Assembly (NCBI RefSeq): GCF_016616425.1
Contig: NZ_CP067101.1
Coordinates: 4,960,001 to 5,024,000 of the forward strand
Reading direction: 5' to 3'
Length of the DNA: 64,000 nucleotides
Source: Bradyrhizobium diazoefficiens
Lineage (GTDB): Bacteria; Pseudomonadota; Alphaproteobacteria; Rhizobiales; Xanthobacteraceae
This document shows positions 1 to 64,000 of this stretch, piece after piece. Within the stretch, counting starts at the first letter, position 1; each line of letters starts with the position of its first letter. A program made the translations under genes and the position numbers. The notes under the pieces were generated by a model. That model searched no databases. It saw only the letters and a program-made list of their open reading frames with translations, and was not told where the DNA came from.

Positions 1-1329
1 CCAGGCCCACGGCACCAGGCAGTAGAGCGCACCGAAGGAGACGAAGCCGACCCAGCCGAGCGCACCGGAATGCACGTGCCCGATAGTCCAGTCGGTGTAG
101 TGGCTGAGTGAGTTGACGATCTTGATCGACATCATCGGGCCTTCGAAGGTCGACATGCCGTAGAAGGCGACGGAGACCACGAGCATGCGCAGCACGGGGT
201 CGGTACGCAGCTTGTCCCAGGCGCCCGACAGCGTCATCAGGCCGTTGATCATGCCGCCCCAGGAGGGCATCCACAGCATGATCGAGAAGGTCATGCCCAG
301 CGTCTGCGTCCAGTCCGGCAGCGCCGTGTAGTGCAAATGGTGCGGGCCGGCCCAGATGTAGAGGAAGATCAGCGCCCAGAAGTGGATGATCGACAGCCGG
401 TAGGAATAGATCGGCCGCTCTGCGCGCTTCGGGATGAAGTAGTACATGATGGCAAGGAAGCCGGCGGTCAGGAAGAAGCCGACCGCGTTGTGGCCGTACC
501 ACCACTGGACCATGGCATCCTGGATGCCGCCCCAGACGATGTAGGACTTCGAGCCGAACACCGAGACGGGAAGCGCCGGATTGTTGCCGAGATGCAGGAC
601 CGCGATCGTCACGATGAAGGCGAGGTAGAACCAGTTCGCGACGAAGATGTGCGGCTCCTTGCGCTTGATGATGGTGGCAAGGAAGACGAGCAGGTAGGCT
701 ACCCAGACGATGGTGAGCCAGAGATCGGCATACCATTCCGGCTCGGCATATTCCTTCGACTGGGTGACGCCCAGCAGATAGCCGGTGCCGGCGATGAGGA
801 TGAAGAAGTTGTAGCCCACCACGACGAACCACGGCGCGAGGTCACCGGCGAGGCGCGCGCGGCAGGACTTCTGCACCACGTAAAAGGAGGTCGCGATCAA
901 CACGTTGCCGCCGAAGGCGAAGATCACGGCGGAGGTGTGCAGCGGTCGCAGGCGGCCGAAGCTGGTCCAGGGCAGATCGAAGTTCAGCGCGGGCCAGGCC
1001 AGCTGGGAAGCGATGAGGAGGCCGACCAAGAAGCCGGCAATGCCCCAGAACATCGCCATAAAGGAGGAGAACTTGATTGGGCCCATGTTGTAGTTCGGGC
1101 GCCCGTTGATCTCCGCCCGCGGCAGCGCCGCCGGACGCTCGTAATAACGGTTGACGATGACGAAGACCGCAGCAAGGCTCGCCGCAGCGCTGAGCGCGGC
1201 ATGAAAGGCGAACGGCGCATCGAGCGCCTTGGCCGAGGCGATCACGCAGAGGAAGGCGGTGACTGCAAACACGACAGCCAGGCCGCTTTCACCGATGGTC
1301 ATGGATTTGGAAATGGAGGGCTGGCTCAT
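1..1329 (-). CDS. ccoN: cbb3-type cytochrome c oxidase subunit I (CcoN/FixN), 3' end cut by window edge
   Basis: Catalytic heme-copper subunit of the high-affinity cbb3 terminal oxidase, an integral inner-membrane protein that reduces oxygen under microoxia. The frame is open from an ATG at 1329 to the window edge, giving about 443 residues of a family usually near 550, so the C-terminus is missing. Many hydrophobic helices are visible, with the family stretches [48 protein letters not shown] and [13 protein letters not shown]; these carry the metal-binding histidines, including the WYGHNAV and HHLHY sites. A perfect FixK box lies 57 bp upstream. With fixLJ and fixK2 nearby, this is the symbiosis/microoxia type oxidase; ccoOQP should follow outside the window. 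Identification is secure. Confidence 0.96.
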
Positions 1330-1385
1330 GCGGATTCTCTCTGAAAGAACACAGCGCCAGAAACCACATTCACCCTCGCGGGGAA

Positions 1386-1399
1386 TTGATCGAAATCAA
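1386..1399 (-). promoter_or_regulatory. FixK/FNR box upstream of ccoN
   Basis: The sequence TTGATCGAAATCAA is a perfect match to the FixK2/FNR-type consensus TTGAT-N4-ATCAA. Its centre is about 63 bp upstream of the ccoN ATG, a distance that fits an activator site near -40 of a leader of about 20-25 nt. FixK2 is encoded at 5855-6553, so the regulator and its target lie within 5 kb. Regulation by FixK2 is inferred from the motif and from known Bradyrhizobium practice. Confidence 0.88.
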
Positions 1400-1448
1400 G
1401 ATGGATGGATTTGCGTTAATATGAGCCGACACGCTGCCAGTTGAAGTG

Positions 1449-1606
1449 CCCTCTCCCTTGTGGGGCCCCTTGTGGGAGAGAGGCCGTGAGAAAGGTGCGG
1501 CAAACTCGTTTGGGTGAGGGGTCAGCTCCGCAGTGACAACTGTTTCGGTGGAGACAGACCCCTCATCCGGCGCTTCGCGCCACCTTCTCCCACAAGGGGA
1601 GAAGGG
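1449..1606. repeat. Palindromic intergenic repeat
   Basis: The left arm (CCCTCTCCCTTGTGG, 1449-1463) recurs inverted at the right end (1589-1606), with minor mismatches. A secondary hairpin lies near the left arm (1451-1480), and the text between the arms includes GGTGAGGGG and CCCCTCATCC complements. The element fills the gap between ccoN and the CBS gene and can fold into a large cruciform. Such CCCTCTCCC elements are widespread between Bradyrhizobium genes. It could act as a terminator of the CBS transcript. Confidence 0.75.
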
Positions 1607-1646
1607 AAGAAAAGAAGCCTCTCCGTAAAATCACGGGAGATCTTCG

Positions 1647-2072
1647 TCACTCCCGTGCCGCCGCCTTGAGTGCCGAGATGACGTCCTCGCGGGCGATGAT
1701 CCCGACCAGCTTCTGCGCGCTGTCGAGCACGATGATGCTCCTGATACGGTGTTCGATCATGATCTGGAGAACGCGCGTCAGGCGCGTGTCGGGGCTGACA
1801 TAGATGAACTCGGGCGTCATGGCGTCGCCGATCTTGCGGCTCATCAGATCGTGATAGCGGGGCAGCATCTGGCTCGGCGTGAAGGCAAAGCACTTCAGGA
1901 TGTCGAACTTGGTGACGATCCCGACCACCTGTCCGTCATCCTCGACCGGATAGGAGTTGAAATCGTCGGTCTCGAACATCTCGCTGAGCTCGAGCAAGTC
2001 ACTGTCGCGCTGCACTGTCTTGACGTTGCGCGTCATGTAGCCATCGACGGTCTGCTCAAGAAATCTGTACAC
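1647..2072 (-). CDS. Two-CBS-domain protein
   Basis: A 141-residue cytoplasmic protein made almost wholly of a CBS pair (about residues 10-65 and 80-138). The first repeat has VDGYMTRNVKTV and YPVEDDGQVVGIVTK; the second has IGDAMTPEFIYVSPDT and IIVLDSAQKLVGIIAREDV. CBS pairs usually bind adenine nucleotides, but no effector domain is attached here. It starts 34 bp downstream of the stop of the universal stress protein gene and is probably cotranscribed with it. Stress-protein/CBS pairs beside fix genes are usually part of the oxygen-responsive regulon, and the FixK-like box at 2995 would serve both. The exact role is unknown. Confidence 0.88.
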   Translation of the reverse strand: MYRFLEQTVDGYMTRNVKTVQRDSDLLELSEMFETDDFNSYPVEDDGQVVGIVTKFDILKCFAFTPSQMLPRYHDLMSRKIGDAMTPEFIYVSPDTRLTRVLQIMIEHRIRSIIVLDSAQKLVGIIAREDVISALKAAARE

Positions 2073-2106
2073 GGCGCGTCCTCCTCGATTCGATTCCGGC
2101 CGGCCG

Positions 2107-2937
2107 TCAGTGCGACATCAGCACGCTGCGGGCGGTCTGCGTGACCAGATACTGGGTGACGCCTCCCAGGATCAGTTCACGAAACCTCGAATGGCCATAG
2201 GCGCCCGCAACGATCATGGCGCCAACGTCGCCGGCGACTTTCTCCGATTGCGCAGCGGCGGCTTCGTTCCGAGCGCCTTCGCAGACGCGTGCCGTCGCGG
2301 TGACGCCGTGGTAGGCCAGCCAGGCGGGAACGTCGCTGACGCCGGCCATCACGACCGACCGGTCATCGTCGCGCTCCGGAATTGTGGCGATGATGACGTC
2401 CCTCGCCTTGCGCAGCATCGGCAGCGCATCCGCCACCGCCCGGCGCGCCTCCGGCGTGTCCTTCCACGCCACCAGCACGCTGAGCAGGTCGAGCCCGTTG
2501 GCCCGATCGGGCACGACGAGAAGCGGGCGGCGGGCCTGCATCACCAGATCCTTGTAGCTTGCGAGCGCGAACGCGTTGGAGAAGGCCGGGCTCTGCCCGC
2601 CGCTGACGACGGTGTCGGCGCAGCGCGCTTGCGCCAGGGCGAATCGCGCCGGATAGTCCATGGCGCTACGCCACTCCGCATGTCCGCCGCGATTCTTGGT
2701 AGCAGCACGGAATTGCGCCTCCAGGCCGGCCAGTCGCCGCTTCACCGAAGCTTCGCCCTTGTCGATCAGCGCTTGCGCCGCGGCGCCGTCGGCGAAACAG
2801 AGCGGCGGCGCGAACTGCGTCGCGGCGATCCCGATGATGGCCGCCTCGAATCGTTCGGCGAGCTCGCCCGCGACCTGAAGACGCGCCTCGTTGGACTGAT
2901 CGAGCGCAAGGCTGACCATCACCGGCGCGTACGTCAT
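2107..2937 (-). CDS. Universal stress protein (UspA family)
   Basis: About 276 residues, roughly two Usp folds. The second half is the better preserved: LLSVLVAWKDTPEARRAVADALPML then MIVAGAYGHSRFRELILGG, the latter being the Usp ATP-binding motif G-x2-G-x9-G(S/T). The N-terminal half (MVSLALDQSNEARLQVAGELAERF) is a diverged copy. The ATG at 2937 is preferred over an upstream in-frame ATG at 2967 because family members begin close to MTYAPVMVSLAL. It is divergent from fixL, with a FixK-like box 58 bp upstream, and heads a two-gene unit with the CBS gene. It is likely induced at low oxygen; the molecular role is not defined. Confidence 0.88.
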   Translation of the reverse strand: MTYAPVMVSLALDQSNEARLQVAGELAERFEAAIIGIAATQFAPPLCFADGAAAQALIDKGEASVKRRLAGLEAQFRAATKNRGGHAEWRSAMDYPARFALAQARCADTVVSGGQSPAFSNAFALASYKDLVMQARRPLLVVPDRANGLDLLSVLVAWKDTPEARRAVADALPMLRKARDVIIATIPERDDDRSVVMAGVSDVPAWLAYHGVTATARVCEGARNEAAAAQSEKVAGDVGAMIVAGAYGHSRFRELILGGVTQYLVTQTARSVLMSH

Positions 2938-2994
2938 CGGGTATCTCCACTTCACAAGATTTTTCAAATCCTAAACCTGCTGCCGCGCAGCACG

Positions 2995-3008
2995 ATGAGA
3001 TAGATCAA
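2995..3008 (-). promoter_or_regulatory. Imperfect FixK-like box upstream of the usp gene
   Basis: On the minus strand the site reads TTGATCTATCTCAT, matching 8 of the 10 fixed positions of TTGAT-N4-ATCAA. It sits 58 bp upstream of the usp ATG, almost the same spacing as the perfect box before ccoN. It is in the divergent usp/fixL spacer, so it could also influence fixL, though it is about 145 bp from the fixL start. The call rests on motif and spacing only. Confidence 0.55.
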
Positions 3009-3152
3009 AATGAGAGCTGCTGGCTCCCTCGCCATTCAGTGAGAGGTCCGCCGTGAATTCAAGGTCCGCGCTTGCCTCGGAGCGAGCCTTGGGCGAAATT
3101 ACAATAGCGGTAACGGCATCCTGCCTACCGCGCTGAGGATGAGGAGCAGAGT

Positions 3153-4670
3153 TTGGCGCCGACCCGCGTGATCCATCCGGCAGACGATGGTCGGGGCGAG
3201 CATTTCCGGATCCGCATCGAAGGGTTCGGAGTTGGCACCTGGGACCTCGATCTGCAGACGCGCGAACTTGAATGGTCGGAGATGGCCAAGCGGCTGTTTG
3301 GCCTCAAGCCGGACCAGACCGTTAGCTACGATCTATTTCTCACTCTGTTGGAGCCGGGCGATCGGGACCACCTCCTGACGGCGATCGGGCGCGCCTCGGA
3401 AGGCGGCGGGGGACTTGATCTGACCTTCAAGATCGGCGGCGCATCCGCCAACGGTCAATGGATCCGCGCCAGGGCCGGCGTGATCCGGGACGATTCGGGC
3501 GCGCCGCGTCATCTCAGCGGGATATTCCTCGACATCAACGAGGAAAAGCACCTCGAAGAGGCCCTGCGCTCCCAGGAGAATCATCTTCGCTCGATTCTCG
3601 AAACCGTGCCCGACGCCATGATCGTCATCGATTCCCGCGGTATCATGCAGCTCTTCAGCAGCGCCGCGGAACGGCTGTTCGGCTACAGCAGGCAGGAAGC
3701 CATCGGCCGGAACGTCAGCATCCTGATGCCGGAGCCCGATCAGTCGCGTCATGACGGCTATATCGCGCGCTATCTCAGGACGGATGATCCGCACATTATC
3801 GGCATAGGCCGGATCGTGACGGGGAAACGCCGTGACGGCACGACTTTCCCCATGCATCTGTCGGTCGGGCAGACGCAACGCGCGGGCGACCCCTATTTCA
3901 CGGGCTTCGTCCGCGACCTCACCGAGCACCAGCAGACCCAGGCCCGGCTCCAGGAACTGCAATCCGAGCTCGTCCACGTCTCTCGGCTGACCGCGATGGG
4001 CGAAATGGCTTCTGCGCTCGCCCACGAGCTCAACCAGCCGCTGGCGGCGATCAGCAATTATATGAAGGGATCGCGGCGCCTCCTCGCCGGTAGCAGCGAT
4101 CCCAACACGCCGAAGGTCGAAAGCGCGCTGGATCGCGCGGCGGAGCAGGCCTTGCGCGCCGGCCAGATCATCCGGCGCCTGCGCGACTTCGTCTCCCGGG
4201 GCGAGTCGGAGAAGCGGGTCGAGAGCCTGTCCAAGCTGATCGAGGAGGCGGGCGCGCTCGGGCTCGCCGGCGCGCGCGAGCAGAACGTGCAGCTCCGCTT
4301 CAGCCTCGATCCCGACGCCGACCTCGTCCTCGCCGACCGCGTGCAGATCCAGCAGGTGCTGGTCAATCTGTTCCGCAATGCGCTGGAGGCGATGGCGCAG
4401 TCGCCGCGCCGCGAGCTCGTCGTGGCCAACACCCGCGTCGCAGACGACATGATCGAGGTGGAGGTCTCCGATACCGGTTCAGGCTTCCGGGACGACGTCA
4501 TTCCAAATCTGTTCCAGACCTTCTTCACCACCAAAGAGACCGGCATGGGCGTGGGACTCTCCATCAGCCGCTCGATCATCGAAGCTCACGGCGGTCGCAT
4601 GTGGGCCGAGAGCAACGCAGCGGGTGGTGCGACATTCCGCTTCACCTTGCCGGCAAACGACGAGAGCTGA
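3153..4670 (+). CDS. fixL: Oxygen-sensing histidine kinase FixL
   Basis: Heme-based oxygen sensor kinase: deoxy-heme permits autophosphorylation and phosphotransfer to FixJ. At 505 residues it has the length of Bradyrhizobium japonicum FixL. An N-terminal PAS (about 20-135) precedes the heme PAS (about 140-255), whose heme-ligating histidine is at 200 (DQSRHDGY) with H214 and R220 in PHIIGIGRIVTGKRRDG. The kinase core follows: H291 in ALAHELNQPLAAISNY, then the N box NLFRNALEAM, DTGSGF and GMGVGLS. There is no membrane segment, so the protein is soluble. The TTG start is supported by GAGGAG 6 bp upstream and by the length match. fixJ begins 3 bp after the stop. Confidence 0.97.
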   Translation: MAPTRVIHPADDGRGEHFRIRIEGFGVGTWDLDLQTRELEWSEMAKRLFGLKPDQTVSYDLFLTLLEPGDRDHLLTAIGRASEGGGGLDLTFKIGGASANGQWIRARAGVIRDDSGAPRHLSGIFLDINEEKHLEEALRSQENHLRSILETVPDAMIVIDSRGIMQLFSSAAERLFGYSRQEAIGRNVSILMPEPDQSRHDGYIARYLRTDDPHIIGIGRIVTGKRRDGTTFPMHLSVGQTQRAGDPYFTGFVRDLTEHQQTQARLQELQSELVHVSRLTAMGEMASALAHELNQPLAAISNYMKGSRRLLAGSSDPNTPKVESALDRAAEQALRAGQIIRRLRDFVSRGESEKRVESLSKLIEEAGALGLAGAREQNVQLRFSLDPDADLVLADRVQIQQVLVNLFRNALEAMAQSPRRELVVANTRVADDMIEVEVSDTGSGFRDDVIPNLFQTFFTTKETGMGVGLSISRSIIEAHGGRMWAESNAAGGATFRFTLPANDES

Positions 4671-4673
4671 TTC

Positions 4674-5291
4674 ATGACGACCAAGGGACATGTCTACGTC
4701 ATCGACGACGACGCAGCGATGCGCGATTCGCTGAATTTCCTGCTGGATTCCGCCGGCTTCGGCGTCACGCTGTTCGACGATGCACTAGCCTTTCTCGATG
4801 CCCTGCCCGGCCTCGGCTTTGGCTGCGTCGTCTCCGACGTGCGCATGCCCGGCCTCGACGGGATCGAGCTGCTGAGGCGGATGAAGGCGCAGCAAAGCGC
4901 GTTCCCGATCCTGATCATGACCGGTCATGGCGACGTACCGCTCGCGGTCGAGGCGATGAAGCTCGGGGCCGTCGATTTCCTGGAAAAGCCGTTTGATGAC
5001 GACCGTCTCACCGCCATGATCGACTCGGCGATCCGCCAGGCCGAGCCCGCCGCCAAGAGCGAGGCCGTCGCACAGGACATCGCCGCCCGCGTCGCGTCCT
5101 TGAGTCCGCGGGAGCGCCAAGTCATGGAAGGGCTGATCGCGGGCCTGTCCAACAAGCTGATCGCCCGCGAATACGACATCAGCCCGCGCACCATCGAGGT
5201 CTACCGGGCCAATGTCATGACCAAGATGCAGGCCAACAGCCTCTCGGAACTGGTCCGGCTGGCAATGCGTGCCGGCATGCTCAACGATTGA
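4674..5291 (+). CDS. fixJ: Response regulator FixJ
   Basis: A 205-residue NarL-class transcription activator. The receiver domain (about 5-118) has the acidic pair DDD at 11-13, the phospho-acceptor D55 in VVSDVRMPG, T in MTGHGD and K in LEKPF. A linker leads to a LuxR-type HTH (about 140-203: LSPRERQVMEGLIAGLSNK and SPRTIEVYRANVM). Phosphorylated by FixL, it activates fixK2. It is translationally coupled to fixL (3-bp gap). Length and all key residues are those of known FixJ proteins, so the call is secure. Confidence 0.97.
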   Translation: MTTKGHVYVIDDDAAMRDSLNFLLDSAGFGVTLFDDALAFLDALPGLGFGCVVSDVRMPGLDGIELLRRMKAQQSAFPILIMTGHGDVPLAVEAMKLGAVDFLEKPFDDDRLTAMIDSAIRQAEPAAKSEAVAQDIAARVASLSPRERQVMEGLIAGLSNKLIAREYDISPRTIEVYRANVMTKMQANSLSELVRLAMRAGMLND

Positions 5292-5334
5292 GGCAGGTCA
5301 AGGCGTCCTCCCGGCGCCTTGCTAACCAGACAAC

Positions 5335-5751
5335 ATGATCGAGGTCAGCTCACATCGTGTGCAGCCGTTGTCCCCCGCACAACTTACCGTTTTTGTGGTC
5401 GACGATGACGCCGCCGTCCTGGGATCCCTGCGGTTCCTGCTGGAGACCGACGGGTTCGCCGTGCGCACCTTCAGGAGCGGGACGGCGCTGCTCAATGTCA
5501 GCGACGCGCCCGGGCCAGACTGCTATGTCATCGACTACAAGATGCCGGACATCAATGGCATCGAGCTGGCCGGCCGCTTGCGCAAATCCAACCGCGCTGC
5601 GCCCGTGATTCTGATCACGGGGTATCCCGATGAGAACATCTCGGCAAGGGCTGCGACGGCGGGCATCAAAGACGTGGTTTTGAAGCCACTTCTCGACGAA
5701 AACCTGATCAAGTGCATCCGCCACGCCATCCAGGAGGGCCCCCGCGCCTGA
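5335..5751 (+). CDS. Single-domain response regulator (receiver only) between fixJ and fixK2
   Basis: 138 residues forming one CheY-like receiver and nothing else. The acidic residues are in VVDDDAA (about 22-24), the phospho-acceptor is D67 in YVIDYKMPDINGIE, T is in LITGYPD, and K is in VLKPL. It has no output domain. It lies 43 bp after fixJ and 103 bp before fixK2, the position of the lone receiver known in the Bradyrhizobium fixLJ-fixK2 locus. By analogy it could accept or drain phosphate from FixL or another kinase and so modulate FixJ. Its true partner cannot be read from sequence. Confidence 0.9.
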   Translation: MIEVSSHRVQPLSPAQLTVFVVDDDAAVLGSLRFLLETDGFAVRTFRSGTALLNVSDAPGPDCYVIDYKMPDINGIELAGRLRKSNRAAPVILITGYPDENISARAATAGIKDVVLKPLLDENLIKCIRHAIQEGPRA

Positions 5752-5763
5752 CCTACGGGATTC

Positions 5764-5770
5764 TACGTAA
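5764..5770 (+). promoter_or_regulatory. Candidate FixJ recognition motif before fixK2
   Basis: The short motif TACGTAA, within TTCTACGTAAGG, lies about 85 bp upstream of the favoured fixK2 start and resembles the GTA-rich core of rhizobial FixJ binding sites. A second partial copy (CCTACGGG) is at 5752-5759. The location between the lone receiver and fixK2 is where a FixJ-dependent promoter is expected. The match is short, so confidence is modest. Confidence 0.4.
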
Positions 5771-5854
5771 GGCAACCCCCTTAAGATATCGCTCGAAATT
5801 TTCGAAGCCCGCGATACCGCGTACCAAAGCGCCATCACAACGGAGATGGCGCAG

Positions 5855-6553
5855 ATGCTGACCCAGACGCTCACGACCCAGCCGATCAACACCCAGATCG
5901 TTGGCAAGATTGCTCCTGCCCATCCCGTCACCGACCAGTTCGGCGCAATCACCGGCCATGTCGGGCTCGTCGCCACGGAGTTCTCCTACCGCAAGGACGA
6001 GGAGATCTATGGCGAGGACGAGCCGGCCGAATATGTCTACCAGGTCGTCACCGGCGCAGTGAGCAGCTACAAGCTCCTGTCCGACGGCCGCCGCCAAATC
6101 GGCGCCTTCCATCTTCCCGGCGACGTGTTCGGCCTCGAATCCGGTCCCGCTCACCGCCTTGCCGCCGAAGCCATCATCGACACCACCGTGCGCCTGGTGA
6201 AGCGTTCGAGTCTGGAGAAGGCCGCAGGCGCCGATGTCCTGGTCGCTCGCAAGCTCTGGGCCATAACGGCTTCCGAACTGCGCCATGCCGAGGACCACAT
6301 GCTGCTTCTGGGCCGCAAGACCGCGATGGAACGCGTCGCGACCTTCCTGCTCGAAATGGATGGCCGCCTGGCGATTGCCGGCATGATGGCGTTGCCGATG
6401 TGCCGCCGCGATATCGGCGACTATCTTGGCTTGACGCTGGAGACCGTGTCGCGCGCGCTTTCGCAGCTTCACGCCCAGGGCATTCTCGGTTTCTCCGGTG
6501 CGCGCCAGATCGTGCTGCGCAAACGCCAGAGCCTGTTCGATATGCACGTCTGA
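5855..6553 (+). CDS. fixK2: CRP/FNR-family transcription activator FixK2
   Basis: The central microoxic activator of Bradyrhizobium; it binds TTGAT-N4-ATCAA boxes. It has a cNMP-fold domain (about 40-145) lacking the FNR iron-sulfur cysteines, a long dimerisation helix, and a C-terminal HTH with RRDIGDYLGLTLETVSRALSQL split around the recognition helix (ETVSR contacts TTGA). The ATG at 5855 is chosen because GGAG lies 9 bp before it, whereas the ATG at 5846 abuts GGAG. This start gives 232 residues and places the only cysteine of the DNA-binding region at 183, the redox-sensitive position known for B. japonicum FixK2. It is probably activated by FixJ and targets ccoN in this window. Confidence 0.95.
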   Translation: MLTQTLTTQPINTQIVGKIAPAHPVTDQFGAITGHVGLVATEFSYRKDEEIYGEDEPAEYVYQVVTGAVSSYKLLSDGRRQIGAFHLPGDVFGLESGPAHRLAAEAIIDTTVRLVKRSSLEKAAGADVLVARKLWAITASELRHAEDHMLLLGRKTAMERVATFLLEMDGRLAIAGMMALPMCRRDIGDYLGLTLETVSRALSQLHAQGILGFSGARQIVLRKRQSLFDMHV

Positions 6554-6644
6554 TTTTGGCTGACTGGCCAAATGGAGCAAACTGCGTTTGGCCGAGACCA
6601 AAGCGGTTCCCTGCAGACGGCTGGCTTGCTCCTGAGATTGGACT

Positions 6645-7850
6645 ATGACGCTACGTCACAAGATCTATCTCATCCTGGAGCAAAGCTCCGCACGCGACGC
6701 TGTGGGCTCGACCGTCAATGCCTGCTTGATCCTGGCGATTGTCGTCAGCCTTCTGGCCACTGTATTCGAATCTGTCCCTGATCTGGCACGCCGGTATGTA
6801 GCTGGCTTTCAGCTGACCGAGTTCGCCGTAGCCGCGACCTTCTGCGCGGAATATCTGGTCCGGATCTGGACGGCGCAGGAGCACGCGCCTTGGCGGCATC
6901 TCGGAGCGATCAGGTCGCGTCTTTGTTTCATGGCAAGCCTCCCCGGGGTCATAGATCTCGCGGCGATATTGCCGCTGCTGCTGGCCCCGTTTGTCGCTCC
7001 GGAATTCAAGACCCTGCTTGTGTTGCGTTTGCTGCGCTTTTTGAAGCTGACCCGTTATTCACCCGCGATAAGCTCTTTGCTGGAAGCTCTCTACGCCGAG
7101 CGGCGCGCTCTCACCGGATGCTTTGTGATCCTTCTTGGCACCGCGCTCATCGCGGCCGGGCTAATGCATCTGGCCGAGAGCGTGGCACAACCTGAAAAAT
7201 TCGGAACCATACCGGACGCACTTTGGTGGGCCATAGTGACGCTTGGCACGGTTGGCTACGGAGACGTCGTTCCGGTTACCGCGATCGGGCGGCTTATCGC
7301 GGGCTGCACCATTTTTGGAGGTCTGCTTATGGTCGCTTTGCCAGTTGGTATTGTTGCAACTGCCTTCTCCAACGAAGTGCATCGCCGCGATTTCATCATT
7401 ACCTGGGGTCTTGTTGCCCGCATTCCACTGTTCAGTGAATTGGACGCAGCTCAGATCAACCAGATTATGAAGATGCTGCGGGCTCAAAAAGTCAATACAG
7501 GGTCGGTGATCGCGCGCCGCGGCGAACCTGCACAGTCGATGTATTTGATCGCGGATGGCGAAGTAGAGATCAAGCTACGACACAGACCGGTGCGCCTGGG
7601 CGCCGGCCATTTCTTTGGCGAGATTGCAGTCCTGCACCAGACGCACCGATCGGCAACGGTAATTGCTACTCAACCCACTCGTCTCCTCATCCTTGACGCG
7701 GCCGATCTGCGTAGCTTGATGGACCGCGAGCCCAGCTTCGCCGCTCGCATCGAAGAGGCTGCGCGCCAAAAACTGGGGAGCGAATTGGTAGCATCGACAG
7801 GCGACCTCACAGGCGGGGAAGTTGCAAGTGCCATCCCACCGGCTCAATAG
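6645..7850 (+). CDS. Voltage-sensor-like potassium channel with C-terminal cyclic-nucleotide-binding domain
   Basis: 401 residues. Six transmembrane helices (about 20-235) include an S4 helix with spaced basic residues (R128, R131, K134, R137) and a pore with the K+ selectivity filter TVGYGD at 202-207. A C-terminal cNMP-binding domain (about 260-385) carries the phosphate cassette FFGEIAVL...HRSATV. This is the architecture of the Mesorhizobium MloK1 channel, about 45 residues longer. It is an inner-membrane protein that would pass K+ when cyclic nucleotide binds. It follows fixK2 by 91 bp on the same strand but has no evident FixK box. The last residues are low-complexity, and the gene is the last intact one before the decayed island. 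Confidence 0.92.
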   Translation: MTLRHKIYLILEQSSARDAVGSTVNACLILAIVVSLLATVFESVPDLARRYVAGFQLTEFAVAATFCAEYLVRIWTAQEHAPWRHLGAIRSRLCFMASLPGVIDLAAILPLLLAPFVAPEFKTLLVLRLLRFLKLTRYSPAISSLLEALYAERRALTGCFVILLGTALIAAGLMHLAESVAQPEKFGTIPDALWWAIVTLGTVGYGDVVPVTAIGRLIAGCTIFGGLLMVALPVGIVATAFSNEVHRRDFIITWGLVARIPLFSELDAAQINQIMKMLRAQKVNTGSVIARRGEPAQSMYLIADGEVEIKLRHRPVRLGAGHFFGEIAVLHQTHRSATVIATQPTRLLILDAADLRSLMDREPSFAARIEEAARQKLGSELVASTGDLTGGEVASAIPPAQ

Positions 7851-7949
7851 GTGTGCCTCAAAAGATCGCAGACCTTCGGCTGTTAACAGGCGCAGGGTTC
7901 TGGCAACGATCGGAATGATAAGTCTCTGACAAACTGAGGTTAGAGGGTC

Positions 7950-8224
7950 ATGCTTCGGCGCCAATTCACACGTGACTTTATAGAGTATAGAGTCCGTGGC
8001 CGAGGGAGACTTCGGGGGCGACGTGTTGCACGGGGTAGTGGCCGCCACTGGGCAGCGTTGCGGCACGATTCTCCGGGAGTCGAAGCGAATGAAGGGTTGG
8101 AATCATGCTTGGTTGGGCAAGCTGCGCGATGACCAGCGCACCGCAAAAAGCCGAGATCGCGCTGATCGTTTCCACCGCGCTTCCCAAGGGGATCGGGAGC
8201 TTCGATCTCGTTGATAAGATCTGG
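7950..8224 (+). pseudogene. DUF2130 protein remnant, frameshifted and truncated
   Basis: Three overlapping frames carry successive parts of a DUF2130 domain: LRRQFTRDFIE, then AEGDFGGDVLHGVVAATGQ and CGTILRESKRMKGWNHAWL, then KAEIALIVSTALPKG and FDLVDKIW. They align in order with the larger DUF2130 remnant at 16069-16941. At least two frameshifts are visible, one near 7985-7995 and one in the AAAAA run at about 8145. Homology stops abruptly at 8224, where the IS5-type sequence begins. No start or stop of its own remains. It is clearly nonfunctional and part of the decayed left side of the island. Confidence 0.8.
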
Positions 8225-8682
8225 ACGCCGACCGCATCAAAGCGCTGTCCGGGCAGCAGCATGAAGCGCACGAGATTGCCGAGCGCATCGGTAAGTGCCA
8301 GGATTTTGGTGGTCATTCCGCCTTTCGAGCGGCCGATGGCCTGGTTTTGCGTCCCCCTTTTGCCCCCCTGTCCATGGCGGTGAACCTTGACGATAGTGGC
8401 ATCGACCATAACGTACTCCATGTCCGGCTCGTCTGAGACCGCATCAAACATGCGTTTCCAGACGCCCGCCTTCGCCCAGTCGCGAAAGCGCGTGTACGTG
8501 GTTATCCAGTTGCCGAAGGCGCGCGGCAGATCGCGCCACGGACTGCCCGTGCGGGCAATCCACAGCACGGCTTCGACGAACAGTCGGTTGTTCTTGCCGC
8601 TCCGGCCGGGATCGCCCGGCTTGCCAAGACAAAGCGGCTCCATCTTCGCCCATTGGGCGTCAGTCAAAACGAATCGGTCCAT
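8225..8682 (-). pseudogene. IS5-family transposase, 5' part only
   Basis: From an ATG at 8682 the frame encodes the N-terminal part of an IS5-family DDE transposase: VLTDAQWAKMEPLCLGK, RLFVEAVLWIARTGSPWRDLP, TYTRFRDWAKAGVW, VMVDATIVKVHRHGQGGK, and the family stretch KGGMTTKILALTDALGN with the first catalytic aspartate in the MVDAT segment. After GQRFDAVGV (about 8225) the transposase homology ends, and the frame continues into antisense DUF2130 sequence. The second half with the remaining catalytic residues is gone, so it cannot transpose on its own. Confidence 0.85.
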
Positions 8683-8736
8683 CCCAAGCTTGAATCACAA
8701 CCAAGCGAGGATGAGAATCCTGAATCCAAACAGACC
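8225..8736 (-). mobile_element. Truncated IS5-family insertion sequence
   Basis: The transposase-start end is preserved: on the minus strand the terminus reads GGTCTGTTTGGATTCAGG (8719-8736), preceded by CTAG at 8737-8740, a typical target of the IS427 subgroup. No partner inverted repeat is found at 8225, where the element joins the DUF2130 remnant directly. The right half was therefore lost by a deletion that also removed the rest of the DUF2130 gene. Confidence 0.72.
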
Positions 8737-8904
8737 CTAGTCCGAAGACCAGTCTAACATTCGGTGCGGCGAGCTGATGCTAGGTGCCGCCACTCGCGAG
8801 CCCTTTTCTCTCTAGCGCGGAAGTACTACGGCATGTGACACGCATGGAAGACAGGACAGCTTGGCGTCACGAATTGGACACTTGCGAAAGCCTTCTTTCG
8901 TTCA

Positions 8905-9029
8905 TACGACTGCATCCTGTCCGTGGCAGCGGCGACGCTTTGCTGATGTCGCCGCCGCTAATTATCAGCGAAAAGCAGATCGGCGACATTGTTGGCGCCA
9001 TCCATCGAGCGTTGAATACAGTCGACTGA
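8905..9029 (+). pseudogene. C-terminal scrap of a class III aminotransferase
   Basis: The frame ending at 9029 encodes VRGSGDALLMSPPLIISEK followed by QIGDIVGAIHRALN, the characteristic last 35-40 residues of PLP-dependent class III (omega) aminotransferases, whose usual form is D-x-x-x-x-x-PPL(I/V)I-x-x-x-(E/Q)I-x-x-(I/L)V. Nothing upstream resembles the lysine-bearing catalytic core. It is a residue of a deleted gene lying just outside the CTAG end of the broken IS, so the deletion history here involved at least two genes. Confidence 0.68.
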
Positions 9030-9143
9030 CGATCTTCCCAAACCTGATGGCACCTCTCGATCGGCTGAGAGGTCGGCGAGGCGTCGTTGCGCTCGATCTT
9101 CGACAGCGGCGTCCGCGAGAAGTCCGTGTGCTCGGGCCAATTT

Positions 9144-9178
9144 GGCCATGGATGCTTGGCCATCCATGGCCTTTTTTT
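9144..9178 (+). terminator. Strong rho-independent terminator
   Basis: A perfect 11-bp stem (GGCCATGGATG at 9144-9154 pairing with 9161-9171) with a 6-nt loop is followed by seven T residues (9172-9178). It lies 115 bp after the aminotransferase scrap and probably ended that lost gene's transcript. The rest of 9030-9445 shows no coding signal apart from the ribosome-binding site of the next gene. Confidence 0.85.
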
Positions 9179-9445
9179 CAAACTTAAAAAGCCATCTTGA
9201 CCCCGTCGGCTTGTTCGACCATCATGTCTCTCAGCTCCCAAATAGGCAGCACGCCCACCAGACGGTGACCATCTGGTTCGCTGCAACAAAGCAGTGGAAA
9301 ACTTTTTGTGCGCGTGCCGCCCAAATGTTGACAGCACCTGAAGCGCTCAGGGTTCGTCAACGAATTTTACGCATCAGAGCGATTTGCCGGACAGCAGTGG
9401 ACCCTGCGATGATCGAGCCCGTGCCAAAGTCGGCAGGAGGACGGG

Positions 9446-10582
9446 TTGGATCAGCATTCGATCAGCGAGAATAGTGAGCCTGGGGAGAACCCGCAGCACG
9501 CGCCGGAGCAGGCGGCGGCTCCCAACATTGCTGCCCTCCCCCTGCCCTTCGCTTTTCCTAGGTTGAGGCACGTTCATCGCCTTGACGAGGAACACGAGAG
9601 CCCGCGGGGTCCTGGCGACCTTGCGCCGTTCATTCAACAAATCGACGCCTCGAATGATTCTTCTGAGGCTCTGCGAACGCCGTTGCCTCCCAACCCTTTT
9701 GAGCTCGGCGCCGCGAACAACACCACGCTCGACGTCTTCCGGCATGTGCCTATGGCTGAAATCGCAATACGGAACCGACTGCGTGGCGTGGTCGAGGCCT
9801 CGGTCTCGAAATTGATGGATTCGATCGCCGAACGCGGCCTTATCCATCCGCTCGTCGTCCGGCCGGACCCGACCGACGCAGACAAGTTTGTACTCGTTAG
9901 CGGGTTGCAGCGGATCAACGCGGCGAAGAATCTCGGAAACCACGAGATACTTTGCCGGGTGGTTGCTCTCGACGAGTCCAATGCGGAGTTGTGGGAGGTC
10001 GACGAGAATCTGGCGAGGGCGACCCTTAGCCCTGCCGACGAAGCTCGATTCATGGCCCGCCGCCGCGAGATATACGAACTGCGGCACGGGAAGGGCAACG
10101 GCCAGGCCAAAGGCGCGGCTGCCGCCAACGCGAGACGGGGACGGCGACACGCTGCCGCCATGTTGGCGCGAGCGTCGTTTTCGGAGAATACCGCCAATCA
10201 GACGGGGCGATCGCAGCGTACGATCCAGCGGGCGATCCAGCGAGCGGACCAAAACGGCTCCGCCACGCTGACGCGGGTCGCCGGGACAGCCCTCGATACC
10301 GGCGCCGAGCTCGACGCCCTGCCCCACCTCCCGCCCGCCACCCGGGCGCAGCTCATCGAACAGGCCGCGGCAGGCGCCAAGGTTTCTGCGGTGCAGGCAC
10401 GAAAGAAGATGCGTGAGCCAACCGCGGCGGAAGGTCTGGACGCGGCTGAGGCCTTGTCGGCGCCAGATTCAATTGAAGCCGAAAGCGACTTTTCGGGACT
10501 GTCAGCGCTGAAGGCGGCCTGGCTCGGTGCTTCGAATTCGGCCCGAGAGACCTTCCTCGACTGGATCGAGGGCTTCAAATGA
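9446..10582 (+). CDS. ParB N-terminal-domain protein of the island
   Basis: 378 residues. The TTG start has a strong AGGAGG 5 bp upstream (9435-9440). After a low-complexity N-terminus (about 1-95), a ParB/Srx-type domain is recognisable (about 97-205): VPMAEIAIRNRLRG, LMDSIAERGLIHPLVVRP, FVLVSGLQRINAAKNLG and WEVDENLARATLSPADEA. A basic stretch and an HTH-like segment (SENTANQTGRSQRTIQRAIQ) follow. ParB-like proteins bind centromere-like DNA or act as regulators. No parA is present in the window, so classical partition is doubtful. It overlaps the next gene by 4 bp (ATGA), so the two form an operon. It may act on the ACTAGT array at 13816, which is untested inference. Confidence 0.82.
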   Translation: MDQHSISENSEPGENPQHAPEQAAAPNIAALPLPFAFPRLRHVHRLDEEHESPRGPGDLAPFIQQIDASNDSSEALRTPLPPNPFELGAANNTTLDVFRHVPMAEIAIRNRLRGVVEASVSKLMDSIAERGLIHPLVVRPDPTDADKFVLVSGLQRINAAKNLGNHEILCRVVALDESNAELWEVDENLARATLSPADEARFMARRREIYELRHGKGNGQAKGAAAANARRGRRHAAAMLARASFSENTANQTGRSQRTIQRAIQRADQNGSATLTRVAGTALDTGAELDALPHLPPATRAQLIEQAAAGAKVSAVQARKKMREPTAAEGLDAAEALSAPDSIEAESDFSGLSALKAAWLGASNSARETFLDWIEGFK

Positions 10583-11304
10583 GCGTTCGTGCAACGACTT
10601 GGGCCTGGAACAGGAAAATCTCCTCCACTGAGAAGCTGGTGCTGTTGGAGCTCTCCGACCGCGTCAACGACAAACGCGGCGACGATGCCTGCTGGCCCGA
10701 ACAGGAGACGATCGCCCAGCGGACAGGCTTCACCTCACGGACGGTGAATTCCGCGCTCAAGGCTTTGGAGACGAAAGGGCTCATCAAACGTCAACGGCGG
10801 ATGATTAACGGCAGGCGCACCTCCGACCGGATTACCGTCCTGATCAAGCAGCTTGAGGTGAATTCTCCTGCGGCACAGGCACCCGATCCCGATCCGTGCC
10901 CCGCGGAGCAACCTGAAGTTAATTCGGGTAGCAACCGGAAGGAAATTCCGGAAGATACCGGAACGACGTTCAGGGTAATCGGAAAGGATAAACCGACAAG
11001 ACTGAAACAAGACAACCCGGCGGCCTTCTTCCCCGAGTTCTTCGAGCCCAACCGTCCCGATCTCGACGCGTGGAACTATGCAGGCCGCACCATAGTGGAG
11101 ATTTCGGCCCAACTCGGCACGGCTATCGATTGGGATTCACCTGGCATCCAAAACCTGTGGCCCGTCGTCGGATGGCTAAAGCGCCTGGGAGATCACAAGC
11201 TGACTTCTTGCCTGATTGAGGTCGGCGCGCGGGCCGTGGCGAGCAACACGACGATCCGGTCCTGGAAGTACTTCGAAGCTGAGATGTCAAAAGCTGGTGA
11301 TTAG
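10579..11304 (+). CDS. Winged-helix protein coupled to the ParB-like gene
   Basis: 241 residues. The N-terminal third is a winged HTH of the kind found in plasmid and phage replication proteins: SSTEKLVLLELSDRVND, CWPEQETIAQRTGFTSRTVN and ALKALETKGLIKRQRR. A polar linker (about 95-140) precedes a C-terminal domain with PVVGWLKRLGDHKLTSCLIE and TIRSWKYFEAEM, reminiscent of the tail of replication-initiator-like accessory proteins. The start codon overlaps the stop of the ParB-like gene, showing translational coupling. Function as a DNA-binding regulator or replication-related protein is inferred only from the fold and context; no catalytic motif is seen. Confidence 0.75.
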   Translation: MSVRATTWAWNRKISSTEKLVLLELSDRVNDKRGDDACWPEQETIAQRTGFTSRTVNSALKALETKGLIKRQRRMINGRRTSDRITVLIKQLEVNSPAAQAPDPDPCPAEQPEVNSGSNRKEIPEDTGTTFRVIGKDKPTRLKQDNPAAFFPEFFEPNRPDLDAWNYAGRTIVEISAQLGTAIDWDSPGIQNLWPVVGWLKRLGDHKLTSCLIEVGARAVASNTTIRSWKYFEAEMSKAGD

Positions 11305-11342
11305 GTCATAGTCCCGATCCGGCTATCGCGTCTTCGCAGCGG

Positions 11343-11876
11343 ATGCGTATCCTGAGCCGCGGCCAGTTTCACAGGGGCAGCTCGGATGATCGACGCCACC
11401 AAGGGCCGACGGCGATCACCGGCGCGCCACTATCGAACGTAGGACTGATCCGCGCTATCGAGCCGCCGATCGACAGCCACACCCGGGCCCGGCGCACCGT
11501 TCCCTTGGTCGGCTCCACGGTGACGGCTGGCCTACCGTCGCCCGCTGACGAACATCTCGACCGCGCCCTTGATTTCAACGAATTGCTTGTACAGAACCCG
11601 GCGGCCACCTTCGCCGTCCGGGTAGCCGGCGATAGCATGATTGGCGCTGGCATCTTCACGGATGACATCGCCATCGTTGACCGGTCCCGCAGCCCGGTCG
11701 ATTGCTGCATTGTACTCGCGCTTGTGGACGGCGATTTCACTCTGAAGCGCTATCGCCGCCGTGCAGGCAAGATTTGGCTCCAGGCGGAGAACCCGTCCTA
11801 CAAGGACTTGCAGATCACAGATAGCGTTGCCTTCGAAGTCTGGGGTGTCGTGTCAAAATCCATCCGAATGCTCTGA
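11343..11876 (+). CDS. UmuD/LexA-like self-cleaving S24 peptidase
   Basis: 177 residues. From about residue 52 it matches UmuD: VPLVGSTVTAGLPSPADEHL with the Ala62-Gly63 cleavage site, ELLVQNPAATFAVRV, GDSM with the nucleophile S98, and VDGDFTLKRY with the general-base K135. UmuD normally pairs with UmuC to form the translesion polymerase Pol V after RecA-stimulated cleavage. No umuC follows; instead an exonuclease remnant begins at the stop codon. The first 50 residues do not resemble UmuD, and the start codon is uncertain because no good ribosome-binding site precedes 11343. It may still be functional as a stand-alone autoprotease. Confidence 0.85.
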   Translation: MRILSRGQFHRGSSDDRRHQGPTAITGAPLSNVGLIRAIEPPIDSHTRARRTVPLVGSTVTAGLPSPADEHLDRALDFNELLVQNPAATFAVRVAGDSMIGAGIFTDDIAIVDRSRSPVDCCIVLALVDGDFTLKRYRRRAGKIWLQAENPSYKDLQITDSVAFEVWGVVSKSIRML

Positions 11877-12180
11877 CAGCGAGACCACAGGTCTCGATAC
11901 CGTCCGCAATGAGGTCTTCGAACTGGCGACAATCAAGTTCACCCATTCGGCCGATGATTGGATTTTGGGAGCGACGATGTCATTCAGGCTCTGCAGTAGC
12001 CATCGCCTCCGATCACCCCGAGATCAAGGCCCTGACCCAGATCACCCATGAAATGGTTGTCCCCAAGCGATCGACCCGCTGGCGGTCGCCGTCGTCCGAC
12101 ACGAAGTAGCCGGATCATCATGCCGACCTGGAAGAATTCTGTCGTAGTCCCCGTAGCCCATTGCTCCGAAAAATGTAGGA
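11869..12180 (+). pseudogene. DnaQ-like 3'-5' exonuclease remnant
   Basis: The frame immediately at the UmuD stop encodes DSETTGLDTVRNEVFELATI with KF after it, the Exo I motif (D-x-E-T-T-G) of DEDD exonucleases. A frameshift near 11975 moves the homology to another frame (HPEIKALTQITHEMV, the conserved region after Exo I). A further shift near 12060 gives IDPLAVAVVRHEV. No uninterrupted frame connects these, and the later Exo motifs are not recognisable. The gene is dead. Position right behind the umuD-like gene suggests a former DNA-repair cassette. Confidence 0.7.
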
Positions 12181-12215
12181 GCAGCTTCTCAGCGCGCCCA
12201 CCGCGTGAGCTATGA

Positions 12216-12446
12216 TCACACGCGGCGGACGCGCAAGCCGACCGGCTTCGGACCTTCAAAAATGAACTCTAAGCCCCTCACCTCGAATGCTTCGCGTATT
12301 TTATCGAGCGTCCGCTCGGTCGCCCCTCGAAACCCGCCTTCAATGCGATAAATGGTCCGCACTTCGACGTTCGATGCGTCGGCGAGCTCTTGCTGCGAAA
12401 TATTCAACCAAGCCCGCGCAGCACGGATTTGTTCTACCGAGATCAT
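12216..12446 (-). CDS. Small XRE-family HTH regulator
   Basis: 76 residues consisting of one Cro/C1-type helix-turn-helix (about 3-60). The segments ARAWLNISQQELADASNVEV and RTIYRIEGGFRGATERTLDK carry the scaffold and recognition helices, followed by IREAFEVRGLEFIF and a basic tail. Such single-domain XRE proteins are common on islands as repressors of transfer or excision genes. The ORF is intact with an ATG at 12446. Its target is unknown; nearby candidates are its own promoter and the 12585 gene, which is divergent from it. Confidence 0.82.
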   Translation of the reverse strand: MISVEQIRAARAWLNISQQELADASNVEVRTIYRIEGGFRGATERTLDKIREAFEVRGLEFIFEGPKPVGLRVRRV

Positions 12447-12584
12447 ATCTTAAGACCTTGTTAAGGTTATTTTGTCGAATCACCTGACATCTCAGGCCCA
12501 CCATGAGAAGGATATTCCGACCACCAACGCAAGCCCTCGCGGGCGCTGCTACCGCGAGGAAGTCGTCAGCGAAAGAAAGTCGGT

Positions 12585-13193
12585 ATGAAGGACGTGAACA
12601 AGGCCCCTGGGCGCGACAGAAAGACTGCGCGCGGGATCCGCAGGGATGGCGGCAACCGCGCCAGTGAGCACGGCGCCGGAATGCCCCTTCCCTCTCTCGA
12701 AGATCAGGCGTGGAGATTCACAGCAGCTCCGACCTGGCCGTTCTCCCCGAATGACAGCACGCCGCTGACCTGGTGGCGCAGGTTGCCCGCGCATGTCCTT
12801 CGTGACCGGGAGCGCGCGCAAATCAGCGAGACGCTGCGTTACGTCGACGTGCTTCGTTCTGATGCCGAATTCCGGGCTGCCCTGAATGGTGACGCCGATG
12901 CCGCCATCGCGACGGCCCTGTCGATGATGCCGATTGACAGCATCGATTTTCACACCGACATCGCGATGACGGCATTGCTGCGCTGCGCGCTCGCTGGTCA
13001 GGCAGCCGCCGCGCTCGTCCTCGCACAGATCGTGGGGCTCACCGACGTGGGTCACGCCCTCTCGAGAGAACTCTCGGTGTCGTGGCTGGGGTGGGGCCTC
13101 CGCTACTCCACCGAACCCGAGAAATTCGGCGAGGCCGGCGCCGTGGTGTTGTCGGCGATCAAGGCTCACGAGAGCGGGACGAAGGAAGACTAG
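12585..13193 (+). CDS. Island protein of unknown function
   Basis: 202 residues, no family recognised. A basic, disordered N-terminus (1-35) leads to an aromatic-rich segment (LTWWRRLPAHVLRDRERAQI) and an alanine-rich helical core (residues about 90-200) with AALVLAQIVGLTDVGHAL and SVSWLGWGLRYSTEP. There is no signal peptide and no clear transmembrane helix. It is not the antisense shadow of a better gene: the minus-strand LacI remnant starts only beyond 13200. It is divergent from the XRE regulator with a 138-bp spacer. Real coding is likely from base composition and length, but unproven. Confidence 0.55.
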   Translation: MKDVNKAPGRDRKTARGIRRDGGNRASEHGAGMPLPSLEDQAWRFTAAPTWPFSPNDSTPLTWWRRLPAHVLRDRERAQISETLRYVDVLRSDAEFRAALNGDADAAIATALSMMPIDSIDFHTDIAMTALLRCALAGQAAAALVLAQIVGLTDVGHALSRELSVSWLGWGLRYSTEPEKFGEAGAVVLSAIKAHESGTKED

Positions 13194-13205
13194 CCGAGCA
13201 GTCCT

Positions 13206-13775
13206 ATCCGCTGTCACGCAAGAAAGGTCGAAGCCTAGGTCGACCTGACGCTCGCCGCCGCGATTGAGCGTCAGTGTTGCCGCGGTTCGGCCGATTGCGT
13301 CCCCATGGACGCCGATCGTGCTCATGGTCGGTGACAACAGCCGCCCGGACTCGAGATCGCCAATGCCGATCACGGCGACGGGCTGCTCTGATGCGCGCCC
13401 TTCGCGCAAGCGTCCCGCTTGACGCAAGCCAGCCATTAATCCGATCGCGTAAGCATCATTGGCCGTGAACCATCGACCCAGCAGTTTGGCGTGCGCCACC
13501 ATGATGCTCGTCGTATTCCGCTCGAGGATCAACCGGCGCGGTTCGGATAACCCCTCCGCCACCGCGTGGTCGCGAAAGCCATGCCAGCGGCGCGTCGCGC
13601 GCGGATCGGAGCCGCCGACGAAAGCGAGCTGCCGGCGTCCTTGCGCAACGAAATGCCGGTTCCCAATGTCTCGGCAATCGGAATGCGTGCGTTGCGCAGC
13701 AGGCGCGCGCCCTCCTCCGTCGCGACCGATCCGACCATGATGATCAGGTCCGCCGATTGATCGCAGCACCGACAT
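13206..13775 (-). pseudogene. LacI-family regulator remnant (effector-binding half)
   Basis: Two minus-strand frames carry LacI effector-domain sequence. One encodes ADLIIMVGSVATEEGARLLR and NARIPIAETLGT (about 13650-13755). The other encodes HFVAQGRRQLAFVGGSDPRA, FTANDAYAIGLMAGLRQAGR, PVAVIGIGDLESGRLLSPTM and GDAIGRTAATLTLNRGGE (about 13210-13660). The join lacks about 25 residues and changes frame. The N-terminal HTH and first lobe are absent. It resembles gluconate-type LacI regulators. It is nonfunctional, another deleted gene in the island. Confidence 0.72.
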
Positions 13776-13815
13776 TGATCGGGGTCCAAACCATGTTGGC
13801 TTGTTGGCCAGTCGG

Positions 13816-13919
13816 ACTAGTCGTACGACTAGGCGCAAGGTCAGATCTGGAGTGGACGACTAGTCCCGCGACTAGTCTTTCCGTTAGATCGGAGCAACGA
13901 GGACTAGTTCGCGACTAGT
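13816..13919. repeat. Array of three paired ACTAGT boxes
   Basis: Six copies of ACTAGT (one with a last-base mismatch) are arranged as three pairs: 13816/13828, 13859/13871 and 13903/13914. Half-sites within a pair are 11-12 bp apart (one helical turn), and the pairs repeat every 43 and 44 bp (about four turns). The first pair contains the perfect 16-bp palindrome CTAGTCGTACGACTAG (13817-13832); the second is CGACTAGTC twice with 12-bp spacing. A further perfect CGACTAGTCG is at 14774-14783 inside the 14070-14879 gene. The phasing looks like cooperative protein binding: operator, centromere-like site or iterons. From 13920 to 14069 nothing else is seen. Confidence 0.8.
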
Positions 13920-14069
13920 CGCAGTGAACGCTTGATTTGGCCAGTGACCTAAGCGTCGGCATGCAAGAGGCGGCGGCGCACCTGGCCGCCGCCGAGTTGA
14001 GCAATCTGGCGATTTGGAAGACTGTCGCCGACGCCGCTTCGAACGACGACGCCAGAGTCACGACGGCGG

Positions 14070-14879
14070 CTACGCTCGAGCGCCCAGAAGCCACCCAAGG
14101 AGGCGTCCCCGTAGCCCGCCGCGCTGACTGGCGCTCACAAAACGTAAAACGTCATCAGGTCGGCGAGAAGCCGCGACCATTGCAGCCTGGATGGTGTTCG
14201 GGTCGGCAACACCATCTTCTGCCTGCTCGAAGATGCTTTCGAAGGTCGAAACGAGGCCATCGCCAGCACCATTCCACTTGAGGACATTTTCGATCAGCGA
14301 TGGCCTCGTCGCAAGGACACTCGTGATGCGGATCAAATCCCCCGCCTTCGCCATCTCCACGATGCCGGAGATGTCGGCCCCCTGCTCCGAGAAAGTCTTA
14401 CAAAGCTGGATGGCTTCGGGCATCGTCACGTACATCTCGGGATCCGCTGCGATAGCGGTCAGCACCACCTCAATGATCTGCCTTGTCTTTTCGTCGGAGA
14501 CGAGCGAACGAACGATCGTATGGACGGCTGGATCCGCCTTGATCGCCTTCGCCAAGGCCTGAATGGTGCTCCTAACCTCCTCCATTACCTCGACGTTGCA
14601 TTGCTTGCGCTTGTTCTTGTCGCGCTGCTTTGCCTTGTTCTTGGCAGCGTTTGAACGCGGCGCTCTTCGGTCTGGCACGAAGGCGCTTATTTCCTTCAAC
14701 CCGATTCCCTTAGCAAGCTTCTTTACCGAAGCGATATCCTCGTGATCGTCGAAACTCGTCTGAGCCATTTCTTCGACTAGTCGTGAGACCAGCATCCCTG
14801 TACTGCCCGGATCTACCTTCGTCATCGTTATGCACGCGTTGTTGGCAGAGGATCGCGGAGCGTTACGTTCTAATTCCAC
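14070..14879 (-). CDS. Island protein of unknown function, helical
   Basis: Up to 269 residues, no family recognised. A polar N-terminus is followed by a lysine/asparagine-rich basic patch (about residues 72-95: SNAAKNKAKQRDKNKRKQ) and then a long series of amphipathic helices (EEVRSTIQALAKAIKADPAV, HTIVRSLVSDEKTRQIIEVV, LTAIAADPEMYVTMPEAIQL). It ends in a glycine/arginine tail. The first GTG (14879) lacks a good ribosome-binding site; the ATGs at 14825 or 14795 are alternatives. Lysine richness and lower GC than neighbours suggest foreign origin. A CGACTAGTCG palindrome identical to the core of the array at 13816 lies within its 5' part, so autoregulation is conceivable. Confidence 0.6.
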   Translation of the reverse strand: MELERNAPRSSANNACITMTKVDPGSTGMLVSRLVEEMAQTSFDDHEDIASVKKLAKGIGLKEISAFVPDRRAPRSNAAKNKAKQRDKNKRKQCNVEVMEEVRSTIQALAKAIKADPAVHTIVRSLVSDEKTRQIIEVVLTAIAADPEMYVTMPEAIQLCKTFSEQGADISGIVEMAKAGDLIRITSVLATRPSLIENVLKWNGAGDGLVSTFESIFEQAEDGVADPNTIQAAMVAASRRPDDVLRFVSASQRGGLRGRLLGWLLGARA

Positions 14880-14909
14880 CAGGAGAAGAGCTATCCTCCT
14901 GGACGCCCG

Positions 14910-15224
14910 CTACTTCTCAATCGTCTTGATCGCGAAGCGCACGTCCCCGACGAGGCGGGTACGGCTGCCAGTCCAGATCTCGGCGTAGAAGATGATCGCT
15001 CCGTCGAAGGTGCGACCGTCCCGGCGAACAATCGCCTCCGCGGTCCTCCCCCAGCCTTTGCGCGCGATGCGCTGGGCCGCCACGTGCCCGGCTGCGCCGA
15101 CATCGGTGACAAGGCAGCCGCCGTGGATATAGCCCTCGGCAATCACTCTGATCGAGCGATCAGGCTTGAATCGATTACAGATGCCGTTGGGCTCGACGAC
15201 TGAGTAGGCTTGATAAACTCGCAC
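14910..15224 (-). CDS. Small island protein of unknown function
   Basis: 104 residues. The GTG at 15224 is chosen because GGAGGT lies 5 bp upstream; the ATG at 15236 overlaps that ribosome-binding site. The sequence (VRVYQAYSVVEPNGICNRFK then VIAEGYIHGGCLVTDVGAAG, AIVRRDGRTFDGAIIFYAEI) looks like a compact alpha/beta or beta-rich domain without membrane segment. No family is recognised. It lies 30 bp upstream of the 14879 start on the same strand, so the two could be one transcript. Confidence 0.55.
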   Translation of the reverse strand: MRVYQAYSVVEPNGICNRFKPDRSIRVIAEGYIHGGCLVTDVGAAGHVAAQRIARKGWGRTAEAIVRRDGRTFDGAIIFYAEIWTGSRTRLVGDVRFAIKTIEK

Positions 15225-16068
15225 TATTACCTCCATGATTTTTCAAGCAGACAGCATTGGTCTGCGACCCGTGCAGAGCACGGACATGGAGTCGGGCTTA
15301 CCCGCGCAAATGCGCGGTAGGTCGGTTCACCCGCGTGATCGCGGAAAACCTGAGCGAGCTCAGGGTTGAACGCCACCTCGCAGCAAATGCGTCCGGTGGC
15401 GCAGCTTCGATATATGGACCCGCCATCCCGTTTGTCCAGCTGGACGGAAAATAGCGTTAACGAGAATTAAGATCTCTGAGCAACTCCTCATGAGAGGACG
15501 ACGCTGCTTCGGTCCCCGTCAGCCTACCTCCCGGCACGCACGAATCTTAGAGCGCCAAGACGTCCTCTGAAGCAAACACACACACAGAAGTCACTGATAC
15601 GGCTGACGCATGGAAAGCATGGCAGGCCAAAAGCAGGATGGATCGAGCATCTCAGAGGGAGCGATGCGCAATCTGCAATGCGCAGCCGCGTACTGCCCGG
15701 CCCGGCAGCGTCCGGCCGTCCCCGGCAGTGCGCGGCAAGCCACTGCAGCTCGCGGCGAGGCCCAATTTTTCGGAGTAACGGGGGAGTCCGATCAAATTGC
15801 ACGTAAGCTCAAGCAAACCGCGCGGCAGCATACCACGACGCTTGTCAGCCCGCTGGATCCGATGCTTTTGGCGATCTTCGGAATGCGGCCCTTTGCGTTC
15901 CTACGGTGGGTAAAAATGGAGTAGGCGCCGGGGTATTCGCCATTCGCGGCGCCGAGCAACCCAACCAGCACATCGCGGACGTCCGCCGTTTCGAGCAGCA
16001 GCTCGCATTTGAGGAAGCAGACTTCGACCGTACTGAGCCAGCTTCGGCAGTCGCAGGGCGAACTCATC
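15225..16068. other. Stretch without a supportable gene
   Basis: About 840 bp between the 104-residue gene and the second DUF2130 remnant. Short open frames exist on both strands (for example 15257-15454 and 15610-15924), but none has a ribosome-binding site or recognisable sequence. A short CA microsatellite is at about 15574-15586. The stretch immediately before 16068 may contain a further decayed N-terminus of DUF2130. I see no repeats or RNA structures that stand out. Confidence 0.5.
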
Positions 16069-16941
16069 AAGGCGCGCGAGACCGCCCCCGAGCACCTTGT
16101 CGCGGAACTGGAGTGCTCCAGCATCACTGTGACCGAAATCAAGAAAGGCGCGACGCGCGCTGGCCGACAAATCAGCGCGCGCGACCGGCAGCTGACGGGC
16201 ATGCAGCAATTACTGGCGACGAACACCCAGAACCTGGCCGTGGCGCAGAAAGCCCAGCGGATGTCTTGCGCAAGGAGTGCGAACTGGACGACGCCAACCG
16301 GGAGCTCGATCTCATCGTCGAAAAGGTTGGAGGCGGAAGAAGCTCTCAAGGCCAGGGTCGCCGAGAAGGAGGCGCAGATCGCAGGCATGCAGCGGCAGAT
16401 CGAGGATCTGAAGCGTAAGGCCGAGCAAGGATCGCAGCAGCTGCAGGGCGAGACTTCGGAGCTCGAACTCGAGGCCCTGCTGCGCGCGAGCTTCCCCGGC
16501 GATCTCATCGAACCGGTCCTCACCGGCCAGAATGGTGGTGACCTGCTGCATCGCGTGCTTGGCCCCGGCGGCCAGGTGTGCGGCACCATCCTGTGGGAAT
16601 CCAAGCGCACCAAGAACTGGAGCCACGACTGGTTCGCCAAGGTCAGGAACGACCAGCGTGCTGCGAAGGCCGAAATCTCGTTGATCGTCTCCAGCGCCCT
16701 GCCGGAGGGACTCGAAACCTTCGACGTCATCGACAACGTCTGGGTGGCGGCCCCCCGCTTCTCGATCCCTCTCGCCACCGTCCTGCGCCAATGGCTGATC
16801 GACGTCGCGGCCAGCCGCACCCCGCAGGAAGGTCAGCAGACCAAGATGGAGCTGGTCTACGCCTACCTGACGGGCCCCTCACCGTCGTCGCCGGACGATG
16901 GCAAAGGGATCATCAGAACTACAAAAGGTTTTCTAGATTGA
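16069..16941 (+). pseudogene. DUF2130 protein remnant, longer copy
   Basis: The frame ending at 16941 contains the coiled-coil and core of a DUF2130 protein: EEALKARVAEKEAQIAGMQR, QIEDLKRKAEQGSQQLQGE, LIEPVLTGQNGGDLLHRVLG, CGTILWESKRTKNWS, AAKAEISLIVSSALPEGLE and QQTKMELVYAYLTGP. Between about 16262 and 16325 the homologous sequence is in another frame (DVLRKECELDDANRELDLIV), so two compensating frameshifts scramble about 20 residues. The C-terminal 80-100 residues of the family are replaced by an unrelated tail after YLTGP. DUF2130 proteins are cytoplasmic coiled-coil proteins of unknown role. Most likely inactive. Confidence 0.75.
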
Positions 16942-17141
16942 TTGACCGCAGTTCTATCCGCGCTCTTTTTTCGTAGCCTTTTGACCGAGCTGAAAACTGA
17001 CCAGGATAGTAAGGAAGCTTAAACGCCAGGTCTTCGTCGTTGATTTTGGCTGCATCACCGCTGGGTGCGAGCGACCAAACGTCCAATTAAGAGACCCCCA
17101 TTGCGGGGACTTGTCTGCCCCGGCATTATGACCTTCTAAGT

Positions 17142-18776
17142 CTAAGCCGAGGCAAGCGCCCGCGCGGAACGCGCCTTGGCTCGTCCTCTCGTCTTCTCCT
17201 CCGGCAACCCATTCGCCAACGCGGCCTTTCGCATTTCAACTGCCTTCGCCAAGCGCGGGTCCTTCTTTGCAGCTTCGTAGGCCGGCAAGACCGCTTCCAT
17301 CCAGATCAGCATGCCTTCGGCCTTGAACACCACGCGGTCCGCGGCGCTGTAAACGCTCTGAGTGATGGCAGCGACCTCGCGCGACATCTTGTCGGCGCCG
17401 CTCACGCGATGGTCCAGGAGCGCGGATGCATATGCACCTTCGCCGAAATTCTCAAAGAAGCTCGTAACGGACCGACGCTCGTCATGAGGGCCAATCCTGT
17501 TGGGCAGCCCGACGACAGTGAGCAGATCCGGCCATCCCGGCTTGCGTCCTGCCAGGGCATCGAGCGCGTGATTGAGGGAGGAAGGGGTAATCGCCTTATC
17601 CAGGTGGGCCGGCACGCTGTTGTTGTTACGTTGTTTGACGGCGAGAGCGCGCACAAGATACTTGTTGCGATCCTGCGGAAACGCCCAGGTCGAGACCGCA
17701 CCCAACTGTTGCTTGGAGTATCGCGCCACTCTTTCGAGGATCTCGATCGCAATGGGCGGGACGCTCAGTTTGATTTCGCGCTTGTTTTTCACCTCGTCGG
17801 GTTTCCAGGTATAGACGCGCCAGCCGGCACGCTCCGGCGCGGGATCAGGCACCCAACGATCGGAGTCCAAGGCGAGCATGTTCACCAGCGCGGAGCTCCG
17901 TTGGGGGATCATCCATGAAACCTGCAGGGCACCCAGGACCGCATCGTTGTTATTGCCCCCCAAAGGCCTGACGGCCTCCAGAAGCGCAATGAGCATCCCG
18001 ATCTGCGCCGGGGTCAGATAACGCTTCGAGCGGTCCTCCATCTCATATTCGTGGGACAATGCCTCCCACCAGGTCGCGGTCGGCTCGAGGCCGGTGAAGC
18101 GCCGCTTTTGCTTGAGTCCCCAGCGGAGGACCCGCTTTGCGAGATCGACGTATTTTGCTCCAGCCGAGGGACCCGAACCGCTGGCGTCAATGCGGTCCCG
18201 AACCTCTTCAAGATCTTCGAGGCGGAGCTCCTTTACAAAGCGCTTCTTGAGTTCGGCGTTTTCCGGTCGATCTCGCAATCGGGTCTCGAGCTCGGTAATG
18301 GAGGAAGGCGCAAGGCGCAATTTGGCTGCTTCATTTCGAGCACTATCTTTCGAACTTTTCGTTCGTCGCGCGTATTGATTAATCAGCGTCTCGAAAGTCC
18401 ACAGTTCTCCCTTTAAGGCCTCAGCGCGGTCAACTGCGACAGCGACGGACTTTTCATCGCCACCCATCAGCCTGGTTTCGATTACAGCGTCCGGATCTCG
18501 CCCGTTCTTGATCGCGAATATTGCCTCGGTGGCGATCTTCTTCACCTGAGCGAAAGTGAAGTCTCCCACCCCGCCAAGCCGCCGCTTTACGACTGTGGAC
18601 TTTTGACCTCGGACGCGCGTGCGGGCCTGAACGTAGTAAGCGACTTCTCCGCTTCTGACGCGGATGTTGAGGCCACGAGGATTATCGATGGCGAACTGAC
18701 ATTCGGCGTCCGCGTCGCGTTTCGCGGTGGCCTCGCTAAGCAACTCCTTGGTCAGCGCGTATCGCTTGTTTGCCAT
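17142..18776 (-). CDS. int: Tyrosine-type site-specific integrase of the island
   Basis: 544 residues from the ATG at 18776, which has AGGAAA just upstream; a longer frame from 18839 is unlikely. An N-terminal Arm-type DNA-binding region (LNIRVRSGEVAYYVQARTR, RRLGGVGDFTFAQVKK) and a SAM-like core domain precede the catalytic domain. Catalytic residues are visible as R in WMIPQRSSALVNML, HxxR in HDERRSVTSFF, H in ALLDHRVS, and the likely nucleophile Y in TQSVYSAADRV. It would recombine attP with the tRNA-Thr 3' end; the attachment site lies 156 bp upstream of the gene. The frame is intact, so it could still be active in excision if a partner site exists. The C-terminal tail is alanine/lysine-rich. 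Confidence 0.92.
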   Translation of the reverse strand: MANKRYALTKELLSEATAKRDADAECQFAIDNPRGLNIRVRSGEVAYYVQARTRVRGQKSTVVKRRLGGVGDFTFAQVKKIATEAIFAIKNGRDPDAVIETRLMGGDEKSVAVAVDRAEALKGELWTFETLINQYARRTKSSKDSARNEAAKLRLAPSSITELETRLRDRPENAELKKRFVKELRLEDLEEVRDRIDASGSGPSAGAKYVDLAKRVLRWGLKQKRRFTGLEPTATWWEALSHEYEMEDRSKRYLTPAQIGMLIALLEAVRPLGGNNNDAVLGALQVSWMIPQRSSALVNMLALDSDRWVPDPAPERAGWRVYTWKPDEVKNKREIKLSVPPIAIEILERVARYSKQQLGAVSTWAFPQDRNKYLVRALAVKQRNNNSVPAHLDKAITPSSLNHALDALAGRKPGWPDLLTVVGLPNRIGPHDERRSVTSFFENFGEGAYASALLDHRVSGADKMSREVAAITQSVYSAADRVVFKAEGMLIWMEAVLPAYEAAKKDPRLAKAVEMRKAALANGLPEEKTRGRAKARSARALASA

Positions 18777-18931
18777 TTCCTGGCCCTTTGGGGATACATG
18801 GGGATACACAAGTATGGAGACCGAAGGCCCGTTCCACAAGCGCCCAATTTTCGGTACCTTAATAACCTATTATACTGTCAACAAATTTTGCGCTTTGGAT
18901 CCCACCAGGCGATATCCTGTTTACAGACAAG

Positions 18932-18980
18932 CGGTTTTGTAAACCGAAGGTCGGGGGTTCAATCCCCTCAGCCGGCACCA
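18932..18980 (+). other. tRNA-Thr(TGT) 3' fragment: integration attachment site
   Basis: The anticodon arm CGGTTTTGTAAACCG (anticodon TGT), the T arm GGTCGGGGGTTCAATCCCC and the acceptor 3' side GCCGGCACCA are present, but no matching 5' acceptor strand or D arm precedes them. This is therefore only the 3' 49 nt of a tRNA-Thr gene. Integrases of this class use tRNA 3' ends as attB. The integrase beside it and the core genes to the right make this the right-hand attachment junction. No second copy was seen by reading the window. Confidence 0.8.
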
Positions 18981-18998
18981 GTTTCTGACGCATAGATC

Positions 18999-19412
18999 TC
19001 AGTTCGAAGGCTTCGGCGCGCTGCCTTGCTGGAAGTGCTCGGCACCGCTGATCCCCACCCAGGCATGTTTCGACTGCTCGAACACCGATCTGGTCGGCGC
19101 CGGAAACTGCGGATTCGCGATCGCGCCGACGGCAACGCCGATCATCGCGGGCAGGTTGTCGGCCTTCCAATAGACCGTTGAGCCGCAGTCGGGACAAAAA
19201 TAGTTGCGGACCTTGCCGCCGCTCGCGGCCGTGCGGACGTACTGCTTCGGCGCTCCCGAGATCGTGACGGCGTCCGCCGGATAGAAGGCACCGACACCGA
19301 ACGGCGCGCCGGATCGTCGCTGGCAATCAATGCAATGACAGGCCACGACGAGGCGCGATGGTCCCGGAAGCGACAAGGCAACAGCGCCGCAACTGCATCT
19401 GGCCTCGGTCAT
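18999..19412 (-). CDS. GFA-family (CENP-V/GFA domain) zinc protein
   Basis: 137 residues. Zinc-ligand cysteines are in the family positions: RCSCGAV (about 5-8), ACHCIDCQRRSG (about 25-32) and FCPDCGSTVYW (about 92-97). This is the fold of glutathione-dependent formaldehyde-activating enzyme; most members have no proven substrate. It is cytoplasmic and the first core gene to the right of the attachment site. The last 12 residues overlap nothing. The ATG at 19412 is the only sensible start. Confidence 0.9.
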   Translation of the reverse strand: MTEARCSCGAVALSLPGPSRLVVACHCIDCQRRSGAPFGVGAFYPADAVTISGAPKQYVRTAASGGKVRNYFCPDCGSTVYWKADNLPAMIGVAVGAIANPQFPAPTRSVFEQSKHAWVGISGAEHFQQGSAPKPSN

Positions 19413-19476
19413 CGAACGTGCCCTCTTTCATTGACTGAATGCGAATTGAAGGAGTGGCGCCATCATTCGCCCTCCA

Positions 19477-20187
19477 TCATTGCGTGGCCATGTCGACGCG
19501 ATCCGGCAACTCGTCCAGCCGCCAGAGCCCGAGGCTCTTGTCGCGCCAGGCGCCATCGCCCTCCTCGCAGCGCTCGTCGATCAACTTGCGCGGCGCCGGC
19601 CAGTCAAACGGCGCCTTCGTCATGTTGAGCGCGCGCCAGTCGCCATCCTCGCAATCGCGGTTGTCCTCCCACTCCGGAAACGTCGTGACGAGCAGGAATT
19701 GCGCGCCGCTTTCGCGGAAGCGGGCGGTGACGCGGGCGATGTTCTGAAAACTCAGATGCACCAGGCAGTCCCGGCACAGGATCAGATCGGCACGCGGCAG
19801 GGCATCGCGCGTGATATCGGCGACCAGGAATCGGCCGGCCAGTTCGCCGCGCGCCACACGCTGGTTGTTGGCCTCGATCAGCGACGGCACGATGTCGATG
19901 CCGATGTGGTCGAGATCGAGCTTGATGCGTCCGATCCAGTCCGCATCCCCGCAGGGCGCATCGAGCAGCGCGCGCACGCCGAGCCGCTGCAGCAATGGCG
20001 GAAGCGCCTCCCGGATCGCGGCCGTGGCAGGATTCTGCGAGCCGAGACCCGACACTGAGTTGGCGGCGCCCCACAGGTTCGTCTGCGCGATCCGCTCGAA
20101 CCGTGCGGCGAGATCGAGGCCTGCGAAATTGTCGCGGTCGGCGACGAAGCGTTCGTGGGCAAGCACGGCGGGACGATTGGCGGTCAT
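19477..20187 (-). CDS. Class I SAM-dependent methyltransferase
   Basis: 236 residues. A Rossmann-like methyltransferase: the SAM motif LLDAPCGDADWIG (about residues 74-86), the acidic ribose contact in IGIDIVPSLI, and DLILCRDCLVHL as motif IV/post-I region, with FLLVTTFPEWEDN following. The ATG at 20187 with GAGG 7 bp upstream is preferred to an upstream TTG. The substrate is unknown; the sequence resembles bacterial methyltransferases of small molecules or glycans. The next gene on the same strand (20247-20966) is a second, unrelated methyltransferase 60 bp upstream. Confidence 0.86.
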   Translation of the reverse strand: MTANRPAVLAHERFVADRDNFAGLDLAARFERIAQTNLWGAANSVSGLGSQNPATAAIREALPPLLQRLGVRALLDAPCGDADWIGRIKLDLDHIGIDIVPSLIEANNQRVARGELAGRFLVADITRDALPRADLILCRDCLVHLSFQNIARVTARFRESGAQFLLVTTFPEWEDNRDCEDGDWRALNMTKAPFDWPAPRKLIDERCEEGDGAWRDKSLGLWRLDELPDRVDMATQ

Positions 20188-20246
20188 CGGCAAGCCTCAA
20201 ATCAAGTCGCAGGCCAAGACTACAGCAAACCGCGAGCGTCCACCGC

Positions 20247-20966
20247 TCAATCCGGCTTCTGCCACTCCATGATGTGGAAGTAGGGTACGCGGCGATGCCG
20301 GGCGATTTGCTCGGGGGTGCCGCCCGTCGGTTGGGGCTCGATGAACAGGCGCAATTGGAGGCCGTGGTCGAGCAGCAGCGTCATGTAGGTGCTGAGCGGA
20401 CGATGCCAGTTCTGAATCCGGATGCCCCGCCAACTCACCCAGACCGCCCGCTCCTCCATGTAGTGGTCGATGGCGAACCGCAGCACGCCCTCGCGGTCGC
20501 GCGTCCAGCCGTCGGGCGGTCCCGCCGTATTGAAGCTGGTCATGTTGGCGATCAAGAGCGTGCCGCCGGGGCGCAGCGCAGCCGTCATTCCGGCAATCGC
20601 TGCACTGAGATTCGGAATGTCAATCAGGCTGAGATAGCTGACGACGAGATCATGGGACGCGTCGAAATCCATCGCCTCGGCACGGCCGAGCCGATAATCG
20701 CCATTCGGATCCAGCTCCCTGGCGCGCGCGAGCAGCGCCTCGGTCGGATCGATACCGGTGGTGCGGACGCCCGCGCGCTGCATGATGCGACAGAAGCGTC
20801 CCTCGCCGCAGCCGACGTCCAGCGCATTGCGAAAACCGCGCCCTTCGATACGCTCGCGCATCGGCGCATCCAACACGAAGCGGCGGCCGTAGTCGCCATC
20901 GTCGCCCTGTTCGGCAATCCAGGCGGCAGCAGACGCAGCCCAGCCGTCGCTGACATCCTCGTTCAT
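20247..20966 (-). CDS. Class I SAM-dependent methyltransferase (Methyltransf_11/25 type)
   Basis: 239 residues from the ATG at 20966 (GAAGG 7 bp upstream); an ATG at 20990 is possible. Motif I is NALDVGCGEGRFCRIMQRAG, then TGIDPTEALLARARELDPNG, motif II DLVVSYLSLIDIPNL, and motif III LRPGGTLLIANMTSF. This is a UbiE/SmtA-like small-molecule methyltransferase with an added C-terminal region (WHRPLSTYMTLLLDHGLQL). It is probably cotranscribed with the downstream methyltransferase. The substrate cannot be told. Confidence 0.87.
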   Translation of the reverse strand: MNEDVSDGWAASAAAWIAEQGDDGDYGRRFVLDAPMRERIEGRGFRNALDVGCGEGRFCRIMQRAGVRTTGIDPTEALLARARELDPNGDYRLGRAEAMDFDASHDLVVSYLSLIDIPNLSAAIAGMTAALRPGGTLLIANMTSFNTAGPPDGWTRDREGVLRFAIDHYMEERAVWVSWRGIRIQNWHRPLSTYMTLLLDHGLQLRLFIEPQPTGGTPEQIARHRRVPYFHIMEWQKPD

Positions 20967-21066
20967 GGATCGACCTTCGGTAGCTGACATTGGCCGCGCG
21001 CAGTGCGGGGACGGCTATTGACCACAGATTGGATCGGAGTTCAACATGAGGTAGCATCGCCGTCCG

Positions 21067-21180
21067 ATGCGTCCCACCACGCCCGGAGAGAAGGCCAGGA
21101 TCGTCGCCGGCGCGGTGACGGCTGTCGTCATGACGGCCGTGCTGTTCGCGTTCGGGCTCAGTTTCCTGCTGGCGTTATAG
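21067..21180 (+). CDS. 37-residue single-pass membrane peptide
   Basis: An ATG at 21067 opens a frame of 37 residues ending at 21180. It begins MRPTTPGEKARIVAGAV and continues into one hydrophobic helix (VVMTAVLFAFGLSFLLAL). Positive residues before the helix suggest N-in topology. It belongs to a cluster of very small genes at 21.0-23.0 kb. Function unknown; the coding call rests on the membrane-helix pattern and fit in the gap. Confidence 0.5.
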   Translation: MRPTTPGEKARIVAGAVTAVVMTAVLFAFGLSFLLAL

Positions 21181-21307
21181 AGCCGGTCTCGGCCCGGGCC
21201 GCGCATCGCAGCCGTCCCTGCCGGGCGCGCCCGGCGTCGCCGGCCCGGAACTGCGCCCCACTCTTCGCCATTGTCGATCCATGCGGATCAGGGAAGAGAA
21301 CCGGAAT

Positions 21308-21508
21308 ATGTTCCTGCTGGCGACGGTGACGCTGTGCTGTGCCGCCGTCGCCGGCGCCTTGGCGCTAGTCGAGCCGGTGCCGGGACCATCCCCCGAAAAG
21401 CTGGTCGCCGAGAGGGCCGCGATCGACGTCGCCCCGACATCGGTTCAGACACCGGTTCGGGTGGTCGGCGCGCCGTTCGAGCCCAACGTCAACCCGCGCG
21501 AGCGGTAG
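21308..21508 (+). CDS. Small secreted or anchored protein
   Basis: 66 residues from the ATG at 21308 (or 75 from 21281). It begins with a hydrophobic segment, MFLLATVTLCCAAVAGALAL, that could be a signal peptide or membrane anchor, followed by a proline/valine-rich tail (VEPVPGPSPEKLVAERAAID). The reading frame stops 2 bp before the end of the convergent 54-residue gene. No family recognised. Confidence 0.5.
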   Translation: MFLLATVTLCCAAVAGALALVEPVPGPSPEKLVAERAAIDVAPTSVQTPVRVVGAPFEPNVNPRER

Positions 21509-21510
21509 CA

Positions 21511-21675
21511 TCACCTCGGCGATGCCTTCGTGCCCCCCTCGGGCCGGCCAAGAGCCCGCGCCAATTCCTCTGCGAACGCGATCACCTCCGCCCGCTTATC
21601 GGGCGGCAGCGACAGGAACGCGCGGATGAGCCTCAGGCCCTCCACGTCGTCCGACCGTTCTTTTCCAGAATCCAT
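21511..21675 (-). CDS. 54-residue helical protein
   Basis: An ATG at 21675 opens a 54-residue frame: MDSGKERSDDVEGLRLIRAF then LSLPPDKRAEVIAFAEELAR. The segment AFLSLPPDKRAEVIAFAEEL is a motif seen at the C-termini of short alphaproteobacterial regulators and stand-alone peptides. It is soluble, amphipathic, and lacks a recognisable DNA-binding domain. It is convergent with the 21308-21508 gene, separated by 2 bp. The coding call is supported by the family-like motif. Confidence 0.6.
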   Translation of the reverse strand: MDSGKERSDDVEGLRLIRAFLSLPPDKRAEVIAFAEELARALGRPEGGTKASPR

Positions 21676-21776
21676 CTACCCAGTGTCGAGCGACCGGGAA
21701 AAATATGCAATCCCTTTGCAAACCTCCTTGATTCGTCGCAGCCGCTTTGCTGGAATGAGGGCGGCTGAGGTGCATC

Positions 21777-22151
21777 ATGAACTGGATCAGCGAGCGCGAC
21801 GCACTGATCGCGGAGACACTGGCCTTCGTCCAATTGGTAACCGGCAGGAAGGATGACGTCCTGCAGCCGAACGGGACCACGGTTGCCTCGACCGTCGCGG
21901 TGGAGGTTATGGCCGTGGGGACCGTCGCCGTCGAGATCGAGCCGGCGCAAACTCCCGTGCCGGCCCAGCCCACGCCTCTTCCGGCCCCGCGGGCAAGCGG
22001 CGATTTCCGCACCGAGATGCAGGCCCGCATCGCCGATTTCCGCAAGCATCAGGAGCGGTTCGAGCGCGAGCGCGAGGAATATTGTGCCCAAACCCTGACC
22101 AAATTACGCGCCGCCATTCGCGACGTCTCCGGCCCATTGACGAAAAAGTAG
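21777..22151 (+). CDS. Small protein of unknown function with C-terminal coiled coil
   Basis: 124 residues. The N-terminal helix (MNWISERDALIAETLAFVQL) is followed by a valine/proline-rich variable middle (about 30-75) and a strongly charged C-terminal helix (EMQARIADFRKHQERFERER) typical of a coiled coil. There is no signal peptide or membrane segment. No family recognised; similar short proteins occur near this kind of cluster in Bradyrhizobium, from memory rather than search. Confidence 0.65.
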   Translation: MNWISERDALIAETLAFVQLVTGRKDDVLQPNGTTVASTVAVEVMAVGTVAVEIEPAQTPVPAQPTPLPAPRASGDFRTEMQARIADFRKHQERFEREREEYCAQTLTKLRAAIRDVSGPLTKK

Positions 22152-22170
22152 GGCCGCCCCCTCGGAGGGC

Positions 22171-22278
22171 TTACAGCCAGGACCACACCAGCCAAAGGTT
22201 GGCCGCGCAGGCGCCGAATAGCGCCAGCGTCAGCGGCAGGAGCATGTGCCCGCAGGAGGTCTTCAGGTCGCTCGTCAT
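22171..22278 (-). CDS. 35-residue membrane peptide
   Basis: An ATG at 22278 gives MTSDLKTSCGHMLLPLTLAL followed by FGACAANLWLVWSWL and a stop at 22171. One hydrophobic helix makes up the C-terminal two thirds. It is convergent with the 21777-22151 gene. Too short for any family assignment; supported only by the clean frame and membrane pattern. Confidence 0.45.
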   Translation of the reverse strand: MTSDLKTSCGHMLLPLTLALFGACAANLWLVWSWL

Positions 22279-22453
22279 GGCGGAAAACATCCGCTGATTC
22301 CGCCAAACGAGTCCCAGGGATTCTTTTTTTCGCGATTCAGGACTCGTTAAGGACTCAAGGGCCCGGTGCCACGATCACGCCCCCGTGATCACGCGCGGAT
22401 CGGAACCCGTCGGCCCATGAAGTTGTTAACGCGCTTTCCGGGAGCGGGACGAA

Positions 22454-22708
22454 ATGCCCTACGCCTTGTTCTGCAACGACGCCCAGATCAGCAAGGCCTA
22501 TCCGAGCGAATCCGACGTCTGGAAGCTGGCGCATCGGAGTGGCCTGGTTGTGGATGTCAGCCCCGACGAGGACCGCCCAGGGCCAGTCCGGGTGCTCGAC
22601 AACGAGTACGAGATCAGGCCCTGCCGGGCAGCCCAAGGCGAGGACCCCGCCAAAAACAAGGCCGAGGCCGAACGGGAAGCCAGGATGGAGCTCGAGCTGA
22701 ATTCGTGA
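22454..22708 (+). CDS. Small conserved-looking protein of unknown function
   Basis: 84 residues: MPYALFCNDAQISKAYPSES, DVWKLAHRSGLVVDVSPDED and a charged C-terminal helix (AAQGEDPAKNKAEAEREARM). The N-terminal half has a mixed alpha/beta pattern without signal peptide. The upstream region contains GGGAGCGGGACGAA before the ATG, an acceptable ribosome-binding site. I recognise the type as a recurring small Bradyrhizobium protein but know no function. Confidence 0.65.
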   Translation: MPYALFCNDAQISKAYPSESDVWKLAHRSGLVVDVSPDEDRPGPVRVLDNEYEIRPCRAAQGEDPAKNKAEAEREARMELELNS

Positions 22709-22736
22709 GAGTCCGCCGGCGAGAGCTGCGACGTGA

Positions 22737-22979
22737 TCAGGGCGTTGCGATTGCCAGCGAGGCCTGCTCACCGGCCAGCGACACGCAGGCCTTGCGGCGG
22801 TGCAGCCCGCGGATGGCGCCGGTGACCTTCAGGACCTTGCCCGACGGACAGGACGCGTCCTTGACGAAAGCCACCTCATACGGTGCCAGCATCAAAGGCT
22901 CGGATTTGAGGATTGTCTGTGCAGAGCACGGCAGGCAGACGAAGCACGAGAGCACCGCTGCCGACATCAAGATACGCAT
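22737..22979 (-). CDS. Small secreted protein (DUF6719-like)
   Basis: 80 residues with a signal peptide (MRILMSAAVLSCFVCLPCSA, cleavage after CSA) and a 58-residue mature domain: ILKSEPLMLAPYEVAFVKDA, SCPSGKVLKVTGAIRGLHRR, KACVSL. The two mature cysteines probably form a disulfide. This corresponds to the small DUF6719-type family of alphaproteobacteria, from memory. It is periplasmic; the role is unknown. It ends 28 bp from the convergent 22454 gene. Confidence 0.7.
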   Translation of the reverse strand: MRILMSAAVLSCFVCLPCSAQTILKSEPLMLAPYEVAFVKDASCPSGKVLKVTGAIRGLHRRKACVSLAGEQASLAIATP

Positions 22980-23193
22980 GTCTGTCGTCCTACCAGCCCG
23001 ATACTAAGGTCATATAACGCGTTCCGGAGCGTGAGTTCCGTAAGCGGCAAAAATTATTTTTGCTTTACCCCAAATCCCATGACGCGCGTGAGAAGGCGCG
23101 CGCCGGAATGTTTGCCAGCAAATGACGCGCCAATGGTTCACGCGTTGCAAATACGGGGTCGCAAATACAGGGCTGGCAAGCGCGAGGGGCGGC

Positions 23194-23224
23194 CGACAAA
23201 GGCCGGCGGAGCCGGCCGTTGTCG
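23194..23224 (-). terminator. GC-rich hairpin downstream of the outer-membrane protein gene
   Basis: CGACAA and GGCCGGC pair across a GGA loop with GCCGGCC and TTGTCG, giving a stem of about 13 bp with one mismatch. It lies 19 bp past the stop of the minus-strand beta-barrel gene. No clear T-run follows on the minus strand, so termination is plausible but not certain. Confidence 0.45.
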
Positions 23225-23242
23225 CGTGTCGCGGTGGAGGGG

Positions 23243-23947
23243 TCAGTAATGCGAGGCTGCTGGACCGCCCCAGCCGAAGCGGTAGTTCACACCGACCTTG
23301 ACGGTATGGTCGTCCTCCCGGCCACGGACGCCGACGATGTCGGCCGGACCGGAGGTGAAGGTGGTGCTGCCGAAATTATAGTACTGATACTCGGCCTTGG
23401 CCGACCAGTTCGGCGCGAACATGTATTCGAGGCCGGCACCGACGGTGTAGCCGTCCTTGTTGTTGCCGGTGGCGGTGAAGGTCTGCGGCACGCCGGCGAT
23501 ATTGACCCCGAGATTGTTGTTACGCCAGGCGTAACCGCCCTTGGCGTAAAGCAGCGTCGGTCCCCAGGTGTAGCCGATACGGCCGGTCACCGACCCGATC
23601 TGGTCCGTGTTGGAGGTTACCTGCGATACCGGGAAGCTGACACCGTTGTTGTTGGTCGGCAGCCAGGAATATTGGGCCTCGATACCCATCACCCAGTTGG
23701 GCGCGAACTGGTAGTCGAAGCCGCCCTGCACGCCGCCCATGAAGCGGGCATCACTGGACTGGAAGCTGCTGTCGCCGGCGAACGCGCCGCCGACATGGCC
23801 GCCGATGTAAAAACCGGTCCAGTTATAGATCACCTGCGGCGGCGTATAGGCCGGTGCCTTGGTGTAGGTGCGCGGCTGCATGTCTGCGGCTGCGGCCGGC
23901 GCGGCCAGCGCAAGCAGAGCGGCTGCACCCAGCAAAATCGATTTCAT
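23243..23947 (-). CDS. Outer-membrane beta-barrel protein (Omp25/porin-like)
   Basis: 234 residues from the ATG at 23947. A clear signal peptide (MKSILLGAAALLALAAPAAA, cleavage after AAA) leads to a mature part opening with PPQVIYNWTGFYIGGHVGGA. This is the standard beginning of the Brucella/rhizobial Omp25-Omp31 8-strand barrel family. Alternating strands follow (GGFDYQFAPNWVMGIEAQYS, LEYMFAPNWSAKAEYQYYNF) and the protein ends VGVNYRFGWGGPAASHY instead of the usual terminal aromatic. An upstream in-frame extension to 24187 is rejected because it lacks a signal and has no ribosome-binding site. It is a surface structural protein. Confidence 0.93.
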   Translation of the reverse strand: MKSILLGAAALLALAAPAAAADMQPRTYTKAPAYTPPQVIYNWTGFYIGGHVGGAFAGDSSFQSSDARFMGGVQGGFDYQFAPNWVMGIEAQYSWLPTNNNGVSFPVSQVTSNTDQIGSVTGRIGYTWGPTLLYAKGGYAWRNNNLGVNIAGVPQTFTATGNNKDGYTVGAGLEYMFAPNWSAKAEYQYYNFGSTTFTSGPADIVGVRGREDDHTVKVGVNYRFGWGGPAASHY

Positions 23948-24211
23948 GATCATTCCCGTTCTTTCATTTACGACACTCAGGAAACAACATGGCGTGAATT
24001 GGGTTGCTTCGCGGCGATGCCGGAACGTTGATCGTTCGTTACTGTGACGGGGCCGCAACATCGCGATTTTGTTCCGCCACGTCGCCTGCGCATGCCCCGT
24101 CGTAACGATTCGTCGCAAGCCGAAACCGCCCCGTTCAAGGCTCGCCGAAATGTGATCCAGCGGCTCCGGCGATCGTCGTTCTAACACCAGGCGATGAAGG
24201 CCGGCTTTGCG

Positions 24212-24646
24212 CTAGCGCGTCATCTTTTCGAATTCCGGAAAGGGTACGTAAACCGCGCCGGCACAGAGTTCGCTCGTCCGGTCGACGACCCGGTCCGCCC
24301 GTCCGTTGACGAAGATCACAGCGCGTTCCCGCATGGCCTTGTAGCTGCCATCGGCCTCGCGCGGAGTGAAGTGCAGACAGCTCACATAGAACTGCCGGCC
24401 GCCGACCTCGCGCTGGACCGGCTCGGCCATGCGGGCGTCGCGCACGCCGACCGGGTTGTTCAGGTAGGTGCGCATCAGCGCCAGCGTGTCGCTGCGGAAA
24501 TTGTCGGGAAATGGCTGCGGCCCGCCGGCCTGGGACCCGCCCATGAAGCTCGGACGATCACTATCGCTGCCGAAACATGCCGCCAGCGCCAGCGGCAATA
24601 CCAGGACCGATGCCAAGCTCACCGCACGTTTCGCCAATCGCCCCAC
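24212..24646 (-). CDS. Lipoprotein of unknown function
   Basis: 144 residues from the GTG at 24646. The signal peptide (GRLAKRAVSLASVLVLPLAL) ends with the lipobox LALAAC, so the mature protein is lipid-anchored at the cysteine. The mature part has RTYLNNPVGVRDARMAEPVQ and QFYVSCLHFTPREADG, ending in a segment with DRTSELCAGAVYVPFPEFEK. Two conserved-looking cysteines remain. An ATG at 24745 would add about 33 residues without signal character. No family name is recognised; it is likely an envelope protein. Confidence 0.78.
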   Translation of the reverse strand: MGRLAKRAVSLASVLVLPLALAACFGSDSDRPSFMGGSQAGGPQPFPDNFRSDTLALMRTYLNNPVGVRDARMAEPVQREVGGRQFYVSCLHFTPREADGSYKAMRERAVIFVNGRADRVVDRTSELCAGAVYVPFPEFEKMTR

Positions 24647-24849
24647 GGGGTCCCCGCTCCGCTCGAACAGACTCGGGGAACGTTCTAGCCTCAAGGTGGC
24701 GCAAAGGGAATTCAGTCCCGCCCACCGACATTGCCGACAACACACCGCCCCGCCGCCGGCGCCTGCGCTTTCGCACAGGCGCCGGGACGGGCCTGAAGTC
24801 CGTACGCGGCGACGGGCAATGCATGGGAGCCGCCGCGCCGGATCAGTCG

Positions 24850-25170
24850 TCAGCCCCGCTTGGCGGTGGCCGGCGGCCTGGTGACGTCAGGCTGCGCCTT
24901 CAGCTTCTTCGCCGACAGATGCTTGTGGTGATGGCGATGCGTGCGCACGGTCTTGTGCTCGTCGGGCGTGACCGCGGCGTTCGCGTTCATCGTCTTCGAC
25001 TTGGCACCCATCTTGGCGTCCGGTTTGGCGGCGATGGTCGACGCCTTGGTCTTGCTCTGGTCCGCCTTGATCACCGGGGCGGCCGTGGAGGTCTTGCCGG
25101 CCTCGGCAGCGAAGGCCGGGGCTGCAATCACGGAAGCTGCGAGCAAAGCTGCGGAAATGGTCTTCAGCAT
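24850..25170 (-). CDS. Small secreted lysine/histidine-rich protein
   Basis: 106 residues. The signal peptide MLKTISAALLAASVIAAPAF (cleavage after AFA) is followed by a low-complexity chain rich in Ala, Lys and Thr. A histidine cluster (RTHRHHHKHLSAKKLKAQ) lies near the C-terminus. Such His clusters can bind metal or acidic polymers, but no function is known. It is periplasmic or secreted and has no partner in an operon. A 7-bp hairpin (CCCACCC/GGGTGGG, 25214-25236) lies in the upstream region. Confidence 0.65.
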   Translation of the reverse strand: MLKTISAALLAASVIAAPAFAAEAGKTSTAAPVIKADQSKTKASTIAAKPDAKMGAKSKTMNANAAVTPDEHKTVRTHRHHHKHLSAKKLKAQPDVTRPPATAKRG

Positions 25171-25411
25171 GGTGGTCTCCTCTTGGAAGGATCTTCAGGC
25201 GGCGCCCTCTCGCCCACCCTTCGATCGTGGGTGGGAGCCTAGGGATGACGCACTGAACCCAGTCTGAAGCCGATCGCAGGCTTCCATTCATCTCGATGAC
25301 AAGTTTGTCATCTGCGGCCGGCGAACCCGGCCGGGAATGTTTCTGCCTGACCGGTGTTCCGGTCTTCAGGCAATCGTGTAGGATCGCCACGTTCCATATG
25401 GGAGGACTTAG

Positions 25412-25957
25412 ATGCGCAGACTCTCGATGCTTGTCGTACCGGGACTGGTCGCCATGTCGCTGGCTGCCGCGCCCGTGCTGTCCAGTGCCTATGCCGCCGG
25501 CGGTGACGAGCCCTCGTCGCCGCCGAAGTCGGACACTTCGACCAAGAAGGGGAAAAAGAAGAAGAGCTCCTCCGTCAGCGATCCCAAATTCCTCGCCGCC
25601 TACCGCACCGCCTACACCACGATCTACGATAATCACGACTACGCCGGCGCGATCAATCAGTTGAAGTCGCTGGGGCGCGACGACGTCGCCGACGTCGCCA
25701 ATCTGATCGGCTACTCCTATCGCAAGCTCGGCGACTACCCGTCGTCGAAGATCTATTACGAGATGGCGCTGAAGGACGATCCGAACCACGTCCGCACCTG
25801 GCAGTATTACGGCCTCTGGCAGCTCGAGCAGGGCAACCGCGAACAGGCGCAGTATCATCTGAACAAGATCGCCTCGCTCGCCGGCACCGACAGCTCCGAG
25901 TATCGCTCGCTTGCCGCAGCGCTCGACAAGCCGACCGGCGCGACGCTCGTCTACTGA
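25412..25957 (+). CDS. Secreted TPR protein
   Basis: 181 residues with GGAGGA 5 bp before the ATG. A signal peptide (about 1-28, cleavage near AYA) precedes a Ser/Lys-rich linker (KKGKKKKSSSV) and then at least two tetratricopeptide-like repeats (DYAGAINQLKSLGRDDVADV, LIGYSYRKLGDYPSSKIYYE, TWQYYGLWQLEQGNREQAQY). TPRs mediate protein-protein contacts, here in the periplasm. It is followed by a perfect hairpin terminator, so it is probably monocistronic. The partner is unknown. Confidence 0.88.
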   Translation: MRRLSMLVVPGLVAMSLAAAPVLSSAYAAGGDEPSSPPKSDTSTKKGKKKKSSSVSDPKFLAAYRTAYTTIYDNHDYAGAINQLKSLGRDDVADVANLIGYSYRKLGDYPSSKIYYEMALKDDPNHVRTWQYYGLWQLEQGNREQAQYHLNKIASLAGTDSSEYRSLAAALDKPTGATLVY

Positions 25958-25982
25958 AGACGTCGCATCTTCGAACGAAGTC

Positions 25983-26012
25983 AACGGGCACAACCTTGCG
26001 GTTGTGCCCGTT
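25983..26012 (+). terminator. Perfect hairpin terminator after the TPR gene
   Basis: AACGGGCACAACC (25983-25995) pairs perfectly with GGTTGTGCCCGTT (26000-26012) over a 4-nt loop. It sits 25 bp past the TPR gene stop and is followed by GCGCTTTCT, only weakly T-rich. The 13-bp stem makes termination likely. Confidence 0.7.
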
Positions 26013-26067
26013 GCGCTTTCTCGGCTAGCCTCTCGCGCTAATCTTCCCCCCGCAAAATTGGTGCGCA

Positions 26068-27453
26068 ATGGACAATTGGCTGCGATCCGCGATCGACTAC
26101 ATCGGCTCCTGGATCGAATTCCAGCTGACGACAATCCAACAGCCGGGCGTCATCGTCGCGTTCGCCCATCGCGGCGAGGTCGTCGCCGAGCATGCGTTCG
26201 GCCTCGCCAATCTCGACAGCGGCGAGAGGCTCACCCCGCGCCACCGCTTCCGGATCGCCTCCCACTCCAAGAGCTTCACCTCCGCCGGCATCATGAAGCT
26301 GCGCGAGCAGCGCAAGATCCGGCTCGATGACACGATCGGCCAATATGTCGCCGGCCTGCATCCGCACGTCGCCGACACGACGATCGTGCAGATGTTGTCG
26401 CACAGCGCGGGACTGACGCGCGACGGCGCTGATTCCGGCCAGTTCATCGACCGCCGTCCCTATCTCGACGCGAAAGAGTTGCTCGCGGAATTGAGACTGC
26501 CGACCGCGATCGAGCCCGGCACCCGCTTCAAATATTCCAATCACGGCTTTGGCCTGATCGGTCTCGTCATCGAAGCCGTGACGAACGAGCCCTACTCCGA
26601 CTGGATCAAGCGCGAGATCATCGAGCCCGCGGGCCTGCGCGAGACCGAGCCGGACGCGCCGCTTCCCAGGAGCGTGCCGTTCGCGCGCGGTCACACGCGA
26701 AAGGTGCCGCTGGGCGAGCGCTGCGTGATTCCCGGCGACAATCCCACGCAGGCGATGGCATCGGCGACAGGCTTCGCCGCCACCGCCGGCGACACCGCGC
26801 GCTTCTTCGCGCAGCTTGCGCCCAATGCGAAGAAGAGCGTGCTGTCGGTCGCGAGCCGCCGCGAGATGACGCGCCACCATTGGCGCATCCCGCAGAGCTT
26901 CGAGGCCTATTACGGCTTGGGCGTTAACGCCGGCAAGACCGACGGCTGGGACTGGTTCGGCCATAGCGGCGGCTTTCAGGGCTACATCTCCCGAACCTGC
27001 TCCATCCCGGCTTGCGAGCTCGCGATCAGCATCCTCAGCAACTCCATCGATGGTGGAGCGCCGTTCTGGATGGACGGCGCAATGCAGATCCTGCGCGTGT
27101 TCAGAACGCGCGGTGCGGCCGATCGGCGGTTGCGCGACTGGACCGGCCGCTGGTGGACGATCTGGGGCGCGACCGACCTCGTCCCCGCGGGCAACCGCGT
27201 GCTGGTCGCCAATCCGCAATTCACCAATCCGTTCATGGATGCCGCCGAGATCGAGGTGACCGGCCGCGACATCGGCAAGCTCGCCTGGGCTGCCGGCTAT
27301 TCCAGCCATGGCGAGCCGGTGCGCCGGATCCGCGACAAGCGCGGGAGGATCAGCGACATCTGGATCGCCGGCGCCAACGTCAAGCCGGCGAGCGTCGTGG
27401 CGCGTGAGATCGCCCGGCGATATCCGCCGCGCAAACGCCGGCCTACTCCCTGA
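26068..27453 (+). CDS. Serine hydrolase of the beta-lactamase/DD-peptidase fold (class C-like)
   Basis: 461 residues with no signal peptide. The nucleophile motif SxxK is ASHSKSFT (S about residue 70), with Y-x-N as KYSNHGFGLIG (about 157) and the third-strand motif likely HSG in WFGHSGGFQGY (about 300). The C-terminal 100 residues form a small beta domain (RRLRDWTGRWWTIWGATDLV) seen in esterase EstB/Pab87-type peptidases. The substrate is unknown; candidates are esters, beta-lactams or D-amino-acid peptides. The 3' end overlaps the convergent carboxypeptidase gene by 11 bp. Confidence 0.9.
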   Translation: MDNWLRSAIDYIGSWIEFQLTTIQQPGVIVAFAHRGEVVAEHAFGLANLDSGERLTPRHRFRIASHSKSFTSAGIMKLREQRKIRLDDTIGQYVAGLHPHVADTTIVQMLSHSAGLTRDGADSGQFIDRRPYLDAKELLAELRLPTAIEPGTRFKYSNHGFGLIGLVIEAVTNEPYSDWIKREIIEPAGLRETEPDAPLPRSVPFARGHTRKVPLGERCVIPGDNPTQAMASATGFAATAGDTARFFAQLAPNAKKSVLSVASRREMTRHHWRIPQSFEAYYGLGVNAGKTDGWDWFGHSGGFQGYISRTCSIPACELAISILSNSIDGGAPFWMDGAMQILRVFRTRGAADRRLRDWTGRWWTIWGATDLVPAGNRVLVANPQFTNPFMDAAEIEVTGRDIGKLAWAAGYSSHGEPVRRIRDKRGRISDIWIAGANVKPASVVAREIARRYPPRKRRPTP

Positions 27454-29011
27454 TCAGCGCCTCGACCTCGCTGCGAAACGCCTGCCGCGAGCCGCCTTGC
27501 GAATAGAACATGTGGCCGCCGGGATAGACGACGAACTTCACGCGCTGCGTCGCGAAGGCCGGCATCTGATCGAGCACCCGCTTCGTTCCGAAATAGGGCG
27601 TGGCGAGGTCGAACAGGCCGTGCGCGACCAGCACGTTCAGCTTCGGATCGGTGGCGAGGATCTGGCGCAGCTCGGACACCGATTGCGGCGGGTCGATACC
27701 GCGGCCGAAATCCCAGTGACCTTCGACAGCGCCATTCAGGACTTCATAGGAGCCATCCGGCCGCCAGTTGAGCTTGCGCGAGAGCACGTCGACCGCAGCG
27801 CTCGTCAGCGGCGCCTGAAGCGCATCGCCTGATGGATCGCCGAACCGCGAGCTGCTCGAATCCGGATAGGGATCGAAGCCACGGACGGAGCCGTCGTAGC
27901 GCCCGGTCACCTTGCCGTTCTTGCGGTCGAACTCGCGGCGGAATTCACCGACATCGAAGCGGCCGGCGAGCCTGCGGCTCACCGCCTGGTCGATGCCGGT
28001 GAGCTCGGCGACCCTGTCGGCAAGGCGATTGGTGGCCTCCTTGTCCGCCTCGCCCTTGACGAGGTCGGCCAGAAACTCGCCGCGCGCATAAGCCTCGACG
28101 TCGGCGAGATCTGCGCGCTTGACCGGTCCTTTGGTTTCGCGCGCCACCGCCACATAGCTCGGCAGGGTCGCAACATATTGCAGGAGGCTCGTGCCGGCGA
28201 ACTCGCGGAAATCGAGCAGCGGCGACACCAGGATCAATCCCCTGACGCCGATGCCGTGCTTGAGCTGCAACTGGCGCACGACCTTCGGCCCGCGAATGCC
28301 GCCATAGCTCTCGCCCGCGACGTATTTGGGTGAGGTCAGCCGGTCGTGCTTCTCGAGCCAGCGCCGGATTACGAGCGCGATCGCGTTGACGTCGCCGTCG
28401 ACCGAGTAGAACGACTTGCGCGCGTCCTCGCCGCTGGCGATGAAGCGGCTGTAGCCGGTGCTGACGGGATCGATGAAGACGAGATCGGTGAAGTCGAGCC
28501 AGGTCTCCGCGTTCGGCTTCACCTCGGGCGAGGCCGACGGCGACAGCGCTTCGCCATCAAGCGGCAGCCGCCACGGACCGACCGCACCGAACTGGAGCCA
28601 CGCTGAGGACGCGCCGGGCCCGCCATTGAACAGGAACGTGACCGGGCGCGTCGCGCGGTCGGCGCCGTCGAGCTGGTAGGACGTATAGGCAATGTCGGCC
28701 AACGGGGCGCCCTTGCCGTCGAAGACACGGATGGAGCCGGCGGTCGCGGCGAAGTTGAGCGTACGGCCGGGCAGCTCCAGCGTCTGCTTCGTGGTCGAAT
28801 CCGGCGGGAGGCGGTGCGGCTCGGCCGCCGAGGACGAATTCTGCGGCCCGCTTTGCGCAGCGCTGCCGTGCCCGCCTTTCTGCGCGGTTGGCGCCGTCGT
28901 CTCGGCGCGCGGCGCCGGCTGATCCTCCGCGCGCGCAACCGCCGCGAGCGCGACCGCCGACACCGCCAGCACCAGCCCGGTTCGTCGCAGCGTCGGCAAG
29001 ATCGTGAGCAT
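27443..29011 (-). CDS. Serine carboxypeptidase, peptidase family S10
   Basis: 522 residues from the ATG at 29011. The signal peptide (RRTGLVLAVSAVALAAVARA) is followed by a variable linker to about 75. The catalytic domain has the oxyanion segment FLFNGGPGASSAWLQFG (about 127-143) and the nucleophile S235 in VAGESYGGIRGPKV. The Asp lies in the LNVLVAHGLFDLATPYFG region (about 440-460) and the His in VVYPGGHMFYSQGG (about 500). It should remove C-terminal residues from peptides in the periplasm, acting at acidic pH as in other S10 members. The longer frame to 29191 is rejected for lack of a start with signal. Confidence 0.92.
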   Translation of the reverse strand: MLTILPTLRRTGLVLAVSAVALAAVARAEDQPAPRAETTAPTAQKGGHGSAAQSGPQNSSSAAEPHRLPPDSTTKQTLELPGRTLNFAATAGSIRVFDGKGAPLADIAYTSYQLDGADRATRPVTFLFNGGPGASSAWLQFGAVGPWRLPLDGEALSPSASPEVKPNAETWLDFTDLVFIDPVSTGYSRFIASGEDARKSFYSVDGDVNAIALVIRRWLEKHDRLTSPKYVAGESYGGIRGPKVVRQLQLKHGIGVRGLILVSPLLDFREFAGTSLLQYVATLPSYVAVARETKGPVKRADLADVEAYARGEFLADLVKGEADKEATNRLADRVAELTGIDQAVSRRLAGRFDVGEFRREFDRKNGKVTGRYDGSVRGFDPYPDSSSSRFGDPSGDALQAPLTSAAVDVLSRKLNWRPDGSYEVLNGAVEGHWDFGRGIDPPQSVSELRQILATDPKLNVLVAHGLFDLATPYFGTKRVLDQMPAFATQRVKFVVYPGGHMFYSQGGSRQAFRSEVEALIRE

Positions 29012-29259
29012 GATCGTTCTCCCTGCCCGGCTCTGATAGCCGGTGCGCACCCAAGCTAGCGAGGAATTGCGACGGTTTGCGGGATCGCCAGTCCGATGGC
29101 GCGTGAGGCGCCCGGGCTGCCCCAAATCGACCCGTTTTGTTCTCTGGATCGACGATCGCCTGTTTGCTTGAGAGGCGGTCATCCTCGACAATAGAGCCCC
29201 AGGTCGTATAGACGAGCCCGGCGGAACTTACTCGAGCCAGCGGCCCTGCCTGGAGGCCC

Positions 29260-30039
29260 ATGACCAAGCCCTCGCGATACGACCGGATCGCCTTCGTCGC
29301 CAGCCCCAGCAGCGAGGCGCAGACCGCCTTCGGCCAGCTCACCAGCGACTACGGCAATTGCGACCCGAAGGAGGCCGACGTCGTGGTCGCGCTCGGCGGC
29401 GACGGGTTGATGCTCCAGACGCTGCACCAGAACATGCACACGGGAAAGCCGATCTACGGCATGCATCGCGGCACCGTCGGCTTCCTGATGAACGAATACT
29501 CGACGCACGATCTGCGCGCGCGGCTCGAGGCGGCGCATGAATCCGAGATCAATCCGCTCCTGATGCGCGCGACCGACGTCAACGACCGCGTCCACCTGCA
29601 CCACGCGATCAACGAGGTCGCCCTGTTCCGGCAAACCCACCAGGCGGCACGCCTGCGCATCATGATCGACGAGCGCGAGCGCATGGCCGAGCTGATCGCC
29701 GACGGCATCATGGTGGCGACACCGGCCGGCTCGACCGCCTACAATCTGTCCGCCCAGGGACCGATCCTGCCGATCAACGCCGCCCTTCTGGCGCTGACCC
29801 CGATCAGCGCCTTCCGCCCGCGCCGCTGGCGAGGCGCCCTGCTGCCCAATACGGCCTATGTCGTGATCGAGGTGCTGGAAGGCGACAAGCGGCCCGTGGC
29901 GGCGGTCGCCGATCACGACGAGGTGCGCGACGTCAGCCGCGTCGAGGTGCTCTCCGACAAGACGATCTCGATGCGGATGCTGTTCGACCCTGGCCACAGC
30001 CTGGAAGAGCGGATCCTGCGCGAGCAGTTCGGCTACTGA
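29260..30039 (+). CDS. nadK: NAD kinase
   Basis: 259 residues. It phosphorylates NAD to NADP. The family motifs are present: the GGDG loop in [17 protein letters not shown] (residues about 46-49), the second conserved Asn-Glu region in [12 protein letters not shown], and the glycine-rich [18 protein letters not shown]. It is cytoplasmic. It has GGAGG 7-8 bp upstream of the ATG and stands alone as a single gene, 100 bp before the receiver gene. Essential housekeeping; identification is secure. Confidence 0.95.
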
Positions 30040-30139
30040 GCCGCCTGCCCCGCACGCGGTGGGAACCCCGGTCGCAACCCTTCGTTAACCCCCGCCACGA
30101 TATGGTTAACGAAGGTTGACCGCTTTTGGCCCGGGCGTC

Positions 30140-30685
30140 ATGTTCCGTATCGACTTCAACAAGCTGCGCTTCCTCGTCTGCGACGACAATCCGCACATGC
30201 GCCGCATCCTGCGGACGCTGCTGCATTCCTTCGGCGCGCGCGAGGTCTATGAGGCCGAGGACGGCGCCACTGCGCTCGAGATGTACAGCCATTACGTGCC
30301 CGACATCGTCATCACCGACTGGGCCATGCCGATTTTCGACGGGCTCGAGCTTGCGCAGATGATCCGGCAGCCGGAATCGAAGGGCAACCCTTACGCGCCG
30401 ATCATCATGCTGACCGGCCATTCCGAGAAGCGCCGCGTCACCGTGGCGCGCGATGCCGGCGTCACCGAATTCTTGGCCAAGCCGATATCGGCCAAGGGAC
30501 TCTATCAGCGCATCCTCAACGTGGTCGCCAATCCGCGGCCCTTCATCAAGACCAAGACCTATTTCGGCCCGGACCGGCGCCGCAACACCAACTCTGCCTA
30601 TATGGGTCCCGAGCGCCGCGTCGGCGAAAAGCACGAGGTGCTGCAGCAGCCCTCGCTGCTCGACAAGGCCCGCTCTACCATCTAG
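30140..30685 (+). CDS. CheY-like response regulator with C-terminal extension
   Basis: 181 residues from the ATG at 30140 (a frame from 30116 adds 8 unlikely residues). The receiver (about 8-130) has the acid pocket CDDN (14-16), the phospho-acceptor D60 in VITDWAMPIFDGLE, T in MLTGHSEKRR, and K in LAKPISAKG. The 50-residue tail (TYFGPDRRRNTNSAYMGPER) contains a repeated GP(D/E)RR motif typical of this alphaproteobacterial receiver family and no DNA-binding domain. It is followed 27 bp later by an Hpt protein, suggesting a phosphorelay pair. Confidence 0.88.
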   Translation: MFRIDFNKLRFLVCDDNPHMRRILRTLLHSFGAREVYEAEDGATALEMYSHYVPDIVITDWAMPIFDGLELAQMIRQPESKGNPYAPIIMLTGHSEKRRVTVARDAGVTEFLAKPISAKGLYQRILNVVANPRPFIKTKTYFGPDRRRNTNSAYMGPERRVGEKHEVLQQPSLLDKARSTI

Positions 30686-30712
30686 CGCACGTCTTCAGAC
30701 GAGGCAGGCATC

Positions 30713-31291
30713 ATGGCGAAGAACAGCGCAAGGGACATCGAGGTCAAGGCCTTCGCCACGCATCAAATCATCACGCAGCCCAATCCGCTGCGCAAGGTGC
30801 TGCGCCGGGTCGAGGAAAAGGATATGGACGACCCGGTGCGCCGCGCCGAGCAGGCGCTCGCGGGGCTCTCCGGCGAGTTCAAGGACTGGATGACGAGCGA
30901 GGTCGACAGGCTCTCCGTGGCCTGGGCCGCCGTGCAGAAGGACGGCTTCACCAAGAAATTGCGTGACGAGCTGTTCCACGCCGCCCACGACATCAAGGGC
31001 GACGCGGCGACGTTCGGCTTTCCGTCAGCGGCCGGAATCGCCGAGAGCCTGTGCCGGGTGATCGAGCACGCGCCGGACCTTGCAAAGGTGCCGGCCGAGC
31101 TGTTCACGCATCACATCAACGCCATCCTCGCCATCGTCAACGAGAACACCAGGCTCGACAGCATCAGCGTCTCCGCCGAGCTCGGCCGCCGCCTGCGCAA
31201 GGTCGCGGACGACTATCTGGCGCATGTCAACCGCGACCGCCCCGAGCATCTCGAGGTGATCCTGGCGCCCAGCATCGTGCCGACGGAGTAA
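30713..31291 (+). CDS. Histidine phosphotransfer (Hpt) domain protein
   Basis: 192 residues. The Hpt domain (about 55-165) is marked by FHAAHDIKGDAATFGFPSAA with the phosphorylatable H92, the Lys at +3, and the helix GIAESLCRVIEHAPDL. There is no kinase domain. It is probably cotranscribed with the receiver gene just upstream and would exchange phosphate with it. The upstream kinase is not in the window. The N-terminal 45 residues are a variable, basic arm. Confidence 0.85.
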   Translation: MAKNSARDIEVKAFATHQIITQPNPLRKVLRRVEEKDMDDPVRRAEQALAGLSGEFKDWMTSEVDRLSVAWAAVQKDGFTKKLRDELFHAAHDIKGDAATFGFPSAAGIAESLCRVIEHAPDLAKVPAELFTHHINAILAIVNENTRLDSISVSAELGRRLRKVADDYLAHVNRDRPEHLEVILAPSIVPTE

Positions 31292-31307
31292 AGTTCAGCT
31301 CTCTCCT

Positions 31308-31337
31308 CGTCATTGCGAGCGCAGCGAAGCAATGACG
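31308..31337. repeat. CGTCATTGC hairpin repeat
   Basis: CGTCATTGC pairs with GCAATGACG over GAGCGCAGCGAA. The motif CGTCATTGCGAGCGCAGCGAAGC is a familiar intergenic hairpin of many proteobacteria. It lies between the Hpt gene and the convergent DUF2336 gene and may serve as a transcription stop for either. Confidence 0.65.
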
Positions 31338-31353
31338 GAGACTGCGGATTCAG

Positions 31354-32529
31354 CTAGGCCGCGATCAGATCGTCGTACACCGGTTCAATCGGATCATCTG
31401 CAACCAGCTCGTCGCAGAACAGCCTTGCCTCCTCCCGCGCCGATTCCGTGGCGAAGCGGCGCAGCAGGACCATCAGCGGCTCGGTGGCGCCGCGGTCGGT
31501 CTCGCAATGGGTGAGCACGCGTTCGACCATGCGGCGACGCAGCCGTGCCGCGCCGCCGTCGCTGTCGACAAAACCTTGCTCGTGGCAGGCCTCGAGCGCG
31601 ACCTGGAATGCGGCGAACGTCGCCTCCGGAAGTCCGGCGCGACGGAGCAGCGCGTGCAGGCTGTTGCCGCCACGGTCGTGCAGCAGCGCGGAGACGCGCG
31701 CCCGCGGCAGATCGGCAAGTTCGGCGAGCGCCGCGTCGAACAGGTCGAGATTGCTCGACAACAGCGCGCGCAGGATCAGGCCCGCGGTGAGCTGGCCGGT
31801 GATGCGCAGGTGCCGTACCAGGCCCAGCATGTCATCGCCGCGCGAACGCGCCGCGATGTTCATGGTGGAGCGGTCGCGCGCCTCGATCGCGATCCGATCG
31901 GCACGATCGGCGCTCAGCCAATTCCGCGCCACGACGAATTGCGCCAGCGTCTCGGAGAGCTTCGCCACCAGCGCAGCGCGGGTCGCCGACGGCAGATCAT
32001 CCAGCACCAGCATCGCTTCACGGATCGCGGCGAGATGGCCGTGGCGTTCGACAATGCGGTCCCACGAGAACGGTGCAAGTTCGGCATGGGGATTTTCGAT
32101 CAGCTCCAGCGCGGCCGCCGCGCAGCCGACTTCGGCGATGGCGGCGCAGACCGAGACCGGCAGTGCGATGCGGCGGGCGACCGCACATTGCACCTCGTCG
32201 TTGCCGGTCGCGACGATGTCGACGAGGTCGGCGTCGATCAGCAGCGGGGAATGCTCGAGCACGGGCAGCGCGACGGTCGGCTGGTCCGCCGACAGCGCTC
32301 GCACGATCGATGCCGGCGCATCCGTGCTGCGGGCAAAGACCTCGGCCATCGCCTGCCGCACCAGCGGCGAGGGATCGTCGAGCAGCATCAAAAGCGCGCC
32401 TTCGGCGGCGATGCGGTCGTCCGTAGAAAGGTCTGAGATCAGCCAGGCCCGGGCCAACGCCCGTGTTGCCTCGGCGCGCTCACCAGCGGGCGCCGTTCTG
32501 ATCCAATTGATGAACTGCCGAACAATCAT
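31354..32529 (-). CDS. DUF2336 (HEAT-like repeat) protein
   Basis: 391 residues without signal peptide. The DUF2336 signature in the N-terminal part is LMLLDDPSPLVRQAMAEVFA then LPVLEHSPLLIDADLVDIVA, with alpha-helical HEAT-like repeats continuing to the C-terminus (LLHDRGGNSLHALLRRAGLP). DUF2336 proteins are cytoplasmic alpha-solenoid proteins of unknown role found in alphaproteobacteria, often near signalling or stress genes. The convergent receiver/Hpt pair may be only a neighbour. Confidence 0.85.
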   Translation of the reverse strand: MIVRQFINWIRTAPAGERAEATRALARAWLISDLSTDDRIAAEGALLMLLDDPSPLVRQAMAEVFARSTDAPASIVRALSADQPTVALPVLEHSPLLIDADLVDIVATGNDEVQCAVARRIALPVSVCAAIAEVGCAAAALELIENPHAELAPFSWDRIVERHGHLAAIREAMLVLDDLPSATRAALVAKLSETLAQFVVARNWLSADRADRIAIEARDRSTMNIAARSRGDDMLGLVRHLRITGQLTAGLILRALLSSNLDLFDAALAELADLPRARVSALLHDRGGNSLHALLRRAGLPEATFAAFQVALEACHEQGFVDSDGGAARLRRRMVERVLTHCETDRGATEPLMVLLRRFATESAREEARLFCDELVADDPIEPVYDDLIAA

Positions 32530-32696
32530 GCTGCTTCCGGCTTACACAACAAACGAAAATGGTGACGGCTCGTCACCTGCAACACAAAATAAACCACGAC
32601 GCTTAACAAAGCGTTCACCATAACCGGCTGGTTTTATTGACGTTTTGTTAAGGGAACAAAGCCGGCTGCGTCATATGCCCGGATGCAGCGCAGCGT

Positions 32697-33719
32697 TCAT
32701 GTGCTCGAGAACGTGCCGCTGCGATCACTGAAGAGATCGAGCGGCTGCGGCGGCCGCACATCCGGCGTCGCTGAAGCGACCGAGGCGAGCGAGGCGTTGT
32801 CGCCCCATAATTTCTGCACCGTGGTCGAGACCGGCTGCGTGGCATCGCCGGGCTGATAGATCGAGCGGAATGCCGGCGTGGCCGGCGCATTGTCCGCGGC
32901 CGTCGTTGGCGATGCCGCACTGACGGGCGTCACCGCACGTGTGTTCGGAAACGTCTGGAGATAGGCGGCGTTGTCGATGAGAGGCGCGATGGGCTGCATG
33001 CCGCTCGCGCTCGCGACCTCAGCGGTCGACGGCGCGCCGCCATACATCGCCATCGCGCTGCGGGTCACCTTCGAATTGGCCGCGGCGGCATAGCGCGCGT
33101 CCAGCACCGAATAGACTTCGGAGACGCTGCGGGCCCGGCCGTCCCTGGCGTAGAAGATCGAACGATTGGCGGACGCCGCGTTGGGAAACAGCCGCGCGCC
33201 GACCGCTTGCGGATTATCCTCGGCATTCGCGATCAGTTTTGCCGCGCCGCCGACGCCCATGAAATGCGCCATATAGAGTTCGCTGTCGCTCGGCCTGCGC
33301 CCGATCAGACCGGTGAGCTTGAAGCTGTTCGACTGCGTCAGCGCGGCCGCCATGCTGGAGGCGGCCTCCGGATCGTCGCGCAGCTTCATGATCGACCGCT
33401 TCATCGCGGGATCGTCGACGGTATAGGTGCCCGACGACGTCCTGGTGATGGCGTCGGAATAGTTGCCGTAGCCGAGTTGGGTGCCGGCCTCCTTCACGGT
33501 GCCGAGCCAGGTCTGGTCGATGAACTGGTAGAGTCCATGCGCGGACGACGTGGAGGCCGCTGCGGTGGCATCGAAATCCGATTCCATCTTGGCGGTGGTC
33601 AGCATGTACTGGAAGCTGACGCCGGAGATGTTCGAGGCCTGCTTGATCGCACCAGCGACGCGCGCCCGCGTCGGATCGAGACCGACCGTCTGCGTGGCAC
33701 TGGAATTGTCGACCGACAT
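32697..33719 (-). CDS. Lytic transglycosylase-like (SLT/lysozyme-fold) protein
   Basis: 340 residues from the ATG at 33719. An N-terminal lysozyme-like domain (about 15-170) carries the catalytic-type Glu in LTTAKMESDFDATAAASTSS and the family motif HGLYQFIDQTWLG, followed by YMAHFMGVGGAAKLI. No signal peptide is seen, which is unusual for a peptidoglycan enzyme and may mean export by another route (for example flagellar) or a start further upstream. The C-terminal half (about 200-340) is Ala/Pro/Thr-rich and disordered. A TTG at 33761 would add 14 residues with no export signal. Confidence 0.85.
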   Translation of the reverse strand: MSVDNSSATQTVGLDPTRARVAGAIKQASNISGVSFQYMLTTAKMESDFDATAAASTSSAHGLYQFIDQTWLGTVKEAGTQLGYGNYSDAITRTSSGTYTVDDPAMKRSIMKLRDDPEAASSMAAALTQSNSFKLTGLIGRRPSDSELYMAHFMGVGGAAKLIANAEDNPQAVGARLFPNAASANRSIFYARDGRARSVSEVYSVLDARYAAAANSKVTRSAMAMYGGAPSTAEVASASGMQPIAPLIDNAAYLQTFPNTRAVTPVSAASPTTAADNAPATPAFRSIYQPGDATQPVSTTVQKLWGDNASLASVASATPDVRPPQPLDLFSDRSGTFSST

Positions 33720-33826
33720 GATGAAGTGCCCGCCCCGCACGGCGTTGAGCGGCGCCGGCAATTCGGCGCCCGTCGTCTCACCGTGGGACAGGTATGGTTA
33801 ATGCGGGGTTAATTCGGCCCCCACAG

Positions 33827-33927
33827 TCATTCCGGGACGCACCGTAGGTGCGAGCCCGGAATCCATTGAGCCGCGCTTGATGCCTTGCAATGGATTCCGG
33901 GCTCGCGCTGCGCGCGCCCCGGAATGA
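33827..33927. repeat. 101-bp near-perfect palindromic repeat
   Basis: TCATTCCGGGACGC at the left end and GCGCCCCGGAATGA at the right end are inverted, and the interior continues the pairing (GAGCCCGGAATCCATTG against CAATGGATTCCGGGCTC) around a central loop. The TCATTCCGGG...CCGGAATGA core also reappears degenerate at 35787-35940. It separates the transglycosylase gene from hisI and can form a large hairpin in RNA. Confidence 0.8.
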
Positions 33928-33934
33928 CAGCCTG

Positions 33935-34357
33935 CTACTTCTTATAGACCCCGTCCGGATCGAACAGCCGCTCGGCATCGACGAACACCAGCTTGGCTCC
34001 CCCGCCTTCGGTCTCGACCCTGCGGTAGAAGCACGATCGCCGCCCGGTGTGGCAGGCCGCGCCGATCTGCTCGACCCGGATCCAGACCGCATCCTGATCG
34101 CAATCGGTGCGCATCTCGACCACGCGCTGGGTCTGACCCGATGTCTCACCTTTTCGCCACAAGGCGTTGCGCGAGCGGCTGAAGTACCAGGCTTCGCCGG
34201 TCGCGATCGTCTTGCGCAGCGCCTCGTCGTTCATGTGCGCGACCATGAGCACGTCGCCGGTGGCAACGTCGGTCGCGACGCAGGTCACGAGGCCCCCGGC
34301 GTCAAACTTCGGCAGGAAGGCGAGACCTTCCTCGATCTCGTGGGAGTGGGCGGACAC
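33935..34357 (-). CDS. hisI: Phosphoribosyl-AMP cyclohydrolase
   Basis: 140 residues. Third step of histidine biosynthesis: opens the adenine ring of PR-AMP. Metal-binding residues are in [10 protein letters not shown] (D85, C86, D87, D89) and [15 protein letters not shown] (C102, C109). It is the mono-functional form, without the HisE pyrophosphohydrolase domain, the usual situation in alphaproteobacteria. It lies 35 bp downstream of folE on the same strand; the two probably share a transcript, an arrangement common in rhizobia. Confidence 0.96.
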
Positions 34358-34392
34358 GCGCGTCCTCGCTTAGAGCGTTGGCGAGGTCAGCG

Positions 34393-35079
34393 CTACAGGC
34401 CTCGCACCAGGGACAGGAAACGGGCCTGCTCCGCCGGATTGTCGCGGAACATGCCGGTGAAGCGGCTGGTGAAGGTAGAGGCGCCATGCTTGGCGACGCC
34501 CCGCACCGACATGCAGGTATGCTCGGCCTCGATCAGCACGGCAACGCCGCGGGGCTTGAGGACCTCGTCGATGGCCGCCGCGATCTGCGCCGTCAGGTGC
34601 TCCTGGGTCTGGAGCCTGCGGGCGAAGATGTCGGTGAGACGGGCAAGCTTGGACAGGCCGACGACACGTTCCACCGGCGTATAGGCGATGTGCGCCTTGC
34701 CGTAGAACGGCATCATGTGATGCTCACATTGCGAGGTGAACTCGATGTCGCGCACCAGAACGAAATCGTCATAGCCGGCGGTCTCGCCGAAGGTGCGGTC
34801 GAGCACCTCGGCCGGGCACTGGTGATAGCCCTGATAGAGCTCGTCGAAGGCCTCGACCACGCGGCGCGGCGTATCGAGCAGGCCCTCGCGCCCGGTGTTC
34901 TCGCCGATATAGGCGAGCAGCGTCTTCACCGCCGCTTCCGCCTCGGCACGCGCAGGGCGCGGCTGGTCGGCGCGGACGGCAGCCGCGAGGAATTCGGCAG
35001 GGTCAAGCTCGGCGGGACGGCTCTCGGGCTGCCGGTCAGAAGGCTTGCCCGGGCGGATGGATTTGATTGTAGCGTCCAT
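34393..35079 (-). CDS. folE: GTP cyclohydrolase I
   Basis: 228 residues from the ATG at 35079. It converts GTP to 7,8-dihydroneopterin triphosphate, the first step of folate synthesis. The zinc ligands are C118 and H121 in [11 protein letters not shown] and C189 in [10 protein letters not shown]; the substrate region [13 protein letters not shown] is intact. An N-terminal extension of about 45 residues is variable and probably disordered. The longer frame to 35226 is not needed. The next gene downstream on the strand is hisI. The divergent iscU-like gene starts 243 bp away. Confidence 0.96.
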
Positions 35080-35321
35080 ATCGACTCCGTTCGACGGCCT
35101 TGCGGCCGGAGTGTCACCGGCAGACGGGGCGGCCAAGCCGCCGGACGCCTGAACAGAACAGTTTTGGCGGGAAAGGTCTGCAGGCTGCCATGCTGGCCGC
35201 GTAGCTGGAAATTGCCGCCGGCGCACCGCTGGACTGTTTTTCCGCCAGTTCCGACCTTATATAGGACCATGGACGCCGCCCGCCAAGGCCGATCGGGCGC
35301 AGAAGCGCTGGACTCCATCAC

Positions 35322-35777
35322 ATGCTGAACGACATCTACAACAAGCGGATCATCGAGCTGGCCGGGAATATTCCGCGCCTCGGGCGGCTGTCGGCCCCCG
35401 ATGCTTCCGCGACCGCCCACTCCAAGCTGTGCGGCTCGACCGTGAAGGTCGACCTGAAGATGGAAGGCGACAGGGTCACCGATTTCGCCCATGACGTGAA
35501 GGCCTGTGCGCTCGGACAAGCCTCTTCATCCATCATGGCAAGCCACGTCGTCGGCTCGACTGCGAGCGAACTCCGTGAGTTACGCGAAACAGTTCGCAAG
35601 ATGCTCAAGGAGAACGGCCTGCCTCCTGAAGGCAAATGGGAGGAGATCAAGTTCCTCGAGCCGGTCCGCGACTACAAGGCGCGCCATGCCTCGACGCTTC
35701 TGACCTTCGATGCCGTGGTCGACGCCATTGGCCAGATCGAAGCCAAGGCGAAGCAGCCGGCTGCGGCGCAGGACTGA
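35322..35777 (+). CDS. IscU/NifU-N-like iron-sulfur cluster scaffold, two-cysteine form
   Basis: 151 residues. The NifU_N/IscU fold is shown by MLNDIYNKRIIELAGNIPRL, SKLCGSTVKVDLKMEG (C37), VKACALGQASSSIMASHVVG (C62) and RDYKARHASTLLTFDAV. Canonical IscU/SufU have a third cluster cysteine where this protein has S124 (RHAST). That substitution, as far as I remember, is typical of this alphaproteobacterial subfamily, so it may be a scaffold with altered ligands or a SUF-associated accessory. It is divergent from folE-hisI. The function in Fe-S assembly is inferred from the fold. Confidence 0.88.
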   Translation: MLNDIYNKRIIELAGNIPRLGRLSAPDASATAHSKLCGSTVKVDLKMEGDRVTDFAHDVKACALGQASSSIMASHVVGSTASELRELRETVRKMLKENGLPPEGKWEEIKFLEPVRDYKARHASTLLTFDAVVDAIGQIEAKAKQPAAAQD

Positions 35778-35955
35778 GCCCCGTCATTTCAGGGATTCCA
35801 GGCGATGCCACCGGGTCCGGCCTATTGGCCGGCCCGATGAAAGACTCCGCATCGAATCCGGAATCCAGAGATTGCCGGTCGAGAGTCTCAGGTGCGCAAT
35901 GGCGCACCAACGTTCGCGCTACGCATCCTCGGAATGACTGCCAAGATTGGAGAGC

Positions 35956-36852
35956 TTACTTCTGCGCCGCCACGCTTGGCGCGGCCACACTCCCCGTCGG
36001 CACCGCGACGGCCTCCGCCGTCTTGGTCGACTTCGCAGGCTGCTCCGGTTCCACGCCGAACCTCGCCTGCGTCTTCGGGGCAAGCCCCGCCATCGCCGGC
36101 GCCGAGATGTCCACATGCGGCAGCACGTCGGCAAGGAGATCAGTCGTCACGAGATTGGTGAGCTTGAGCTCGCCAGCGTCCAACTCGTGCAGCTCTTCCC
36201 ACGGCGGAACGTTGAGCGCGAGCGACAGCAGATCACCCGCTCCGCCCATGTCGAATGTGTATTTGGCAAGCCGGCCGATGTCGCGCTCCACGATCATCAG
36301 ATCCTGCGCGCTATAGCTCGCCGCCTTGGCATCGTCGGCGCGGTCGCCCATCCAGATCTGGTGGACGCGGACATGGGCAGCCTCCGGCACGTAGCGCTTC
36401 TTGCCGGCCAGCAGCAGGAATACACACATGGATTCGCAATAGGCCTCGGGTGCGACCGTCGGCCGGGCCGACTGCCCGCCGCGGAGGCTGACGCCGACCG
36501 TGGTCAGGAGTCCGAGATTGCGGAAGCGTCGGCCAAGCGTGATCGCGTCATTGACGGAACCGCCGCTGGAATCGAGCACCACGGTGGCACCGCCGAGCTG
36601 GCGTCCACGAGAAAACTCTTCGAAATCCTTCGGCGTGTCAGCGGTGATGATGCCGACCGCGCTGACCCAGCCGCGGCAATTCGGCTCGCAGGCGACCCAG
36701 CTGAACTTCATCGGCAGCTTGCGCCCTTCGAGTGCAGCACCGGCGCGGGCCGACGACCCGAATGTTGCGACGGCACCGGCCAGCGCGACTCCGCACACGG
36801 CGGTTCCCACCAGCAACCAGCCGCGAAGATTGATCGACGTCAGAAGTTTCAA
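35956..36852 (-). CDS. Periplasmic ClpP-fold protein (COG3904 type)
   Basis: 298 residues. An N-terminal signal/anchor helix (LRGWLLVGTAVCGVALAGAV) is followed by a ClpP/crotonase-like domain (about 65-230): GATVVLDSSGGSVNDAITLG, then the nucleophile-like AYCESMCVFLLLAGKKRYVP and HVRVHQIWMGDRADD. These are the family's S and H segments. The family is described as predicted periplasmic protein with a Clp protease fold; activity is unproven. The C-terminal 60 residues are Ala/Pro-rich. It is convergent with the iscU-like gene across a 178-bp gap holding a degenerate copy of the TCATTCCGGG-type palindrome. Confidence 0.8.
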   Translation of the reverse strand: MKLLTSINLRGWLLVGTAVCGVALAGAVATFGSSARAGAALEGRKLPMKFSWVACEPNCRGWVSAVGIITADTPKDFEEFSRGRQLGGATVVLDSSGGSVNDAITLGRRFRNLGLLTTVGVSLRGGQSARPTVAPEAYCESMCVFLLLAGKKRYVPEAAHVRVHQIWMGDRADDAKAASYSAQDLMIVERDIGRLAKYTFDMGGAGDLLSLALNVPPWEELHELDAGELKLTNLVTTDLLADVLPHVDISAPAMAGLAPKTQARFGVEPEQPAKSTKTAEAVAVPTGSVAAPSVAAQK

Positions 36853-37100
36853 ACTGATCCCTTCCCCAAGCCCCAGCTATCCCCAAAGAATCCCCGATGG
36901 CGCCGTCCTAGTCCATCATACAGGCGTATGTTTTCTACACACGGGCGTCACAAAAATGGTATCCGGGCGAATACAGATCGTCCACAGATACTTGCTGCAC
37001 TGCTCCCAGAAAGCAGGCAAAATATGGCGCGCAAACAACAGCTTACAGTTCCCTGTGCCGGAACCGGGCAACACCTGCCGACGATCGCAGCAAAGCGCAC

Positions 37101-37439
37101 ATGAAGCATTCAGCCTGCGAGCACTGTTCTGGTTCCGTCGAGAGTGCGCTTCGGCTCCCACGCCGAGTCGGCCGCGCGCTGATCTGGCTCTACCGCCACA
37201 CGCTCTCGCCGCTGGTCGGATACAATTGCCGGCATCTGCCGACCTGCTCCGTCTATGGCGACGAAGCGATCGAACGATTCGGACTCTGGGCCGGCGGCTG
37301 GATGACGCTCGCGCGCCTGCTCCGCTGTAATCCCTTCGGCACGTCGGGCATCGACAACGTACCGCTCACCGCCCCGCAAGGCGCGCGCTGGTATCTGCCA
37401 TGGCGCTATGGCCGCTGGCGCGGCGTCAATGCACCCTGA
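37101..37439 (+). CDS. yidD: Membrane protein insertion efficiency factor YidD
   Basis: 112 residues. The YidD signature is YNCRHLPTCSVYGDEAIERFG with LWAGGWMTLARLLRCNPFGTS, and the N-terminal amphipathic helix ALIWLYRHTLSPLVG associates with the inner membrane. It assists YidC-dependent insertion. An N-terminal extension of about 25 residues with two cysteines (ACEHCSG) precedes the family start; a downstream start is not obvious. Unlike many genomes, rnpA and yidC are not adjacent. Identification is firm. Confidence 0.93.
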   Translation: MKHSACEHCSGSVESALRLPRRVGRALIWLYRHTLSPLVGYNCRHLPTCSVYGDEAIERFGLWAGGWMTLARLLRCNPFGTSGIDNVPLTAPQGARWYLPWRYGRWRGVNAP

Positions 37440-37532
37440 GATTGCGGCGATGCTTTGCGCATCGGCGGCCTGAGCGGAACCTTAGATCTTCTTCCCGCGT
37501 TGTTTTGATGCTCCCCCCGGGAGGAAATAACA

Positions 37533-37742
37533 ATGCGCTGGAAAATCAGCCCTCATCTTCACTCCAGGCTTGGGCCCAACCCCGGCTCCAGGCGTCACCA
37601 CGATCCCAGAATCCTGGACCTGCTCGCGATCGCCGCCTTGCTGGCGCTCGTGCTCGGCTCCGGCTGGTATCTGGCGACGAGTTTTGCGACCGCGCCGAGC
37701 ACGACGGCGTTTATCGTACCGAGCCAGAGCGTGCACTGGTAA
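37533..37742 (+). CDS. Small single-pass membrane protein
   Basis: 69 residues with GGGAGGAAATAAC before the ATG, an excellent ribosome-binding site. A polar N-terminus (MRWKISPHLHSRLGPNPGSR) leads to one transmembrane helix (LDLLAIAALLALVLGSGWYL) and a short outer tail. The stop abuts the stop of the convergent 37743-38957 gene (0 bp apart). No family recognised. Confidence 0.65.
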   Translation: MRWKISPHLHSRLGPNPGSRRHHDPRILDLLAIAALLALVLGSGWYLATSFATAPSTTAFIVPSQSVHW

Positions 37743-38957
37743 TCAGCGGAACCAGAACACGCGCCCCTGGGACGGCGGGATCGACTCGGGCGGTCGCAGC
37801 CGCTTCGGATGCGGCGGCTTTGGCGGCGGATCGGCCGACGAGGTGGCCTCCCCGGCCGGCGCCGTTTCGGTGCCCGGCATCCTCACCGCCAGCAGCAAAT
37901 TCGACTCGTGCATCCGCCAGCGGTAGCCGACGCCGAAATCGAGCGGCTGGGCCCGCGTGAACAACTCGGCGTAGCGCTCCTGGTAGCGGCCGGGGAATTC
38001 ATCGATGGGCCCGAGATAGCGGCCGAACGGGAAGAGCCGCCATTGCCGCGCGCTGTAGTTCGCAAGCGGAATGCCGGAATCGTCCTGGATGATGGTGGCG
38101 CTGTTGGCGAGCAGCCAGTTGCGAACGACGGTGAAGTTTCCGGAATGCAAGAGATAGGACGCACTCTTGAGCAGACTGTTGCCGGGCCCGAGCGTCTCGC
38201 AGAACTTCAGGAAGCCGGTCGCGCGTGCACCGGAATTGGAGAGATCGGTCGAGAAATAATACAGCGTGCGCGCTTCTCCATCGCTGCCGGCGAAGGTGAT
38301 GCGAACGCCGCGCGTCGCGTTCGGTCCCGGATTGTCGCTTCCCACATGCATTCCGCCCTGGGCATCGAGCGCAATCGTCTCGACGTTGCGGATGGTCTTG
38401 CCCGAGCGCGCCAGGAAGACATAGAGGATCGGCAAGGTGCCGTTGACCCGGTTGGCGTGCAGGTCGACCTTCATCTGTTTGGTGATGAAGAAGGAAAAGC
38501 TCAGGATCGAGCCAAGCGAACGCTCGAAATTGTAGAGCGCGGCGCCGACCGAACCGCGCGGCAGCCGCGTCAGGTCGGACACGGCGCCGACCGGCTCCAG
38601 CGCGCCGAGCACGTAGGTGCTGGCCTTGGGATAGAAGGCGTTAGCGTAGAGGAAATCGGGGCCGCTGAACATGTAGAACATGGTCGGCCGCGGCGCGGCA
38701 AGATTGACGTCGGCCCAGTTGCGGATCTTGGCGAGCTGGTGCTGCTCGAGCTGGGCGAAGGCGCCGTCGAAGAACTTTGCATGGCGCTGCCAGCCCGGGT
38801 CCTTCGTGAGCGGCACCAGCGGCGAATCCGCAGAAGGCTGCATGCCCGCAAGGAAGCGCGCGGTGTCATCGAAGGTGACGTCGGCGGCATGCGCGGACAA
38901 AACAGTCGCAGCCACCAGGACAAGAGCGACGGCCGCAATTCTGAGGGGTCGAAACAT
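37743..38957 (-). CDS. Secreted protein of unknown function
   Basis: 404 residues. A signal peptide (FRPLRIAAVALVLVAATVLS, cleavage after AHA) precedes a long globular region: FYMFSGPDFLYANAFYPKAS, VNGTLPILYVFLARSGKTIR, FAGSDGEARTLYYFSTDLSN and GVGYRWRMHESNLLLAVRMP. The C-terminal 40 residues are proline-rich. It starts 2 bp after the stop of the amino-acid permease gene and is translationally linked to it. Function unknown; cotranscription with the permease suggests an envelope role but proves none. Confidence 0.78.
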   Translation of the reverse strand: MFRPLRIAAVALVLVAATVLSAHAADVTFDDTARFLAGMQPSADSPLVPLTKDPGWQRHAKFFDGAFAQLEQHQLAKIRNWADVNLAAPRPTMFYMFSGPDFLYANAFYPKASTYVLGALEPVGAVSDLTRLPRGSVGAALYNFERSLGSILSFSFFITKQMKVDLHANRVNGTLPILYVFLARSGKTIRNVETIALDAQGGMHVGSDNPGPNATRGVRITFAGSDGEARTLYYFSTDLSNSGARATGFLKFCETLGPGNSLLKSASYLLHSGNFTVVRNWLLANSATIIQDDSGIPLANYSARQWRLFPFGRYLGPIDEFPGRYQERYAELFTRAQPLDFGVGYRWRMHESNLLLAVRMPGTETAPAGEATSSADPPPKPPHPKRLRPPESIPPSQGRVFWFR

Positions 38958-38959
38958 GT

Positions 38960-40327
38960 CTATCCGCGATCGTGTGAATTGCCAGCGGCGACCGGCCGCC
39001 TGCGGAAAACAGCATAAATCAACAGGCCCGAGAGCATGACGAGCATCCCCGAGAGCGACTGCACCGGCCGCTCGGTCAACAGGTAGTACATCATGAACGC
39101 GGTCACGAGCAGGAAAACCAGGGGCGTGAACGGGTATCCCCAGGCGCGATAGGGCCGCGGCAGATCGGGGTCGGTGATGCGCAACTTGATGACGCCGGCG
39201 ACCGTGAAGAACGAGCAGAACAGGAGTGCGAACTGGATGAAGTCGAGCACCGCCTCGAAGCTGCGCGTGAACAGCAGCAGGTTGGCGACGGCGAGCTGGA
39301 ACAGGATGGCATAGGCCGGCGCGCCGCTCACCGATCGCTTCGAAAACACGCGCAGGGCCGGAATGTCCTCACCCATCGTCATCATCACGCGCGGGCCGAT
39401 CCACATCATCGCGCTGATCGAGGAGATCAGGCCGACGCAGATCATCGCGCCGACGATCCGGCCGCCGAGACTGCCGAAGATCGCGCTGCCGGCAACGCTG
39501 GCAACATCGAGCTGGCCGGCGAGCGCACCGACCGGCGTGGAGTAGAGGAACACCGCGTTCAGCGCGACATACAGTACGAGCACGATCAGCGTGCCCGCCA
39601 GCAGCGCGCGCGGCAGGCTCCGCTGCGGCGTGTTCATCTCGCCGATGATGTAGGTCGCGGCATTCCAGCCAGAGAACGAGTACATCACGAAGACGAGCCC
39701 GATCGCGAAGGGCGCGCTGGCGATGTGGGCGAGATCGCCCGGCTGCGGCGCGAAGGCAATCGGCTGCGGCACGCCAATGACGAAGCCGGCAACCAGGAAG
39801 GCGACGATCAGCACCACCTTCAGGATGGTCGAGATCAGCTGGAACGTCGAGGAGTGCCTGACGCCGGTCAGTTGCACGAGCGAGACCAGCCACACCACGG
39901 CGATGGCGAGCGGGATCGGCGGCAGACCGGGGACAACCGACTTGGCGTATTCGCCGAACGCCATCGCGGCGAGCGCGACGGGCGCCGCGAAGCCCACCGT
40001 CGCCGACACCCAGCCGGCGAGAAAGCCGAAAGCCGGATGATAGGCCCGGCCGAGGAAATTGTACTCGCCGCTCGAGCGCGGAAACATCGCCCCTAGCTCG
40101 CTGTAGGCGAACACCCCGCACAGCGCGACGATACCGCCGACGGTCCAGAGCAGCAGGATCGAAAAGCCGGACGGGATATCCTTCACCTGAAAGCCGAGGC
40201 TGGTGAAGACGCCGACCCCGACCATGTCGGCCACGACGATGGCGGTTGCGACTAGAACCGAGACCCCGGTCCCGCTTCCGGTCAGTCGGCTAGTCCAGGG
40301 TGCGGCTGCCGCATCTGATGCCGTCAT
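38960..40327 (-). CDS. APC-superfamily amino acid permease
   Basis: 455 residues with about 12 transmembrane helices, an inner-membrane secondary transporter. The conserved first-helix G-(V/I)-G-(V/I)-F motif is VVADMVGVGVFTSLGFQ (about 32-48), followed by ELGAMFPRSSGEYNFLGRAY, typical of the APC/LAT group, and SFSGWNAATYIIGEMNTPQR in the middle helices. The substrate is probably an amino acid or polyamine; it cannot be fixed further. A single start at 40327 fits the family. Confidence 0.92.
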   Translation of the reverse strand: MTASDAAAAPWTSRLTGSGTGVSVLVATAIVVADMVGVGVFTSLGFQVKDIPSGFSILLLWTVGGIVALCGVFAYSELGAMFPRSSGEYNFLGRAYHPAFGFLAGWVSATVGFAAPVALAAMAFGEYAKSVVPGLPPIPLAIAVVWLVSLVQLTGVRHSSTFQLISTILKVVLIVAFLVAGFVIGVPQPIAFAPQPGDLAHIASAPFAIGLVFVMYSFSGWNAATYIIGEMNTPQRSLPRALLAGTLIVLVLYVALNAVFLYSTPVGALAGQLDVASVAGSAIFGSLGGRIVGAMICVGLISSISAMMWIGPRVMMTMGEDIPALRVFSKRSVSGAPAYAILFQLAVANLLLFTRSFEAVLDFIQFALLFCSFFTVAGVIKLRITDPDLPRPYRAWGYPFTPLVFLLVTAFMMYYLLTERPVQSLSGMLVMLSGLLIYAVFRRRPVAAGNSHDRG

Positions 40328-40644
40328 CGGGGTCCTTCACCTCAGGCGTCATGCCTTGCGGGCGCATCGTTTGGCCCAGTCAATTCAAGCAGGGTCAACA
40401 AGGGTTAAATGAGGCGACAGAAACGGGTACTGCAGCACCGCTTATTCCCAGCCAGGCGAAAAAGCTGCGTACGCTCCGGCAAGTCCCGTTCCCCTTCCCC
40501 ACAATCAGGACACGATTGCATGGTCCTTTTGAGGGCTCCGGAGGTGGGGAAGTTTCTCCGGACGCTTAACGTCGCCTAAACGCCAGTCGGCTCAATTGTC
40601 TCAAACATCGCCGCTGGACTTGAAGTGCCGCTGGACTTGGCGTC
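40328..40644. other. Intergenic region between two divergent genes
   Basis: 317 bp that separate the permease (minus) and the secreted alpha/beta hydrolase (plus), so it must hold both promoters. A 13-bp direct repeat (GCCGCTGGACTTG at 40609-40621 and 40626-40638) lies just before the plus-strand start. A CTCCGGAG half-palindrome is at 40536-40543. Neither promoter could be assigned to a known regulator. Confidence 0.5.
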
Positions 40645-41991
40645 ATGGCTTGGGGTCATGGGTGGATGGTCGGGGCCGTTTCGAAACTGAGAGCTGACCT
40701 TCGCACCGATCGGACACCGTCCGGTCGGCGCGGTCGTGCGCTCCGGATCGGCCTGATCTCAGCCTTGGTGCCGCTGTCGCTGACACTGGTTCAATGCGGC
40801 CAGGCGCCGAACCCGGCAGCCTTCGCGGCGAATTCGCAGGCCAATGTCCAAATGGTCAATCAGGCCGTAGCAAAATCCGATCAGCAGGTGGCAACGTTCG
40901 AGGATCGCTTCCCCGCTCCGCAGTTCAAGGAGCGCTTCCCGTCGGCGAGCGAAAGTCTTCTGCAACGGCAGATGTCGGACTTCTCGCCCACGCGCGCTGT
41001 GCAGCGACAGCCGCCGGAGCCGGCACCCTACAAGGTCGCTTCGCTCGAGCCGCAGGTCCCCTACAAGCGTTCGTCCCGCGACGACCTGACGACGCTCGTC
41101 AGCATGAAGTCGTCGGCCTTCCCCTATTTCGGCAACAACCCCGCCTCCGACGCGCCCTTCCTCAATATCGCCAAGGGCGACCGCCGCGGTCATCGCAGCT
41201 ATTCCGGTCGCGTGTTCTGGCAGGACGAGACCTACAATGACAGCCGCGTGCTGGTGCACGTGCCCGAGCATTTCGACGTGCGCAAGCCGGGCGTGATCGT
41301 GGTGTTCTTCCACGGCAATGGCGCAACGCTGGAACGCGACGTCCGCGATCGCCAACTGGTGCCCAAGCAGATCACCGATTCCGGCGCCAATGCCGTGCTC
41401 CTTGCACCGCAGATGGCGGTCAATGCCGCCGATTCCAGCGCCGGCAAGTTCTGGCAACCGGGTGGCTTCAAGCGCTTCATGGCGGAATCGGCCGACCATC
41501 TCGCCCGTGTCACGGGTGATCCCAACAGCGCGCGGGCCTTCGCCAACATGCCGATCGTGATCGTCGGCTATAGCGGCGGCTTCCTGCCGACGGCCTGGAG
41601 CCTGGAGGTCGGCGGCATCAGCAACCGCGTCCGCGGCGTCGTGCTGCTCGACGCCGTCTATGGCGAAATGGACAAGTTCGCATCCTGGATCGAGAGCCAC
41701 CGTTCCGGTTTCTTCATCAGCGCATATACCCGCTACACGGCGCGGCGCGACCGTGAACTGATGAGCATGCTGCGCGAGAAGGGCATCAGCGTCACCGAAG
41801 ACATGGATGGGCCGCTCCGTCCGGGCAGCGTGGTGTTCGTCGAGACCGCCGACGGCATCACGCATCGCGACTATGTCACCCGGGCCTGGACTCGCGATCC
41901 GCTCAAGGACGTGCTGGTGAAGATGTCGGCGACGCCATCGCTGGCGCTCACGCGCGTGGCCTCCACCAACCCGTCCGCCTCGAGCCGTTAG
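40645..41991 (+). CDS. Secreted alpha/beta hydrolase-like protein
   Basis: 448 residues. A basic N-terminus and a hydrophobic stretch (IGLISALVPLSLTLVQCG) act as signal or lipoprotein anchor (cysteine about residue 51). A disordered linker reaches about 150, followed by an alpha/beta hydrolase core: VIVVFFHGNGATLERDVRDR (oxyanion strand), the nucleophile elbow in IVIVGYSGGFLPTAWSLEVG (S in GYSGG), and a late His in ETADGITHRDYVTRAW. The substrate is unknown. The true start may be internal, since the first 14 residues look unusual. Confidence 0.8.
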   Translation: MAWGHGWMVGAVSKLRADLRTDRTPSGRRGRALRIGLISALVPLSLTLVQCGQAPNPAAFAANSQANVQMVNQAVAKSDQQVATFEDRFPAPQFKERFPSASESLLQRQMSDFSPTRAVQRQPPEPAPYKVASLEPQVPYKRSSRDDLTTLVSMKSSAFPYFGNNPASDAPFLNIAKGDRRGHRSYSGRVFWQDETYNDSRVLVHVPEHFDVRKPGVIVVFFHGNGATLERDVRDRQLVPKQITDSGANAVLLAPQMAVNAADSSAGKFWQPGGFKRFMAESADHLARVTGDPNSARAFANMPIVIVGYSGGFLPTAWSLEVGGISNRVRGVVLLDAVYGEMDKFASWIESHRSGFFISAYTRYTARRDRELMSMLREKGISVTEDMDGPLRPGSVVFVETADGITHRDYVTRAWTRDPLKDVLVKMSATPSLALTRVASTNPSASSR

Positions 41992-42052
41992 GCTTGCGGT
42001 ACTCAGCTGATGGCGGCTGAGCACAAGCTTTCAGCTCAAGTGTTGCTCGGCT

Positions 42053-42442
42053 TCAGTTCTTCGGCAGCTTCGGAATGCTCTCGGCAAAGCCGTTGAAGCA
42101 GGCCAACCGCTCGTCCTCTTCCTTCAAGAAACGGCAGTCTGCGTAGCCCTTGGCCTTCGCCGGCTTCGGCTTTGGCGCCGGCGGGATCACAGCGTCGTAG
42201 CAGTTGAGGCGGTCCTTGGTACCGTCGTCGATTTCGAGGCAGGCCTGCAGCCGCACGGCGACCGACTGTGGCTTGCCCTTCGGCGCCGCGGCCGGCTTGG
42301 CCGTCGCCTCCTTGGTCCCGGCCCTAGTCCCCTTGGGCTTGACCTGCACCAGAGGCTTGTCCCCAACCATCGGTGGCTTGTCGGCTTGCGCGAACGCGGA
42401 GGCTGAATAGAGCACCGCGACAACCGCCAGAATCATCCTCAT
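42053..42442 (-). CDS. Small secreted cysteine-containing protein
   Basis: 129 residues from the ATG at 42442 with signal peptide MRMILAVVAVLYSASAFA. The middle is low complexity (TRAGTKEATAKPAAAPKGKP). The C-terminal part has four cysteines in two C-(E/F)-x-repeat segments: VRLQACLEIDDGTKDRLNCY and YADCRFLKEEDERLACFNGF. The ACLE...R..CYD pattern recalls type VI secretion-associated and other small periplasmic proteins. Function unknown. Confidence 0.75.
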   Translation of the reverse strand: MRMILAVVAVLYSASAFAQADKPPMVGDKPLVQVKPKGTRAGTKEATAKPAAAPKGKPQSVAVRLQACLEIDDGTKDRLNCYDAVIPPAPKPKPAKAKGYADCRFLKEEDERLACFNGFAESIPKLPKN

Positions 42443-42532
42443 TTCAGTCAACTCTCGTTGGTCCCCATGCATGGCCTTCTAGCGCCCTCATGCGCCTTTT
42501 GCCAAGCATCTTGCGCATGGAAGCCGCCGGAT

Positions 42533-43708
42533 TCAGGCCGTCACGGCGGCAGCCGACCGCGGCCGGGTCAACAGCACCAGGAACAGTGCCAGCGCGACGA
42601 AACCGACCGCAACGAAGCCAAGCGTATGCAGGAGCTCGCGGGCGAACAGCAGCCCGCCGATGGCGGAGCCGACCGCCTGGCCGATATAGAGGACGGAGGT
42701 GTTGAGCGCGACCGTCGCCGATGCCAGCGGCGGCGCGGCGGCGACCAGCCGCACCTGCTGCATCGAATTGGTCGAGGCAAAGCCAAGGCCCCAGATCGCG
42801 ACTGCACCCGCCATCAATACCAGCGTGCCGGCGCCGAGCGCCCAGCCCGCGATCCCCGCCAGCAGCAGGAAGGTGAAGAGCACCGAGGTGGGATAAGGCC
42901 CCCAAATGTCGACGATGCGCGTGGCGATGACGAGGCCGAGAAAGCCGCAGACGCCGTAGAGGGCGAACACCGTGCCGACGGCGTCGGGCCCGGCGCCGGT
43001 GAGGCTGCTGAGCAACGGCCCCATGTAAGTGAACACCACGAACTGTCCGGACATTTGCAGCATGGTGATGGCAAGCAGGAGCAGAATTGTCCTGCTGCGG
43101 CCGACCTCGGCCCAGGTCTTCAGATCCACCGCAGCGCCCTTCAGGCCCGCAGGCAGCCGCATCAGCAGCAACACGAAGCTGATGCAGCCGAGTGCGCCGA
43201 TCCCGCCATAGGCCGCGTGCCAACCATACCGGCTGGCGATGAAAGTGATGAGCGGCAGGCCGACGGCGGCAGCTAACGACCAGCCGAGAAAGATATAGGC
43301 GATGGTGCTGCCCCGCCGCTCGGCGGGCACGATCAACGCCGCCGTGCCGGCGGCCTGCGGCGTATAGAGCGCACCGACCGCGAGCATCACGAGACGGATG
43401 ACGAGGAGGCTCTCGTAATCGGGCGCAAATGCCGAGGCGAGATTCCCGAAAGCGAGCACCGCGAGGGTCGTCGTGAGCAGCATCCGCCGTTCGATCCGGC
43501 TGGTGAGCCAGGCCGTCAACGGCGAGCCGATGCACAGCATCATCGCGCCGAAGGTGATCAGGAGTCCGGCCGCATGGATGCTGACGTCGAGCCCCGCCGC
43601 CAATTCCGGCAGCATGCCCGCCGGCGCCAGAACGGAGCAGCCGGTGACGAGATTGCCAAGCATCAGGGCGGTCGGCGCGAAACGGCCGGCGGAGGGGGCA
43701 TTTTCCAT
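42533..43708 (-). CDS. MFS transporter (DHA1-like exporter)
   Basis: 391 residues from the ATG at 43708, with 12 predicted helices in the inner membrane. Family features include LLITFGAMMLCIGSPLTAWL, the motif A-like loop SRIERRMLLTTTLAVLAFGN, and LVMLAVGALYTPQAAGTAAL (motif C-like region), then helices 7-12 with GVCGFLGLVIATRIVDIWGP. It resembles arabinose/chloramphenicol-type drug exporters. The substrate is unknown. A much longer open frame through 47488 is antisense to thrS and later genes and is not part of it. Confidence 0.92.
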   Translation of the reverse strand: MENAPSAGRFAPTALMLGNLVTGCSVLAPAGMLPELAAGLDVSIHAAGLLITFGAMMLCIGSPLTAWLTSRIERRMLLTTTLAVLAFGNLASAFAPDYESLLVIRLVMLAVGALYTPQAAGTAALIVPAERRGSTIAYIFLGWSLAAAVGLPLITFIASRYGWHAAYGGIGALGCISFVLLLMRLPAGLKGAAVDLKTWAEVGRSRTILLLLAITMLQMSGQFVVFTYMGPLLSSLTGAGPDAVGTVFALYGVCGFLGLVIATRIVDIWGPYPTSVLFTFLLLAGIAGWALGAGTLVLMAGAVAIWGLGFASTNSMQQVRLVAAAPPLASATVALNTSVLYIGQAVGSAIGGLLFARELLHTLGFVAVGFVALALFLVLLTRPRSAAAVTA

Positions 43709-43894
43709 GCAAACGCATGTAGCGGCGCCTCGGGATGAGTTAAAGGGCTCGACGCCAAATAGTTCGCCTACGACCCCGGCTTTTGCGCGCCACTTTCTTG
43801 GAATTGCCGGATTGCGCAGGCCGAATCGCCTGATATATCGCTCGTTCCCGCTTACCTGCGCTCGTTCGCAGGAGTGAGCCTCAGGAGAAAAGCA

Positions 43895-45937
43895 ATGACC
43901 GACCAGCCCAAATCCGAGTCCGGCTTCCAGTACAGCCTCTCCAACCTGAAGCCCGTGAACCCCGCCGCCAAAGTCACCCTCACCTTTCCCGACGGCGCCC
44001 GGCGCGAATACGACAAGAGCATCACCGGTCTCGAGATCGCCAAGAGCATCTCGCCCTCGCTGGCCAAGCGCACGGTTGCGATGGCGCTCGACGGCGTGCT
44101 GACCGACCTCAACGACCCCATCGAGGCCGACGCCAGGATCGAGCTCGTCAACCGCGACGATCCGCGCGCGCTCGAGTTGATCCGCCACGACTGCGCCCAC
44201 GTGCTCGCCGAAGCCGTGCAGACCCTGTGGCCGGGCACCCAGGTCACCATCGGTCCCGTGATCGAGAACGGCTTCTATTACGACTTCTTCCGCAACGAGC
44301 CGTTCACGCCGGAAGACTTTGCCGCGATCGAGAAGAAGATGCGCGAGCTGATCGCGCGCGACAAGCCTTTCACCAAGGAAGTCTGGGATCGCGAAAAGAC
44401 CAAGCAGGTGTTCCGCGACAAGGGCGAGGCCTTCAAGGTCGAGCTGGTCGACGCCATTCCCGGCACCGAGCCAATCAAGATCTACTATCAGGGCGACTGG
44501 TTCGATCTGTGCCGCGGCCCCCACATGACCTCGACCGGCAAGGTCGGCAACGCCTTCAAGCTGATGAAGGTGGCGGGTGCATACTGGCGCGGCGATTCCA
44601 ACAACCCGATGCTGACCCGCATCTACGGTACGGCATTCGCCCGGCAGGAGGATCTCGACGCTTACCTCAAGCAGATCGAGGAAGCCGAAAAGCGCGACCA
44701 TCGCAAGCTCGGACGCGAGCTCGACCTCTTCCACTTCCAGGAAGAAGGTCCGGGCGTCGTGTTCTGGCACCCGAAGGGCTGGACCATCTTCCAGCAGTTG
44801 ATCGCCTATATGCGCCGCCGCCTGACCGGCGACTACAGCGAGGTCAACGCGCCGCAGATCCTCGACAAGGTGCTGTGGGAGACCTCCGGCCATTGGGGCT
44901 GGTATCGCGAGAACATGTTCGCGGCGCAGTCGGCCGGCGACGAGGCCGAGGACAAGCGCTGGTTCGCGCTCAAGCCGATGAACTGCCCGGGTCACGTGCA
45001 GATCTTCAAGCACGGCCTGAAGAGCTACCGCGACCTGCCGCTGCGGCTCGCCGAGTTCGGCGTGGTGCACCGCTATGAGCCGTCCGGCGCCATGCACGGG
45101 TTGATGCGCGTGCGCGGCTTCACCCAGGACGACGCGCACATCTTCTGCACCGAGGATCAGCTCGCCGAGGAATGCCTGAAGATCAACGATCTGATCCTGT
45201 CGACCTACGCCGATTTCGGCTTCACCGGCGATCTCACCGTGAAGCTGTCGACCCGGCCGGACAAACGCGTCGGCACCGATGCGATGTGGGATCACGCCGA
45301 GCGCGTGATGGCGACCGTTTTGCGCGAGATCCAGTCGCAAAACAATCACATCAAGACCGAGATCAATCCGGGCGAAGGCGCCTTCTACGGGCCGAAGTTC
45401 GAATATGTGCTGCGCGACGCCATCGGCCGCGACTGGCAGTGCGGCACCACGCAGGTAGACTTCAACCTGCCGGAGCGGTTCGGTGCGTTCTACATCGATC
45501 ATGACGGCAGCAAGAAACCGCCGGTGATGGTGCACCGGGCGATCTGCGGCTCGATGGAGCGCTATATCGGCATCCTGATCGAGCACTATGCGGGCAACTT
45601 CCCGCTCTGGCTGTCGCCAGTGCAGGCGGTGGTCACGACCATCACCTCGGAAGGCGACGAGTACGCCAAGCAGGTGCTGGAGCTTGCCCGGCGCGCGGGG
45701 CTTCGGGCCGAGATCGATTTGCGCAACGAAAAGATCAACTACAAGGTCCGCGAGCACTCGCTGGCCAAGATCCCGGCACTGCTCGTGGTCGGCAAAAAGG
45801 AGGCCGAGACGCATTCGGTCTCGGTCCGCCGGCTCGGCAGCGACGGCCAGAAGGTGATGCCGACCGCCGAGGCGATCGCCGCGCTGGTTGACGAGGCCAC
45901 CCCGCCCGACGTCAGGCGGGCGCGCGGCATCGTCTGA
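43895..45937 (+). CDS. thrS: Threonyl-tRNA synthetase
   Basis: 680 residues. The ATG at 43895 has AGGAG 8 bp upstream and is preferred to the GTG at 43874. A TGS domain (about 28-90), then the editing domain with the HxxxH signature [18 protein letters not shown], and the class II catalytic core: [20 protein letters not shown] (zinc Cys), [20 protein letters not shown] (motif 2) and [20 protein letters not shown] (motif 3). An anticodon-binding domain ends the protein. It charges tRNA-Thr; the tRNA-Thr fragment at 18932 is unrelated in origin. Housekeeping. Confidence 0.97.
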
Positions 45938-46030
45938 TCCCTGAAATCGATCTAAATTCGCTTCCGGTTGCGGGCGTGCATGCCTATCTCGGCATGGCAC
46001 GCCCGCCGACCATTTGAAGAGGATATCGCA

Positions 46031-46594
46031 GTGCCTGACGCCATCGAACTCCTGAAGACCCGCCGCTCGGTCAAGCCGCGCGAGATGACCGGGCCCGGAC
46101 CCTCCCCGGCCGAGCTCGAGACGATCCTCACCATCGGCGCGCGCGTGCCCGACCATGGCAAGCTCGCGCCCTGGCGCTTCATCATTTTCGAGGGCGATGC
46201 CCGCCAGCGCGCCGGCGAGGTGATCGCGAAGGTCTTTGCGCGCAAGAATCCCGGCGCGCCGACGGCCGACGTCGAGACCGAGCGTAAGCGCCTCACCGAC
46301 GCGCCGCTGGTGATCGGCATCGTCAGCTTCACCAAACCGCATCCGAAGGTGCCGGCGTTCGAGCAGGAATTGTCGGCCGGCGCCAGCGCCATGAACATCG
46401 TCACGGCCGCGACCGCGCTCGGCTACGGCGCCTGCTGGCTGACCGGCTGGTTCGCCTTCGACCGCGACGTGCTGGACGGCCTCGGCCTCAAACCGGACGA
46501 AAGGCTCGCCGGCTTCATTCACATCGGCACGCCGACCAAGCCGAGCGAAGACCGCCCGCGACCGTTCCTTTCGGAAATCGTGACGCGTTTTTGA
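46031..46594 (+). CDS. Nitroreductase-family flavoprotein
   Basis: 187 residues from a GTG at 46031 with GAGG 8-9 bp upstream. The FMN-binding nitroreductase fold is seen in LLKTRRSVKPREM, ILTIGARVPDHGKLAPWRFI and the C-terminal VTAATALGYGACWLTGWFAF and FIHIGTPTKPSEDRPRP. It is the short form close to Escherichia coli YdjA. It would use NAD(P)H to reduce a quinone or nitro compound; the natural substrate is unknown. It follows thrS by 93 bp. Confidence 0.92.
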   Translation: MPDAIELLKTRRSVKPREMTGPGPSPAELETILTIGARVPDHGKLAPWRFIIFEGDARQRAGEVIAKVFARKNPGAPTADVETERKRLTDAPLVIGIVSFTKPHPKVPAFEQELSAGASAMNIVTAATALGYGACWLTGWFAFDRDVLDGLGLKPDERLAGFIHIGTPTKPSEDRPRPFLSEIVTRF

Positions 46595-46657
46595 TCGATG
46601 CCGTGTTGACGGCCTCGACGTCGTGCGGCTTTGATCCCTCCGAGGGAGGAAGCCCGG

Positions 46658-47926
46658 ATGAAGCGGCGTGAATTTCTGGTCGGGGCCGCGATGCTCGCCG
46701 GCACGATGGCGCGAAGCCGGGCCGCCGACATTCCCGCCCCGTCGTCGGACGGGCTCGACCGCATCACGGCGTTCTTCGACAACGAGGTCGGAAGCGGCCG
46801 GCTGCCGGGCGCCGCGATCCTGGTGCAGCAGCACGGCAAGCCGGTCTACCTGAGGACTTTCGGCGTGCGCGACGTCGAGACCCGCCTTGCCATGACGCCC
46901 GACACGATTTTCGCCATCCACTCCATGACCAAGCCGATCACATGCCTTGGCGCGATGATGCTGATCGACGAGGGCAAGCTCGCGCTCACCGACCCCGTCT
47001 CGAAATACATCCCGCTGTTTGCCGAGACCAAGGTGGGTCTCGAGGTCACCCTGCCCGACGGCAAGCTTGAGTTCGACCTCGTAGCCCCGGTCCGCCCCGT
47101 CAACATCGAGGATCTGCTGCGGCACACCTCGGGCATCAGCTACGATTATATCGGCGGCAAATGGGTCGAGCAGGCCTACAAGGCCGCCAACATTTTCGAA
47201 GGGCAATTCAACAACAGGGAATTCGCCGACCGCATCGCCAAGCTGCCGCTGGCGCGGCAGCCGGGAACGCTGTGGCGCTACGGCCATTCCACCGACGTGC
47301 TCGGCGCAGTCATCGAGATCATCTCGGGCCAGACGCTGTATCAATTCCTGAAAGCACGCATCTTCGATCCGCTCGGCATGAACAGCACCAAATTCGCGCT
47401 CGCGACGGAGGACGAGCTGGCGCGGATGGCGCGGCCGCTGCCGAACGATTTCATCCTGCTCGCCGCCGAGCGCGAGCGCCTCGACCATCCCGAATGGCAG
47501 TCCGGCGGCGGCGGCCTGCTCTCGACCATCACCGACTATCAGCGCTTCTCGCAGATGCTGCTCAACGGCGGCGAGTTCGAGGGCAAGCGCTACCTCAGCC
47601 CGGCCGCCTTCAAGGCCATGACGACCGATCGCATCGGGCCCGGCTCGGGCGTCGGACGCGATTACTTCTATTTTCCGGGTGACGGCTTCGGCTATGGCTA
47701 TGGCCTTGCGGTGCGGACCGATCCCGGCAACGCGAAACCGCCGCCGCCGGGCTCGCTGGGCGAGCTGAAATGGGATAGTGGCAGCGGCACCTATTTCGGC
47801 GTCGATCCCAAGCTCGACATGGTCTACCTCATGATGCTGCAGACCCAGAACGAGCGCGGCCGCATCACGCCCGCCTTCAAGGCGCTGGTCTACGACTGCT
47901 ATCCCGAGGGGCTACGCCGCCCGTGA
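46658..47926 (+). CDS. Tat-exported serine hydrolase, beta-lactamase class C fold
   Basis: 422 residues from the ATG at 46658. The N-terminus MKRREFLVGAAMLAGTMARS has a twin-arginine motif, so it is exported folded to the periplasm. SxxK is HSMTKPITCLG (S about residue 90), YxN-like is RYGHSTDVLGAVIEI (H replaces N), and the late motif is SGSGTYFGVDPKLDM. It differs from true AmpC in the YxN position, as esterase EstB-type enzymes do. The 3' end overlaps the convergent GGDEF-EAL gene by 15 bp. The substrate is unknown. Confidence 0.9.
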   Translation: MKRREFLVGAAMLAGTMARSRAADIPAPSSDGLDRITAFFDNEVGSGRLPGAAILVQQHGKPVYLRTFGVRDVETRLAMTPDTIFAIHSMTKPITCLGAMMLIDEGKLALTDPVSKYIPLFAETKVGLEVTLPDGKLEFDLVAPVRPVNIEDLLRHTSGISYDYIGGKWVEQAYKAANIFEGQFNNREFADRIAKLPLARQPGTLWRYGHSTDVLGAVIEIISGQTLYQFLKARIFDPLGMNSTKFALATEDELARMARPLPNDFILLAAERERLDHPEWQSGGGGLLSTITDYQRFSQMLLNGGEFEGKRYLSPAAFKAMTTDRIGPGSGVGRDYFYFPGDGFGYGYGLAVRTDPGNAKPPPPGSLGELKWDSGSGTYFGVDPKLDMVYLMMLQTQNERGRITPAFKALVYDCYPEGLRRP

Positions 47927-50374
47927 GGCGCGCTGACCGAAATCGGCGAGCAGCTTTGCGATCTCGGCCGCGGGCCGTGCCGCGCTGAACAGAAAGCCCT
48001 GAACCTCGTTGCAGCCTTCGGCGCGGAGCCAGTCGAGTTGATCCTCGGTCTCGACGCCTTCGGCGGTCGTGGTGATGTTGAGGCTGCGGCCGAGCCCGGA
48101 GATCGCGCGCACGATCGCGCCGCAATCGGGACGCTGCGCCAGATCCTTGACGAAGGAGCGATCGATCTTGATCTTGTCGAAGGGGAAGCTGCGGAGATAG
48201 CTGAGGCTGGAATAACCGGTGCCGAAATCGTCCATGGAGATGCCAACACCGAGCTCGCGGAGCTGGTGCAGGATGGCGAGGTTGGCATCGGTCTCGGCCA
48301 GAAAGATCGACTCGGTGATTTCGAGTTCGAGCCGCCGCGGCGACAGGCCGGATTGCGCCAGCGCCGAGATCACGACCTGAACCAGGTTGCGGCTGCGGAA
48401 TTGCGCCGGCGACAGATTGACCGCGACCTTGACATCGGCAGGCCATTCCACCGCTTCGGCGCAGGCCTCGCGCAGCACCCACTCGCCGAGCTGCGTAATC
48501 AGGCCGATGTCCTCGGCCACCGGGATGAACTCGGCCGGGGAGATCATGCCCTTGTCCGGGTGACGCCAGCGCAGCAACGACTCGAATCCGGAGATGCGGT
48601 CGGAGGCGATCGACACCAGCGGCTGATAGTGCAGCTCGAACTCGCCGTTGGCGAACGCACGGCGCAGATCGAGCTCCATGCCACGGCGCTTCTGCGCCTG
48701 GAGGTCCATCTCGCGCTCGAAGAAATGGTGCACGCCGCCGCCGTCGGACTTCGCCCGGTACAGCGCCATGTCGGCATTTCGCATCAACTCTTCCGGCGTC
48801 GTGCCATCGCCGGGCGACAGCGCGATGCCGATGCTGGCGCCGATCACCATCTCCTGGTCGTCGAGATCATAGGGCGCCTTCAGCATGTCGATCAGCAAGG
48901 TCGCGCAGGCGCTGGCCTCGTTCGGCGAGACGTCGGCCGCCAGGATCACCGCGAATTCGTCACCGCCGAGCCGGGCCGCCAGATTGGCGCCGCGGATCGC
49001 TTTGGTCAGGCGTTCGGCAACTTCCTTGAGCAGGCGGTCGCCCACGGGATGACCGAAGGAATCGTTGACGTTCTTGAACAGGTCGAGATCGATGTAGAGC
49101 ACGCCGACGCGCTTGTCCCCGGCCTGGTCCAGCGCCTGCTTCAGGCGCTCCTGGAAATATTCGCGGTTCGGCAGGTCGGTGAGCCCGTCATGATGGGCCA
49201 TGTGCGCGATGCGCGCCTCGGCTTTCCGCCGCTCGGTGATGTCGACCACTGCGACCAGATAGCCGTCGCGATCGTCGAACGCGACGCGGCGGCCGAAGGT
49301 GAGCACCTCGATCTCGCTGCCGTCGGCGCGCAAGTGGCGCCAGTTGCGCGACGAGTGATAGGCGTCGCCGACGCGTTCGAGCGCCTCGGCGTGGATGTCC
49401 CACTCGTCCTCCGGCCAGATCTCGTGCAGCTTCATGCGCAGAAAGGTGGCGCGGCTGTAGCCGTAATGCTGGACCGCGGCGTCGTTGACGCCGAGGAATT
49501 CCTTGGTCTGCGCGTCGAACACCCACATCGGCATCGGATTGTTGTCGAACAGCAGGCGGAACGAGGCGTCCCGCCGCTTCAACGCCGTGACGTCGGAGAT
49601 CGTCAGCGAGACCACGTCCGCGAAGGCCGTGGCGCTGAGGCGGAGGTGCCGACCGTCACTCTCGATCTCGAGTTGGTCGCCGCGGCCGCCCGCGACGGCT
49701 TTGAGCAGGAAGTCCATGATCTCGGGTAAGGCCAGCAGCGTATTCCCCTCGCCAATTCGCCGCCACAACAGGCTTCCGGTCGCCACCTTCAGCAGCGCGT
49801 CGGCGCTGCTGTTGTGATGCACGATCTGGAGATCGAACGGCTTGCCGCCGGCATCGCGCAGGGTCGCCAGCGAGACCACCGCGTCGTCGGTCGAGGCGAA
49901 GATCGCATCCAGGAGATTGTACTGCGCGCCGCGCTCGTTGACATAGGCGCCGATCAGCGTGGCGCCCCAGCGCGAGGCCGTTGGCAGCGCCAGCAAATCG
50001 TAGGTCCTGACCATGCCGTCGCGCACGCAGTGCGCGCTCGCATGATGCGGCTGCCCGGTTTTGAGGGCGCTCGCCGCCGCTTCCGACAACGCAGTGGCGC
50101 AATCCGGCGACAATTCGGCGATGGGGATGTCCCAGCGCTCCTCGCCGAGCCATTTCTGCACGTAGCGTCCGCTGCGCGAAAGTTCGAGCGTACCGTCGCT
50201 CCTCAGCAGCGCGATGTGATCGGCGAGCCGTCCGAGACTGCCGAGCATGACATCCTCATAGCGCGGCAGCCGATCGCCCGGCCTCAACGCGGCACGCCAT
50301 TTGCGCTGAAGCACCGGGATGTCGTCGAACATTTCAGCGGCCGAATTTCCCGACACTTTCTTCGCGGCATTCAT
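47912..50374 (-). CDS. PAS-GGDEF-EAL cyclic-di-GMP enzyme
   Basis: 820 residues from the ATG at 50374, without transmembrane segments. After an N-terminal PAS-like region (about 20-170), a second PAS lies at about 265-385 (FRLLFDNNPMPMWVFDAQTK). It is followed by GGDEF (about 390-550; RLGGDEFAVILAADVSPNE with the intact active site) and EAL (about 565-815; FESLLRWRHPDKG, NLSPAQFRSRNLVQVV, ITESIFL, MDDFGTGYSSLSYLRSFPFD). The signature reads ESL rather than EAL, but the metal-binding Glu and the DDFGTG loop are kept. It can therefore make and break c-di-GMP; the net direction cannot be told. A sensed signal at PAS is unknown. Confidence 0.94.
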   Translation of the reverse strand: MNAAKKVSGNSAAEMFDDIPVLQRKWRAALRPGDRLPRYEDVMLGSLGRLADHIALLRSDGTLELSRSGRYVQKWLGEERWDIPIAELSPDCATALSEAAASALKTGQPHHASAHCVRDGMVRTYDLLALPTASRWGATLIGAYVNERGAQYNLLDAIFASTDDAVVSLATLRDAGGKPFDLQIVHHNSSADALLKVATGSLLWRRIGEGNTLLALPEIMDFLLKAVAGGRGDQLEIESDGRHLRLSATAFADVVSLTISDVTALKRRDASFRLLFDNNPMPMWVFDAQTKEFLGVNDAAVQHYGYSRATFLRMKLHEIWPEDEWDIHAEALERVGDAYHSSRNWRHLRADGSEIEVLTFGRRVAFDDRDGYLVAVVDITERRKAEARIAHMAHHDGLTDLPNREYFQERLKQALDQAGDKRVGVLYIDLDLFKNVNDSFGHPVGDRLLKEVAERLTKAIRGANLAARLGGDEFAVILAADVSPNEASACATLLIDMLKAPYDLDDQEMVIGASIGIALSPGDGTTPEELMRNADMALYRAKSDGGGVHHFFEREMDLQAQKRRGMELDLRRAFANGEFELHYQPLVSIASDRISGFESLLRWRHPDKGMISPAEFIPVAEDIGLITQLGEWVLREACAEAVEWPADVKVAVNLSPAQFRSRNLVQVVISALAQSGLSPRRLELEITESIFLAETDANLAILHQLRELGVGISMDDFGTGYSSLSYLRSFPFDKIKIDRSFVKDLAQRPDCGAIVRAISGLGRSLNITTTAEGVETEDQLDWLRAEGCNEVQGFLFSAARPAAEIAKLLADFGQRASRAA

Positions 50375-50537
50375 GGCAGTCCCCCAACGCACTTTCCCGG
50401 CGCATCCAATGCAGCGGCGCTTAAAGACATGTAAAAAGCGCGCGGGCGCGGGTTCCGTTCGGCGATTATGACAGTTTTAAGTCAGGCGTTGGTTAGTGGG
50501 TGTTAGAGACTGTGACGGATTTGCAAAGGCGATGGTC

Positions 50538-50660
50538 TCGTGTCCCGGACGCGCTGCAACGCTCCTCGCGTTGCTGCGCCGGCCTCGCAAACCGCTGCTG
50601 CATAGGCCCCGGCTCTGCAGCGCACCGTCGAAGGGACGCTGCGCTGCGTCCGGGGCACGA
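50538..50660. repeat. Palindromic repeat 1 of the gene-poor kilobase
   Basis: TCGTGTCCCGGACGC (50538-50552) and GCGTCCGGGGCACGA (50646-50660) form 15-bp inverted arms with one mismatch. The centre includes GCTGCAACGC and CTGCAGCG segments that pair further. This type of GTCCCGGACGC...GCGTCCGGGGCAC element is familiar in Bradyrhizobium intergenic regions. Confidence 0.7.
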
Positions 50661-50715
50661 GCTTGTGGTTTTAGGTACACCTGCATCAACACCGTCATCG
50701 CGAGCGGAGCGAGCG

Positions 50716-50803
50716 GTAGGATGGGTAGAGCGACAGCGAAACCCATCAATGCTTCATTCGCACTGAAACGTGATGGGTTTCGCAAGTGCTCTACCCATCC
50801 TAC
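50716..50803. repeat. Palindromic repeat 2 of the gene-poor kilobase
   Basis: GTAGGATGGGTAGAGC (50716-50731) and its exact complement (50788-50803) are the outer arms. A second inner pair, GCGAAACCCATCA (50737-50749) with TGATGGGTTTCGC (50771-50783), continues the stem. The result is an 88-bp cruciform with a small loop. The same GTAGGATGGGTAGAGC text occurs in many bacterial genomes as a repeat, from memory. Confidence 0.75.
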
Positions 50804-50885
50804 GGCCTCGCAGACACGCCTTCGCATCCTCGCGGCGTATCTCGCCCGAGCTTTACTTCGTCGCGTCGCCCTCGAATGAAAGAGG

Positions 50886-51001
50886 GCGCAGGGAAGGCCG
50901 GGAGCCGGCTGGCACCCGCGGTCCACTGTGCGAATTCTGCGTAACAAGAAGCTGCACAGCGGCATACAGGTGAAGCCAGGACATCCCGGCCTTCCCTGCG
51001 C
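50886..51001. repeat. Palindromic repeat 3: long hairpin with 18-bp perfect arms
   Basis: GCGCAGGGAAGGCCGGGA (50886-50903) and its exact complement TCCCGGCCTTCCCTGCGC (50984-51001) enclose 80 nt. The loop includes CACTGTGC and GCTGCACAG short pairing segments. This is a multicopy Bradyrhizobium intergenic element in my memory of the genus. It could be a processed RNA or a transcription barrier. Confidence 0.78.
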
Positions 51002-51415
51002 AGTGGCTTTACGGCTTATGTCGTGATCTCCCCGGGGAGCGATGCACTATTGCCCCCGTCGCCTTGCGGATGGCTGACGCACGGGCCCGGTCGGGCCGCA
51101 CACATCACCGCTAGACTTGGCGCACAGACCCCGGGCGCCAGGACGGCACGATTTCGCCGTACGCGGATCACACCGGTCGTATGCGCGACGCCTTCGCTCA
51201 CGGTTGCCCGCCCTGCAAAAGCCGATCGCGCCGATGTCACCTGCGTCCACCGCCGCCCGGCCCGCGTTCGTGACGATCGCGATACGCCCCTCTTCCTTGG
51301 GCCGGGTTGCAGCGACATATACGCCGTTTCCGAATTTCGGTAAAGCGGAATATTTTTGCCGCCGCGTGTTGACCCACCGCTGGCGTGTTTTGCCTGTCGG
51401 GCAACGCAAGGGCTT
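51002..51415. other. Noncoding stretch between palindromic repeats
   Basis: Frames exist here on both strands (51023-51343 plus, 51047-51409 minus), but each is rich in rare patterns and lacks ribosome-binding sites or a recognised product. The sequence reads like a multicopy Bradyrhizobium repeat whose ORFs are often called hypothetical. A TGCCTGTCGGGCAACGCAAG motif near 51392 has its own small palindrome (TGCC...GGCA). Confidence 0.45.
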
Positions 51416-51491
51416 GTAGCCCGGATGAGCGAAGCAACATCCGGGATTCTCACTGCGAGCGGCCCCGATGCGCTTCGCTCACCCGGGCTGC
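51416..51491. repeat. Palindromic repeat 4 of the gene-poor kilobase
   Basis: GTAGCCCGGATGAGCGAAGC (51416-51435) is complementary to GCTTCGCTCACCCGGGCTGC (51472-51491) with two mismatches. ACATCCGGGA inside repeats part of the left arm. A classical GTAGCCCGGATG-type element, common in Bradyrhizobium and other bacteria. Confidence 0.78.
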
Positions 51492-51511
51492 GGCTCAGGA
51501 CGTGAGTGCTG

Positions 51512-51706
51512 CTAGTCCTCGCTGGACGCCGCGGAGCGGTCGCCCAGGTAGGCCTGCGACAACAGGAAGAACAACGCGCGCTCGCCATGATATTTGGCGG
51601 CCGGCCGGGTGCGCTCGAATCCATCGGCAAATATCTTGCCGGATTGGTCGCACACCTGCCATCGCCAGCCAAACCGCTTGCGCCTGGTGAGGATCACTTC
51701 GAACAT
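51512..51706 (-). CDS. Small protein of unknown function
   Basis: 64 residues from the ATG at 51706: MFEVILTRRKRFGWRWQVCD then GKIFADGFERTRPAAKYHGE and RALFFLLSQAYLGDR. It has a basic N-terminus with alternating strands and one amphipathic helix, and no signal peptide. The text FGWRWQVCD...G is a recurring small Bradyrhizobium protein type. A longer frame to 51850 is unlikely. Function unknown. Confidence 0.6.
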   Translation of the reverse strand: MFEVILTRRKRFGWRWQVCDQSGKIFADGFERTRPAAKYHGERALFFLLSQAYLGDRSAASSED

Positions 51707-52130
51707 GCCGACGAGCTTGGCCCCTGCCCCTTGCCGGTCTCGCAGACGCGCAAGCCTGCTCCGGCCTCCTCCGCTAGACGGATGCCCGACATATAACGCA
51801 GCAGGATGGAAAGAGAATAAAATTGATTGTCGGAAATATGTGTCCTGCACCGGCTTGCGGCCAAGCCCCGATTGCCTGGAATAAGCCCTCGCCGGCGGTA
51901 TTCGCCTCGCCCCAAGAGAATCGCCTGGTGGGACTGCCTGATAAGACCGCTTTGCAACGCTGGCAGCGTATTCAAAGCCGAGCCCAAGGGCTGGAGGCGG
52001 AGGGCAACTGCCTCACCCGCACCGATGTCGGCGGCCAGCGGTAACGAGGGATGCACGTGCGCCAGATGATAGCTATTGTGCCGAGCGCAAAGCCCGGCGG
52101 ATCGCCGCGGCCGACACCTGCGCCCGTGTC
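51707..52130. other. Gap without a supportable gene
   Basis: About 420 bp between the small protein and the stop of the secreted-protein gene at 52131. Frames on both strands are short and featureless. The AT-richest part (about 51809-51842) could be a promoter for the small minus-strand gene. No repeats or clear RNA signals are seen. Confidence 0.4.
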
Positions 52131-53204
52131 CTACCGCGCGACGACCTCGACTTCGCCATCGACGCCGTTCACGACGTTGAAGCCGCGCTCGTAGACCTTG
52201 CCCTCGTTCTTGGCGATGGCGCGGTATTCGCCTTCGGAGAGCACCACGCGCGGGAAGGCGCCGATCGATTCCTTGATGACGTCGCCGCCCGGGGTCAGCA
52301 CCGACCAGGCGGTGTTGGCGAGCGCCTCGCCGCCCCTGTCGCTGACCAGCTTCAGCGTGATCACGGCGGCACGGTGGGTGATGGTGACGTCGGTGAGCTT
52401 GCCGGCCTGGACGCGAATGTCCGAACGCACCACCGAGTTGGCGTCGCCGTAGTTGGAGACGATGTAATAGGTGCCCTCCGGAATCAGCACGACGTCGCCG
52501 GCGGCGACGTTGGGCACCAGCGCGGCGCGCTCGCCGGATTCGAACTGGCTGCCCTTGTAGATCGCGAACGAGATCTGGTTCTGCGGAATGCGGCTGGTGC
52601 CGACCCGGCCCTCGATGCGCAGGCCGCCGGCTGGCAGCACGAAGGATTCGCGGTCCGTCTCCGCCTTCAGGCTGACGGTGCGGACCGCGCTGACCAGGCC
52701 GAAGGCGACATGCACGACGTAATTGCCGGGCGGCAGCACGATGTTGGGCGCGGCATTGCGCTCCTCGCGGATCAGCCTGAAGGTGCCATTCTCGTCTGGA
52801 CGGTCGGCGAACACGCGCCAGACCAGGCCGCTGGTGATCGCAGGAGAATCCTTGCCGTATTTCGCGGTCAGGGACAGCACAGCCTGCCCGGGCGCGGCCG
52901 CGCTGAGGGGGGCAGCCGGCGGCACGGTCGTCAGCGCGGGCGGCGGCATGCTGGGCGTCGCCGGCTGCATCAGGGTCGGCGGCAGGCTCGGGGGGCCAGC
53001 GCCAGGCCCGGAGGGCGGCGCCAGGCTGACGGCGCCGCCGGGATCGGGCACCGAGGCCGGCGGGACCGGCGGCGGACGATCGGAGAAAAACTGCGCCTGC
53101 GCGGCCTTTTGGCCTGAGGTAACGAGACACACGGCAAGGATCAGCGCCGGCAGCAGCCTGCCGCTGCGCCGCCATCCGATGATGCCGTCACCCCCGCGTG
53201 TCAT
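52131..53204 (-). CDS. Secreted beta-rich protein of unknown function
   Basis: 357 residues. A signal peptide (RLLPALILAVCLVTSGQKAA, cleavage near AQA) is followed by a proline-rich spacer (about 45-105). Then come three or so beta-sandwich-like repeats (TAKYGKDSPAITSGLVWRVF, NYVVHVAFGLVSAVRTVSLK, GTYYIVSNYGDANSVVRSDI). These resemble carboxypeptidase-regulatory-like or Ig-like modules with the pattern LPPGNYVVHV / IPEGTYYIV / LSEGEYRAI. It is a periplasmic protein, possibly a binding or structural one. The larger minus frame 51694-53175 is another reading and is rejected. Confidence 0.78.
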   Translation of the reverse strand: MTRGGDGIIGWRRSGRLLPALILAVCLVTSGQKAAQAQFFSDRPPPVPPASVPDPGGAVSLAPPSGPGAGPPSLPPTLMQPATPSMPPPALTTVPPAAPLSAAAPGQAVLSLTAKYGKDSPAITSGLVWRVFADRPDENGTFRLIREERNAAPNIVLPPGNYVVHVAFGLVSAVRTVSLKAETDRESFVLPAGGLRIEGRVGTSRIPQNQISFAIYKGSQFESGERAALVPNVAAGDVVLIPEGTYYIVSNYGDANSVVRSDIRVQAGKLTDVTITHRAAVITLKLVSDRGGEALANTAWSVLTPGGDVIKESIGAFPRVVLSEGEYRAIAKNEGKVYERGFNVVNGVDGEVEVVAR

Positions 53205-53448
53205 GCCCCCTGCTTTTCACCGAAAACGCGGCAAATTCAAGCCTGTGAAATCCCAGGAAATACGGTGCCAAGACGGTTCTTTGGAACCTGGTTGACGCTT
53301 GCGTGATTAATCGAAGGGCGGCTCGCCATACTCCCGCCCCTTGCCTTTCCCAAAGCGGCATAAACCATGCTTCGCGCCCGATATGGCGGAGTGCAATTGC
53401 GGTGCCTAATCTGACGATGCGGACTGGCCCCGGCGTAGGAGAGTTTCG

Positions 53449-54474
53449 GTGCTGGAAAGATTGAAAGGTTGGGGCGCGAACGGCTCGAATGGCGAGAAGG
53501 TGGGTCTCGGCAGCATCCGCCGGCCGGTGATTGGCCTTGCCCTTGGCGGCGGCGCGGCGCGCGGCTTTGCCCATATCGGCATCATCAAGACCCTGCTCGC
53601 CAATGGCATCCAGCCTGACGTCGTGGTCGGCACGTCGATCGGCGCGGTGGTCGGCGGCCTCTATGCGGCCGGCCAGCTCGACACGCTGGAGGAATGGGGC
53701 CGCAGCCTGCAGGGCATGCGCAACATTCTCGGCTATCTCGACATCCGCCTCAACGGCTCCGGCCTGATTGGCGGTGAGAAGCTGGCAACCCGGCTCGAGC
53801 ACGCCTGCGGCCAGACCCTGATCGAGGATCTCCCGGTCAAATTCGCCGCCGTCGCAACCGAGGTCCGCACCGGCCACGAGATCTGGCTGACGCGTGGCCG
53901 CGTGGTCGATGCGATGCGCGCCTCCTATGCGCTGCCTGGCATCTTCTCTCCCATTCTGATCGGTGATCGCTGGCTGGTCGACGGCGCGCTGGTGAACCCG
54001 GTACCGGTCTCGGCGGCGCGGGCGCTCGGCGCCGAAATCGTCATCGCTGCAAACCTTTCCAGCGACATCTTCACCTATTCGACCACGGTGTATTCGCACG
54101 GCGCGGTGCCTGAACCGGTCGCGACCGCGGCCGAAGAGACGCCGTCAAAACGGCGCTTCCCGCGATTCTTCTCGCCCGAGAAGACGGTGAAGCGCGAGTT
54201 CTTCGCCGGCGGCCGGCCCGGCCTCTCTTCGGTGATGGTCGATGCCTTCAACATCATGCAGGACCGCATCACGCGCGCCCGTCTCGCCGGTGATCCGCCA
54301 GACATGCTGATCACGCCGCGGGTCGGCCATTTCGGCTGGTTCGACTTCCATCGTGCCGAAGACCTCATTGCACTCGGCACCCGCGCCGCCGAGCGTGCGT
54401 TGGACTCGATCCAGGAAGCGATCCACGTGCTGGCACCGTCGCCCGAGGGCGCCGCGCCCAAAGTCAACGAATAA
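53449..54474 (+). CDS. Patatin-like phospholipase (RssA/NTE family)
   Basis: 341 residues from a GTG at 53449 with TAGGAG upstream. The patatin domain (about 27-215) carries the oxyanion loop GLALGGGAARGFAHIG, the nucleophile S63 in VVVGTSIGAVVGG, and the catalytic Asp D178 in WLVDGALVNPVPV. Both Ser-Asp dyad motifs are intact, so lipid acyl hydrolase activity is likely. The C-terminal part (about 230-341) resembles that of RssA-like proteins and contains a basic stretch. It is convergent with the CBS gene at 54481. Confidence 0.93.
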   Translation: MLERLKGWGANGSNGEKVGLGSIRRPVIGLALGGGAARGFAHIGIIKTLLANGIQPDVVVGTSIGAVVGGLYAAGQLDTLEEWGRSLQGMRNILGYLDIRLNGSGLIGGEKLATRLEHACGQTLIEDLPVKFAAVATEVRTGHEIWLTRGRVVDAMRASYALPGIFSPILIGDRWLVDGALVNPVPVSAARALGAEIVIAANLSSDIFTYSTTVYSHGAVPEPVATAAEETPSKRRFPRFFSPEKTVKREFFAGGRPGLSSVMVDAFNIMQDRITRARLAGDPPDMLITPRVGHFGWFDFHRAEDLIALGTRAAERALDSIQEAIHVLAPSPEGAAPKVNE

Positions 54475-54480
54475 AGCCGA

Positions 54481-54909
54481 TCAGGCCGTCTTGATGTAGT
54501 CGCGCAGGGCTTCCTGCTCGGACTCGTATTCCTGGACCCGGCGCTTGACGATGTCGCCGATCGAGATAAGGCCGACCACCTTGCCGTTGTCGATCACGGG
54601 CAGATGGCGGAACTTGCCCGTTGTCATCGTTTCCATGAGCTCGGCGACCGTGTCGGTCTCCTTGCACGTCACCACCTTGCGGGTCATGACCTCCGAGACC
54701 GGCTCCTCCAGCACGGCGGCGCCACGCTCGCCGAGCGCGCGGACGATGTCGCGCTCCGACAGGATGCCTTCGAGCCGGCTCTGGTTCATCACCAGCACCG
54801 CGCCGATCTTTTTCTCACCGAGCAGTTTGACCGCGGCAGCCAGTTTCGCGTCCGGTTCGACGCTCATGATCTGGTGGCCCTTGGTGTCGAGAATGGAACG
54901 TACCGTCAT
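54481..54909 (-). CDS. Two-CBS-domain protein
   Basis: 142 residues of two CBS repeats (about 8-60 and 73-130): AVKLLGEKKIGAVLVMNQSR, LEGILSERDIVRALGERGAA, then VVTCKETDTVAELMETMTTG and GLISIGDIVKRRVQEYESEQ. The C-terminal helix is typical of this single-protein family found in alphaproteobacteria. It is a different paralogue from the CBS protein at 1647-2072. It should bind an adenine nucleotide; no partner is evident. The stop lies 6 bp from the stop of patatin (convergent). Confidence 0.92.
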   Translation of the reverse strand: MTVRSILDTKGHQIMSVEPDAKLAAAVKLLGEKKIGAVLVMNQSRLEGILSERDIVRALGERGAAVLEEPVSEVMTRKVVTCKETDTVAELMETMTTGKFRHLPVIDNGKVVGLISIGDIVKRRVQEYESEQEALRDYIKTA

Positions 54910-55081
54910 TGTCGCCTCCCTGAATCGGAGCCGGCCGCCTTTGGGCGGTCCGAACTTGTTCGTCGAGTCTTCAACTAACGCACGCGCGTCTCCTTCGAAG
55001 GATCGCCGGCTGGCGGCCTATCGCTTCGGAACATTCTTGCGCAAATGATGGATGAATTCGGGCCGCGTCGCAAGCGCCGCT

Positions 55082-55918
55082 TCAAATACGGTCTGAAACG
55101 TCCTGTGATGACGCATCCGCAGCATCGTTTCGCGCGCGCGGCACGGGATCGAACAGGGTGAACAGCAACAGGCCGGTGAAGAAGCCGCCGATATGCGCCT
55201 GCCAGGCGACGCTCGTGGTTTCGGAATCGATGCCGATCGCACCCACGCCGAAGATGATGTTGACGCCGAACCACACTGCGAGGAAGCCGACCACCCGCCC
55301 GTCGCGCAGCGCGCGCGACAGCGGCAGCGCCGGAACCTTTGCGGCGGTATCGGCGTCCGAACGATTGAAGGACAGGAAGCTGCCACGAACGAACGCAAAG
55401 CGGATCGCCGCCGCCATTGCGCCGGACACCGAGGCCGAGGCGCCGATCATCGGCGCCACCGCATGCTCATGGGTGACGAGATGGGCGAGCGCGCCGCCCG
55501 CCGCCGTCACCGCGAGAAACAGGAAGAACCTGACCGCGCCAAAGCGCCGCGCCAGCGCGCTGCCGAACGGCAGAAGCCAGAGCACGTTGAAGCCGAGATG
55601 GGTCAGATTGGCGTGCAGCAGCGAATAGGTGACGAAGGTCCAGACCTTCGCCCCGGCGCCGCCGGGGATCTGCAGATTGAGCAGGGAGGAATCGTAGCGC
55701 TTCGGGATGAAGCCGAACACGTCGATGGTCCAGTTCTCGATCTCGGGCGGCAGCAGCACCCGCAGATGGATCACGGCCAGGAGGACGATATAGGCGGTCA
55801 GCGCCACGGGCAGGGTCAGGACCGGCTCGCGCGGGGCCTTCTCGATGACCGCCGGTACCTCAAGCTGAGGAATTTGCGGCTGAGACCCTTGCGACGGAGA
55901 ATCTTGCGGGGAATCCAA
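55082..55918 (-). CDS. Rhomboid-family intramembrane serine protease
   Basis: About 279 residues from a TTG at 55918; the frame is open further upstream to 56200, and the real start is uncertain. About six helices are visible. The catalytic serine is in PMIGASASVSGAMAAAIRFA (GASA in place of GxSG), with the partner histidine in AWQAHIGGFFTGLLLFTLFD, as in rhomboids. The conserved HLGFNVLWLLPFGSALARRF loop is intact. It would cut transmembrane segments of unknown substrates in the inner membrane. A strong terminator-ended structured segment lies just upstream (55995-56096). Confidence 0.88.
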   Translation of the reverse strand: MDSPQDSPSQGSQPQIPQLEVPAVIEKAPREPVLTLPVALTAYIVLLAVIHLRVLLPPEIENWTIDVFGFIPKRYDSSLLNLQIPGGAGAKVWTFVTYSLLHANLTHLGFNVLWLLPFGSALARRFGAVRFFLFLAVTAAGGALAHLVTHEHAVAPMIGASASVSGAMAAAIRFAFVRGSFLSFNRSDADTAAKVPALPLSRALRDGRVVGFLAVWFGVNIIFGVGAIGIDSETTSVAWQAHIGGFFTGLLLFTLFDPVPRARNDAADASSQDVSDRI

Positions 55919-55994
55919 GGCAGCTTCGCTTTCAGGCGCGATCGGAGCAACACGCTTGCAGATAGGCGCCTTTGCCGGCCCTGCGCAAGTGCAC

Positions 55995-56096
55995 AAAAGG
56001 AAAAGGCAGGGCCCTGGGAAGCCCTGCCTGTCCGTGTCGGCCTTCCGACCTGCGAAGAGCCAGGTGTATCCCCACCCCTCCCCGCGGCCCGTGACC
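55995..56096 (-). ncRNA. Candidate small RNA or attenuated leader
   Basis: On the minus strand a chain of hairpins ends with a perfect 9-bp stem AGGCAGGGC/GCCCTGCCT (8-nt loop) followed by TTTTCCTTTT, a textbook intrinsic terminator. Before it are GTCGG-AAGG-CCGAC and ACCTG-gctcttcg-CAGGT hairpins and a G-rich start (CGCGGGGAGGGGTGGGG). No coding frame in it is convincing. It is either a separate sRNA or a 5' leader terminating before the rhomboid gene. No known family was recognised. Confidence 0.4.
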
Positions 56097-56375
56097 AAAC
56101 TATTTGACGCCTCGTGTACGTACAGGCCCCGCCGAGAACCTGGATGAAAGCGGCGAGGCTTGCGACTGCGATCACCATAGCAGCGGCGTGCGAGGTGCAA
56201 AGCGCATAGTTAACTTAACGTTAACGACGCAAAGGCAGGTCCCCGGGCTGCGAAAACGCCGCTGCGGCATGGACGCTGCAAATCCCCTCCTGCACAACAA
56301 CACAAGGGATCGCGGGTGCGCTGAAGCGGGACAGGTTTGTCCCTTCGAGGTTCGCCCCGGGGTAAGCGTTCAGTC

Positions 56376-56930
56376 ATGAAACATCCGTCGAGCCGAGCGT
56401 TCTTCGCATATTGGGACAAGAAGCGCGGCGCTGCGCGCGCCCCTGACAGGGCCGACATCGACCCGGCCGCAGTCCGCGGCCTGCTCGGCGACATCTTCGT
56501 GCTCTCCTGCGAGCCGAACCTCGGCTTCCCGTTCCGCGTCGCCGGCACGCGCGTCTGCGCGCTTGCGGGGTGCGACCTCAAGGACCGGAGTTTCGCGGCG
56601 CTGTTCACGGCAGCGAGCCGCAGCGAGATCGAGGAGATCGCGACCATCGTCGCCGACGAAGCGCTCGGCGCGATCGCCGGCGTCACGGCCGCGCGCGCAG
56701 ACGGCAGCAAGGCATATCTCGAGCTGTTGCTGCTGCCCTTCAATGCCCGCCCGCACACGCCGGTGAGCGTGACGGGCGTGCTCGCGCCATTCGACGACGA
56801 ATGCGGCGCGCTGTCAGCCTTCACCCTCACCTCCTGGCGCTATCTGCACCAACCGGAGAAACTCTTGCCGCGCGCGATCCGCAAATTGCAGATCGCACGT
56901 GGGCTGATGGTGTATGAAGGGCTGAGATAG
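56376..56930 (+). CDS. PAS-domain protein of the PAS_5 family
   Basis: 184 residues from the ATG at 56376 (the frame opens earlier at 56337). The protein is one PAS_5-type domain: AFFAYWDKKRGAARAPDRAD, LGDIFVLSCEPNLGFPFRVA, GTRVCALAGCDLKDRSFAAL, LLLLPFNARPHTPVSVTGVL. It is cytoplasmic and has no output domain; the family's role is not established. It stands alone between rhomboid and the broken PfpI gene. Confidence 0.85.
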   Translation: MKHPSSRAFFAYWDKKRGAARAPDRADIDPAAVRGLLGDIFVLSCEPNLGFPFRVAGTRVCALAGCDLKDRSFAALFTAASRSEIEEIATIVADEALGAIAGVTAARADGSKAYLELLLLPFNARPHTPVSVTGVLAPFDDECGALSAFTLTSWRYLHQPEKLLPRAIRKLQIARGLMVYEGLR

Positions 56931-57092
56931 TCTTCGCCGCCCGACGCGCGGCGCGCGCAAGAGGAACCCGCCGCGCGACAAATCAACGCGCATGCGGATG
57001 GCCGATTTTGCCGGATCTGCGTCATTCCCGATGGCGTTGCCAACGGGTAGCTTCCGCCTCGCGTGAAGCAACAAGGATCGGGTGACATCATC

Positions 57093-58230
57093 ATGATATG
57101 GCGCATTCTGGCGTTGAGCGGCGTCGGCTGCGTGGCACTGCTGGCGGCGATCGGCGGAATCTGGTTGTTCATGCTGCCCGGCTCGCCGGCTCGGGGAACC
57201 GCGCCTGCGATATCCGGCGACGAGAGCGAGGCGACGCTTGCGGCGCTGAAGCCGCCGAAGCGCAAACGTCCCCTGATCGCCATCGTCGGCATCAACGACA
57301 TGAGCGAGACGACCGACTATCTCATGCCATACGGCATCCTCGCGCGCGCCGATGTCGCCGACGTCCTCACATTGGCGACGCAGCCTGGACCCGTCACACT
57401 TTATCCCGCGCTGAAGGTGCAGCCGCACGCGACGATCGCCGAGTTCGATGCCGCGCATCCTGATGGCGCCGATTACGTCATCGTGCCGGCGATGAGCCGC
57501 GAAGACGATGCGCTGGCCTTGCAGTGGATCAGAAGCCAGGCCGGCAAGGGCGCGATCATCGTCGGCGTCTGCGTCGGCGCCAAGGTCGTTGCCAACACCG
57601 GGCTGCTCGACGGCCGGCAGGCCACCACACACTGGTATTCCGTGAGCGATCTGCAAAAGCATTCCGCGATCCGCTATGTCGCGGACCGCAGGCTGGTGGT
57701 CGACCGCGGCGTTGCGACGACGACCGGCATCACCGCATCCATGCCGATGGCCCTGACCCTGGTCGAGGCCATCGCCGGCCGCGCCAAGGCGGAGGCGGTC
57801 GCCCGCGAAATCGGTCTTGCGCACTGGGATGCACGCACGGCACCGCAGCGAGGCATTCCGGTTCACACGCCGCTTCGCGCTGACGGCGATCGCCAACACG
57901 CTCGCATTCTGGAACCGCGAGCAGCTCGGAATCGCGCTGACGGCAGGTATCGACGAGGTGTCGCTTGCGCTGGTCGCCGACGCGTGGTCGCGCACCTATC
58001 GCTCGCGTGCTCTCACCTTCGCGGCCACGCCAGAGGTGCAGACGAGCCGCGGCGGTCTTCGCATCCTGCCGGACAAGATCGCAGCCGACTGGCCGGCCAA
58101 CCAGACCCCGCCGGACGCCGCCGACCTGCCGCCGGCGCGAGCGCTGGACCAGACGTTGCACGCCATCGAGGCGCGCTACGGGCCGCGCACGGCCGACTTC
58201 GTCGCGATGCAGCTCGAATATCCGAGATGA
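57093..58230 (+). pseudogene. DJ-1/PfpI-family protein gene, frameshifted
   Basis: The first part (57093 to about 57840) encodes an N-terminal membrane anchor (ILALSGVGCVALLAAIGGIW) and a DJ-1/PfpI domain with the nucleophile elbow GAIIVGVCVGAKVVANTG (Cys about residue 168). The homologous C-terminal part continues in the +1 frame (HRSEAFRFTRRFALTAIANT, LAFWNREQLGIALTAGIDEV) to a stop at 58230. The break is at 57832-57839, where GCAC is present twice in tandem; removing one copy restores one frame of 378 codons. The active site would be retained in the truncated product. A sequencing error cannot be excluded. Confidence 0.78.
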
Positions 58231-58283
58231 CGGCACGGCAATGCGTCGGCTGCGACAGCCGACGCATTCTACACACAGGGCCG

Positions 58284-58670
58284 TTACGGCATCGCCAGAT
58301 GCCAGGCGCCGTTCAGGAAGCCGTCGCCGGTGACATCGCCGGGCTTCTGATCCTTGGCGAAGGTATAGAGCGGCTTGCCCTTGTAGGCCCATTGCTTGGA
58401 GCCGTCGTCGCGCGTGATGATGGTGTAGCCGTCGCTGCCGGCATCGCCCGCCTCGGCCTTCAGCACCGGCCAGTTTGTCGCACATGGACCGTTGCAGGCC
58501 GACTTGCCGTTCATATCCTTGTCGAAGGTGTACAGCGTCATGCCCTTGGCATCGGTGAGCACGTTGCCCTTGTCGGTCTTGCCCGTCTTGATCGGCGGTG
58601 CGGCGAAAGCAGCGGGAACGATCGCGAGCGACATTGCCAGCGTGAGCGCGAGGCGGATCGAGGACGTCAT
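58284..58670 (-). CDS. Secreted repeat protein (COG4315, lipoprotein-like repeat family)
   Basis: 128 residues from the ATG at 58670 with a signal peptide (LTLAMSLAIVPAAFA). Two copies of the short repeat are seen: LTDAKGMTLYTFDKDMNGKS (with ACNGPCATNWPVL, two Cys) and GSKQWAYKGKPLYTFAKDQK with PGDVTGDGFLNGAWHLAMP. This is the widespread COG4315 family of periplasmic proteins with a conserved Cys pair and W. Function not established. An upstream in-frame extension to 58850 is rejected because it lacks a signal. Confidence 0.9.
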   Translation of the reverse strand: MTSSIRLALTLAMSLAIVPAAFAAPPIKTGKTDKGNVLTDAKGMTLYTFDKDMNGKSACNGPCATNWPVLKAEAGDAGSDGYTIITRDDGSKQWAYKGKPLYTFAKDQKPGDVTGDGFLNGAWHLAMP

Positions 58671-58816
58671 GATATCTCCTGTCATGCAATTGGCTTGCAT
58701 GGGTAGGACGCCGCGCGCGGGCTCGTATTCCCGAAATGGCGGCAAAGATATTTTTCGCTGCGCGCGTCGACGCAGCGGAATAAACTGGGCCAACCGAGAC
58801 GGAACGCCGGAAAGAC

Positions 58817-59341
58817 ATGAGCAAGCCGCGTTGGCGCCCCGCGCACGCATCCGACCTGCCCGCGGTCGGCGCCATCGCGGCGCGGATTCATCCTGATCTT
58901 CCTGAAAGCCTCGAGGTGTTGGCCGAGAAGATGCGGCTCTATCCCGAGGGATGCCGCGTGCTTGTCGCCGACGGTGCGATCGCCGGCTACGGCCTCGCGC
59001 ATCCCTGGAAGCTGCACCGGATTCCGCCGCTCGACGGCTTCCTGGAACGGCTGCCTGAGGATGCGGATTGCCTCTACGTCCACGACGTCGCCGTCTTGCC
59101 CGATTTTCGCGGCGGCGTTCTGCGCACTTATGTTGCTGATATCATCGAGGAGCTGGCGCGCGCTTCACACATCGCGACGCTGGCGCTGGTCTCGGTCTAC
59201 GCCACGCGGCCGCTGTGGGAGCGTCTCGGCTTTCGGCCCGTCACGGCGGACGCGGAGCTGCGCGCAAAGCTTGCATCTTACGGCGAAGGCGCGACCTACA
59301 TGCTGCGCGATCTCGCCGCGGCGCTCCGCGCCGGCATCTAG
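58817..59341 (+). CDS. GNAT-family N-acetyltransferase
   Basis: 174 residues. It has the GNAT fold with a central motif A, YVHDVAVLPDFRGGVLRTYV (strand beta4 plus the acetyl-CoA pyrophosphate loop, here RGGVL rather than the usual Q/R-x-x-G-x-G/A), then ATLALVSVYATRPLWERLGF as motif B. The N-terminal WRPAHASDLPAVGAIAARIH is typical. The substrate is not known. It starts 146 bp from the divergent COG4315 gene and its 3' end is 16 bp from the helicase stop. Confidence 0.9.
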   Translation: MSKPRWRPAHASDLPAVGAIAARIHPDLPESLEVLAEKMRLYPEGCRVLVADGAIAGYGLAHPWKLHRIPPLDGFLERLPEDADCLYVHDVAVLPDFRGGVLRTYVADIIEELARASHIATLALVSVYATRPLWERLGFRPVTADAELRAKLASYGEGATYMLRDLAAALRAGI

Positions 59342-59357
59342 ACTCCCGTGCCGGAGT

Positions 59358-61301
59358 TTAGCCCCGACGTTTCTTCTTGGTCTTCTTTCCGGGCGCACCC
59401 TTCACAGGCCAGGGCGTGACCGACGGCGGCTCTGCGTGGCCCGGCTTGTTCCGATGCTGCTTTTTCTTTGCGAAAGCCGGAGCATCATCGAATTTCGGAC
59501 GGCGCTCGACATGAGACTTGCCGCGTTGCTCGAATCCCTTCGTCTCACGCGCGCGATCGTCGCGGCGTTCACGATGATCGCCGGCCTCGCGCCGGGGCGC
59601 GCGGGACCGTCCTTCCGAAGATTCCTGCCGCTGCGGCGCGTCCGCCATCGGCTCGATGCGGATGCTGTCTTCCTTGTCCGGGCGCTTGATCTTGACGGCG
59701 AAGGAGTCCGCGACCCGCTCGGAAATCTCGAACTCGGTGGTGGTATCCATGATCCTGATGGCGCCGATGTCGCGCTTGTCGATGCCGCCGCGACGGCAGA
59801 TCATCGGCAGCAGCCAGCGCGCCTCCGCATTCTTGCGGCGTCCGATGGCGGCGCGGAACCAGACGCTCGCCTCCATGCCGTGCTTCGACGACGCCTTTCC
59901 GGACTTCGATCGCGGCCTTGCGGCGCGGTCGTCGCCGCCTTCGCCTTGAAATTTATCGCGGCCGCGATCGTCGCGCGGCTTGCCGCTACGCTCGCCGGGA
60001 TCGATGATGTCTTCGGGAGACGGCAGCCGCGCGCGATAAAGCCGCGCGAGCGCCGCGGCGATATCCTCGGCCGACCGCTCGGCGAGCAGCGCCTGCGCCA
60101 GCACCAGATCGTCGGCCGTCGTCTCCTCGGTGAACAGCACGTCCTTCATGCGTTCATGATCGAGCTTGCGGATCTCGTCCGCCTGCGGCGCCGTTCCCCA
60201 GACCGGGTCGACCCCTGCGAGATTGAGCAGCAGCTCCGCGCGCCGCCGGCGGGCGGGCGGCACCAGGAGGACGCTCGTCCCCTTTCGTCCGGCGCGCCCC
60301 GTTCGGCCCGAGCGATGCTGCATCACCTCGGCGTCGTTGGGCAGGTCCGCGTGAATGACGAGGTCGAGGCTCGGCAAATCGATACCGCGGGCGGCAACGT
60401 CGGTCGCCACGCAAACGCGGGCGCGTCCGTCCCGCAGCGACTGCAGCGCCAGGGTCCGCTCGTTCTGCGTCAATTCGCCCGAGAGAGCGACGACGGAAAA
60501 GCCGCGCTCCAAAAGCGCCGCCTGCAAATGCCTGACGTTGTTGCGCGTGCTGCAAAACACCAGCGCACTGGGCGCCTCGTAGAAGCGCAGCACGTTGACG
60601 ACGGCATGCTCGACGTCGGCGGGCACGATGCGGATGGCGCGATATTCGATATCGGCATGACCGCCCTCGTCGCCGGCGACCTCGATCCGGAAGGCGTTGC
60701 GCTGATACTGCCTGGCCAGCGCGACGATGCCGCGCGGGAACGTCGCCGAAAACATCAGGGTGCGGCGCGTGTCCGGCGTGGTCTCGAGGATGAATTCCAT
60801 GTCCTCGCGAAAGCCGAGATTGAGCATCTCGTCGGCCTCGTCGAGCACGACAGTGGTCAGTTCGGAGATGTCGAGACGGCCGCGCCGCAAATGATCGCAG
60901 AGCCGGCCGGGCGTTCCGACCACGATGTGCGCCCCGGCCGCAAGCTCGCGCTGCTCGCGCCGCGGATCCATGCCGCCGACACAGGAGACGACGCGCCCGC
61001 CGGTGTGGCCATAGAGCCAGGCGAGTTCGCGCTGAACCTGCATGGCGAGCTCGCGGGTCGGCGCCACGATCAGCGCGAGCGGCGCGGCCGCGGGCGCGAA
61101 CTGCTCGGCATCGCCGAGCAGTTCCTTGGCCATGGCGAGGCCATAAGCGAGGGTTTTGCCGGAGCCGGTCTGGGCCGAGACCAGGAGGTCGCGACCGGCG
61201 GCTTCATGGGCAAGCACGGCGAGCTGAACGGGGGTCGGTGAATCATAGTTCCGCTCGGCCAAAGCTCGGGCGAGCGGCGGGGTCAGGGCCGGAAAAGACA
61301 C
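59358..61301 (-). CDS. DEAD-box RNA helicase with DbpA-like C-terminal domain
   Basis: 647 residues from a GTG at 61301; earlier in-frame starts to 61451 are less likely. Helicase motifs: Q motif YDSPTPVQLAVL, Walker A SAQTGSGKT (42-50), Ia PTRELAMQ, Ib GTPGR, II VLDEADEML, III SAT in MFSATFPRG, IV-VI with ATDVAARGIDLPSL and HRSGRTGRAGRKG. After the RecA lobes, a small RNA-binding domain (GRRKNAEARWLLPMICRRGG) resembles that of DbpA/DeaD. A long basic, Arg/Lys-rich disordered tail (residues about 555-647) ends the protein. It acts in ribosome assembly or RNA turnover; exact role not fixed. Confidence 0.93.
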   Translation of the reverse strand: MSFPALTPPLARALAERNYDSPTPVQLAVLAHEAAGRDLLVSAQTGSGKTLAYGLAMAKELLGDAEQFAPAAAPLALIVAPTRELAMQVQRELAWLYGHTGGRVVSCVGGMDPRREQRELAAGAHIVVGTPGRLCDHLRRGRLDISELTTVVLDEADEMLNLGFREDMEFILETTPDTRRTLMFSATFPRGIVALARQYQRNAFRIEVAGDEGGHADIEYRAIRIVPADVEHAVVNVLRFYEAPSALVFCSTRNNVRHLQAALLERGFSVVALSGELTQNERTLALQSLRDGRARVCVATDVAARGIDLPSLDLVIHADLPNDAEVMQHRSGRTGRAGRKGTSVLLVPPARRRRAELLLNLAGVDPVWGTAPQADEIRKLDHERMKDVLFTEETTADDLVLAQALLAERSAEDIAAALARLYRARLPSPEDIIDPGERSGKPRDDRGRDKFQGEGGDDRAARPRSKSGKASSKHGMEASVWFRAAIGRRKNAEARWLLPMICRRGGIDKRDIGAIRIMDTTTEFEISERVADSFAVKIKRPDKEDSIRIEPMADAPQRQESSEGRSRAPRREAGDHRERRDDRARETKGFEQRGKSHVERRPKFDDAPAFAKKKQHRNKPGHAEPPSVTPWPVKGAPGKKTKKKRRG

Positions 61302-61546
61302 GGGATGGAGAACCTTGGTTAATTCAGGCGCGCAAACAGTGAACCGGCGGGCCTGAGCTCGCGTGCGCGGCAAACGGCCCGGCCGCACGCTGGATTTGAT
61401 CTGGGCGCTCTTTACGCCAAGAGTTTGGAAATCACCATGCCTATGATGCATGGCTTGGCGCAGAGCAGCACGCCTGAAGGTTGCAGAGGACTTTTGCCGC
61501 CACCTCCGTTAACGTGAGAACAATCCGATCTCATGGGAACTACCGC

Positions 61547-61960
61547 GTGACGTCCTCCCTCAAACGCACCTGCGGCGTCTGCTCGCTCGACGAGCGATGG
61601 AAGCCGAGCCGGTCAAGACTAGTCCTGACCACGTCAGAGGACGGCATCGAAGTCGACTGCGACCCGGGCTGCCCCAACGCCTGGCGCAAGGAGCCCTACG
61701 CCGGCGACATCCGCGCATGGACCGCAAAGGGTGAGCGCAACGACATGACGGTGGTCGTGATCGCCGGTCAGCGCATGATCCTGGTCACGCCGGTGCGCGA
61801 GTTCGATTTCGCAAGCGTAGGACCGGACGAGCGGATCGTGCGTGAGTTGGAGGGCACTAAGGTGGTAGGCACGGTGGTGGTGAAGGAGGACGAGATCAGC
61901 CGTTGCCAGCTGTTGAGCATTCGATCGGCTGACATAGAAATGTCGGGCGATTTTGCTTAG
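61547..61960 (+). CDS. Small protein of unknown function
   Basis: 137 residues from a GTG at 61547, with GGGAA 7-8 bp upstream; the frame is open from 61481. It has four cysteines in two pairs, CGVCSLDERWKP (4 residues apart) and VDCDPGCPNAWRKEPYAGDI, suggestive of metal binding. The rest is beta-rich (MTVVVIAGQRMILVTPVREF, EGTKVVGTVVVKEDEISRCQ). No family recognised. It precedes the metallophosphoesterase gene by 35 bp on the same strand and may be cotranscribed. Confidence 0.65.
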   Translation: MTSSLKRTCGVCSLDERWKPSRSRLVLTTSEDGIEVDCDPGCPNAWRKEPYAGDIRAWTAKGERNDMTVVVIAGQRMILVTPVREFDFASVGPDERIVRELEGTKVVGTVVVKEDEISRCQLLSIRSADIEMSGDFA

Positions 61961-61995
61961 CTAGGTTCAGACGATAGCGAAAGGGGGCACCCACG

Positions 61996-62736
61996 ATGCG
62001 ATTGGCAGTCATTTCCGATGTGCACGGCAACCTTGCGGCGCTCGAGGCGGTGCTGGCCGACATCAAGACGCGGGGAGTCGATCGTACAGTCAACCTCGGC
62101 GATTGCGTCACCAGCCCGTTGTGGCCGAAAGAGACTTTCGAAGCCCTCCAGTCGCTATCGTTGCCCACGGTGCGCGGAAACCACGATCGCTGGATCGAGG
62201 AGTTTCCGGACCACAAGCTTTCGCCGGCAGGCCTGTTCGCGCGCAACGCATTGACTGCGGAGCAGCGTCGCGCACTCCATAGCTTGCCGTCCCAAATTCG
62301 GCTCGACGAGGGAATCCTGGCCTGCCATGGCACGCCCGAGGACGATACGACGTGCCTGCTGGAAGAATCGCTCAATGACGGCCGCTTCGTGCCGGCACGC
62401 CGCGAACTCCTGGCGGCGCGTCTCAAGAGTGAGCCGACGGCTCGCGTCGTGCTGTGCGGCCATAGCCACCGCCAGGCGGTCATACAGGGTCCCGGCGACT
62501 GTCTGGTTCTCAATCCGGGGAGCGTTGGCTGCCCGGTTTTCGCGGACATTCCCTTTGCGGCAAACCTGGAATACCGCTCGCCTCACGCCCGCTACGCGAT
62601 CATCACGAAGGGAAGAAAGGGCTGGCAGGCCGAACTTCTGGCGCTCGAATACGACTGGGAGGCCGCCTCGGCCCGTGCGCTCGCCAACAACCGCCCGGAC
62701 TGGGCGCAGGCGATGTCATCTGGATACGTCAAATAG
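61996..62736 (+). CDS. Metallophosphoesterase (YfcE/MPE type)
   Basis: 246 residues. The calcineurin-like metal-binding motifs are all present: VISDVHGNLAALEAVLADI (D8, H10), NLGDCVTSPLWP, VRGNHDRWIEEF, and the C-terminal VLCGHSHRQAVIQGPGDCLV with GSVGCP. It resembles YfcE-like phosphodiesterases acting on small phosphodiesters with Mn2+/Ni2+. Cytoplasmic. The substrate is unknown. The stop is 117 bp before the cupin gene. Confidence 0.92.
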   Translation: MRLAVISDVHGNLAALEAVLADIKTRGVDRTVNLGDCVTSPLWPKETFEALQSLSLPTVRGNHDRWIEEFPDHKLSPAGLFARNALTAEQRRALHSLPSQIRLDEGILACHGTPEDDTTCLLEESLNDGRFVPARRELLAARLKSEPTARVVLCGHSHRQAVIQGPGDCLVLNPGSVGCPVFADIPFAANLEYRSPHARYAIITKGRKGWQAELLALEYDWEAASARALANNRPDWAQAMSSGYVK

Positions 62737-62852
62737 CCGCCGGATCTCCGCATACACGAAAGAGCAAGGGCGGCCGGACGACCATGCAAGTCTTGTCGCA
62801 CCGCGACACGATATCAAATACTGTCTCGGCGAAGAACGAAACGGAACGACAC

Positions 62853-63206
62853 ATGGCTGACGGAATTTCGCTTGCCGATAAGCTCGCGACGTTTCAGGAG
62901 TTCTGGTCGCCGCGCACGATCACCACCTTCAACGATTGCGACGTGATGGTGGTGAAGGTGAAGGGCGAGTTCACCTGGCACAAGCATGACGACACCGACG
63001 ACTTCTTTCTCGTCCTGAAGGGCAATCTGGATATCGAGTTGCGGGACCGCACGGTGACGCTCGGGCCGGGTGAACTCTACGTCGTCCCCAAAGGCGTCGA
63101 GCATCGGCCGGTGGCGCGCGAGGAGGTTCACCTGATGCTGATCGAGCCGACCGGCACACCGAACACGGGCGACAAGGCCACGGCAGCCGCCCGCAAGCTC
63201 GCATAG
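62853..63206 (+). CDS. Cupin-domain protein
   Basis: 117 residues from the ATG at 62853; an ATG at 62784 would add a non-cupin tail. The double-stranded beta-helix cupin motif 1 is FTWHKHDDTDDFFLVLKGNL (His ligands in WHKH, with the acidic E/D) and motif 2 is ELYVVPKGVEHRPVAREEVH (His in VEHRP). Cupins of this size bind a metal ion and a small ligand; no activity can be named. Position after the metallophosphoesterase is not informative. Confidence 0.92.
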   Translation: MADGISLADKLATFQEFWSPRTITTFNDCDVMVVKVKGEFTWHKHDDTDDFFLVLKGNLDIELRDRTVTLGPGELYVVPKGVEHRPVAREEVHLMLIEPTGTPNTGDKATAAARKLA

Positions 63207-63218
63207 AAGAGCTCGACT

Positions 63219-63731
63219 CTAATCCCTGGACGTCGCCAGCTTGCTGAAGCTGCCGACCAGCCTTGCCTTTGCCCGCACGACAATGTCCATCGCCGCGCGG
63301 CTGAAGGCTCGGACGGCACTCCAGGCTTCGGTTGCCTGCAGCCATGCCTTCACCTCGGCGAACTTGCCATATGCCCAGGCGAACGCCGGAATCCGCATCA
63401 GCTTGTCGCGCGTGAGATGGAACAGGCGCTCGACCAGCACGAGCTTGAGCAGTTCGCCGACGATGAAAGTCGCAGCCGCGCTCAGGACCTGACCGGTCGC
63501 GGCGAGATAGGCCGCCACGGGCTTGATCGGCTCCAGAATGATCACCGGGACGGAAAACAGGGCAAGCGAAGGATAAGGCGGCAGCGACTTGATCCATGCG
63601 CGCAGTCGCTTGAACTCGAAATGCCGCCCAATCCAGCGCGCGATCGGGCTCGCCACGGCCATGAACACCGCATCCACCAGGAAGTAGATGATCGCCAGGA
63701 TGTAGGTGACGGGCTTCAGGATTCGCTTCAC
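63219..63731 (-). CDS. Membrane-associated protein of unknown function
   Basis: 170 residues. Two or three hydrophobic segments (ILKPVTYILAIIYFLVDAVF and SLALFSVPVIILEPIKPVAA) are followed by an amphipathic C-terminus (TFIVGELLKLVLVERLFHLT, AFAWAYGKFAEVKAWLQATE). It has the pattern of an inner-membrane protein with the N-terminus in the cytoplasm. No family known to me. Its 3' end lies 13 bp from the convergent cupin gene. Confidence 0.75.
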   Translation of the reverse strand: MKRILKPVTYILAIIYFLVDAVFMAVASPIARWIGRHFEFKRLRAWIKSLPPYPSLALFSVPVIILEPIKPVAAYLAATGQVLSAAATFIVGELLKLVLVERLFHLTRDKLMRIPAFAWAYGKFAEVKAWLQATEAWSAVRAFSRAAMDIVVRAKARLVGSFSKLATSRD

Positions 63732-63847
63732 GACGACTTCTCCTGGGAACTGAAAGCCCGAACCTGCGCCTAAGTTTCACCGCGGCGTGAATAGTTCGCG
63801 AGTTCCCTGGTGGAACTTTCTGGGAAATCGGCCGGCTCAATGCGTTT

Positions 63848-64000
63848 TCAGATCTCCGCATAGATCTCCAGCAAATTGCCGTCGGGATCGCGGAAGAACA
63901 GGGTTCGATGACCAAACGGCTGGTCCGTCGGTGGCGACACGAGCGCAACACGGTGCCGAACGAGTTCGTCGGCGCATGCGTCGACCTCGGCAGCCGACAC
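63848..64000 (-). CDS. VOC/glyoxalase-family protein, cut by window edge
   Basis: The C-terminal 50 residues of a frame continuing beyond 64000: DELVRHRVALVSPPTDQPFG, HRTLFFRDPDGNLLEIYAEI. The FFRDPDGNLLEIY signature is the metal-binding half of the vicinal-oxygen-chelate family (glyoxalase/bleomycin-resistance/dioxygenase); the final E is the expected metal ligand. The start and the other half of the domain lie outside the window. The substrate is unknown. Confidence 0.88.
   Translation of the reverse strand: MSAAEVDACADELVRHRVALVSPPTDQPFGHRTLFFRDPDGNLLEIYAEI

Follow-up and report, generated by a model that had tools for sequence, protein, structure and literature searches.

What reads an array of short palindromic boxes on a Bradyrhizobium diazoefficiens island, and to what end, is the question raised by the 64,000-nucleotide stretch of DNA analysed here (the window). 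Five exact copies of ACTAGT start at positions 13816, 13859, 13871, 13903 and 13914. A sixth box, at 13828, reads ACTAGG, so that of the six ACTAGT half-sites described in the earlier note five are exact. The paired, helically spaced array itself is present in the sequence as that note had placed it. The six boxes form three pairs spanning 13816-13919, with spacings of 12, 12 and 11 bp within pairs and of 43 and 44 bp from pair start to pair start. Delimited by sequence, pattern search and spacing, and assigned to neither strand, the pairs read GACTAGTC-N4-GACTAGGC (13815-13834), GACTAGTC-N4-GACTAGTC (13858-13877) and GACTAGTT-N3-GACTAGTC (13902-13920). Pair 1 contains a perfect 16-bp palindrome, CTAGTCGTACGACTAG at 13817-13832, as had been claimed.

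The number of boxes is less striking than their arrangement. The window holds seven ACTAGT in total, a count that is only mildly unusual (reached by 2 of 100 shuffles). The unusual part is the clustering, with approximately 0.003 copies expected per 104 bp from the window's other two ACTAGT. Across the whole 7.14-Mb genome, the three pairs are the sole matches to the pattern GACTAGTN{3,6}CGACTAG. The simpler form CTAG-N7/8-CTAG occurs 16 times in the genome and, in a comparison confined to the inner flanks, GACTAG on the inner side is seen in the window's three pairs alone. A dispersed regulon of this form was rejected because the genome lacks any further GACTAG pair of the kind.

The array neighbours a gene that we call X, located on the minus strand at 14070-14768 and encoding 232 amino acids from the start favoured by its relatives; the longest open reading frame spans 14070-14879. 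Conservation of X starts at the ATG at 14768. The X reading frames of genomes G226, G060 and G205 contain no earlier ATG, GTG or TTG, and the database relatives P0003 and P0004 begin at the equivalent ATG. An earlier in-frame start is predicted for P0002, P0005 and P0006, which are the closest relatives of the window X. We favour ATG 14768 from these comparisons, and an earlier in-frame start is possible in the window copy. A further CGACTAGTCG box had been reported at 14774 inside the neighbouring gene. The box is there (14774-14783) and falls within the longest reading frame, but the start favoured by the relatives puts it directly upstream of the gene.

The whole X reading frame matches no family in Pfam or NCBIfam (E 0.001) and none in PADLOC (E 0.1). 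Its N-terminal part alone gives one Pfam match, to a RIN1-like family (E 0.0007; 20.3 bits, under the family cut-off of 27), and other X relatives give only sub-threshold, mutually inconsistent family matches. In the conserved N-terminal segment a strand-like Q-x-N motif comes after a basic stretch, and from its likeness to known families this segment may be ribbon-helix-helix-like; ten N-terminal pieces or short members, however, matched no ribbon-helix-helix family of Pfam, even when E was relaxed to 10. The AlphaFold2 model of X is poor (mean pLDDT 52, pTM 0.38) and contains helices and no strand. The PDB sequences closest to X are those of designed helical repeats, which are uninformative on DNA binding. 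At the C-terminus (window 14070-14130), relatives share a conserved GGLRARLLGWLLG-like motif that is possibly an amphipathic helix.

X occurs in 14 of 265 Bradyrhizobium genomes with profile A1 and in 17 of 265 with the wider profile A5. In a family-level sample, 12 of 391 genomes and 4 of 47 genera were positive, meaning three genera besides Bradyrhizobium. For two other genera, the counts were 3 of 29 genomes in one and 2 of 18 in the second. An order-level sample of 397 genomes gave two positives, both Bradyrhizobium. Fragments and stop-bearing copies are among the matches of these profile searches. At least six X protein clusters were found among the 7996 candidates scored from a large protein database, and the two named ones are called hypothetical protein. 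Searched by tblastn, plasmids gave no X relative with either a group 1 or a group 2 protein as query, and phages gave none with the group 1 protein. The first member of group 2 is 21-25% identical to aligned members of the other subfamilies.

The pair pattern recurs in the genus. The array idea survives the check, suggested with it, of whether the boxes are missing from all related islands or the spacing is lost in relatives, though the pattern, written with slightly more variation as GACTAGTN{2,7}CGACTAG, is present in only 8 of 265 Bradyrhizobium genomes. Five of the eight carry boxes 11 or 12 bp apart as arrays or repeated pairs (G000, which is the window's own genome, G008, G076, G226 and G258), and an X relative adjoins the boxes in all five. 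The four foreign X relatives beside boxes are 28-36% identical to the window X. The remaining three genomes, G010, G036 and G038, have a lone pair each, with spacings of 14, 13 and 10 bp, respectively; G038 has a degraded X, detected with the wider profile, about 1.9 Mb away from its pair. Overall, five of the eight pair-pattern genomes are among the 14 X genomes of the 265 (hypergeometric p 1e-5). A sixth genome, G205, was reached via X and has a looser array. The fetched loci, 682,903 bases in all, contain 21 instances of the form GACNNGTC-N3/4-GACNNGTC, none of them more than 1.5 kb from an X gene (in a leader, a second copy or an array). These counts refer to the fetched loci, most of which were chosen for X; L060-L063 and the greater part of the 175 kb surrounding the window's island make up the independent portion.

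A scan of genome contigs yielded at least two loci, in B. vignae LMG 28791 and B. japonicum SZCCT0148. A DNA search of plasmids with window 13750-15240 gave no match. Viral contigs contain 13 stretches with the pair pattern, 12 of them spaced 12 bp. These stretches (L014-L026) range from 26 to 60% G+C, one is clearly terminator-like, and a search for X relatives in them found none; by sequence, these stretches look unrelated. The viral locus L016:9643-9740 holds a different tandem repeat.

Box spacing within the arrays is restricted. We compared the five arrays with at least three boxes outside the leader, namely those of the window, G008, G076, G226 and G205; G258, with one further pair, was left out. 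Apart from the 11/12-bp steps, neighbouring CTAG boxes are separated by gaps of 22, 22, 31, 31, 32, 32, 32, 32 and 33 bp (n = 9), which form just two classes. Two gaps were excluded, one of 14 bp in the G258 leader region, whose CTAG does not belong to a GACTAGTC box, and one of 5 bp in the second leader of G226. With the period locked, the gaps fit best at 10.7 bp; relative to uniform gaps p is about 1e-5, and it lies between 5e-6 and 3e-5 when the choice of period from 10.0-11.5 is included, under the assumption of independent gaps in arrays that may share descent. Counting degenerate boxes changes the set to 20, 21, 22, 22, 31, 31, 32, 32 and 33 bp and leaves the conclusion unchanged. Unlocked coherence over ten gaps, including the one of 14 bp, has no peak at the helical period and climbs steadily as the period shortens (0.67 at 12 bp, 0.82 at 10.5 and 0.91 at 9.5). 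We call the spacing helical because 11-12, 22 and 31-33 bp are near one, two and three turns. Since the larger gaps of five arrays are confined to 22 or 31-33 bp, box spacing appears to be under selection. A cooperative binding array, as the earlier note proposed, and not decayed coding DNA, would be the simplest reading of a helically spaced array that recurs in related islands.

The array lies 3' of the X stop codon in four of five cases; the exception is G226, where it is 1.4 kb upstream of X. In the window, G008 and G076 it sits between the 3' end of X and an opposing gene pointing at the array, and in the window a decayed LacI-type remnant intervenes between array and opposing gene. Since most arrays follow the X stop codon and an opposing gene faces the array in these three, the arrays are poorly placed for a promoter. 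The array is evidently not obligatory, as G214, G060 and G035 have only the leader pair and one or two extra boxes, and G158 has no CTAG array. The variant box GACTAGGC is present in exactly one copy in four of the five arrays (window, G008, G076 and G205). By eye, the spacers between boxes seem unrelated.

A second site for the boxes, absent from the earlier note, is the start of X itself. In three subfamilies a box pair with 11/12-bp spacing ends a few bases before the X ATG: the Bradyrhizobium island type, a 220-aa type (G443 twice, G501, G508, G303 and G050) and a 140-aa type (G436 twice, G452 and G058). In the first of these the pair takes part in a hairpin that splits the ribosome-binding site. 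The window's leader box GACTAGTC is on the minus strand at 14775-14782, just upstream of the favoured ATG, and its partner 12 bp upstream is degenerate. The hairpin (14776-14793, minus strand) has a 7-bp stem with G-U pairs and a 4-nt loop, and lies between the ATG and a Shine-Dalgarno-like AGGGA (14795-14799, minus strand) that is 26 nt from the ATG in the linear sequence. In G226 (L029:9839-11391) there are two X copies in tandem, each with its own box pair before the ATG.

The hairpin lies between Shine-Dalgarno sequence and ATG in all 11 island-type leaders compared. This comparison covers natural leaders only, and leaves out the weak or fragmentary G024, G038, G082, G225 and G248 and the short second G226 copy. 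The stems are 7-11 bp long with G-U allowed and the loops 4 nt; the Shine-Dalgarno-like sequence (AGGGA in nine, AGGAG in two) is 0-2 nt from the hairpin and the ATG 6-9 nt past it. In the alignment, 97.7% of 88 cells are paired and the only two unpaired cells are at the outermost pair. Both sides have changed in three of eight pairs, as in 5 of 500 shuffles, and none of 500 shuffles reached the observed pairing or covariation score; the shuffles take no account of relatedness among leaders. Seven cells are wobbles, with G-U on the sense strand, and shifting the partner by 1-3 columns reduces pairing to 40% or less. The leader matches the expectation for a split Shine-Dalgarno site whose hairpin has been kept by compensatory change, as far as alignment can indicate. 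Group 2 and 3 leaders have no comparable hairpin by eye, and a short one is possible in some. Among the weaker matches, G038 keeps a degenerate box pair before an ATG, G024 retains a single CTAG ahead of an ATG, and in G082 a 13-bp pair lies at a distance of about 100 bp from the X match; we found no CTAG pair in the G225 and G248 stretches. The leaders of G008, G076, G205 and G158 have lost CTAG, and since the first three retain it in their arrays, leader and array may be read in different ways. An Rfam search of window 9000-19500 with E up to 1 returned only a sub-threshold tRNA match.

The module is found on integrative elements. The window array is probably about 5 kb inside the right end of its island, as judged from a repeat at 18930-18986, a 57-bp copy (98%) of the 3' part of a tRNA-Thr(TGT) gene. 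The tRNA gene is 165 kb away (G000:C1:4813908-4813982), and gene and copy are likely to be the ends of a 165-kb island; a shorter match (49 bp, 96%) is found elsewhere in the genome. A recombinase-like gene (17142-18839) lies between the array and this end of the island. It has only a weak Arm-DNA-bind_3 match, and the G076 stretch contains a gene with 93% identity to it over 541 residues. On the other side, next to the array, is the LacI/GntR-type regulator remnant (13220-13790, minus strand), which is apparently frameshifted and was judged above about 13660 by eye from the list of reading frames. This remnant is not part of the module. An operon-like trio at L027:9748-13009 encodes an unnamed protein (family Y), an AAA ATPase and an RNase_T exonuclease; family Y is near X in eight genomes, the window's among them (12585-13193), and the 175 kb surrounding the island match Y in three places and the trio's ATPase in two.

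Genes for mobility and partition accompany X elsewhere. By BLAST clusters, each named through Pfam or NCBIfam from one representative, nine of the ten stretches of groups 2 and 3 contain a MobF relaxase relative and six of the ten a relative of the TraD-like coupling protein, and all six group 2 stretches have a large serine recombinase. In G158 and G258, X adjoins a ParA-like gene and a MobV-like relaxase gene, the relaxase representative scoring 37 bits against a curated cut-off of 100. Only G076, G158 and G258 have the ParA-like cluster near X, and in each of them a small gene of its own follows it. One group 2 representative matches CbiA/ParA weakly, with a score under the cut-off; genes near other arrays are partly annotated. 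In the same three genomes a CTAG-N8-CTAG inverted repeat is found at or just upstream of the start of the MobV-like reading frame near X, and these repeats are candidate oriT sequences. Their positions are L028:15598-15613, L030:12517-12532 and L055:7239-7254, and that in L030 has a paired change from U-A to C-G.

We propose, with slightly better than even confidence, that X is an autoregulated, element-encoded DNA-binding protein and that the array is its cooperative centromere-like or relaxosome-like platform. X would recognise the palindromic box GACTAGTC, with core GACNNGTC, and would control its own synthesis via the box pair at its translation start. It would coat the array cooperatively, with one protomer pair per box on a single face of the helix. 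The resulting nucleoprotein platform could then serve either maintenance, in a partition-like manner, or transfer of the integrative element.

Other readings of the boxes fit parts of these data. That the array is chance or decayed sequence without function is scarcely credible: it does abut a decayed LacI-type gene, and the ACTAGT total alone would raise little suspicion, but a pair pattern unique in its genome recurs in related islands together with X and the spacing, and the recurrence with X contradicts this reading. The earlier note suggested as partner a ParB-domain protein encoded 3-4 kb away, and a parS-like centromere for this protein (9446-10582) is a very unlikely identity for the array. 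The protein matches ParB_N and is encoded on the same island; relatives of it and of the adjoining HTH_36 gene are near X in G035 and G060, and G035 has a box pair 93 bp from the start of the ParB-like reading frame. By BLAST, relatives of the ParB-like protein are near X only in the window, G035 and G060. With regard to replication iterons beside an initiator gene, in a comparison confined to the HTH_36 type, an HTH_36 gene is near X in these three only. The stretches around the four other arrays, 20 kb in G226 and G205 and about 60 kb in G008 and G076, contain no BLAST relative of the window's protein. Within this comparison, which is limited to the window's own ParB type, the protein is near one of five arrays while X is beside all five, the G205 array having been found through X. 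Co-occurrence thus does not support the ParB-domain protein as the common partner, and of the earlier reading the helically spaced, recurring array stands.

Two further alternatives keep X as the binding protein. The boxes could be accessory sites of an oriT, with X a TrwA/MobC-like relaxosome protein that binds near oriT and represses its own gene, which we regard as unlikely. The MobF relatives of groups 2 and 3 and the inverted repeats at the MobV-like reading frames are in its favour, as is MobC of RA3, which is reported to be autoregulated and to promote transfer (PMC4175270). However, tblastn at E 0.001 detected neither a MobV nor a MobF relative in the 175 kb covering the window's island, the G076 array is several kb from the relaxase gene, the G258 relaxase reading frame looks frameshifted, and the proposal concerns loci without an assigned nic site. 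Alternatively, the boxes could act as RNA, X binding hairpins and repressing translation at the leader hairpin while the array transcript serves as a decoy. The covariation of the leader hairpin and its presence in all 11 leaders are as this would predict, and the window array folds better than shuffles, with z -2.2 and -3.3 for its two strands in RNA form and z -3.1 in DNA form, the boxes being self-complementary. By eye, G008 has a 20-bp inverted repeat made from two boxes per arm and G076 one pair with 14-bp arms. RNA hairpins would not need the restricted array spacing, though, and the degenerate array boxes GACAAGTC, GACATGTC and GACTTGTC lack a compensating partner, some G205 boxes have no exact partner and the flanks of the window's three pairs are non-complementary, all by eye; the lack, by eye, of a comparable hairpin in group 2 and 3 leaders also speaks against it. 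A pure RNA reading of the array is disfavoured by the restricted gaps and uncompensated box changes despite the better-than-shuffle folding, and we consider the RNA explanation as a whole improbable. A combined version, to which we likewise give little weight, would have X bind GACTAGTC in two forms, the duplex DNA of the array and the hairpin that splits its ribosome-binding site. The array would then be a sink whose dose rises on excision or replication of the element, tying X synthesis to copy number without a dispersed regulon.

Our preferred reading, that of an autoregulated protein with a DNA platform, makes the module a concrete, testable candidate for the mechanism by which such islands persist, move or limit themselves. 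It combines a gene family, a spaced DNA array and a hairpin-split leader on integrative elements of Bradyrhizobium and its relatives. Boxes of one kind both beside X and just before its start codon suggest a new self-regulating DNA-binding module; a literature search for a GACTAGTC operator or Bradyrhizobium CTAG palindromic arrays gave nothing on it among the matches listed, judged by title and start of abstract.

Several known systems resemble parts of the module. The trp operator also has CTAG-containing paired half-sites, with a different spacing and a different protein; no Pfam domain was found in X. In parC/ParR and other ribbon-helix-helix plasmid centromeres, tandem boxes lie beside the gene for their binder. 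The present module shares with ParR/parC-type centromeres the tandem short boxes about one helical turn apart on a mobile element, and the array beside a small candidate binder gene with boxes at its own start. In contrast to these centromeres, the array boxes are paired and the gaps are 22 or 32 bp, a search beside X showed no constant partner ATPase, and X has a long C-terminal part with no detectable known domain. TrwA is a relaxosome accessory protein that acts near oriT. X and the MobC/TrwA proteins have in common a mobile-element origin, a palindromic site at their own gene and, for several X, relaxase genes nearby, but X has no detected similarity to them in Pfam or NCBIfam and the array is not at a known oriT. 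The hairpin-split ribosome-binding site, with covariation in 11 bacterial leaders, would be of interest by itself. A review (PMC3014915) describes the same layout for phage T4 genes 25 and 38, where a hairpin between Shine-Dalgarno sequence and start codon shortens the effective distance from 27 to 11 and from 22 to 5 nt, respectively; the effective distance in the X leaders would fall from 25-35 to 6-9 nt. Unlike the T4 hairpins, that of X belongs to bacterial integrative elements and is made of the same palindromic boxes as the nearby DNA array.
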